Of a DNA stretch of 33,620 nucleotides, positions 1 to 33,620 are shown piece by piece. Location: the IMG/VR virus record IMGVR_UViG_3300047455_000203, positions 1 to 33,620 of that record; one strand, 5' to 3'. The DNA is from a virus. Each line of letters starts with the position of its first letter. Within the stretch, counting starts at the first letter, position 1. A model generated the notes under the pieces. It was not told the DNA's origin and did no database searches. It saw nothing but the letters and a program-made list of their open reading frames with translations. Both the position numbers and the translations under genes were made by a program.

Positions 1-1
1 A

Positions 2-442
2 TTAATTGTTAACGGAACTGATTATACTTCTTCTGTAAATACTTCAACGAGATCATGGCTTGAAGTAAATGTTAGTTCTTTAAACGATATCAAATGGACT
101 AAAGAGGGTGCCGCTGATTCTGATTACGCTAGCAATAGTTATGTTTTAGTTTTTGCTATTGAAGTTGATGATACGGTTCTTGTAAATGCGCCACACTTAA
201 CTGGTGGAGCAGTGTCGGGATTTTCAACTGTACAATTAATTGCAAATACAAATACTGATGTTATATCACCAACACATACGGGAAGTTCCAGATCTCAAAG
301 CACAGCAACGAATCCCCAAAATCATTTAATCACAAATCTTTCCGATGGTGCTGCAGGAGATCATTCTGCTGAACGTGGTTTCTTGCAAGGTAGAAGACCG
401 CATAGAGGATTACAGTATCCACGTGGATATTATAATAAATAA
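2..442 (+). CDS. Tail fibre-like protein, C-terminal part (5' end outside window)
   Basis: An open frame runs from the window edge (codons in phase from base 2) to a TAA at 440-442, giving 146 residues. The internal GTG at 212 is in the same frame and is an ordinary valine codon, because open coding sequence continues upstream of it. The product is rich in Ser, Thr, Asn and Gly and ends in a basic aromatic tail with the pattern GRRPHRGLQYPRGYYNK. A terminus of this kind is, as I recall it, common on cyanophage fibre and virion surface proteins. A fibre-like protein similar to the downstream fibres follows, which supports a virion role. The domain cannot be named from this fragment. Confidence 0.75.
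   Translation, partial: LIVNGTDYTSSVNTSTRSWLEVNVSSLNDIKWTKEGAADSDYASNSYVLVFAIEVDDTVLVNAPHLTGGAVSGFSTVQLIANTNTDVISPTHTGSSRSQSTATNPQNHLITNLSDGAAGDHSAERGFLQGRRPHRGLQYPRGYYNK
434..441 (+). promoter_or_regulatory. T4-type late promoter, variant AATAAATA
   Basis: AATAAATA overlaps the stop codon of the preceding fibre gene and lies 26 nt before the next ATG (468). It fits the NATAAATA late consensus of T4-like cyanophages, recognised in T4 by gp55 and gp33. The same arrangement recurs before other genes in this window. One mismatch to the T4 TATAAATA makes it weaker than the copies at 7019 or 8296. Confidence 0.5.
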
Positions 443-467
443 GATTAGCAGATAGTCTGGTTTAGAA

Positions 468-1730
468 ATGGCAATTAATTTCCCATCAACTACGGGACAA
501 GCAACTGATGGTTCTTTTACCCATGTAGTTGGTTACGTTACTTATAAATGGAACGGAGTTAGTTGGAACGCTTCTGTTAGTGGTGAAGGTGGTGGTGGTA
601 GTATATCTGATATTAATGAGATCGGAAATGTAGATACAACTGGTTTAGCAACTGGTGAATTTTTTGTGTATGATGGAACCAATTGGTCTCCAAACGACGG
701 CATTGTATACAACACTGGTACTTCAACTGGACTTCACCCACAGTACCTTGTAATAAAAGATGGTACAGGATTAGGATTTGGAACTGGACATACCAGTGGA
801 GATCCTGATGTTTTCTTTGACTGGAATGTAAATAGTACAACAGGAAGTTTAACTATTGGACCCAATACTAGTACTATTGCAACATATGATGTTTATATAA
901 AAGGTAGTGGTGCTAGTGACAGAATATCAATTCTCAATGGCGGCGCAGTTGAGTTGTGTTATGGATCTGACGGAAAAAGATTAGAAACTTCCGCACAGGG
1001 TGTTAATGTTACTGGTGTGATTGCTGCTGAAAGTTTGAGTCTTAGTACTGGTGGACAGATTGATGCTGCTGGATGCACTGTTGACTTCCAAAGTGCTACT
1101 ATTAGTTTTAGTGGTGCAACTATTGGCGGTCTGCAGGGCGAAATTAGTGATGGTGTTGACTTCCACCTTAACCAGTCAACTGCAACTGACGGACAAATTT
1201 TAAGTTGGAATGCTACTGGCGGTGCTCAGGGGACTGGTGATTATGAATGGGTAGCAGGCGGCGGTTCTTATGGAAACTCTGACGTAGATTCACATCTCAA
1301 TATTAGTGGTGCTTCTTCAGGTCAAATCCTCAGTTGGAATGGTTCTGATTATGCTTGGGTAGCAGATCAGACTGGTGGTGGTGGGGCAGCAGGTCTTTCA
1401 GTATCAATTCCTCATGGAGCAACTCAACTTACTAAAACTTTTGTAGCAGCAGATGCCAATAGTATTAGCGGCACAGTTACAGATCAACTTAGAATCTATG
1501 TTCTCCCACAAGGTTCTACATTAACTCTAGGGGATCAATTTTATATTTTTGATATTGGAGATGAAAATCTTTCGGGTAATGCAGCAAGTTATAATATTTC
1601 TATAGCACCACACTCTGGAGATAGAATACAAGGTGCGGCAGCAGATACTCCTTATATAATTGCATCAAATGCGGGATCTGTTCGTTTAATATGGATGGGA
1701 TCAACATACCAATGGCGTGTATTTCAATAA
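468..1730 (+). CDS. Tail fibre-like virion protein (MAINFP family)
   Basis: The product is 420 residues, low in charge and rich in Gly, Ser and Thr. The first ~36 residues (MAINFPSTTGQATDGSFTH and following, with a K-W-N-G-V-S-W motif) are closely related to the start of the 3286-5082 product, which suggests a shared virion attachment module. A Gly-rich linker follows near residue 43. Residues ~225-305 hold two related units of the form D-x-H-L-N...G-Q-I-L-S-W-N-x...Y-x-W-V, separated by Gly-rich spacers. The C-terminus reads like a compact beta-rich domain ending SVRLIWMGSTYQWRVFQ. It is probably a phage fibre or adhesin displayed on the tail or capsid. The exact T4 equivalent is unknown. 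Confidence 0.75.
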   Translation: MAINFPSTTGQATDGSFTHVVGYVTYKWNGVSWNASVSGEGGGGSISDINEIGNVDTTGLATGEFFVYDGTNWSPNDGIVYNTGTSTGLHPQYLVIKDGTGLGFGTGHTSGDPDVFFDWNVNSTTGSLTIGPNTSTIATYDVYIKGSGASDRISILNGGAVELCYGSDGKRLETSAQGVNVTGVIAAESLSLSTGGQIDAAGCTVDFQSATISFSGATIGGLQGEISDGVDFHLNQSTATDGQILSWNATGGAQGTGDYEWVAGGGSYGNSDVDSHLNISGASSGQILSWNGSDYAWVADQTGGGGAAGLSVSIPHGATQLTKTFVAADANSISGTVTDQLRIYVLPQGSTLTLGDQFYIFDIGDENLSGNAASYNISIAPHSGDRIQGAAADTPYIIASNAGSVRLIWMGSTYQWRVFQ

Positions 1731-1733
1731 ATA
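1726..1733 (+). promoter_or_regulatory. T4-type late promoter, variant AATAAATA
   Basis: AATAAATA overlaps the stop of the preceding fibre gene, 13 nt before the ATG at 1747. A purine-rich AAAGGA Shine-Dalgarno element at 1734-1739 sits between motif and start. The expected start site, about 6 nt past the motif, would fall inside or after that element, so the leader would be very short. Confidence 0.4.
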
Positions 1734-1746
1734 AAAGGAAAAACTA

Positions 1747-3183
1747 ATGGCAGCTTTTATTCAAAATAGCGCAGTAAATAGCGTTGGATTAGAACAGCAA
1801 GAATTTGATTTTACAGAACCAGGTATTCCTAAACAAATTCCAATTAATCCTGATGTAAATGGAAATACTACCTGGACTCGTAGTGGTCATTGGGATTGGT
1901 ATGGTGGAGCATTAGCTCAGGATGGAATCATTTATTGCCCTCCATACGGAGAGACAGCAATATTAGCAATTAACACCAAAACTAAAAAAGCATTTACGAT
2001 TGAAGTATCTGGTGTTGTCACCAAAGATCAAACATATGGTTCTTTTGTTGCACATCCAAACGGAAAGCTTTATGGCATGCCAATGGATTGCGGCAATGTT
2101 TTAGAATTTGATCCTATCAATAAATCATATTCTAAATTTGGATCTGGGTCCATTCCAGGACGGAGCGGACCTCTTGGAGGAGGAATGAATCTTTGGGCTA
2201 AAGGAATTGTAGCTCCCAATGGACATATTTACTGTGTTCCTAGTAACTCAAATGAAATTCTTAAAGTAGATGTATACAATAAAACTGCATCTGTATTTGG
2301 TGATACTGGTTATATTGGATCTAGCCCTGATACCGCAACCGGTGATCATGGAGACAGTAAATTTTGTACTGGTATTCTAGTAGGTGATAAAATTTATATG
2401 ATCCCATATAGTGCGAATGATAGCTATATTCAAGGTACTGATTCACCTAACAAGAACTGGATTGTTGGTATTATTGATACTACTAATGATACTATAGATA
2501 CGACTTCTTTTAAGTTTGGGGAAAATGAATTACCACAGATTGATGATAATGCAGCAACTCCTAATAATAATGGTGGCGCTTATGGGTCCGCTAATGGATC
2601 TAGAGTAGGTGCTCCTTTTGAGAGTGCTGTTAAAGGTATAGATGGTAAAATTTATTGTGTGCCTTCCGATTATCCTTATGTTTGTGTTATAGATCCACAG
2701 ACTAACACAATCTCAAGGATGAGTAATACTCCACTCGGTACGGTTGATGGAACTGGTACTTCCACAAAATTTGGATATAACGATCCTAATTATGGATATA
2801 GAGACCAACCTGTTGATTGTGCTATCTTAGCAGCAAATGGTAAGATTTATGGTTATGTTGATGGATTCAATGTAGCACGCCCAGCGCGACCATACGCAAA
2901 TACAATGGTAGAGATTGATACTGAGAATGCAACGCACCGGATAATTGAACTACCAATTACATTAGACGGAGATACTTATAAGAATGCTTTTTGGTTTCCA
3001 TGCTCAGTACTAGGTCCTGATGGAGGAATATATGGTATTCCTTATTTCCAGAATTTTACAAATACCGATGCAGGAACTCCTAATAACTCATCATATGGAG
3101 ACATGCCATGTGTTTGGTTTCCTCCATCAGCATCTCTACCTGCACCATGGATTTTAACTAATAATCAAAACGGAGTATTCTAA
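1747..3183 (+). CDS. Predicted seven-bladed beta-propeller virion protein
   Basis: The 478-residue product has seven spaced repeats of the pattern (D/N)G-x-(I/L)-Y-(C/G)-x-P: AQDGIIYCPP, HPNGKLYGMP, APNGHIYCVP, LVGDKIYMIP, GIDGKIYCVP, AANGKIYGYV and GPDGGIYGIP. Most are followed by a strand containing an I-D-x-x-T-N/K motif. This is how Kelch, NHL or YVTN-like beta-propellers look, and seven repeats imply a seven-bladed disc. No catalytic signature, signal peptide or membrane segment is visible. Set among fibre genes with a late promoter in front, it probably serves as a receptor-binding or fibre-tip domain. The start is supported by an AAAGGA element upstream. The fold is inferred from the repeat pattern alone. 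Confidence 0.7.
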   Translation: MAAFIQNSAVNSVGLEQQEFDFTEPGIPKQIPINPDVNGNTTWTRSGHWDWYGGALAQDGIIYCPPYGETAILAINTKTKKAFTIEVSGVVTKDQTYGSFVAHPNGKLYGMPMDCGNVLEFDPINKSYSKFGSGSIPGRSGPLGGGMNLWAKGIVAPNGHIYCVPSNSNEILKVDVYNKTASVFGDTGYIGSSPDTATGDHGDSKFCTGILVGDKIYMIPYSANDSYIQGTDSPNKNWIVGIIDTTNDTIDTTSFKFGENELPQIDDNAATPNNNGGAYGSANGSRVGAPFESAVKGIDGKIYCVPSDYPYVCVIDPQTNTISRMSNTPLGTVDGTGTSTKFGYNDPNYGYRDQPVDCAILAANGKIYGYVDGFNVARPARPYANTMVEIDTENATHRIIELPITLDGDTYKNAFWFPCSVLGPDGGIYGIPYFQNFTNTDAGTPNNSSYGDMPCVWFPPSASLPAPWILTNNQNGVF

Positions 3184-3260
3184 TGGCAAATCTAAAAGGC
3201 GAAAGACAAGAAAGAGAAGATAAAAAAAGAGAAGATAAAGAAAATGCCCAAAAGCAATAA
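3183..3260 (+). CDS. Tiny highly charged protein
   Basis: A 25-codon frame (MANLKGERQEREDKKREDKE...) has its ATG overlapping the TAA of the propeller gene by one base (TAATG), a typical translational-coupling junction. It ends in the TAA that overlaps the next late promoter. Nearly every residue after position 5 is charged or polar, and it contains a tandem (K/R)-x-E-D-K-K/R-R-E-D-K unit likely to be helical. It is a small protein of unknown role. The junction and the exact fit between neighbours are the only support for it being real. Confidence 0.45.
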   Translation: MANLKGERQEREDKKREDKENAQKQ

Positions 3261-3263
3261 ATA
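3256..3263 (+). promoter_or_regulatory. T4-type late promoter, variant AATAAATA
   Basis: AATAAATA lies 22 nt before the ATG at 3286. It is followed by a strong AAGGAG Shine-Dalgarno element (3270-3275) placed 10 nt before the start. The combination of late motif, AAGGAG and ATGG resembles the sites at 8296 and 21926. Confidence 0.55.
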
Positions 3264-3285
3264 ACACGGAAGGAGCATTTTAGAA

Positions 3286-5082
3286 ATGGCAATCAATTTT
3301 CCTGCAACCTCAGGGCAACCAACAGATGGTAGTTATACACACACTGTTGGTAACATAACATGGTTATGGGATGGAATTACTTGGAGATCTGGAGTTTCTA
3401 GTAGTACAAGTGAATCTGACCCAATATTTACTTCTTCCGCTGCAGGTAGTATTACTTCAACACACATTGCTAATTGGAATGCAGCATACAGTTGGGGTCA
3501 AGGTGGAAATGGTGCCTCAGTAACAACATCAGATACTGCACCTACATCACCTAGTGATGGAGATCTTTGGTGGCAATCCGATACTGGATATTTAAAAATA
3601 TATTACAATGATGGAGATTCAAACCAATGGGTAGATGCTAGTCCTGGAGGTAATGGATCAGGTGGCGGTGGCGGTGGTATTTCACTAGCAAGTTTATCTG
3701 TTACTAGTAACTCTGTTGGTACTGCTGCACTAACATACAATAATGCTAATGGAGTATTTTCATATACTCCACCAGATTTATCAGCATATCTAACCTCGCT
3801 TGGTGATGCTGCTGGTGTTACTACTGCTAAGATAACTAATTGGGATACTGCATATGGTTGGGGTAATCATGCTAATTCTGGTTATCTGACATCATATACA
3901 GAAGTAGATACACTTGATACTGTAACTGGTAGAGGTGGTACTACTACAAACGATATTAATGTTGGAGGAATTGATATTGGTAGTGCAACTTCCATTACCA
4001 GCAGTTCTAATGGTGCTGGATATAATACAATTCTTACAAATAGTAGCACTGGTGATATTTACATAAGAGGTACAGAACTATACATTCAAGACAATGCCAA
4101 TACTAATGCGGCATGGATTCATTGTTTACCAAATGCTGGTGTTAATCTTAATTATGCTGGTGCTACGAAATTTGAAACCACTACTACTGGTGTTACAGTC
4201 ACTGGTGCTCTGACTGCTGGTGGTCTAACCTATCCATCTACCAATGGAACTAGTAATCAAGTACTGTCTAGTGATGGCGCAGGAAATGTACAATGGGCAG
4301 ATCAATCAAGTGGATCTACAGGTCAGACTTATAATATAACAGTAACAGCACCTGCAGTAGGTAATTCATGGTATGATTTAAGCGGTATTGATAGATTAGG
4401 TAGCGTTTCTGGTAGTAATGCATCTATCATTATTAATGAAGGAGATACTATTGAATTTCTTTTAGATAGTTCAGTTACTAATCATCCATTTTATATAAGA
4501 GATACTGCCGGTGGTGCTTCTGTTAGCAACCCAACAGCTTCTATTCAAGGTGCTACATCAGGGCAAGTATCTTGGACACCACAAATAATTAGTGGAGGAT
4601 CTGCTGGATCATATGTTTATGAATGTGGTAGTCATCCTGCTATGGCAGGAACAATTACTGTTCGTGCCAGAAATACTCCCAATGAAATTGATACTCTTGA
4701 TACTGTAACTGGTAGAGGTGCTACTACCACTAATACATTGTCAGTAGGATCTATAAGTGATTCAATAGGTCCACTAAGAAGACTTGGTGTTGAAGTTAAG
4801 AGTGCTGCTTATACATTAGTTGCTAGTGATGCTGGTAAAATGATTGTTCAGTCAGCTGCATCACAGAGCATAAATGTTCCTACTGGATTTACTGCTGGTG
4901 ATATGATTACCATAGTAAATCAAACTGTTGGTAATATAACCATTTTACAAGCTACTGGACTTACTTTATATAATACTGCTGATGCTTCTACTGGTACTAG
5001 AACTTTATCTCAACGTGGAGCATGTACTATTGTGTATACTGATGTTAATATTGCATATATTTCTGGTTCGGGGTTAAGTTGA
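3286..5082 (+). CDS. Tail fibre-like protein with embedded cupredoxin-like domain
   Basis: The product is 598 residues. Residues 1-36 match the N-terminus of the 468-1730 fibre (MAINFPATSGQPTDGSYTH and following). Two copies of a D-T-L-D-T-V-T-G-R-G-x-T-T-T-N motif (residues ~208-222 and ~469-483) bracket the central region. Residues ~346-461 resemble a type-1 copper domain: H400 in TNHPFYI, then C447, H450 and M453 in YECGSHPAM. A Gly-rich linker lies near residues 121-132. The C-terminal ~100 residues (from RRLGVEVKSAAYTLVASDAG) look like a beta-rich fibre-tip domain. It is probably a tail-surface fibre. The copper site is predicted from ligand pattern and spacing. A strong AAGGAG element supports the start. 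Confidence 0.8.
   Translation: MAINFPATSGQPTDGSYTHTVGNITWLWDGITWRSGVSSSTSESDPIFTSSAAGSITSTHIANWNAAYSWGQGGNGASVTTSDTAPTSPSDGDLWWQSDTGYLKIYYNDGDSNQWVDASPGGNGSGGGGGGISLASLSVTSNSVGTAALTYNNANGVFSYTPPDLSAYLTSLGDAAGVTTAKITNWDTAYGWGNHANSGYLTSYTEVDTLDTVTGRGGTTTNDINVGGIDIGSATSITSSSNGAGYNTILTNSSTGDIYIRGTELYIQDNANTNAAWIHCLPNAGVNLNYAGATKFETTTTGVTVTGALTAGGLTYPSTNGTSNQVLSSDGAGNVQWADQSSGSTGQTYNITVTAPAVGNSWYDLSGIDRLGSVSGSNASIIINEGDTIEFLLDSSVTNHPFYIRDTAGGASVSNPTASIQGATSGQVSWTPQIISGGSAGSYVYECGSHPAMAGTITVRARNTPNEIDTLDTVTGRGATTTNTLSVGSISDSIGPLRRLGVEVKSAAYTLVASDAGKMIVQSAASQSINVPTGFTAGDMITIVNQTVGNITILQATGLTLYNTADASTGTRTLSQRGACTIVYTDVNIAYISGSGLS
4321..4668 (+). other. Cupredoxin-like domain inside the fibre gene
   Basis: This segment encodes fibre residues 346-461. 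It has the linear signature of a type-1 copper protein: an early His (H400, codon at 4483) followed by C447-G-S-H450-P-A-M453 near the domain end. The Cys-x-x-His-Pro-x-Met spacing is that of amicyanin, whereas plastocyanin has four residues between His and Met. Flanking strands (EGDTIEFLLDSS, GSYVYECG, GTITVRA) fit a cupredoxin sandwich. Whether it binds copper is inference. Confidence 0.65.
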
Positions 5083-5083
5083 T

Positions 5084-7015
5084 ATGATGCAACAAATGTT
5101 AGTCGGTGGACATACTCCCTTAAATGATTACGGACAAGTAGGATATACAAATCCCGGAACTTATACTTGGGTAGCACCAGCTGGTGTTACAAGTGTTTGT
5201 GCTGTTTGTGTAGGTGGTGGTGCTGGTGGAGATAATGGGTGGGGTACTAATTCCGGTGGAGGCGGTGGTCTTGGTTGGAAAAATAATATTTTGGTAACTC
5301 CCGGTCAGTCATATACTGTGGTTGTTGGTAATCATGGGTCTGGTGCAGGTCAGGACTACAGTTCTGGTGATGGAACAGCAGGTGAAGATTCATACTTTAT
5401 TAGTTTAACTACAGTAAAGGGAGGTGGAGCATTTACATCTGGTAGTGGTGGTGGTTATGTTGGTGATGGTGGTGGCAATGGTGGAAATGGTGTAACATCA
5501 AATAGTGGTGACGGCGGTGGTGGTGGCGGCGCAGCTGGATATTCAGGTAACGGAGGAGACGGATCAGGCGCTGGTCCCGGTGGAAATGGAAGCGGCGGTG
5601 GCGGTGGCGGTGGTGCTAGAGGTGTATATGGTAGTACAGGTGGCACAGAAGAATATGCCGGACGTGGTGGTGGTGTAGGAATAAACGGAGAAGGGGCAAG
5701 TGGTACTGGTGGTCAAGATTCTACTAATAATAGAAATGGCACAGCAGGATACCAGGGTTCGGGTGTTATATATGGAGGAGGAGGATTTATGGGTCCTCAA
5801 GTAAATCTAGGTCAAGTTTTTGGAAGAGGAGGATCTGACGGAGGTCATGGTGCTGTAAGAATTATTTGGGGACCTGGAAGATCATTCCCAATAGATGAAC
5901 CCACAATTACTATTACCTCTCCATATAATACTGTTGCGTATAATTCAACAATGGTCATATATTTTGACCTGTCAGAAAATTCCACAGATTTCGCAGTCGG
6001 TGATATCACTGTTACTAATGGTTCCCTTTCTAACTTTACTGGTAGTGGTGTCTCGTATAGTGCTCTGTTTACCCCGGTCGCAACTATTGGTGTTACTGCA
6101 ACTATCTCGGTTGCGTCAAATTCATTTTCGGATGCTCAAGGAAACTTTAATATAGATGGTAATGACCCCAATAATTCTATAGACATTAATATTATTGCAA
6201 ATCCTGTAGGGCAACAAGCATATACAAGTGCCGGTACTTACCAGTGGACTGCTCCTGCTGATGTTACGTCTGTATGTGCAGTTTGTGTAGGTGGTGGTGG
6301 TCATGGATATGATCAGAATGAAGCAGGATCTGGATCAAATAATATTCCTGGCGGTGGTGGTGGATTGGGTTGGAAAAATAATATTGCAGTAACTCCTGGT
6401 CAAACATATACTGTTAAGGTTGGTGGTCAAAGCTTTGATAGCTTAGCAATTCCTGGATCAGCTAATCCTGGTCAAGGTGGTGGAACTTCATATTTCATTG
6501 ATGACACAACTGTATATGGCGGTGGTGGCGGTGTACTTAATTACACTGGTGGTGGATATGGTGGTGATGGCGGCGGTGAAGGTGGTGGTGTAAACGTTGT
6601 TACTGGAGCCCATTGGGCTGGTGGCGGTGCTGGTGGATATACTGGTGATGGCGGTAAAGGTGGATATGCTTCTACTTCTGCTGCTGGTGCTGGATCAGGC
6701 GGTGGCGGTGGCGGCGGCGGTGGTACATCATTCCCTGCTGGTGGCGGTGGCGGTGTAGGAATCTACGGTCAAGGTGCTGATGGTGCTGCTGGATCTGGTC
6801 TTGGCGGTGGCGGCGGTGGTTCTGGTGGAACTAATGGTACTGCTGGATCTGGTGGTAATGGTAGCGTCAGAGGTAACGGTGGTACTTATGGAGGCGGCGG
6901 AGGATGCGGAGGTTCGGGAAGCATCGGTTCTGGTGGAATTGGTGGTGGAGGTGCAGTAAGAATTATTTGGGGATCTGGAAGAGCATTCCCATCAACCAAT
7001 ACAACAGACCAGTAA
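5084..7015 (+). CDS. Glycine-rich duplicated adhesin with central Ig-like domain
   Basis: The product is 643 residues. Two homologous halves (residues ~19-268 and ~377-640) each start with a motif like GTYxWxAPAxVTSVCAVCVGGG, continue through GGGGGLGWKNNI-VTPGQ-YTV and a long run rich in Gly-Gly-x, and end with GAVRIIWGxGRxFP. Between them, residues ~275-372 resemble a bacterial Ig-like (Big) domain, with DITVTNGSLSNFTG and a closing SFSDAQGNFN. Poly-glycine segments of this density form polyglycine-II sandwiches in some T-even-like adhesins such as phage S16 gp38, so a receptor-binding role is plausible by analogy. ATG lies one base after the upstream TGA, and no separate promoter is seen. 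Confidence 0.8.
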   Translation: MMQQMLVGGHTPLNDYGQVGYTNPGTYTWVAPAGVTSVCAVCVGGGAGGDNGWGTNSGGGGGLGWKNNILVTPGQSYTVVVGNHGSGAGQDYSSGDGTAGEDSYFISLTTVKGGGAFTSGSGGGYVGDGGGNGGNGVTSNSGDGGGGGGAAGYSGNGGDGSGAGPGGNGSGGGGGGGARGVYGSTGGTEEYAGRGGGVGINGEGASGTGGQDSTNNRNGTAGYQGSGVIYGGGGFMGPQVNLGQVFGRGGSDGGHGAVRIIWGPGRSFPIDEPTITITSPYNTVAYNSTMVIYFDLSENSTDFAVGDITVTNGSLSNFTGSGVSYSALFTPVATIGVTATISVASNSFSDAQGNFNIDGNDPNNSIDINIIANPVGQQAYTSAGTYQWTAPADVTSVCAVCVGGGGHGYDQNEAGSGSNNIPGGGGGLGWKNNIAVTPGQTYTVKVGGQSFDSLAIPGSANPGQGGGTSYFIDDTTVYGGGGGVLNYTGGGYGGDGGGEGGGVNVVTGAHWAGGGAGGYTGDGGKGGYASTSAAGAGSGGGGGGGGGTSFPAGGGGGVGIYGQGADGAAGSGLGGGGGGSGGTNGTAGSGGNGSVRGNGGTYGGGGGCGGSGSIGSGGIGGGGAVRIIWGSGRAFPSTNTTDQ

Positions 7016-7018
7016 CCC

Positions 7019-7026
7019 TATAAATA
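7019..7026 (+). promoter_or_regulatory. T4-type late promoter TATAAATA
   Basis: A perfect TATAAATA begins 3 nt after the stop of the glycine-rich adhesin and lies 24 nt before the ATG at 7051. It probably drives the three-gene run 7051-8289. A perfect 14-nt palindrome (7026-7039) begins at its last base and covers the expected transcription start. Confidence 0.75.
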
Positions 7027-7050
7027 TGATTATAATCATGTTTAATAATT

Positions 7051-7221
7051 ATGGATTCCGTAACTCTCCGATCTGAATTTGAAGGTCAACTCAAAGATGC
7101 AGAAGCAAAAATTGCTCAAGCAGAAGAGCAACTTACTAAATTGAAAGAATATAAAATTAAGTTGGTTGGTGGTTTAGAAACTCTAGATCTACTTTCAAAA
7201 GAAGAAACAAAAGAAGAATGA
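7051..7221 (+). CDS. Small coiled-coil protein
   Basis: This is a 56-residue frame (MDSVTLRSEFEGQLKDAEAK and following). Residues ~6-36 show regular heptad spacing with many Ala, Glu, Lys and Leu residues, so it is very likely one amphipathic helix or coiled coil. It lies 24 nt behind a perfect late promoter and ends 7 nt before the next gene, which fits a real small late gene. Similar small helical proteins occur among cyanophage virion genes, but I cannot assign a function. Confidence 0.7.
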   Translation: MDSVTLRSEFEGQLKDAEAKIAQAEEQLTKLKEYKIKLVGGLETLDLLSKEETKEE

Positions 7222-7228
7222 TTCCATC

Positions 7229-7564
7229 ATGGCAGCAATCCCACTAAATCTATTACTGGAGAAAGGAACGGACTTTGATGCCACCTTTAATATCCAGAAT
7301 GAAGATAACACAACTCCTCTTAACCTGACTGGATATACAGCAGCTGCTAAGATGCGTCGTAGTTATTATTCAACAACTTCTACAGATTTTACTGTCGGGT
7401 TTGTTGATCGTTATAATGGTATTTTAAAAATTTCAATGACTAATGCAGATACAGCAGCATTAGATCCTAGACGTTATGTTTATGATATTGTATTGACATC
7501 CTCCCAAGGAATAAAAACTAGAGTTATTGAAGGTATCTTAGAAGTAACACCGGGAGTTGTTTGA
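7229..7564 (+). CDS. Small virion structural protein, possibly BppU-N-like
   Basis: The product is 111 residues with no signal peptide or membrane segment. The pattern EKGTDFDATFNI...LNLTGYTAAAKMR...DPRRYVYDIVLTSSQG...VIEGILEVTPGVV alternates beta strands. It resembles the Ig-like N-terminal domain of baseplate upper proteins or similar modules (ligand-free beta sandwich with a L-T-G-Y motif). Its stop overlaps the next ATG by 4 nt, so the two are probably translated together and may act in the same virion substructure. The assignment to a domain family is tentative. Confidence 0.7.
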   Translation: MAAIPLNLLLEKGTDFDATFNIQNEDNTTPLNLTGYTAAAKMRRSYYSTTSTDFTVGFVDRYNGILKISMTNADTAALDPRRYVYDIVLTSSQGIKTRVIEGILEVTPGVV

Positions 7565-8289
7565 TGCCTAACTATAACATTTCAGTTAAATCATCAAACT
7601 ATAATGTACTTTCTGATCCTCAGAAAAAATACAATGTAGGTGTTAACTATGAGATTCCCAGTAAGTATCTACAGTATGGTAATGAAATTCTTGATACTAC
7701 AAACTGGGTATTTGATGGTGTCACGACAGATTATCCCTTAGTTGATCAAGCAGGAGATGCATATACTCCTGTCAATGATCAGCAATTAATCGTTGCTGTT
7801 AATGGATTGGTTCAAGTTCCAGGAATTGATTATACTATTAGTGGTACAACTATTATCTTTAATACTGCACCAACTGCAGGAGATACGGTATATGTTGTAG
7901 GACTTTCTACAACAGCTGATTTAACAAGAACAATTAATTTTGTTATTGATTCTGGGTCTGCACCATTATCTTCTGGTATCAAAGGAGAAATGACATTAGA
8001 TGTTACTGGAGAGATTCAATCTTGGACTATCATTGGTGACCAAGATGGTCAAATTCAACTAGACATCGGAAAAGTTGACTATGCAAATTTTCCCAATTTT
8101 GCATCTATATGTGGCACTGAAAGACCACAGTTAGGAGATATTGCAAGTAACTCAGTCCAAAGAAAAAATACAAATACTACAATTTCATCTTGGAACAAAG
8201 CATTAAATGCTGGAGACCTTTTACAATTTGAAGTTGTCTACGCTATAAATATACAGAGGTGTATGGTTTCTATGAAACTGGCACTATAA
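7564..8289 (+). CDS. Fibre-associated virion protein with receptor-type C-terminal domain
   Basis: The product has 241 residues when started at the ATG that overlaps the upstream TGA (ATGA). The in-frame TTG at 7561 is ignored. Residues ~47-115 form a small module (WVFDGVTTDYPL...QQLIVAVNGLVQVPGIDYTI) of a type repeated in phage fibres. Residues ~124-240 have the pattern INFVIDSGSAPLSSGIKGEM...IQSWTIIGDQDGQIQLDI...SICGTERPQLGD...AGDLLQFEVV, a beta-rich domain I recognise from many phage tail fibre and adhesin C-termini. It probably sits at the tail surface. Confidence 0.75.
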   Translation: MPNYNISVKSSNYNVLSDPQKKYNVGVNYEIPSKYLQYGNEILDTTNWVFDGVTTDYPLVDQAGDAYTPVNDQQLIVAVNGLVQVPGIDYTISGTTIIFNTAPTAGDTVYVVGLSTTADLTRTINFVIDSGSAPLSSGIKGEMTLDVTGEIQSWTIIGDQDGQIQLDIGKVDYANFPNFASICGTERPQLGDIASNSVQRKNTNTTISSWNKALNAGDLLQFEVVYAINIQRCMVSMKLAL

Positions 8290-8295
8290 GCTTTG

Positions 8296-8303
8296 TATAA
8301 ATA
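8296..8303 (+). promoter_or_regulatory. T4-type late promoter TATAAATA
   Basis: A perfect TATAAATA begins 6 nt after the preceding stop and lies 38 nt before the ATG at 8342. A strong AAGGAG Shine-Dalgarno element occupies 8327-8332, 9 nt before the start. A probable strong late transcription unit for the 471-residue virion protein starts here and could end at the terminator at 9797-9826. Confidence 0.8.
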
Positions 8304-8341
8304 ACAATATCATAGGTAAGATATCCAAGGAGATCGTTTAG

Positions 8342-9757
8342 ATGGCACTTCTAGTCACAGACCAGGGTGAAATTGATTCGCTACGTACACTACTGAACGC
8401 GACTCATAAAATTCCCAGGAACTTAGTTCTAAAACTATACACCAGTAATACCACCCCTGCTGAATCGGATGTTCCATCAGTAGCAAATTACTACGAACCA
8501 TACGATGCCAGCAACTCTGCTGGTTATGGTGTATCCCCTTCTACGGGTTACCCAGACGTAATTAACAATCGTACTGAAGAAGATCAAGACTTCACCGAAC
8601 AGTATGGTATCCTTCTCAACGGTAACCGTTGGGATATTGGTACAACTTTAAATGCAGTTGCAACAGGAAGAACTGCCACAGGAACTTCTGGAACCTATGC
8701 AATTACAGTTAATGATGCTGCTGATATTAAAAAAGGAGACTATGCAGAAGGTGCTGGTATCCCTACAAACACCTATGTTGTTGATATCCAAGGTCTAGAT
8801 TTAGAGTTGAGTCAGCAATTGACTGCAAGTATGAGTACAACTGCAGTATCATTTGGTCGTGGTAGAACGACTGCTTCTTACCCTGAGCAAGTTTTCACAT
8901 TCAGTTCTGCTGCTGGTAGCGTTTACGGATATTACCTATCTCGTGCAAATAACATGCCTGTTGCATTACAAGGCGTAGTTGATGGTGGTAGTGTTGCTAC
9001 CGGATCTCAAATTACTAAGTCTGGTTGTAAAGGTGTTATTGGTAATAACTATGTTAACCTTCTTGATGTTGATGTAACTCCAACAATTACTTCTGGTGTT
9101 TCCGGAACGTATGAAATTGCAGTTGACTCCGCAACTGGTGTTGCTATTGGTCAGAGAGTTACTGGTACTGGTATTGCAGCACAAACTCGTGTTGTTGGTA
9201 TTTCAGGAACATCAATTTACCTAGACAAAGCACTTACTGGTGCTGCTTCTGGTACTGCAACATTCCAAGTTAATGTCGCAGAAAATCTAACTGTTGGCAT
9301 GGCAATTTCTCAAACTGCAACTCCAAATGGTATTGCTGCAACAACAACTATTGTTGGTATTGATCTAGAAACTAAAACCGGTGAAATCGGTCCTCGTGTA
9401 TATCTAAGTGAATTGCTAGTTGATAACATTCAGGTATCTAACGGTAATGACGCAATTCTATATGATTACTCTATTGTCACTTCAGACCCCGGTGGCAGTG
9501 CTTTAGATCATAATCTAAATCCTGGCGATGTTATCTACATTGCACAAGGTTCTAGTAGCTCTATCCCTGCTGCACACTACACCGTATTTGAGACTCCAAC
9601 GTCATCAACATTTACCACAACTCCTGCTTTATCAGGAACTGGTGATGCGACTCTTTACTCCAGTATTTTCTTTGCAGAAAGATTTACTAATGGTCCATAC
9701 GCTATTCAAAACAACGGTGACCAAATTAAGGTTACTCTAAACGTCAGCCTAGACTGA
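8342..9757 (+). CDS. Virion structural protein with inserted Ig-like repeat modules
   Basis: The product is 471 residues. Its N-terminal region (GEIDSLRTLLNATHKIPRNLVLKLYTSNTTPAESDV) and the closing segment (FFAERFTNGPYAIQNNGDQIKVTLNVSLD) look like the two ends of one conserved phage virion domain. Between them are three related modules of ~60 residues: GTYAITVNDAADIKKGDYAE..., GTYEIAVDSATGVAIGQRVTG... and NVAENLTVGMAISQTA..., each followed by a G-I-x-x-x-T-x-V-x-x-I core. Such modules are often decorations on virion surfaces. It stands alone between a late promoter and a terminator, suggesting a separately tuned and possibly abundant protein. Its T4 counterpart is not apparent. Confidence 0.8.
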   Translation: MALLVTDQGEIDSLRTLLNATHKIPRNLVLKLYTSNTTPAESDVPSVANYYEPYDASNSAGYGVSPSTGYPDVINNRTEEDQDFTEQYGILLNGNRWDIGTTLNAVATGRTATGTSGTYAITVNDAADIKKGDYAEGAGIPTNTYVVDIQGLDLELSQQLTASMSTTAVSFGRGRTTASYPEQVFTFSSAAGSVYGYYLSRANNMPVALQGVVDGGSVATGSQITKSGCKGVIGNNYVNLLDVDVTPTITSGVSGTYEIAVDSATGVAIGQRVTGTGIAAQTRVVGISGTSIYLDKALTGAASGTATFQVNVAENLTVGMAISQTATPNGIAATTTIVGIDLETKTGEIGPRVYLSELLVDNIQVSNGNDAILYDYSIVTSDPGGSALDHNLNPGDVIYIAQGSSSSIPAAHYTVFETPTSSTFTTTPALSGTGDATLYSSIFFAERFTNGPYAIQNNGDQIKVTLNVSLD

Positions 9758-9796
9758 CCCTATATACTAGAGACCCAGTTTTTAGTTATCTTTTGT

Positions 9797-9826
9797 GGGG
9801 GTTGCAATTTTGCAATCCTCATTTTT
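9797..9826 (+). terminator. Rho-independent terminator
   Basis: The arms GGGGGTTGC (9797-9805) and GCAATCCTC (9812-9820) pair over nine positions with two G-U wobbles, around a six-base loop AATTTT. The stem is followed by A and five T (9822-9826). It lies 39 nt after the stop of the 471-residue virion gene and 15 nt before the giant gene, so it would insulate the two. Confidence 0.8.
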
Positions 9827-9841
9827 AATGCTTGTTAGTGT

Positions 9842-12800
9842 ATGTCCGTTTATTCCTATAATACACAAGGAATATTTCCATCAATCATTCGCGCTGCGAG
9901 TGAGGGTTTGGGCAGCTTTTCATATGTTTATGAACCAAGTATCATTGATCGGTACAATGAACTTGATTATGGATCATTAGCATTTAACCCAACTCCAGTA
10001 ACTGCAACTGAAACTGTAGCAGTAGATAATTTAAATGCTACTTTAACAAATACATTTTTAACAGATTCAGGGACAGGCACAGGACGGACAGGTGGATTTA
10101 ATATTGGTAGACATATTAGATTCAATAGTGCTAATAAACCTAGAACAGTAGAATTTAGTTTACCAAACAATATCAATTCTTCACTGACCTTTGAGGTAAT
10201 TAGAGGTAATGATATCAATGGTGGGGAAGATCCCGATACTGTTGCCGAGAGTTTAAACTTAGAGTATTATGATGGAAGTTCGTGGACTTCTATTGATACT
10301 GTAGTAGCGCATAATGACGCTACATTTAATGCTTTAAAATCTGTAGAGATTACAATTCCTTCTGTAGCGAGAACAGCAGGTACACAATTTAGATTAATAC
10401 AACTAGATCATAGTGGAAACGATTGGGATCACTATGGATTAAAATCAGTAACATATACACATACAACAACTCCAGTATTACCAACAATAAATTTTGGTAA
10501 TATTTCAGATATCAATGCCACACTAGAAGATTACGGCAGAGTTGTTTATGTAACTAATGTAGAATCTTTCGGATTTGTTAAAGTTGTTAGTGAAGCGTCT
10601 TGGAAGGCGACTAGCACTTACGAAGGTAGAGGCATTGCGTTTACCTTTGGTAGACAGACTTCACCAGCAGTATACGGTTATATCGTTGACGGAAAAGTCA
10701 AGGGTCTTAGTGGTACAAGCACAGAGGTATTTTCTCCGAAGCACAATGGTGTTGGAAGTACCTCTGTACTTGGACAATCGCCTATCGGTATTGGTGTTGG
10801 CATATTTGGTTCTGGTACTCTATTTACGATTGCAAGTACAGACGATGCATTCGTATCAACATGGACTAGTAGCGGATATATTAGCAAGGTTACAGGTACT
10901 GCAAGAGATATTACTCTTGTACATGAAACAGGATTTGGAGATCTATTCACCCTATCTAATGGACAGCAACGCGCTACAAATGCGTTCGTTGGATCTGGTG
11001 GACTTAAACTGGTTAGCAGAAAACCAGAACTTCCCGAACTATCAGACGAAAAACATACAGAAAGATACATCAATGATAGTATCATTGAATTCTCTAAGGC
11101 AGACTATGGTTATCTAACTATATGTCATCCAAGTGATATTGAAGATGTATCAGGAACATTATCCGGAACATCTTCTGGATGTATTGTACGTGTAGGATCA
11201 ACTGCAAGTATTGATCCAGGAACAACTTATGGTGTAAGTCTAGGTGCTAATGCTCCTAGTAACTTTATTGACTATGGTCTAATATCAGAACCTGCTTCAC
11301 CACAGGTAGACTTTGGTAATATCTTAATTACTAGCAATCTTATTCCGTTTGGATTGTTCCATCTTGATCCAGAAAATGGAGCGCAGTTTGCGTTTAATCC
11401 AACTTGGACAAGTAGAGGATACATCAGTAAACTTACTGGTGAAGCTAGTGTTCCTCTGGATGTATCCGTATTTGGTAAAGGAACCATCAGGAAACTTGGT
11501 GGTGATTCTATTACCAACTTTGCTCTGTTGCAACCAGGTGATGGTTTATTCGGATTCCGTAGTGATACTGAGATTGGTATTACTGCTGGAATTACCGGAA
11601 CAGGATTTATTCCAACTCTTAGTGGCGTTGCAGAATCCGTTACCTTTAATCCAGAAGAAAAAGATTTATTGTTCTCTCTTATTGGAGAGGCAACATTCTC
11701 CTTTAATCCCAACTGGATTGGTAGTGGTGTTCTATTCACTCTACAAACTGCAGTTGAGAAAACTGTATATGACTATGTTGGATCTGGAAGAATCTTCGGA
11801 TTTAATAATCTTGAAGAGAAGAAAGTATACGATTACAACTGCAGTTCTATCGTTCCTTTCCCAGAGAACGACTATGGATTTATTATCAACACAGGAGCAA
11901 TTGCATGTGTTGATGTTGACGGTGTTATTTCTGCGAGTGAAACAACAACGTCTGGATGTATCAAGGTACTTAATACACTAACGATTGATCAAGGTGTTAC
12001 TTATTCTGTAAGACCTCAAAATACTATTGCATCTAATGTCTTAGATTATGGATTAACTTCAGAGAACGCAGCTCCTCTTGCAGACTTTGGAGATATTCTT
12101 GGTACTCCACGTCTCGGAATGCCTGGATGTATTTACGGTCATATTGATATTACAGGTGCATCTGTTAATAGTCTTGCACCTAACTGGATATCTCGGGGTG
12201 GCATTAGTATCTTCGGTGAAGGTAGAGTTCCTCTTGATGTCACTGTATTTGGTTCAGGAAACATCAAAGCACTTGGTGGTGATTCTATTACCAACTTCAG
12301 TCTACTACAACCAGGTGATGGTTTATTCGGATTCCATAGTGAATCTCAGATTGGAATTGGCGTTGGTATATTTGGCGATGGATTTATCCCGACTCTCAGT
12401 GGTGCTGCAGATTCGGTTACCTTCAACCCAGACGAAAGAGATCTTTTATTCTCCTTTACTGGAGAAGCAACGTTTGCATTCAATCCCAACTGGATTGGTA
12501 GTGGTGTTCTATTCACGCTACAAACTGCAGTTGAAAGAACTGTATATGATTACGTTGGTTCTGGTGGACTCTTTGGATTTAACAACCTTGAGGAAGTCAA
12601 GGTTTACAGTTACAACTGTAGTTCTATTGCACCATTTACCGAACCAGATTACGGATTTATTATTGATCCAAATGCAGTTTCTTGTGTTGATGTTGACGGT
12701 GTTATTTCTACAGATACCACATCTGCAACTGGATGCACCAAGGTACTCAATTCGTTAGCAGTTGATCCTGGTGTTACTTACACCATTACTCCACAATACA

Positions 12801-15800
12801 CAGTTCCATCTTCTACTCTGGATTATGGATTTGTTGCAGAGAATGCTTCACCTCTGGTTGATCATGGTCATATTCTTGGAACTCCAAGACAAGGATTACC
12901 TGCATGTATCTACGGTCAGATTGATATCTTTGGAGTTAGTGATGTTAAATTCACTCCAAATTATAATGGTCGTGGATTTATTGATATTAGTGGTGTTGCA
13001 ATCTCCCCACTATTTGCTAGTGAAATTGGTAGTGGTCAGATCAAACTTGGCGGAAATTCCAAGACTAACTTCAGTCTACTACAACCAGGTGATGGTTTAT
13101 TCGGATTCCGTAGTGATACTGAAATTGGTATTACCGTTGGTATTAAGGGAACAGGAACTTTATTTGGATATACAGGAACAGCAGAGTCTACTACTTCAGT
13201 TCCTCCTACCGAAGAACCAATTTTCACATTCGTTGGAACATCTGGAGATCCTGCAATCCTTCTTGCACACGAAGGCACCGGTTCTCTATTCGCAATTAGT
13301 GGTGGAGATCTTAGAGTTCAGTATGCATATGAGACTACTGGTTCTATTACTCTATGTTCCAAGAAACCAGAACTCAGTGAACTTTCAGAAGAGAAGCATA
13401 CTGAAGTTTACAGTATGGATCTCTGTAGAGATGAACCTGAACTTGATTATGGAAGAATCGTTGATCTTTCTGCAAATAGTGTATGTCTTGATGTTGATGG
13501 AGTTGTCTCTACAAATACCACATCGTCTTCTGGATGCACAAAGGTAACTCTAGGATCTACATTATCAATTGATCCTGGAGTAACTTATACATTAACTGCA
13601 TTTACAACTGTACCAACAGTATTCGCAGACTATCAAGATGTATCAGATCCACAAGATGGACTGACAGATTACGGACATATTCTTGATACTACTGGTCTTG
13701 TCTGTCCGTTCGGTCAACTTGATTCACTCAAGGGTACACTGGTTGAGAAGTATTCTCGCGACACTTCTCTCTTTACCGAGAGTACAGTTATCAAGATTGT
13801 TGGAGAAGCATTCATTGTTGTTCCTCCACAATGGAACAATATATCTCCACCGATTCTTGTTCGCAATGCAGCGATTCCATTATTCAGTCTACGAACATTT
13901 GGTGGTGGATCTCTATTCGGATTCGGTGGTGCTACAGAAAGCAGAAGATACTCACCAGACGAAGTACAACTTCTATTCAAAGTATCTCCTGGTCCATTCA
14001 GCAGATTTGTTACTTACGACTGGCAACCTTCTTGGGTATCTCAAGGTACAATTCCAGTTTCTGGAATTGCAGAAACTCCAAGGGCAAGAATATTTACAGG
14101 ATTTGGTTCACTATTCGGAATCAATGGTGCAGCGGAAGCAGTATCATTCAATCCACCAGATATTACCACAGACATCAAACTATCTGGTGTTCTCACAGAA
14201 AGCTTTACTATTCCATACACAGGAACAGGAAGTCTATTCACTGTTAATAATCTGGTTGAACGTGTACTTGTTCATCACTTTGTATTTGGAACTATCAACG
14301 TTTCTGGTGTTGCTGCAACTCCAAGAGCAAGAGACTTTATTGGATCTGGTGCTATCTTCTCTAACGGAATTAGTTCCGAAGCGATTACCAGAAAACTTCC
14401 AGAGTTTACAGCACATATCAAACTTGGTGGTACATCCGAAGAAGTATTCTCCGCCAATCCACCAGAAGAAGGTACTGAAATCAGACTATCTGGAGATACA
14501 ACTCCTCAAATCCTTACATTTGCAGAGCAACCATTTGGAGTTATTCCTGTCAGTGGTATTGCCAAGACACATTATGTTCCAAGTGTTGTTGGTACTGGTA
14601 CATTCAGGAAGTTCTCTGGTGCATCCGAATCTCTCACTGTCAACCCAGACGAGAGGCAAATGCTCTTCTCCTTTACAGGAGAAGGAAGCGAGACTCATAC
14701 CGAGAATTACTTCGGTATTCAGAAGACAATCAGAATTCGCAGAGGTGCGCTATCTGACTTTGAGACCTTTGATTGGCAACCATCTTGGGTTGTTACTGGT
14801 ACTATCCCAGTTAGTGGTGAAGCAAAAACAAACTTCAGTCTACTACACAATGGTTCTGGTTCACTCAAAACACTCTCCGGATCTGCAGAATCTCTTACTG
14901 TCAATCCAGAAGAGAGACAGATGCTCTTCTCGTTTACCGGAACGAGAATTGCAGAGACTACATCTATTGTTGAATTTAGTACTGGTTCTCTATTCGGAAT
15001 TGGTGGTCTATCAGAATCCTTCACTGCATCGCCAGAACTACAAGCTGACCTAAGAGTTTCTGGTGTTGTATTTGTACGATATGTTCCCAATAACATTGGA
15101 TCGGGTAACATCTTCGCCATTAATGGTGTTGCAGAATCTGTAACGTTTAATCCAGATGAACGTCAGATGCTCTTCTCCTTCATTGGGGAAGCATCAGAAT
15201 CCTTCAGTGTTGCTGAGATCAAACAAGTTGAGATTGATATCACTGGAGATGGTGAAGAAATCTTCTCTGCAGTATATACAGGTTCTGGTTCTACTCAAAT
15301 TTCTGGTGTTGTTACAGAGAAATTTGTTCCGAACAACATTGGATCTGGTAATATCTTTGCTCTTGCAGGTAGTGCTGAATCTATTACCTTTAACCCAGAC
15401 GAGAAGCAAATGCTCTTCTCCTTTACAGGAGAAGGTACAGAAAGAATTCTTGTCAGAGAAATCAGTCAAGGTGGAACATTTACATTCTCTGGTACATCTG
15501 GAGATCCATTACTTACATTCGCAGAACAACCATTTGTTCAGACGAAGATCAGTGGCAAGGTATTCTTCACCACTCATCGCAGTATTATTGGTACTGGTTC
15601 ACTCTTCGGATTTGGTGGAGTATCAGAATCTACTGGAGTTGTACCGCAGACAGAACAAGTTCTGTTCAAGGTCTCTGGAGATTCTATCAACAAAATCTCC
15701 GTACTACATATTGGTTCTGGTTCACTCAGAAAACTATCGGGATCTGCAGAATCGGTTACCTTCAATCCAGACGAGAGGCAAATGCTCTTCTCGTTCATTG

Positions 15801-16360
15801 GTGCGGGAACAGAAAATACAACTGCAAGAGAAGTCAGTCAGGGTGGACTATTCAAGGCATCCGGAGAAGCTGGTGTTCTTGTCAGATTTGCACATACTGG
15901 AGAAGGAACAATTCCTCTCAGTGGAAATGCAACTACTACAAGAGCAAGAGATTTTGTTGGGTTTGGTATTATCCCAACTCTATCTGGTGCAGCAGAATCT
16001 CTCACTGTCAACCCAGACGAGAGACAAATGCTCTTCTCGTTTGCGGGAGAAAGAATATCAGAAAAAATTACCGCAAGAGAACTTGGTACTCCTGGCAAAT
16101 TTACACTTCAAGGAACATCCGGAGATCCATTACTTACATTCTCTGAGCAACCATTCGTTAAAATTAACGTTAATGGTATTAGTACGAGTATCAGATCCCG
16201 TGCTTATGCCGGATCTGGAACGTTGTTCGGATTTATTAATGGAGATGAGGCATTTGCACGTGCTCCTTATATTGCAAGTGGTTCAATCGCAATTAGTGGA
16301 TTTGGAATTGTACAAGTTGAGTTGTTCCAACCACCTCGCACATATGTTTGGATGATTTAA
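9842..16360 (+). CDS. Giant repeat-containing virion protein
   Basis: The product has 2172 residues with no signal peptide or membrane segment. Residues ~45-210 look like a discoidin/carbohydrate-binding-type sandwich (RTVEFSLPNN...YYDGSSWTSIDTV...GTQFRLIQLDHSG). Residues ~420-1290 contain four long units of ~256-266 residues, each opening with DYG-x-(I/L) and rich in paired Cys motifs such as C-x-D-V-D-G. Residues ~1290-2150 are shorter ~82-residue units with the consensus GSGSLFxxxGxxES...NPDERQMLFSFxGEG. The C-terminus is ELFQPPRTYVWMI. Such length and repetition suit a long fibre or virion-surface filament. ATG at 9842 has no clear Shine-Dalgarno element. I know of no T4 homologue. Confidence 0.85.
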   Translation: MSVYSYNTQGIFPSIIRAASEGLGSFSYVYEPSIIDRYNELDYGSLAFNPTPVTATETVAVDNLNATLTNTFLTDSGTGTGRTGGFNIGRHIRFNSANKPRTVEFSLPNNINSSLTFEVIRGNDINGGEDPDTVAESLNLEYYDGSSWTSIDTVVAHNDATFNALKSVEITIPSVARTAGTQFRLIQLDHSGNDWDHYGLKSVTYTHTTTPVLPTINFGNISDINATLEDYGRVVYVTNVESFGFVKVVSEASWKATSTYEGRGIAFTFGRQTSPAVYGYIVDGKVKGLSGTSTEVFSPKHNGVGSTSVLGQSPIGIGVGIFGSGTLFTIASTDDAFVSTWTSSGYISKVTGTARDITLVHETGFGDLFTLSNGQQRATNAFVGSGGLKLVSRKPELPELSDEKHTERYINDSIIEFSKADYGYLTICHPSDIEDVSGTLSGTSSGCIVRVGSTASIDPGTTYGVSLGANAPSNFIDYGLISEPASPQVDFGNILITSNLIPFGLFHLDPENGAQFAFNPTWTSRGYISKLTGEASVPLDVSVFGKGTIRKLGGDSITNFALLQPGDGLFGFRSDTEIGITAGITGTGFIPTLSGVAESVTFNPEEKDLLFSLIGEATFSFNPNWIGSGVLFTLQTAVEKTVYDYVGSGRIFGFNNLEEKKVYDYNCSSIVPFPENDYGFIINTGAIACVDVDGVISASETTTSGCIKVLNTLTIDQGVTYSVRPQNTIASNVLDYGLTSENAAPLADFGDILGTPRLGMPGCIYGHIDITGASVNSLAPNWISRGGISIFGEGRVPLDVTVFGSGNIKALGGDSITNFSLLQPGDGLFGFHSESQIGIGVGIFGDGFIPTLSGAADSVTFNPDERDLLFSFTGEATFAFNPNWIGSGVLFTLQTAVERTVYDYVGSGGLFGFNNLEEVKVYSYNCSSIAPFTEPDYGFIIDPNAVSCVDVDGVISTDTTSATGCTKVLNSLAVDPGVTYTITPQYTVPSSTLDYGFVAENASPLVDHGHILGTPRQGLPACIYGQIDIFGVSDVKFTPNYNGRGFIDISGVAISPLFASEIGSGQIKLGGNSKTNFSLLQPGDGLFGFRSDTEIGITVGIKGTGTLFGYTGTAESTTSVPPTEEPIFTFVGTSGDPAILLAHEGTGSLFAISGGDLRVQYAYETTGSITLCSKKPELSELSEEKHTEVYSMDLCRDEPELDYGRIVDLSANSVCLDVDGVVSTNTTSSSGCTKVTLGSTLSIDPGVTYTLTAFTTVPTVFADYQDVSDPQDGLTDYGHILDTTGLVCPFGQLDSLKGTLVEKYSRDTSLFTESTVIKIVGEAFIVVPPQWNNISPPILVRNAAIPLFSLRTFGGGSLFGFGGATESRRYSPDEVQLLFKVSPGPFSRFVTYDWQPSWVSQGTIPVSGIAETPRARIFTGFGSLFGINGAAEAVSFNPPDITTDIKLSGVLTESFTIPYTGTGSLFTVNNLVERVLVHHFVFGTINVSGVAATPRARDFIGSGAIFSNGISSEAITRKLPEFTAHIKLGGTSEEVFSANPPEEGTEIRLSGDTTPQILTFAEQPFGVIPVSGIAKTHYVPSVVGTGTFRKFSGASESLTVNPDERQMLFSFTGEGSETHTENYFGIQKTIRIRRGALSDFETFDWQPSWVVTGTIPVSGEAKTNFSLLHNGSGSLKTLSGSAESLTVNPEERQMLFSFTGTRIAETTSIVEFSTGSLFGIGGLSESFTASPELQADLRVSGVVFVRYVPNNIGSGNIFAINGVAESVTFNPDERQMLFSFIGEASESFSVAEIKQVEIDITGDGEEIFSAVYTGSGSTQISGVVTEKFVPNNIGSGNIFALAGSAESITFNPDEKQMLFSFTGEGTERILVREISQGGTFTFSGTSGDPLLTFAEQPFVQTKISGKVFFTTHRSIIGTGSLFGFGGVSESTGVVPQTEQVLFKVSGDSINKISVLHIGSGSLRKLSGSAESVTFNPDERQMLFSFIGAGTENTTAREVSQGGLFKASGEAGVLVRFAHTGEGTIPLSGNATTTRARDFVGFGIIPTLSGAAESLTVNPDERQMLFSFAGERISEKITARELGTPGKFTLQGTSGDPLLTFSEQPFVKINVNGISTSIRSRAYAGSGTLFGFINGDEAFARAPYIASGSIAISGFGIVQVELFQPPRTYVWMI
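11102..13444 (+). repeat. Tandem ~770-800 bp coding super-repeats in the giant gene
   Basis: Three complete units start at the DYG codons at 11102, 11870 and 12647, and a partial fourth starts at 13445 (spacings 768, 777 and 798 bp). DNA identity is locally very high. One 28-nt stretch (starting CAACCAGGTGATGG, encoding QPGDGLFGF) is identical at 11531, 12308 and 13082. The arrangement indicates expansion by unequal recombination within one reading frame. Confidence 0.8.
14642..16050 (+). repeat. ~82-residue short repeats in the giant gene (NPDERQMLFSF)
   Basis: The motif NP(D/E)E(R/K)QMLFSF recurs at protein residues 1601, 1688, 1770, 1851, 1975 and 2057 (Asn codons at 14642, 14903, 15149, 15392, 15764 and 16010). 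Spacing is 81-87 residues except for one gap of 124. Divergent copies occur in the upstream long units (for example NPEEKDLLFSL near 11650). DNA in the motif core is nearly identical between copies. Confidence 0.8.
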
Positions 16361-16363
16361 TTC

Positions 16364-16371
16364 TATAAATA
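16364..16371 (+). promoter_or_regulatory. T4-type late promoter TATAAATA
   Basis: A perfect TATAAATA begins 3 nt after the stop of the giant gene, 26 nt before the ATG at 16398. It probably drives the coupled genes 16398-17221 and perhaps the long fibre gene at 17233. Confidence 0.75.
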
Positions 16372-16397
16372 GATCATAGAAAAACTGTGCGCTAATA

Positions 16398-16856
16398 ATG
16401 ACCACTCAGGTACAATTTAGAAAGGGCACAACTTCCGAACACGCACTATTTACAGGTGCGTTAGCTGAACTTACGGTAGATACCGATAAAAAAACAGCGG
16501 TTGTACATGATGGTAGTGATATTGGGGGGTTTGAACTCCAACGAACGAGATGGGAAGTTGTCAATACAGATACAAGTTTATCATGCGGACTTAGATGGTT
16601 AATTGATACTAGTGCAAGTGCGCTATCATTAACTATGCCATTTGAATCAGCGGGAGTTGTTCCTCACGTTGGTGATGTGCTGGAACTAGTTGATTTTAAA
16701 GCAACATGGGCTATAAATAATGTCACGCTAACAGCCAGTAATGGACAGCTATTTTTGAATAAATTTGGAAATACCGATAGCGTATTTGTTTTAGATGTTG
16801 CTGGTTTATATGTTCAGTTTATCTGGGACGGAATTTACTGGAGGATCTTAGCATGA
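16398..16856 (+). CDS. Fibre protein with Mtd N-terminal-like domain
   Basis: The product is 152 residues. Residues 3-50 (VQFRKGTTSEHALFTGALAELTVDTDKKTAVVHDGSD) match the pattern RRGTTAEHAAFTGALGELTVDT...VVHDG of the Mtd N-terminal domain, a trimeric beta module that anchors phage receptor-binding proteins. The remaining ~100 residues end in AGLYVQFIWDGIYWRILA, a compact beta-rich fold often found as a fibre tip. The stop overlaps the next ATG (ATGA). It is likely a short fibre or a baseplate decoration. Confidence 0.8.
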   Translation: MTTQVQFRKGTTSEHALFTGALAELTVDTDKKTAVVHDGSDIGGFELQRTRWEVVNTDTSLSCGLRWLIDTSASALSLTMPFESAGVVPHVGDVLELVDFKATWAINNVTLTASNGQLFLNKFGNTDSVFVLDVAGLYVQFIWDGIYWRILA

Positions 16857-17221
16857 GTTTATATCTTAGTGCAAGTACTGCAACACAAGAACAAAATGTT
16901 GCAAATTCAAATGACTTTACCGTACACGCTCTGAGAAGAGATAAGGACGGTATGCTTCATTATACTAATGCGAGATCAACTGAAGACGTAGTTTACGATT
17001 TTCATAGAACTGATGGAGAAGAATATAAAGATTTTCTCCAAGGAACTGAATATGTGGATGCGACACCTAATGTTGCAAGACAATATTCAAATGATACCGA
17101 TGATAAATACCAACAGTTCAGGTTTGATTTCAGACGCTTGACATATTTCATTGATGATGATGGTTACTTAGTTGCAAGACTAAATAAATCATATGATCAT
17201 AACACTCAAGGACCTAAGTAA
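16853..17221 (+). CDS. Small virion-region protein, unknown function
   Basis: This 122-residue product is translationally coupled to the upstream Mtd-N-like gene by a 4-nt overlap, and 11 nt separate it from the long fibre gene. It is charged, with a repeated aromatic/acidic character (DKDGMLHYTNARST, DFLQGTEYVDATPNV, FDFRRLTYFIDDDGYLVARLNKSY). It contains no signal peptide or membrane segment. The context argues for a tail or fibre connector, but no domain is recognisable to me. Confidence 0.7.
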   Translation: MSLYLSASTATQEQNVANSNDFTVHALRRDKDGMLHYTNARSTEDVVYDFHRTDGEEYKDFLQGTEYVDATPNVARQYSNDTDDKYQQFRFDFRRLTYFIDDDGYLVARLNKSYDHNTQGPK

Positions 17222-17224
17222 GGA
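17219..17224 (+). promoter_or_regulatory. Shine-Dalgarno for the long fibre gene
   Basis: TAAGGA overlaps the stop codon of the upstream gene and lies 8 nt before the ATG at 17233, which supports that start for the 1563-residue fibre. Confidence 0.6.
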
Positions 17225-17232
17225 TTTAAAAA

Positions 17233-20200
17233 ATGGCAGATTTTAGACTCGGCAGACTGAAGTTTAAGTGGCGCGGTGATTGGACGGCGAGCACTGCTTA
17301 TGTCATTGACGATATTGTCAAGTACGGTGCAAACGCATATGTCTGTACCACCAATCACACTTCCGCAAATACGGAAACTAGTTTTTATTCTTCCGATCTA
17401 GGAAATTGGGATCTTCAAACAGAAGGTCTTAGAAATCGTGGAGAATATCAAACCACTAGTGTTTGGTATGCATTAAACGATCTTGTCAAATATGGCAATA
17501 CTGTATATCGTTGTACTACAGCACATACTGGTCCCGCAAGTTTTGACTTCACTAAATTTGAAGCCTATTCTGAAGGTCTAAATTTTGAAGATACTTGGTC
17601 CTCTGCAACTGTCTATCAAAAAGGTGACATTGTAACCTTTGGTGGTTACACATATACAGCACAACAAAATTCTACTAACGTAGCACCAAATACGGATGAA
17701 CTTTATTGGAAAGTTCTTTCAACTGGTTTCTCACCACAAGGTGATTTTGACAGCAATGAAGTATACGAACCAGGAAATCTTGTCAAGTATGGTGGTAATG
17801 CTTACTCATGTAAACTTACTACAACTCCCGAGTCTTACACTATCGCCACTATCAGTGGTGATGGCAGTGAAGTAACAGTTGTATTTGATGCTGCTCAACC
17901 TGCCGCACCATTTGGTGTTGGTGATTTAGTAACACTTTCCGGAACATCTGCTGCTCAATACAATACATCATTCCGCGTTAAGTTATCTACGACTACCGGA
18001 TTTACGATTGAAAGTACTGAGACTGCTGGTGCTACTGGCGGTACTATTGCTTATATCCCATATCCAACTAATACAAGATTCTGGGATCTAGTTCTTGAGG
18101 GTCTAAACTGGAACGCTGCATGGAATAATGGTGCAGTTTATCAACTAGGTGATGTCGTTAACAGAAACGGTAACTCTTACGTTTGTATTAGATCTAACAC
18201 TACTGGTGCAACAACTGCTCCGGAACTTGATACTACTGCAGTTTATTGGAACTACGTCTCTCAAGGTGGTGACGCTGCTCAGGTACTACAAGAGACTGGT
18301 GACCTTCTGTATCAGTCTGCATCTGGTATTAACAGAATTGCATTGCCAGCAAACCCAAATACTGCAACTGCAGCAGAACTTAAAGAAGCAAGCGGTCAGA
18401 TTCTGACTGTTGGAGGTTCACCTATTCTACCAAGATGGGAATCTAATAATGTATCAAATGCTGTTTACTACGTAACCAAAGAAGGTTCCGATTCAAATAG
18501 CGGCAGATCAATCTCTAGAGCATTTGGTAGTTTACGTTATGCTTGTGATACTATTGCTACTTTAACTGGTGCAGACGCACCCAGTGCAACAAATCCTATT
18601 GCAATTTACCTCAAAGCAGGTGTCTACGAAGAAACTCTCCCGATTGTAGTTCCTGATCACGTTTCTTTGGTTGGTGATAACCTAAGAACTTCAAAAGTTA
18701 AACCAAAATCAGGTTTTAATTCTACTACTCAAAATCTAGTTCTTTCCCAAGCAGCAGATTCTTTCCAATATGGAGATGTTGTTTCCAACTCAGCTGGAAC
18801 TAAGACTGCTAGAATTTTAGAGTCTCAAGCAAATACTATTACTGTTCAGCAAGTTACTGGTGGTACTTGGAATACAGCAGACAAATGGACAAACACTGTT
18901 TCTAATTCGTCTGCTGATGCTGCAAATCTTCTAACTGCAAACAAAACTTTCCTTGCTCACGAAGCATACTACAAATTTACTGCAGATCAAAGTGCAAGTC
19001 CTACTGGTGCTGGTGCTGATGTCCGCACAAGATTGGAAGAGTTTGTTGTAGAACTTGCTGCTCAAGTAAGATCTGGTGGTAATGATAGAGTTCATGCTTT
19101 CGCAACTGCTGTTATTGGTGGTGGTGCTGATGCTATTACTACGGTTGCCGCAGAAGATCAAGTTCTATTAGGTATCATCAAAGATGCTGGAATTAAAGTA
19201 GTTAATAATGAAACAGTAGGAGGGGCAACTGGTAATGTAATTAATCAAGTAGTTGATAATACAATTACTAATGATCCTGGAAATTGTGCAACTCAAACTG
19301 CTGCAATCGGAACTCTTTGCGATATGTCAATTGCTGGAATCAATAATGGTTCCATGTTAGTAGCATCTAATGATGATGCATACAAGTCTATCACGACTGC
19401 TGCTGGTATTCCTAACCAGGAAGCCACGATGTTCTTCCTGTCTACTGCAAATACCATTAAAGATATGGTATTTGAAGGCATGTCTGGATTTGTTCCTTAT
19501 GCTCCAGATGATAAGAACACAGATCATGGAACTCTTAAAGGTGTATACTTCAGACTTAATCCAAATTCACCGATTACTAAGTCACCTTATGTTCAAAACT
19601 GTGCCGCAATTGGTGGTGCTGCTGTAGGTGTTGTACTTGATGGTGGTACTCACGAACACTTTGATAACACCTCAACTAAGTCAAACAAGTCAATGGTGTT
19701 TGACTCCTATACCCAAATCCTTGATGGTGGTATTGGTTTCTATGTAACTAGAGGTGCTGCAACTGAGATTGTATCTTGCTTCACGTATTATAATCACATT
19801 TCATACACCTCTACAAGAGGTGGTAGAATTCGTGGTGTTTCTGGTAACTCTTCTTATGGTAAGTATGGTGCAGTTGCTAGAGGATTTGATGCCAATGAAG
19901 TTACCGTTGATGGTAAAGTCAAAGGTGGTCGTCTAGAAATTAATCCTGCTGCTGCTAAAGATGGCGGATTTACTCCGGGCGAAAGAATCATTGGTGGTAC
20001 TTCGGGTGCAGTTGCTGAGTTGATCAGCGATCAGTCACCTTCAGGTTACCTTTACTACTTCCCAATTACAGGAACCTTTGTACAAGGTGAAGTAATTACA
20101 GGACAACTTTCATCTGCATATATTACCCTCGTTAATAATACTGATGCGGTTACCGGACAAAAAGGTTTTGTTCTTACGGTTGTTGATCTTACATATGCTC

Positions 20201-21924
20201 CGGACCAGGGTGGTTCTGTTGAACTGCAGGATAATGGGGTTAATGATGACTCTGGTTCATACGTTATCTCCAACTCCAGCTATACTGCTCCAGATGGTAG
20301 AGGTTCTCTAACAGTCAACAGAGGCGCTCTAGGATCAACTGCAGCAACGCATAATGGTACTACTAGTGTAACACACTACCCAGAAAATGCAACTGCTACA
20401 GCAACCACTTTGAGTGGTGCTATCAACTCTACCTCAACCGGTACTGAGCAAGCACCATATATCATGGGTGTTGCAAGCGTTACTGGAATGATTGCAAACG
20501 GTTATGTTGTTGTTAACCAGGAACTCTTCAAGGTTGTAGCAATTGTCGCTGCAGACCAAATTGAAGTTGCTAGGGCACAAGATGGAACTGTTGCACAAAA
20601 CCACGCACAAGGTGATGCAGTAACCATTTATCAAACTAAGGTTACTTCACAAGATGAACTAATTGAAGATGCTACAGATGTACAAACTTTCCTACGCATC
20701 AAACGTGCGGATCTCAACTTTGAAGCAAATGATTATATTAAAGTTGATGATGAATTCTTCCTTGTCTCTGCAGTAACTGCTGATACTACTGGTATTACTA
20801 CTTTACTATTTGCTGACGAGAAAGTAATTGCTGCTGGCGATGGTCAAGACTTCAAGATTCGTTATCGTTATTCTCAAGTTAGATTAACTGCACACGATTT
20901 CCTAGACGTTGGTACTGGAAGCAAAGCGAATACAAATTGGCCTGGTCTTCCCTTATCACCAAATGTTCCTTCACAGGAAACTGACGAATCACGTCCTGGT
21001 CGTGTTTACTACGTATCTACTGACCAAGATGGTAACTTCGCAGTTGGTAAGTACTTTAAAGTTGAACAGGCAACTGGTAAAGCAACTCTAGATGCTTCTG
21101 CGTTTGACCTATCTGGTCTATCAAGTTTGAGACTTGGTTCTATCGGTGCTCAGTTGGGTGCTGCTATTAACGAATTCTCAACTGATGGCACGATGGCGCA
21201 GAACAGTAACGAGAAAGTTCCTACTCAGGCAGCAGTCGTTACTTATGTCAGCACACTGAATTCAGTTAGTTCTGACTTTACAGTTGGAGGAAACTTAACT
21301 GTTAAAGGAACTACAACTTCGGTTAATTCCGTTACTGTTACTTCCAAAGATCGTAACATTGAACTCGGTACAGTTGCTTCTGGTAGTTTTACTGGTGATA
21401 TCAGTGCCGGTTCAACTGACATCACGAATGTAAGTGATACCACTAACCTAGCACCTGGTGTTGCTGTTGGAGTAACGTCCGGTGGCGGTACAGTCACTAT
21501 GTCTGGTACATATACAGTTTCTGCTGTTAACGGAAGTACCGTTACATTAAGTGCTGTGTTCCAAGGTAGTGGTAGTGCAACTGGTACTGTATTCAGTGCT
21601 GGTGGACCTTCCGATATTACTGGAGACGGTGGTGGTATTACCGTAAAAGCTGGTAACGATAAGACTATTTCTTGGTCAGCATCCGGTGATAAGTGGATTC
21701 TTTCGGAGCATGTTGATATTGCTGCTTCTAAGGAATATCACGTTAACGGAACTTCGGTTCTAACTGAAACTACAGTACTGGGTGTATCATTTGACAATGA
21801 TGTTACTCTTGCTGGTGACTCTGCTGATGATATATCAGTTCCAACTCAGTTGGCAGTTAAAACATATGTTGATGCAGGCATAGCTGAAATAACCGCTATT
21901 GGTTATTTTATTGCCGCAATGTAA
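17233..21924 (+). CDS. Long tail fibre with sugar-binding-like repeats and beta-helix
   Basis: The product is 1563 residues. Residues ~10-345 hold five modules with the pattern W-x-x-x-x-x-Y-x-x-x-D-x-V-K-Y-G-x-x-x-Y-x-C, similar to CBM5/12 chitin-binding-like domains; the fourth carries a ~70-residue insertion. Residues ~410-500 (YYVTKEGSDSNSGRSIS...AIYLKAGVYEETLPIVVPD) and ~730-880 look like parts of a pectate-lyase-like beta-helix. The C-terminal third contains fibre motifs such as VPTQAAVVTYV, DFTVGGNLTVKGTTT and VPTQLAVKTYVDAG. No catalytic residues can be assigned. It is probably a major long fibre or baseplate-attached adhesin. Confidence 0.85.
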   Translation: MADFRLGRLKFKWRGDWTASTAYVIDDIVKYGANAYVCTTNHTSANTETSFYSSDLGNWDLQTEGLRNRGEYQTTSVWYALNDLVKYGNTVYRCTTAHTGPASFDFTKFEAYSEGLNFEDTWSSATVYQKGDIVTFGGYTYTAQQNSTNVAPNTDELYWKVLSTGFSPQGDFDSNEVYEPGNLVKYGGNAYSCKLTTTPESYTIATISGDGSEVTVVFDAAQPAAPFGVGDLVTLSGTSAAQYNTSFRVKLSTTTGFTIESTETAGATGGTIAYIPYPTNTRFWDLVLEGLNWNAAWNNGAVYQLGDVVNRNGNSYVCIRSNTTGATTAPELDTTAVYWNYVSQGGDAAQVLQETGDLLYQSASGINRIALPANPNTATAAELKEASGQILTVGGSPILPRWESNNVSNAVYYVTKEGSDSNSGRSISRAFGSLRYACDTIATLTGADAPSATNPIAIYLKAGVYEETLPIVVPDHVSLVGDNLRTSKVKPKSGFNSTTQNLVLSQAADSFQYGDVVSNSAGTKTARILESQANTITVQQVTGGTWNTADKWTNTVSNSSADAANLLTANKTFLAHEAYYKFTADQSASPTGAGADVRTRLEEFVVELAAQVRSGGNDRVHAFATAVIGGGADAITTVAAEDQVLLGIIKDAGIKVVNNETVGGATGNVINQVVDNTITNDPGNCATQTAAIGTLCDMSIAGINNGSMLVASNDDAYKSITTAAGIPNQEATMFFLSTANTIKDMVFEGMSGFVPYAPDDKNTDHGTLKGVYFRLNPNSPITKSPYVQNCAAIGGAAVGVVLDGGTHEHFDNTSTKSNKSMVFDSYTQILDGGIGFYVTRGAATEIVSCFTYYNHISYTSTRGGRIRGVSGNSSYGKYGAVARGFDANEVTVDGKVKGGRLEINPAAAKDGGFTPGERIIGGTSGAVAELISDQSPSGYLYYFPITGTFVQGEVITGQLSSAYITLVNNTDAVTGQKGFVLTVVDLTYAPDQGGSVELQDNGVNDDSGSYVISNSSYTAPDGRGSLTVNRGALGSTAATHNGTTSVTHYPENATATATTLSGAINSTSTGTEQAPYIMGVASVTGMIANGYVVVNQELFKVVAIVAADQIEVARAQDGTVAQNHAQGDAVTIYQTKVTSQDELIEDATDVQTFLRIKRADLNFEANDYIKVDDEFFLVSAVTADTTGITTLLFADEKVIAAGDGQDFKIRYRYSQVRLTAHDFLDVGTGSKANTNWPGLPLSPNVPSQETDESRPGRVYYVSTDQDGNFAVGKYFKVEQATGKATLDASAFDLSGLSSLRLGSIGAQLGAAINEFSTDGTMAQNSNEKVPTQAAVVTYVSTLNSVSSDFTVGGNLTVKGTTTSVNSVTVTSKDRNIELGTVASGSFTGDISAGSTDITNVSDTTNLAPGVAVGVTSGGGTVTMSGTYTVSAVNGSTVTLSAVFQGSGSATGTVFSAGGPSDITGDGGGITVKAGNDKTISWSASGDKWILSEHVDIAASKEYHVNGTSVLTETTVLGVSFDNDVTLAGDSADDISVPTQLAVKTYVDAGIAEITAIGYFIAAM

Positions 21925-21925
21925 T

Positions 21926-21933
21926 TATAAATA
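21926..21933 (+). promoter_or_regulatory. T4-type late promoter TATAAATA
   Basis: A perfect TATAAATA begins 1 nt after the fibre stop. A strong AAGGAG Shine-Dalgarno element at 21961-21966 lies 7 nt before the ATG at 21974. The leader of ~35 nt is AT-rich and without an obvious hairpin. Confidence 0.8.
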
Positions 21934-21973
21934 ACCATAACACCATAAGCAAGATCTAACAAGGAGCATTAAC

Positions 21974-22297
21974 ATGGCGTCAGGAGTATATGCAAAGGTG
22001 GACGTTGCGTCCGCCTCAACTTGGGAAACTTTAGTTCCCGTAGCAAGTACAGGTAAAACAAAAGTATGTACAGTAAATGTATGTAATAGAACTTCAAGTA
22101 ATATTACTATCAGACTTGCATTAGCAGCTACCACAACTGTAGCAGATGCTGATCATATTGAATATGGTGTTACTTTACCAGCAAACGGTGTTCTTGAAAG
22201 AACAGGTATTGTTGTTGATGCAACAAACGCCGTTCAAATTTGGTCATCTGCAACTGGAATTTCTGCAGTAGCATACGGTATTGACGGAAACGCTTGA
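21974..22297 (+). CDS. Small beta-rich virion protein
   Basis: The 107-residue product (MASGVYAKVDVASASTWETL and following) is predicted mostly beta strand, with strands around TKVCTVNVCNR, ITIRLALAATTT, IEYGVTLPANGVLERTGIVV and AVQIWSSATGISAVAYGIDG. Similar ~100-residue proteins are common among cyanomyovirus virion genes and fit an Ig-like or jelly-roll fold. It has its own strong late promoter and Shine-Dalgarno element, so it is probably abundant. Function is unknown; a fibre-tip or decoration role is inferred. Confidence 0.75.
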   Translation: MASGVYAKVDVASASTWETLVPVASTGKTKVCTVNVCNRTSSNITIRLALAATTTVADADHIEYGVTLPANGVLERTGIVVDATNAVQIWSSATGISAVAYGIDGNA

Positions 22298-22331
22298 TAA
22301 TTCTGAACAGTTACTATAATAGGACAAATTA

Positions 22332-23870
22332 ATGGCTCGCAAGTTAACAACCGCAACGGTTGCATCCCAACAAAAAACGATAAATCCTTATTCACAACCG
22401 TGTTTCACGACTTATGCTTTAAACCATTCTCATGGTGGGGGTTATTATCAATACGACCATAATTTTAATATTGTGGCGGCGGATTTTGGTACAGGAGACA
22501 GCAGTGGTTATGGGTCATGGAGAACTTATACAACATCTGCTACTGAATTTTTTGAATCCAGTAGCAGTTATAATAGTACCCAAACAAATTCATCTGCATC
22601 TTCCAATGGTGGTTGGAATTGTTGCCATACTCCTATGGTAGGATATTTGGGACATATGTCTCATAGTTCTTCTGGTTCTGCTGCTGGCAACATGGGCGGT
22701 TGGGTCATGGCTGGTCGCGATAATGGAACAAGTTATAGAGCTTACGGTTTTAGAGATGTTTGTCCTATTGTAAATGAAACACATCAAGATTATGCAATTT
22801 TCAGCACTGAAAGTGGGAATACTGCACCGAACTTAATGTTCTTGAAGAGATCTGCAACTGAATATTATAATATGAAGTTTAATGGTAGGTATTCACAGCA
22901 GACTGTCATACCTAGAAATTATACCAATAGAGATGGTAGTACAGAGAATTTCTATGCAACTCATGGCGGTTGTTGCTACAACAAAAAAACAAATAAGTTT
23001 CTAGTGATGTTTACCACTAGTACTGGTCGGTTCAAACCCGTTGTTTATAACAACGTTCCTGATTTGCGAGAGTTTTCACATGCAAACTCTAAAGCATATG
23101 CCCAATCAATGAGTGCTCAGAACGAGGGAAATAGTGATAGCAGTCTTCACAATTTCTTTAGTAACTCTGCAAACGTTACTGAGTATCAACAGATAGAAAC
23201 TAATACTGCTTATAATAATTACTCTGGTAATAACGAAGCTAGATATAGACCAATTCCATTCTTATGTGATAATGGAGATATTGTAGTATTCGTTCAGACT
23301 CCAAGTAGTGGAGCTCACTGGTACAGATGGAAAGGATCAGATCAACAACATGATCAGAGACAGACTGACGGTCAACTCTCTCAAAATGGACACCACCATC
23401 ATAATTATACTTGGACTACCTCGTATGGTTACGAGCAAGGCAGACAGTTTGGATCTAGATGGCAAGTTTCAAGTGATGGTAAGTTTGCTTGGGCATACTG
23501 TCCTTCATATTATTATGGAGCAGGTGTTTATATGATGATGATCAGAATTTCTGACGGAAAACTTCTCAGGTATCAAATCAATGATAGTGGTGATGGAAGA
23601 CATCCTTTCCCGATTGGACCAAACTCACTGGGTTGGGGTAAAACGGCGAATGGTGATGGTGGCGCTGGAATGAGAATTGGATCAATTGATCTTAAATACG
23701 AAATGGATAAACGCACTTACGGAGAAGAATTATCATTGGATGGTACTATTATGACATATGCCTTTGAATGCGGTCCTTATAGTACAACTTATCCATGTAT
23801 AATTCCAGCAAAATATGATACTTCATTATTTTGCTCAGAACCAAACATGCCTAACATTTCGGAGTTATAA
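22332..23870 (+). CDS. Adhesin-like virion protein, copy 1 of a duplicated pair
   Basis: The 512-residue product is paralogous to the product of 24416-25897: both open with MAR followed by PYxQPCFxxYAxxHSxxGGG, share VGYLGHxGH, YGFRDV and N-QDWA/QDYA-type motifs, and keep a near-identical stretch TTSYGYEQG...GSRWQVSSDG. It is rich in Tyr, Ser, Gly and His, as receptor-binding proteins often are. Several Cys residues (PCF, CC at 'NCCHTP', GGCCYN) might form a metal or disulfide site. An AGGAC element precedes the start. The following gene looks like its assembly partner. It may be a beta-propeller or lectin-like adhesin, but this is not demonstrated. Confidence 0.75.
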   Translation: MARKLTTATVASQQKTINPYSQPCFTTYALNHSHGGGYYQYDHNFNIVAADFGTGDSSGYGSWRTYTTSATEFFESSSSYNSTQTNSSASSNGGWNCCHTPMVGYLGHMSHSSSGSAAGNMGGWVMAGRDNGTSYRAYGFRDVCPIVNETHQDYAIFSTESGNTAPNLMFLKRSATEYYNMKFNGRYSQQTVIPRNYTNRDGSTENFYATHGGCCYNKKTNKFLVMFTTSTGRFKPVVYNNVPDLREFSHANSKAYAQSMSAQNEGNSDSSLHNFFSNSANVTEYQQIETNTAYNNYSGNNEARYRPIPFLCDNGDIVVFVQTPSSGAHWYRWKGSDQQHDQRQTDGQLSQNGHHHHNYTWTTSYGYEQGRQFGSRWQVSSDGKFAWAYCPSYYYGAGVYMMMIRISDGKLLRYQINDSGDGRHPFPIGPNSLGWGKTANGDGGAGMRIGSIDLKYEMDKRTYGEELSLDGTIMTYAFECGPYSTTYPCIIPAKYDTSLFCSEPNMPNISEL

Positions 23871-23873
23871 AAA

Positions 23874-24374
23874 ATGTCATTTATTGTATATAACAAATTA
23901 GATAACCATGCTATTGGTGTGTATGACACCGAACTAGAAGCACAAAATAATACAGGTGCAGGTGATCACGCACTAGCAATTATTGAATACGAATGGAAAG
24001 AAACTGATTATCTTGTTTCCATAAAGTTAAATGCTGATGGTGTCACACTCTCAAATAAATTTCCTGGTAAAACCATTGAAGAGCAAAAAAGTTTAATTGA
24101 AGATGAAGATGCATCTAAACGTTTTACAACCCAAGTAGCATTTAAGACAGAAAAAATTAAAATGTCTGCTGCTGATGCGATCAGAGAATTAAAATGGAAA
24201 CTAACTAGAGCAAAAGATAATGATTTAGTTAATGGTAACTCTGATAGTACAACAGCAGTACTTGCAGAAATAAATGCTATTAGAATTAAATCTAATGAGG
24301 CAGAAGTTTTATTAGGTACTTTAACTACAGAAGAAGATGTAGTAGCATTTAATGTTAAAGAACAATTCAACTAA
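23874..24374 (+). CDS. Putative fibre-assembly partner, copy 1
   Basis: The 166-residue product starts 3 nt after the adhesin stop. It has a beta-rich N-terminal half (residues 1-~70) ending NKFPGKTIEEQ and an alpha-helical, charged C-terminal half. The motif FPGKTIEEQ and the general layout are shared with the product of 25930-26469. Position directly behind an adhesin, small size and a helical C-terminus recall phage fibre-assembly chaperones (Tfa, gp38-like), but the family identity is not recognisable. A role as chaperone or accessory of the preceding adhesin is inferred. Confidence 0.65.
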   Translation: MSFIVYNKLDNHAIGVYDTELEAQNNTGAGDHALAIIEYEWKETDYLVSIKLNADGVTLSNKFPGKTIEEQKSLIEDEDASKRFTTQVAFKTEKIKMSAADAIRELKWKLTRAKDNDLVNGNSDSTTAVLAEINAIRIKSNEAEVLLGTLTTEEDVVAFNVKEQFN

Positions 24375-24415
24375 ATAAGTTAGATTGAGACCGTAAAAAA
24401 TTCTGAGTAACACAA

Positions 24416-25897
24416 ATGGCAAGAAGTATCACAACAAGACCTGCAACGGTAAAATCAAAAGTTCAAGATCCATATCAACAACCATGTTTTGCGGTTTATG
24501 CCATGGAACATAGTGTACATGGTGGTGGATGGATTCTTTTTGATCATAACATAGAACCGATTGCAAAATATGTGGGTGATGGAAACTATCACCATAATCA
24601 ATTTAGAACATATACTTCTTATTCTCCTGAATTTTTTAATAATTTTGCTAGTAGTCAGTATATGGAAACTACTAGTCATGCAAGTTCTTCTGGAGATCGT
24701 GGTTCAAATACATGTAATGTTGGTTACTTAGGACACCAAGGACACCTTAGTGTTACTGAGTATGCTAAAACTTCAGGTTATTTAAGAGGTTGGCCTGCAG
24801 CGCAAAGTTATACACCATATGGTTTTAGAGATGTTAATTGCATTGTAGGTGATATTAATCAAGATTGGGCATGGTTCTCTAACAGAGAGGGAGCTGGTGG
24901 TACTACAAGAATGCATTTCGGTCAAAGAAATACGGTAAAATATTATAATTTGTGGCAGAGAGAAGGATCTAATTTTATTAATATTCCTCTTGTTAGTGCA
25001 TCAGGTCCTAGTAATAGCAATACTACAGATGAGGATATGTATGGCAGTAGCTGTATTAATGTAGCGGCTAAAAAAGTTGTTGTGATGCAAACTGATGGTA
25101 ATGGGTATAAGCAACCAATTGTTTATAATGATTTTAGTGTTGACATGAGAGCACTATCTTTGTCGGGTAGTTATTACAGCGGAACTGCTGATGCAACAGC
25201 ATCCAAAACCCCTAGTGATTCAAAAATTTATCAAGCATTTGCATCTGCAAATGCAACTCCGTATGATAAAGCGTCCTCACGTGCTTACGGGTCTTATTCT
25301 GGTGCGACTGAGGCAAGAGATAGATGCCAAACTTGTATTACTGACGACGGACAGGTATATACATTCACGATGACTCCAAGTAATGGTGCAATCTTAGAGC
25401 ATTGGAATAGTGCTGGTGTTTATTCGGGTATTCTATGGAATCCAACTTACACTACCTCGTATGGTTACGAGCAAGGCATTAGATATGGATCTAGATGGCA
25501 AGTTTCAAGTGATGGTCAGTATTGGTGGTCATATTGTCCAATGTATTACTATGGATCAGGAATTTCTTTCGTAGTTGTACGAATTAGTGATGGTAAGTAC
25601 TTGAAATTCTACAATCAAGACTCTAGTTATGGGAGATCTCTTGCTCCGTTAGGCAAGAACAAATTGGTCTTTACCAGGGATCAAAATAAAGACGATCCTG
25701 GTACATATTATAAAGTTATTGATTTTGATTATGAATTTATGAAAAGAAGTAATGGTGATGATATTAATGATTGGGATAGTAATAGGAGTGCCTACTTACT
25801 TGATACTCCAGGAAACAGTACAGGATATCCATTCTTGGTTCCATCAATGTATAATACATCGCTGTTCTCATCTCAACTAGAATCAAACCAAGATTAA
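24416..25897 (+). CDS. Adhesin-like virion protein, copy 2 of a duplicated pair
   Basis: The 493-residue paralogue of the 22332-23870 product. It shares the N-terminal PYQQPCFAVYAMEHS, VGYLGHQGH and YGFRDVNCIVGD motifs and the segment TTSYGYEQG...GSRWQVSSDG at about residues 346-367. Outside these, identity is lower and many residues facing outward in such proteins would differ, so the two may recognise different receptors. No signal peptide or membrane segment is present. The only promoter-like sequence upstream is CTAAATAA (24373-24380), a poor match. It is probably transcribed by read-through from upstream. Confidence 0.75.
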   Translation: MARSITTRPATVKSKVQDPYQQPCFAVYAMEHSVHGGGWILFDHNIEPIAKYVGDGNYHHNQFRTYTSYSPEFFNNFASSQYMETTSHASSSGDRGSNTCNVGYLGHQGHLSVTEYAKTSGYLRGWPAAQSYTPYGFRDVNCIVGDINQDWAWFSNREGAGGTTRMHFGQRNTVKYYNLWQREGSNFINIPLVSASGPSNSNTTDEDMYGSSCINVAAKKVVVMQTDGNGYKQPIVYNDFSVDMRALSLSGSYYSGTADATASKTPSDSKIYQAFASANATPYDKASSRAYGSYSGATEARDRCQTCITDDGQVYTFTMTPSNGAILEHWNSAGVYSGILWNPTYTTSYGYEQGIRYGSRWQVSSDGQYWWSYCPMYYYGSGISFVVVRISDGKYLKFYNQDSSYGRSLAPLGKNKLVFTRDQNKDDPGTYYKVIDFDYEFMKRSNGDDINDWDSNRSAYLLDTPGNSTGYPFLVPSMYNTSLFSSQLESNQD

Positions 25898-25900
25898 AAA

Positions 25901-25908
25901 TATAAATA
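25901..25908 (+). promoter_or_regulatory. T4-type late promoter TATAAATA
   Basis: A perfect TATAAATA begins 3 nt after the stop of adhesin copy 2 and lies 21 nt before the ATG at 25930. It gives the second partner gene its own late transcription, unlike the first partner, which follows its adhesin by 3 nt with no promoter. Confidence 0.75.
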
Positions 25909-25929
25909 ACAATAAACAAAAGTAGTCAA

Positions 25930-26469
25930 ATGGCATTTATTTATTTTACTGAAGGTCCAAATTCGGAACTTTCTCCTATTAGAATATTTGAAGGTGGCAA
26001 TCCTTTTGATGGAGAAGAATTGCCAACTGGCGAATATTGTGTAGAATATGATTATGATAAAACTACAGAAGAATTTGATAGTTTAACATTAAATTCTGAT
26101 AAAACTGCAGTTGTTAATAGATTCCCAGGCAAAACAATAGAAGAACAAAGAGTTCTTCTACTAGAAGAAATAGATGCATATCGTAGAGACCAACGTAGAA
26201 AAGATAAAGTCAATAGAATTAAATCACTTATTGCTGATGTTATTGAAAATGTTGAATGGAGAGCAGAGAGAGCAAAAGATCTAGATTATCTAGAAGGTGA
26301 AAATGTAACCACTAGACAAACAAAAGTAGCTGCATATAGAAAAGCAGCACGTGATGCTAACAATGCTCATGAAGCTTTACTAAATTCTCTTACTACGCCT
26401 GAAGAAGTTGAAGCATTTGATGCAGACTGGAGACCAGCATTTCATGCAGCAAATCCGATTGATTTCTGA
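25930..26469 (+). CDS. Putative fibre-assembly partner, copy 2
   Basis: The 179-residue product has a beta-rich first third (MAFIYFTEGPNSEL...YCVEYDYD) and NRFPGKTIEEQ at residues 62-72, aligning with NKFPGKTIEEQ in the copy-1 partner. The remaining ~105 residues are strongly helical and charged (EEIDAYRRDQRRKDKVNRI), ending in a segment LLNSLTTPEEVEAFDADW that parallels LLGTLTTEEDVVAFNVKE in copy 1. The shared architecture supports a common function. Chaperone or connector for the preceding adhesin is inferred from gene order. Confidence 0.65.
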   Translation: MAFIYFTEGPNSELSPIRIFEGGNPFDGEELPTGEYCVEYDYDKTTEEFDSLTLNSDKTAVVNRFPGKTIEEQRVLLLEEIDAYRRDQRRKDKVNRIKSLIADVIENVEWRAERAKDLDYLEGENVTTRQTKVAAYRKAARDANNAHEALLNSLTTPEEVEAFDADWRPAFHAANPIDF

Positions 26470-26483
26470 TCATCATTAGGAAT

Positions 26484-26491
26484 TATAAATA
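26484..26491 (+). promoter_or_regulatory. Late promoter TATAAATA overlapping a hairpin, for gp13
   Basis: A perfect TATAAATA lies 27 nt before the gp13 start, and its last bases form the 5' base of the hairpin at 26487-26514. Initiation ~6 nt past the motif would be at about 26497-26498, inside the 5' arm. A late transcript would then lack most of that arm. Confidence 0.75.
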
Positions 26492-26518
26492 CCCTTAGGA
26501 AACTAGGGGTATTTTTTT
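26487..26518 (+). terminator. Terminator-like hairpin fused to the gp13 start region
   Basis: ATACCCTTAG (26489-26498) pairs with CTAGGGGTAT (26503-26512) over ten positions with one G-U wobble, around a GAAA loop. Two further A-T pairs extend the base. A T run (26512-26518) follows and runs directly into the ATG at 26519. In read-through RNA from upstream this would act as an intrinsic terminator. The 3' arm also contains AGGGG (26505-26509), the best Shine-Dalgarno candidate for gp13, which the stem would bury. Confidence 0.75.
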
Positions 26519-27355
26519 ATGGCTCAACCTTCTAGCAGGTCCGAGCTAAGGGACTATTGTTTAAGACAATTAGGGTTCCCAGTTCTAGAGATCAATATAG
26601 ATGACGATCAAGTTGACGATGCTATTGATGATGCATTGCAATATTATCGCGAGCGTCACTATGATGGTGTTGAAAGAATGTACCTCAAGCACCAGTTTAC
26701 TGACGATGATATAACAAGGTTTACATCGGAAGATGAAACAGTTTCTACTGCTGCTCCTGATGCAGCAACTTGGGAGAACAGAAAAAATTACTTAGAAGTT
26801 CCTGATCATATATTTGGTATCAGTAAAGTATATGGTATCAGTTCAAACTTTGTAAGAAATAATATGTTTGGTATGAGCAACCAGTATTATTTGATGGATT
26901 TGTTTTCAAATGCATCAGGTACAGGTCTTGCTTTTGGTGGTTTTGATATGGTCAACTACTACATGATAAAGCAACACTTTGAAAATATTGATATGATTAT
27001 CAATACTGGTTCATTGATTTCATATAGATTTAATTGCAGACAAGATCGTTTGTATATTGATATTGATCCAAAAAGAGTTATGAAAGACGAGTGGGTACTT
27101 ATTGATTGTTTTAGAGCACTTGATCCAGAAACGTTTACTCAAGTGTATAACGATCCGTTCATTAAAAAATATTCTACCGCATTAATTAAAAGACAGTGGG
27201 GTCAGAACCTTATTAAATTTAATGGCATTCAACTTCCAGGTGGTGTCAGTATGAATGGTAGGCAACTATATGACGATGCAGAAAAAGAAATTGCTGCTTT
27301 AATGGAAAAATCTAGCAGTACATATGAACTTCCACCAATGGATATGATCGGATGA
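26519..27355 (+). CDS. gp13: Neck protein gp13
   Basis: The 278-residue product opens with MAQPSSRSELRDYCLRQLGFP followed by an acidic stretch (IDDDQVDDAIDDALQYY), a hallmark of cyanophage and T4 gp13 neck proteins. T4 gp13 is ~309 residues, so the length fits. gp13 forms a ring with gp14 that closes the DNA-filled head and joins it to the tail. The gene overlaps gp14 by 4 nt (ATGA). Its expression should depend on the overlapping late promoter and hairpin directly upstream. The call is based on N-terminal sequence and on synteny with gp14-gp16. Confidence 0.9.
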   Translation: MAQPSSRSELRDYCLRQLGFPVLEINIDDDQVDDAIDDALQYYRERHYDGVERMYLKHQFTDDDITRFTSEDETVSTAAPDAATWENRKNYLEVPDHIFGISKVYGISSNFVRNNMFGMSNQYYLMDLFSNASGTGLAFGGFDMVNYYMIKQHFENIDMIINTGSLISYRFNCRQDRLYIDIDPKRVMKDEWVLIDCFRALDPETFTQVYNDPFIKKYSTALIKRQWGQNLIKFNGIQLPGGVSMNGRQLYDDAEKEIAALMEKSSSTYELPPMDMIG

Positions 27356-28758
27356 AAAAGGTATACTTCCCACAATACGGTGGTAATAAAACCGAACAGA
27401 ATCTTGTACAAGATTTAGTAGACGAGCAAATTAAATTGTTCGGTGCTGATGTTTATTACGTTCCTAGAGTTCAAATTAAAGATAAAACTTTAGGAGAAGT
27501 TATTCAATCAGAATTCAATCAAAGTTATATGATTGAAATGATGCTGGTTAATGTTGAGGGATTTGGAGCAGGCAATGAATTTGTTAGTAAGTTTGGTTTA
27601 AGAATTACTGACGAAATTACATTTGTTGTTTCCAGAAGAAGATGGGAACAGTCTGCAAATCCTGCAATGAATTTAGCAGTAGATGGTAGACCGAACGAAG
27701 GAGATCTAATATATTTTCCATTGACAGAAGATACTTACGAGATCAAGTATGTTGAACGAGAACAACCATTCTTCCAATTGGGCAAACAGTATTTTTATGT
27801 TCTTACTGCTGAACTCTACGAGCAAGGAGCAGACAAGTTTGACACCGGGATTGACGAAATTGACGATATTGAAAGAGATTTCAGTAACATCACAACCCTT
27901 AATCTTGGTCTTACTACCAGACAGCAAGCAACTGGAACAGTTACCGTTGATTCTAGCGGCAGTATATCTGGAGCAACTGTAACTCTTGCAGGAAGTGGTT
28001 ATAACACAGCACCCTCTGTAAGTATTACAGGTGGAGGGGGGACAGGTGGTATTGTTGAATCTACTATTGAAGATGGTGGTGTAGTGTCACTATCAATCGT
28101 TGGTGGAGGAACGGGATATGATCCTGCAAACCCACCCACCATATCTATTGATGCTCCACCTCAAGCGGTTCAATTTATTAAAGATGAACATGTTGTCATT
28201 GGAGGAATGGTACAACAAAGTGGTAGTAGAACTTGGACTTCATCTAATAGTGTAATTGAAGTAACTGCTCTTGGTGGATTTGATCCAAACTATGCAACTA
28301 CTACTCAGAAAAAATACTACTACTGGAAATTTGAAGACAGTAGAATCTCTTACGTTTACACATTTAATGGTACGGATGCAACAACCGTACCAGGACATTT
28401 TTATTACGACTCAGTAAATCTTAAATACCTAATTAATGCTTATACAGATACTATTACCAGTGGTCAAAGAGCACAGATGTTTGACTTAGATAGTGCAACA
28501 ATTGCTGAGGTAGCAGATTGGAACGGAGTTGATTATACCCTAGAGGTAATGAATCGTACTGGTAATTTCTTAGATGGTGATCTCATCAGAGGTGTTGAGT
28601 CTAATGCGATATATACACTAGGAACATTCTCAACAATTAATAACACAAGCACTGAGTTTGATCAGAATCAATCAATTGAAGATGGTGCGGATAATATTAT
28701 TGACTGGGGTGAAAGAAACCCATTCGGTGAGTTTGGTAATTTTACAGGTAGCTTCTAA
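27352..28758 (+). CDS. gp14: Neck protein gp14 with central insertion
   Basis: The 468-residue product starts like gp14 (MKKVYFPQYGGNKTEQNLVQ, then EQIKLFGADVYYVPR) and ends with the conserved segment QSIEDGADNIIDWGERNPFGEF. T4 gp14 is ~256 residues. The extra length lies between residues ~194 and ~430. It includes GSGYNTAPSVSITGGGGTGG and GGGTGYDPANPPTISID, which are fibre-like Gly-rich repeats, and a module AEVADWNGVDYTLEV...NFLDGDLIRGVESNAIY. gp14 joins gp13 in the neck. It overlaps gp13 by 4 nt and gp15 by 1 nt, so it is co-translated with both. Confidence 0.9.
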   Translation: MKKVYFPQYGGNKTEQNLVQDLVDEQIKLFGADVYYVPRVQIKDKTLGEVIQSEFNQSYMIEMMLVNVEGFGAGNEFVSKFGLRITDEITFVVSRRRWEQSANPAMNLAVDGRPNEGDLIYFPLTEDTYEIKYVEREQPFFQLGKQYFYVLTAELYEQGADKFDTGIDEIDDIERDFSNITTLNLGLTTRQQATGTVTVDSSGSISGATVTLAGSGYNTAPSVSITGGGGTGGIVESTIEDGGVVSLSIVGGGTGYDPANPPTISIDAPPQAVQFIKDEHVVIGGMVQQSGSRTWTSSNSVIEVTALGGFDPNYATTTQKKYYYWKFEDSRISYVYTFNGTDATTVPGHFYYDSVNLKYLINAYTDTITSGQRAQMFDLDSATIAEVADWNGVDYTLEVMNRTGNFLDGDLIRGVESNAIYTLGTFSTINNTSTEFDQNQSIEDGADNIIDWGERNPFGEFGNFTGSF

Positions 28759-29555
28759 TGTTAGGAACACAATTTTATAACGAAGCGGTTAGAAAAACCG
28801 TAATCGCTTTTGGAACATTATTCAATAATATTGAATTGAAAAAAACTGTTGATGGTCAGGTATTAGAAACTGAAAAAGTTCCTCTTGCTTATGGACCTAA
28901 ACAAAAATTCTTGTATAGACTTCAAGGTAACCCTTCCGATGGTAGAAAGGTAGCGATTACTCTACCAAGAATGTATTTTGAAATGTCAAGTATTGATTAC
29001 GATAGTGCAAGAAAAACGGCAGCTACTCAAAAATATAAAACTGCTATTGCAGATAACGGAGAAGAAGTAAGAACTCAATATGTTCCTGTACCATATAACA
29101 TTGGATTTGAACTTGGTATTATTGCTAAATCTCAAGACGACGGGTTGCAAATTCTAGAACAAATTTTACCATTTTTCCAACCATCATTAAACGTAAGTAT
29201 TAAATTTATTCCTGACATGGATGAGATTAGGGATGTTGCTTTTGTTCTCAACAGTGTAAACTTTGAGGATGATTGGGAAGAAGATTTTACTACAAGAAGA
29301 TCTATTACATATACTCTATCATTTACTGCGAAGTCTTACATCTATGGTCCTTATTCTAAAGCAGATGTTATTCGTAAGGCACGTGTCATTGAGACTATTG
29401 GAGATCTTAATGTTAATAAGAGACACGTTGAATTGTCATACACTCCTAAAGCAACAGTTGATTATAATCAAGATGGACAAGTTGATGCTGCCGATGATCA
29501 ATTTGTAGTACCCACAGATGACTTTGGATTTAATGAAGGGATGGAATTCTTATGA
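28758..29555 (+). CDS. gp15: Proximal tail sheath stabiliser gp15
   Basis: The 265-residue product (MLGTQFYNEAVRKTVIAFGT and following) is the length of T4 gp15 (~272), which caps the tail tube and sheath and connects the tail to the neck. Core motifs include PRMYFEMSSIDYDSARK and VPYNIGFELGIIAKSQDDGLQILEQILPFFQPSLNV. Near the C-terminus D235-Y-N-Q-D-G-Q-V-D-A-A-D246 forms a loop of the EF-hand or dockerin type. The start overlaps the stop of gp14 (TAATG) and its stop overlaps the start of gp16 (ATGA). Confidence 0.9.
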   Translation: MLGTQFYNEAVRKTVIAFGTLFNNIELKKTVDGQVLETEKVPLAYGPKQKFLYRLQGNPSDGRKVAITLPRMYFEMSSIDYDSARKTAATQKYKTAIADNGEEVRTQYVPVPYNIGFELGIIAKSQDDGLQILEQILPFFQPSLNVSIKFIPDMDEIRDVAFVLNSVNFEDDWEEDFTTRRSITYTLSFTAKSYIYGPYSKADVIRKARVIETIGDLNVNKRHVELSYTPKATVDYNQDGQVDAADDQFVVPTDDFGFNEGMEFL

Positions 29556-29965
29556 GTAACCTAGAAGAAAATATGGAAGATGTTCTCAACATTAGTGCTG
29601 AACCTGTTGAGGAATCAAAACCATGTAAACCACAACCACCTAAGGTTGACGAGGATGATCGGGAAAAAGATTACCGATATACCAGAGGAGAACTTTACTC
29701 ACTCATAGATCAAGGTCAGGAGGCGGTCAGAGGTGCGTTAGAGGTCGCTCAGGAAAGTGGGCACCCAAGAGCGTATGAAGTTGCTGTAGCGGCAATGAAG
29801 CATGTCTCAGACATGACAGAGAAACTTCAAGATCTTCATAAGAAAATGAAAGACTTAGATGAAGATAAAAAAGGACCATCTAAAGTTACCAACAATGCTA
29901 TGTTTGTAGGTTCTACAGCAGAACTACAAAAGATGCTTAAGGAAATGGGCGGTGGAAAAAGGTAG
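29552..29965 (+). CDS. gp16: Small terminase subunit gp16
   Basis: The 137-residue product is acidic at the N-terminus, then has a helical region (YTRGELYSLIDQGQEAVRGALEVAQESGHPRAYEVAVAAMKHVSDMTEKLQDLHKKM) typical of the gp16 oligomerising coiled coil, and a basic Gly-rich end (KEMGGGKR). T4 gp16 is ~164 residues. It recognises replicated DNA and stimulates gp17 to start packaging. gp17 is not in the next ~3.7 kb, so accessory genes separate the two subunits. The start overlaps gp15 by 4 nt. Confidence 0.85.
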   Translation: MSNLEENMEDVLNISAEPVEESKPCKPQPPKVDEDDREKDYRYTRGELYSLIDQGQEAVRGALEVAQESGHPRAYEVAVAAMKHVSDMTEKLQDLHKKMKDLDEDKKGPSKVTNNAMFVGSTAELQKMLKEMGGGKR

Positions 29966-29972
29966 ATAAATA
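29965..29972 (+). promoter_or_regulatory. T4-type late promoter, variant GATAAATA
   Basis: GATAAATA starts on the last base of the gp16 stop codon (TAG) and lies 20 nt before the ATG of the oxygenase gene at 29993. It fits NATAAATA with one difference from the T4 consensus. It suggests late expression of the oxygenase. Confidence 0.5.
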
Positions 29973-29992
29973 CCAGTAATAGAACAATTATT

Positions 29993-30673
29993 ATGATGGG
30001 AGATGATTATGATTTTATGGAGGGTATTGATGCTTTCCCTGCATATATCTACAAAACAAAATTTGATTTTAAATTTGATTCTTTTAAAGAAAAAGTAGAT
30101 GAATATTTAAAAGATTCTAAAATACTATCTACAAAATATGATTGGCAGGATCCTGAAAATGGTGATGCAATTACCGGAGTTCATTTTAATAATATTCCTG
30201 ATACTTGGGATGTTCCACATAACTGGGATGAGTTTAATAAATTTAATGACTACTTAAAATTTGTAGTTCCCTTTCTAATGCATACATGGTTTCATGCACC
30301 TCCATGTAATATGTCAGTTAATGAATCTTGGATTAATGTGCATCGTAAAGGTGGTTTTACTGAAGCACACCATCACCAAAATGCAACTATTTCTGTAGCA
30401 GCATACCTAGAAGTTCCAGAAGGTAGTGGAAATCTTTTAATTGAGAATCCATTAAAACCCTATAAGTGTTCGGAACCTCTTGGAGATCTAGATCTTTTAT
30501 GGGGTCCAATTGAAGTAGAAACAAATGATGTTTTATTTTTTCCTGGTTGGGTAACTCACAAAACGGAAAAAAATAAAACAGATAATCCTAGATATGTACT
30601 ATCAACAAATTTAACACATCTACCTAATTACGACGGTTTAGATGAGTGGAATTATGTTGGAAGAAATAAATAA
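29993..30673 (+). CDS. 2-oxoglutarate/Fe(II)-dependent oxygenase-like protein
   Basis: The 226-residue product has the layout of phage 2OG-Fe(II) oxygenases of the TIGR02466-like type: W-I-N-V-H-R-K-G-G-F-T-E-A-H126-H-H-Q-N before a strand ISVAAYLEVPEGSGNLLIENP, then DVLFFPGWVTH189 and R200 in NPRYVLSTNL. The His residues are candidates for Fe binding and R200 for 2-oxoglutarate. Cyanomyoviruses carry several such genes and their substrates are largely unknown; hydroxylation of a protein, nucleotide or amino acid is possible. Two adjacent ATGs start the frame; no strong Shine-Dalgarno element is visible. Confidence 0.8.
   Translation: MMGDDYDFMEGIDAFPAYIYKTKFDFKFDSFKEKVDEYLKDSKILSTKYDWQDPENGDAITGVHFNNIPDTWDVPHNWDEFNKFNDYLKFVVPFLMHTWFHAPPCNMSVNESWINVHRKGGFTEAHHHQNATISVAAYLEVPEGSGNLLIENPLKPYKCSEPLGDLDLLWGPIEVETNDVLFFPGWVTHKTEKNKTDNPRYVLSTNLTHLPNYDGLDEWNYVGRNK
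30665..30672 (+). promoter_or_regulatory. Possible late promoter, variant AATAAATA
   Basis: AATAAATA spans the final codons and stop of the oxygenase gene, 20 nt before the ATG at 30693. Because it lies within an Asn-Lys-stop run where A-rich sequence is expected by chance, it deserves less weight than the perfect sites. Confidence 0.35.
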
Positions 30674-30692
30674 ACATAACTGTTGAAATCTC

Positions 30693-30971
30693 ATGAAATC
30701 ATATAAAGAGATTAAAGACCTTTCGGAATCTGCATGGACAAAAAAATCCGGTCAAAATAAAGAAGGCGGTCTCAATGAAAAAGGGAGAAAGTCTTATGAA
30801 CGTGAAAATCCTGGTTCTGATTTAAAAGCTCCATCAAAAAAGAAGGGAAATAAAAGACGTGCATCATTCTGTGCAAGAATGAAAGGCATGAAAAAGAAAC
30901 TGACTAGCAAGAAAACGTCACGAGATCCTGACAGTAGGATTAATAAAAGTTTGAGAGCGTGGAATTGCTAA
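30693..30971 (+). CDS. Small basic protein, DUF6321-like
   Basis: The 92-residue product is strongly basic, with the motif order AWTKKSGQNKEGGLNEKGRKSYERENPGSDLKAPSKKKGNKRRASFCARMKGMKKKLTSKKTSRDPDSRINKSLRAWNC. This KSG-GGLN-GR-SY...KPP/KAP...R-R-x-S-F-C-A-R-M-x-G-M...SRINKSL-R-W pattern is well conserved in cyanophages and marine phages and is annotated as DUF6321 as far as I recall. The basic charge and conserved Cys could suit nucleic-acid binding, but no function is known. Confidence 0.8.
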   Translation: MKSYKEIKDLSESAWTKKSGQNKEGGLNEKGRKSYERENPGSDLKAPSKKKGNKRRASFCARMKGMKKKLTSKKTSRDPDSRINKSLRAWNC

Positions 30972-31005
30972 GTAAATTACTATAATTATTTGTATAACTT
31001 GTGTT

Positions 31006-31182
31006 ATGACGATGAGACTAAATGCCTGCGACATTTACCGTTTAGAAAAAGCATGTAAAATGTATCAAGAACAAACTGGTTCTGAATACATGTGGGATCA
31101 ATACGAAAATTTAATTGAAAAAATACATTACTATAAAGAGGAGTACTGTCCGGATCAAACATGTGAAGTCACGAACTCATGA
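31006..31182 (+). CDS. Small acidic protein, unknown function
   Basis: An unlisted 58-codon frame (MTMRLNACDIYRLEKACKMY and following) fills the space between the DUF6321-like gene and the promoter-like region before 31234. It is rich in Tyr, Glu and Lys, has four Cys, and residues ~9-45 look helical. A second ATG two codons downstream could be the true start. No family is recognised. Small genes like this are characteristic of cyanophage accessory regions. Confidence 0.6.
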   Translation: MTMRLNACDIYRLEKACKMYQEQTGSEYMWDQYENLIEKIHYYKEEYCPDQTCEVTNS

Positions 31183-31193
31183 CAAATGGTGAG

Positions 31194-31199
31194 TATAAT
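31194..31199 (+). promoter_or_regulatory. Possible host-type -10 element (TATAAT) before the petE cluster
   Basis: A consensus TATAAT lies in the 51-bp gap between two small genes, preceded closely by TGAG. No good -35 hexamer is found at the usual spacing (31171-31176 reads ACGAAC). A purine-rich GTGGAG lies at 31220-31225, before the ATG at 31234. It could be an early-type host RNA polymerase promoter for the petE-gnd run, in contrast with the late motifs to the left. Confidence 0.35.
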
Positions 31200-31233
31200 C
31201 ACGCACACATATTATAGATAGTGGAGTTACATA

Positions 31234-31425
31234 ATGCCCAAAGATTACGTAACTAAACAAGAGTGTCAGGAGATGATTGATGACGCAATTCGTAAGCACA
31301 ACCGGAATGCTGGAATTATTTCTATGTGTGTGGGTTGGGTTGTTCTCGCTCTTTTTGCTGAAGGTCTCCTCAGGCTCATAGGAGTTATTCCCCCACTATT
31401 ACCTTGGTTAAAAATTAGTTTATAA
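31234..31425 (+). CDS. Small single-span membrane protein
   Basis: The 63-residue product has a charged N-terminus (MPKDYVTKQECQEMIDDAIRKHNR) that looks helical, then a hydrophobic stretch at residues ~27-47 (IISMCVGWVVLALFAEGLLRL), then a short Pro- and Leu-rich tail. It is probably inserted in a membrane with the charged end in the cytoplasm. It ends 5 nt before petE and could act in the thylakoid or plasma membrane. No family is assigned. Confidence 0.7.
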   Translation: MPKDYVTKQECQEMIDDAIRKHNRNAGIISMCVGWVVLALFAEGLLRLIGVIPPLLPWLKISL

Positions 31426-31430
31426 AAATT

Positions 31431-31754
31431 ATGAAATTTATTATCAGTTTTCTTTTTACCATTTTTATTGCTGCTCCTGTATGGGCAGTAGATGTATCAA
31501 TGGGTGCCGGTGGTAACCTAGTATTTGAACCAAATGAGATCTCAATCTCTGCAGGAGATACGGTCCACTTCATCAATGAAGCACTACCTCCTCACAATAT
31601 TATTGTAGAAGGTCGTGCAGATCTCTCTAGAGAAGCACTACTGTTTGCTCCTGGAGAAACACAGGATGTTGTATTTGCTGATGCAGGAGACTATGAGTTC
31701 TTCTGTGGTCCTCACCAGGGCGCAGGTATGACTGGAGTTATTCACGTAAATTAA
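31431..31754 (+). CDS. petE: Plastocyanin
   Basis: The 107-residue product starts with a signal peptide (residues 1-19, cleavage expected after VWA). The mature domain has all type-1 copper ligands with plastocyanin spacing: H55 in LPPHNI, then C92-G-P-H95-Q-G-A-G-M100. Plastocyanin is a lumenal electron carrier between cytochrome b6f and photosystem I or cytochrome oxidase. Phage petE is a known auxiliary metabolic gene of cyanomyoviruses and is thought to keep electron flow going during infection. It is slightly shorter than many cyanobacterial forms. It starts with no strong Shine-Dalgarno element. Confidence 0.92.
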   Translation: MKFIISFLFTIFIAAPVWAVDVSMGAGGNLVFEPNEISISAGDTVHFINEALPPHNIIVEGRADLSREALLFAPGETQDVVFADAGDYEFFCGPHQGAGMTGVIHVN

Positions 31755-31762
31755 TTAGAAAC

Positions 31763-32239
31763 ATGAAAGTTGGAATGATTGGTTTGGGTCGTACTGGTGA
31801 AGGTATGTCCCGCCGTATGATTGAAAAAGGAATTGAAGTTTGGGGTTACAGTAGTACCAACTATGAGAATGCCTGTGGACAGTATGAAGCAGGATACCTT
31901 AGTGGATGTGTAACTTCAATAGAGTATCTTGTCCGAGCAGTTAAATCTGACGGTAAGAAATATACTAGTGCTGGTAAGGTTCCTGGTATTTTTCAGATGA
32001 CATGTCCAGAGCAAAAAGCAGAAGACACACTTGATGAGTTGCTTCCTTTACTTGAGGAAGGTGATATTATTATTGATCATAGTACCAGTGACATCTCAAA
32101 ATGTCAGGAACTAGAAAAGTATTGTAGTAAGTTAGGTATCTCATATATCTTCTCTGGAGTATATGGAGCAACCTATGCTGTCAATGCATGTTCTAAAATT
32201 TTCCAATCGCTATCACCAGGTAATGCCACACGAATTTGA
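31763..32239 (+). pseudogene. gnd: Truncated 6-phosphogluconate dehydrogenase-like (NAD(P)-binding half only)
   Basis: The 158-residue frame begins with a Rossmann nucleotide site (MKVGMIGLGRTGEGM, GxGxxG at residues 7-12) and runs through LPLLEEGDIIIDHSTSD and GISYIFSGVYGATYAVN, which align in order with the N-terminal domain of cyanophage Gnd or the related beta-hydroxyacid dehydrogenases. It stops near residue 150, before the helical domain that carries the catalytic Lys-x-x-His-Asn motif; cyanophage Gnd is normally ~340 residues. The remnant could bind NADPH but is not expected to be catalytic. Alternatively it might be a deliberate short form. No C-terminal remnant is seen downstream. 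Confidence 0.7.
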
Positions 32240-32405
32240 TTACGTTGAAGCACCTGTAGAAGGTGAGGTTGATAAATGGGGGTTTACAATTAAACCCTCT
32301 ATTAGTGATGATGAATTAATTCTTATGTGTCTAAGGAATGCTCCTTGTGGGTCTGATAAAAAACAAACCCAAAGATTGATTCAACAATATGAAACCACAT
32401 ATTAA
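32223..32405 (+). CDS. Small protein, unknown function
   Basis: The 60-residue product starts at the ATG (MPHEFDYVEAPVEGEVDKWGFTIKP...) that overlaps the end of the gnd-like frame by 17 nt. An upstream in-frame ATG at 32163 lies inside the gnd-like sequence and would add residues with no support. The N-terminal half is acidic and aromatic; the second half is helical, with a C-x-x-D-K-K pattern. No family recognised. It overlaps the next gene by 17 nt. Confidence 0.5.
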   Translation: MPHEFDYVEAPVEGEVDKWGFTIKPSISDDELILMCLRNAPCGSDKKQTQRLIQQYETTY

Positions 32406-32592
32406 ATCAAGATATAGTTTTGCTATGTCATCGTTTGCAAGATTATATGGTGTTCGTCACGTCAATTCATCTGATCAAATACATAAGTTTTGTATGGAGT
32501 GGGCTGAGGGAGGTGAGACTCCACCCTTAACAGGGCTCACTAAAGTTGACTTTTACTTTAGGGATATATGGACAGGCAAATTACAAAATTAA
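32389..32592 (+). CDS. Small protein, unknown function
   Basis: This 67-residue product starts inside the end of the previous gene. It has a balanced composition (SRYSFAMSSFARLYGVRHVN, GGETPPLTGLTKVDFYFRDIW) with no clear domain, signal or membrane segment. Its last codons overlap the start of the coiled-coil gene at 32568. Overlapping neighbours and length make a real small gene likely, but coding evidence is only moderate. Confidence 0.5.
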   Translation: MKPHIKSRYSFAMSSFARLYGVRHVNSSDQIHKFCMEWAEGGETPPLTGLTKVDFYFRDIWTGKLQN

Positions 32593-32741
32593 AAGAAGAA
32601 ATTTACGCACTCAAAAAAGAAAATAAAAATTTAAAACTACAACTGATATCATTAGATAAAGGACATTGGGAATTTGAAAACTGGACACATCCAAATTCTT
32701 GTCTACACAATAAAGATCCTTGGATAACTTGGAAGGAATAA
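32568..32741 (+). CDS. Small coiled-coil protein with aromatic tail
   Basis: A 57-residue frame missed by simple listing. Residues ~1-30 (MDRQITKLKEEIYALKKENK and following) form a clear heptad pattern of I/L with charged residues, i.e. a coiled coil. The rest carries W-E-F-E-N-W, a His-Cys-His group (HPNSCLHNKDPW) and WITWKE. The pattern suggests a multimer with a C-terminal binding surface. Start overlaps the preceding gene by 25 nt; the next gene starts 1 nt after its stop. Confidence 0.55.
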   Translation: MDRQITKLKEEIYALKKENKNLKLQLISLDKGHWEFENWTHPNSCLHNKDPWITWKE

Positions 32742-32742
32742 A

Positions 32743-32820
32743 ATGAGTGCTTTATTTGTTTTCGGATTTGTTTTACTATTAACGATAGGAATGGAACTTA
32801 CTTGGCCTGTTAAGAAATGA
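32743..32820 (+). CDS. Very small membrane peptide
   Basis: A 25-codon frame (MSALFVFGFVLLLTIGMELT and following, ending WPVKK) is nearly all hydrophobic at residues 2-21 and ends in two Lys, which fits a single membrane span with a cytoplasmic or stromal tail. It is tightly packed: ATG 1 nt after the previous stop, stop overlapping the next ATG (ATGA). Host photosystem and cytochrome complexes use peptides this size, but it matches none that I know. Confidence 0.5.
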   Translation: MSALFVFGFVLLLTIGMELTWPVKK

Positions 32821-33023
32821 ATTTAGTATTAAGACCACTTGATAATCCATCTGATCCAGTATGGTCGGTGATTATTATGACATTCCTCGTGGTAGTTATG
32901 GCAGTTTATAGCATCATATACATACTAGGAATAGATAAGAGAGAATCCCATGGGAGCATTGACACCACCAAGCAGGAAGAGTTGCTACAACTTCCGAGTG
33001 ACGGAGATCAATCGTGTTCTTGA
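32817..33023 (+). CDS. Small membrane protein
   Basis: The 68-residue product has one membrane segment (residues ~14-38, SDPVWSVIIMTFLVVVMAVYSIIYILG), followed by a charged tail (DKRESHGSIDTTKQEELLQL). It starts by 4-nt overlap with the 25-residue membrane peptide, so the two may be made together. Its last ~70 nt overlap the nuclease gene in another frame. It is a candidate thylakoid or plasma membrane protein; no family recognised. Confidence 0.6.
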   Translation: MNLVLRPLDNPSDPVWSVIIMTFLVVVMAVYSIIYILGIDKRESHGSIDTTKQEELLQLPSDGDQSCS

Positions 33024-33408
33024 CGGGGATACTATTGATGTCACCATTGATCTTGGGTTTGATCTATACAAGAAAGAAAGAGTTAGAGTTGCAGGAGTTG
33101 ATACGCCAGAGAAAAGAACCAGAAACCTAGAGGAGAAAGCACTTGGAATTGAAGCAACAAACTGGCTCAAAGAAAAACTGGAAGGTACGTTGGCTGGTGA
33201 TGATGAGTTGTCTGTTAGGACTGAACTTGTTGGTGGGACTGGCAAATACGGGCGTCTTCTGGGTTGGCTTTACATTGGGGACGGAGACGTGTCACTTAAC
33301 GAACAAATGATTGAGGAGGGTTACGCTCATGCATACGACGGAGGAACAAAAAACATGGACCTTGAAGCACTCAGAGAAATCAGAAGAGCACGGGGCACGA
33401 TGGTGTAG
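32950..33408 (+). CDS. Staphylococcal nuclease-like (SNase) domain protein
   Basis: The 152-residue product shows the SNase fold signature: VTEINRVLDGDTIDVTIDLG, then ERVRVAGVDTPEKRTRNLEEKALGIEATNWL, then KYGRLLGWLYIGDGDVSLNEQMIEEGYAHAY. The D-G-D-T, R-x-x-G-V-D-T-P-E and G-x-x-x-x-x-x-x-G-R pieces contain the usual Ca-binding Asp and catalytic Arg/Glu positions. Thermonuclease homologues cut DNA or RNA and could degrade host DNA. The start overlaps the previous membrane gene by 74 nt but has a GAGAG element and the correct N-terminus. It lacks a signal peptide. Confidence 0.85.
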   Translation: MGALTPPSRKSCYNFRVTEINRVLDGDTIDVTIDLGFDLYKKERVRVAGVDTPEKRTRNLEEKALGIEATNWLKEKLEGTLAGDDELSVRTELVGGTGKYGRLLGWLYIGDGDVSLNEQMIEEGYAHAYDGGTKNMDLEALREIRRARGTMV

Positions 33409-33496
33409 AAGTGCTGTGTGTGGATCCTCACCTTTTATCCCTAATTCAGAATTTGAAGGAGAAAATTGCGAACTAACCTGTAACGTAAACAAATGA
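33311..33496 (+). CDS. Doubtful small overlapping ORF
   Basis: A 61-codon frame starts inside the nuclease gene and continues through the 84-nt gap after it. The part beyond the nuclease stop (CRSAVCGSSPFIPNSEFEG and following) has paired Cys and no other explanation. Its TGA overlaps the ATG of the next gene (33493), a coupling layout used elsewhere in this window. The first 33 codons are probably a shadow of the nuclease, so a shorter real gene or a remnant is possible. Confidence 0.25.
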   Translation: MRRVTLMHTTEEQKTWTLKHSEKSEEHGARWCRSAVCGSSPFIPNSEFEGENCELTCNVNK

Positions 33497-33620
33497 ACCC
33501 TCAAGAAAATGAATGGCATTGCACCATGACACTAGGAATAGATGAAGTCCGATGTCTGTATGACCACTATGATTATTCAATTAAGATGTGGCCAGGTTCT
33601 CCTGCACGTCCTGCTGAAGA
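33493..33620 (+). CDS. Hypothetical protein, N-terminal part (3' end outside window)
   Basis: An open frame begins with MNPQENEWHCTMTLGIDEVR and continues past the window edge, 42 codons visible. It is aromatic and acidic (CLYDHYDYSIKMWPGSPARPAEE). A conserved small cyanophage protein with similar beginnings exists, as I recall it, but I cannot attach a function. Start is supported by ATGA overlap with the preceding frame. Confidence 0.6.
   Translation, partial: MNPQENEWHCTMTLGIDEVRCLYDHYDYSIKMWPGSPARPAE

Follow-up and report, generated by a model that had tools for sequence, protein, structure and literature searches.

A tail-fibre gene and its embedded domain

The window, by which we mean the whole 33.6-kb stretch of viral DNA analysed here, carries tail, neck and auxiliary genes of a cyanomyovirus. 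The open reading frame at 3286–5082 encodes a 598-aa tail-fibre-like protein, with tail fibre, fibre assembly and neck genes as its neighbours. Its place in the tail gene block and its family match agree, and we infer that the protein is incorporated in the virion. The features that matter below are:

3286–5082, + strand: cyanophage tail-fibre-like protein, 598 aa, carrier of the domain (phrog_9729 tail fiber protein, E 1.6e-56)
3901–3950, + strand: 50-nt direct repeat encoding TLDTVTGRG, upstream copy (repeat search)
4321–4668, + strand: predicted cupredoxin domain, fibre residues 346–461 (AlphaFold2 model, structural neighbours, profile homology)
4483–4485, + strand: His400, putative first equatorial ligand, aligned to the N-terminal ligand His of plastocyanin (229/237 copies)
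4624–4626, + strand: Cys447, putative thiolate ligand (229/237 copies)
4633–4635, + strand: His450, putative second equatorial ligand (225/234 copies)
4642–4644, + strand: Met453, putative axial ligand, replaced by Gln, Leu or Glu in some relatives (217/234 copies)
4684–4733, + strand: 50-nt direct repeat, downstream copy, 15 nt past the domain and 88% identical to the upstream copy (repeat search)
31431–31754, + strand: plastocyanin PetE, a separate phage gene (phrog_515, E 3e-58; 16 bits to the fibre-domain profile)

Reading the codons confirms His400, Cys447, His450 and Met453 at the positions given in the original prediction, and the distribution of the quartet turns out to be wider than was supposed there. 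The whole fibre has 6 histidines, 3 cysteines and 4 methionines, four of which make up this quartet. A six-frame translation of the window contains the loop pattern C-x-x-H-x-x-M four times. Only the occurrence in the fibre lies within a stretch that matches cupredoxins, and of the remaining three, two contain stop codons. Elsewhere in the window, the tail block includes a 2172-aa protein with many diverged repeats (9842–16360), and a paralogous pair of ~500-aa proteins (22332–23870 and 24416–25897) is found with a small gene after each and no PHROG match.

The domain has the appearance of a cassette. Of 26 complete fibres with N-terminal sequence in common, 20 lack it. The repeat doublet was detected only in the five nearest relatives of the window's fibre, and all five have the domain. 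The downstream repeat copy at 4684–4733 is a likely cassette border. Against relatives at ~74% identity, the dN/dS of the domain is 0.55–0.6, the same as in the rest of the fibre, and so gives no specific sign of a receptor-driven surface.

Predicted fold and conservation of the ligand site

Taken alone, the window domain gives weak signals, with 13.6 bits to the Pfam family Copper-bind (PF00127), whose gathering score of 21.2 is exceeded by relatives in P-SSM2 and elsewhere, and a weak PDB match to Cu nitrite reductase (E 2.9e-4). A tblastn search with the domain retrieved relatives in 48 phage records, and iterative HMM searching collected 35 domain copies in 25 phage loci and the window. 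When a profile of 24 phage copies is compared with the PDB, the matches are clearer, between about 3e-7 and 1e-5: Cu nitrite reductase (3.3e-7), plastocyanin (1.3e-6), rusticyanin (3.6e-6) and amicyanin (1.4e-5), with His400, Cys447, His450 and Met453 aligned to the copper ligands of the last three.

The AlphaFold2 model of the domain, made from 74 sequences of the window and IMG/VR loci, has a pLDDT of 89.3 and a pTM of 0.85, and places nine strands, folded as a cupredoxin-type Greek-key beta-sandwich, over fibre residues 348–460, in agreement with the proposed borders at 346 and 461. Foldseek PDB matches listed for the model are small laccases, rusticyanin and Cu nitrite reductase. In VIA-align, the best neighbour is the tethered cupredoxin domain of the three-domain Cu nitrite reductase of Hyphomicrobium denitrificans (Z 10.1, rmsd 3.2 over 101 residues), followed by laccases and rusticyanin at Z ~9; such middling scores may reflect a common topology, yet all the neighbours listed are cupredoxins and the sequence evidence is concordant. 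Prediction of the whole fibre, from five sequences, was uninformative (pLDDT 40). Model and profiles together make it nearly certain that the domain is a cupredoxin with an intact type-1 copper site, which bears out the cupredoxin-like fold first proposed.

The label ‘amicyanin-type’, also part of that proposal, holds for the loop spacing C447-x-x-H450-x-x-M453. It holds for the spacing only, the profile being no closer to amicyanin than to plastocyanin or rusticyanin. We rejected descent of the domain as a copy of the phage PetE, to which it has only remote profile similarity (16 bits) and whose loop is longer (C-x-x-H-x4-M), in line with the earlier view that it is not a simple copy.

Conservation over 93 columns was ranked in 237 non-redundant viral copies, some of them from scans seeded with pieces of the motif, which biases the counts towards C, H and M. 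Cys447, His400 and His450 take the first three ranks and Met453 the eighth. Loop positions 448, 449 and 454 are by comparison among the most variable, at 3.0–3.15 bits against a mean of 2.15. The seeding makes the unseeded copies and an N-terminally seeded gp10-like set the appropriate controls. All 25 full-length copies in the phage records found by tblastn are HCHM, as are 48 of 48 intact C-terminal domains in gp10-like proteins fetched by their N-terminal peptides; the latter set also holds one domain truncated where its contig stops and one additional HCHQ domain in an internal position. A chance origin of the motif is ruled out by the 35 HMM copies in 25 phage loci and by the uniform H-C-H-M of the unseeded full-length copies.

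The quartet is HCHM in 215 of 234 copies, HCHQ in 8, HCHL and HCHE in 1 each, and YCYY in 4, with YSAM, DSTI, ESSA, TSSA and HNTM seen once each. A variable axial M, Q, L or E above an invariant His-Cys-His is what known type-1 copper sites habitually show. The ligand set is absent in 9 of the 234 copies, from which we conclude that the fold alone can be useful. Homologues that keep the fold but lose Cys or His, named beforehand as evidence against the site, are confined to this minority, and there the ligands go together. Both histidines are kept in 76 copies and lost in 8, His450 alone is lost in 1 and His400 alone in none (Fisher p 2e-10, a significance overstated by kinship among copies such as the four with YCYY). 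This joint loss supports a shared metal site. A clade with an axial Gln (C-x-x-H-x-x-Q, stellacyanin-like) lies at about residues 1400–1525 of giant virion proteins (loci L063, L086, L095, L148 and L154); it has in addition the stretch DGDHNGNGH, a possible second metal site.

Distribution over virion proteins

The fibre domain is one member of a large family. In gp10-like connectors, which have PF07880 at the N-terminus, it occupies the extreme C-terminus, and 337 phage records, every one of them cyanophage or marine, match this version. With ~440 Synechococcus and Cyanophage records returned by a gp15 query, the gp10 form is widespread, though some phages lack it. The domain is also found in ~1800-aa proteins of P-HM1, P-HM2 and MED4-213 annotated as hypothetical or immunoglobulin, in the P-SSM2 spike that ends in Peptidase_S74, and in S8-peptidase structural proteins of S-CAM4, ACG-2014e/h/i/j and S-H9-1. 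Proximal fibres and giant virion proteins have copies as well. P-GSP1 and an actinobacterial phage have one copy each. In whole-genome profile searches each carrier phage shows 1–5 matches, of which a few with weak scores are apparently plastocyanin genes; P-HM2 has at least two strong copies. The domain profile finds no match in T4, P-SSP7, HTVC008M or S-PM2, the last giving only a marginal match with the gp10 query. Its absence from S-PM2, HTVC008M and P-SSP7 indicates that the domain is dispensable.

The cellular relatives are found in marine Flavobacteria, as the C-terminal domain of surface proteins that also carry InlB repeats and Ig-like and DUF285 domains. A tree that combines viral with cellular copies, built on 98 columns, is poorly resolved.

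Several architectures were noted in passing. Two cupredoxin copies per protein, annotated as PF07686 or immunoglobulin domain, are present in PHM2_106 of P-HM2 (L006:9967-15450) and at loci L010 and L011. PF14240 YHYH domains share a protein with the cupredoxin in a 3273-aa marine virion protein (L126:694-10512) and in an actinobacterial phage (L430:2140-3507). In the S-CAM1 tail fibre (L021:2293-4545) and its near-copy G005, the domain is in two pieces with their order swapped, the C-terminal piece with the motif (YWYQCTAHPNM) lying upstream of a motif-less N-terminal piece, as in a circular permutation or two broken copies. Surface proteins of the InlB-type/Ig-like/DUF285 kind that end in a cupredoxin were seen at L285, L264, L239, L268 and L339, from marine Flavobacteria and other Bacteroidota.

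Possible role of the site and likeness to known systems

We consider the domain most likely to be a mobile surface module, loaded with copper, whose task would be to stabilise or present a surface for binding. On this reading the fibre domain is a genuine cupredoxin with a type-1 site formed by His400, Cys447 and His450 and an axial Met453, swappable as a cassette in the cyanomyovirus fibre and belonging to the family on marine cyanophage tail, fibre and baseplate proteins. It would take up copper either at a late stage of infection, inside the cell, or once the cell has lysed, with host copper proteins or seawater as the source. The metal would lock the beta-sandwich and the ligand loops, while the variable loop and the surface around the site would serve for contact or adhesion. 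The invariance of the ligands argues that a metal matters, and a contact role is favoured by the kinship with bacterial adhesin-type proteins and by cassette exchange. Copper is probably bound in the virion; whether the role is one of surface and stability, rather than redox or bait, is evenly balanced, and the reading as a whole is somewhat favoured. Against it stand the ligand-less copies, the phages without the domain and the unremarkable dN/dS; in addition, virions are assembled in the cytoplasm, where copper is scarce, and we know of no route by which the copper would be loaded.

Ligand conservation also bears on what the site would be if copper were not bound. The cupredoxin fold may act as a binding or spacer module with a site that is vestigial or serves folding only, in a metal-free virion, much as many fibre modules are metal-free beta-sandwiches; ligand-less copies (YCYY, ESSA, TSSA, DSTI, YSAM) do exist. 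We think this quite unlikely, because the ligand columns are the most conserved across strongly diverged copies, the 48 unbiased gp10-like domains all keep their ligands, and losses come as a set. Another metal such as zinc, which cupredoxin sites accept in vitro, is very unlikely given that an invariant His-Cys-His together with an axial M/Q/L/E is the pattern of type-1 copper. Equally slim is the case for a copper ‘Ferrojan horse’, in which a host metal-uptake receptor would recognise the copper-loaded fibre. A type-1 site lies buried instead of being exposed to a receptor; the domain is also found in a baseplate protein, in a peptidase-type structural protein and outside cyanophages; and no such copper receptor is known to us in marine picocyanobacteria. 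The idea has a precedent in phage fibres that hold iron by HxH motifs (T4 gp37; alterophage R22Y), for which an uptake-receptor hypothesis has been discussed (PMC11705849).

Type-1 sites are built for electron transfer, and the tail could accordingly carry an electron-transfer or redox-sensing site, at which a change in copper redox state at the cell surface gates adsorption or triggering. Adsorption is light dependent in several cyanomyoviruses (PMC2984593); P-HM2, with its strong copies, barely adsorbs in the dark, and adsorption of P-SSP7, which lacks the domain, does not depend on light (PMC7112961), although two phages make no correlation. The proposal also meets the difficulty that no redox partner is known on the virion or the cell surface. 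S-PM2, reportedly among the phages with light-dependent adsorption in the 2010 work of Jia, has no detectable copy. This weakens redox gating, and with it light-gated adsorption as a general role; we regard a redox site as unlikely. A bolder version, with tens of redox-active type-1 coppers on baseplate and fibres probing the cell surface for its redox or metal state and helping to time infection, strikes us as highly improbable.

The copper-loaded surface module, if correct, would have consequences beyond this fibre. Hundreds of cyanobacterial viruses have the domain in tail and baseplate proteins and may carry copper in their infecting machinery, a pointer to a metal cofactor in the apparatus with which some of the ocean’s most abundant viruses infect. 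Many T4-like cyanophage gp10-like baseplate proteins appear to end in an intact copper-site domain, for which existing annotations say only connector, hypothetical or immunoglobulin-like. Were copper bound there, the number would be of the order of 18 or more per virion, assuming T4 stoichiometry of the gp10-like protein; phages would then carry copper besides iron, and both adsorption and the stability of the particle could respond to the state of the metal. Cupredoxins are already known, as are phage fibres that bear a metal, the latter from the iron HxH fibres (PMC11705849). In the open-access literature we found no paper on a cupredoxin or type-1 copper-site domain in phage fibres or baseplates.

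Among known systems, the plastocyanin/azurin superfamily (PF00127) shares the predicted fold, the four ligands in order and the profile similarity, but its members are soluble periplasmic or lumenal carriers, whereas the phage domain is embedded in fibre and baseplate proteins. PetE, of the same superfamily and in the same window, is likewise a soluble photosynthetic carrier, distant in profile and with its longer loop. Amicyanin has the same ligand loop spacing, C-x-x-H-x-x-M, but its profile similarity is not above that of plastocyanin or rusticyanin, and its methylamine dehydrogenase context is absent here. Like the phage domain, the tethered domain of three-domain Cu nitrite reductase, its top structural neighbour, is a cupredoxin fused to a larger protein, which there is an enzyme and here a structural protein. 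The HxH fibres of T4 gp37 and R22Y also place a metal-binding motif in a phage tail fibre (PMC11705849), but as octahedral iron between the chains of a trimer, in contrast to the mononuclear His-Cys-His-Met site predicted inside one chain of the window fibre.
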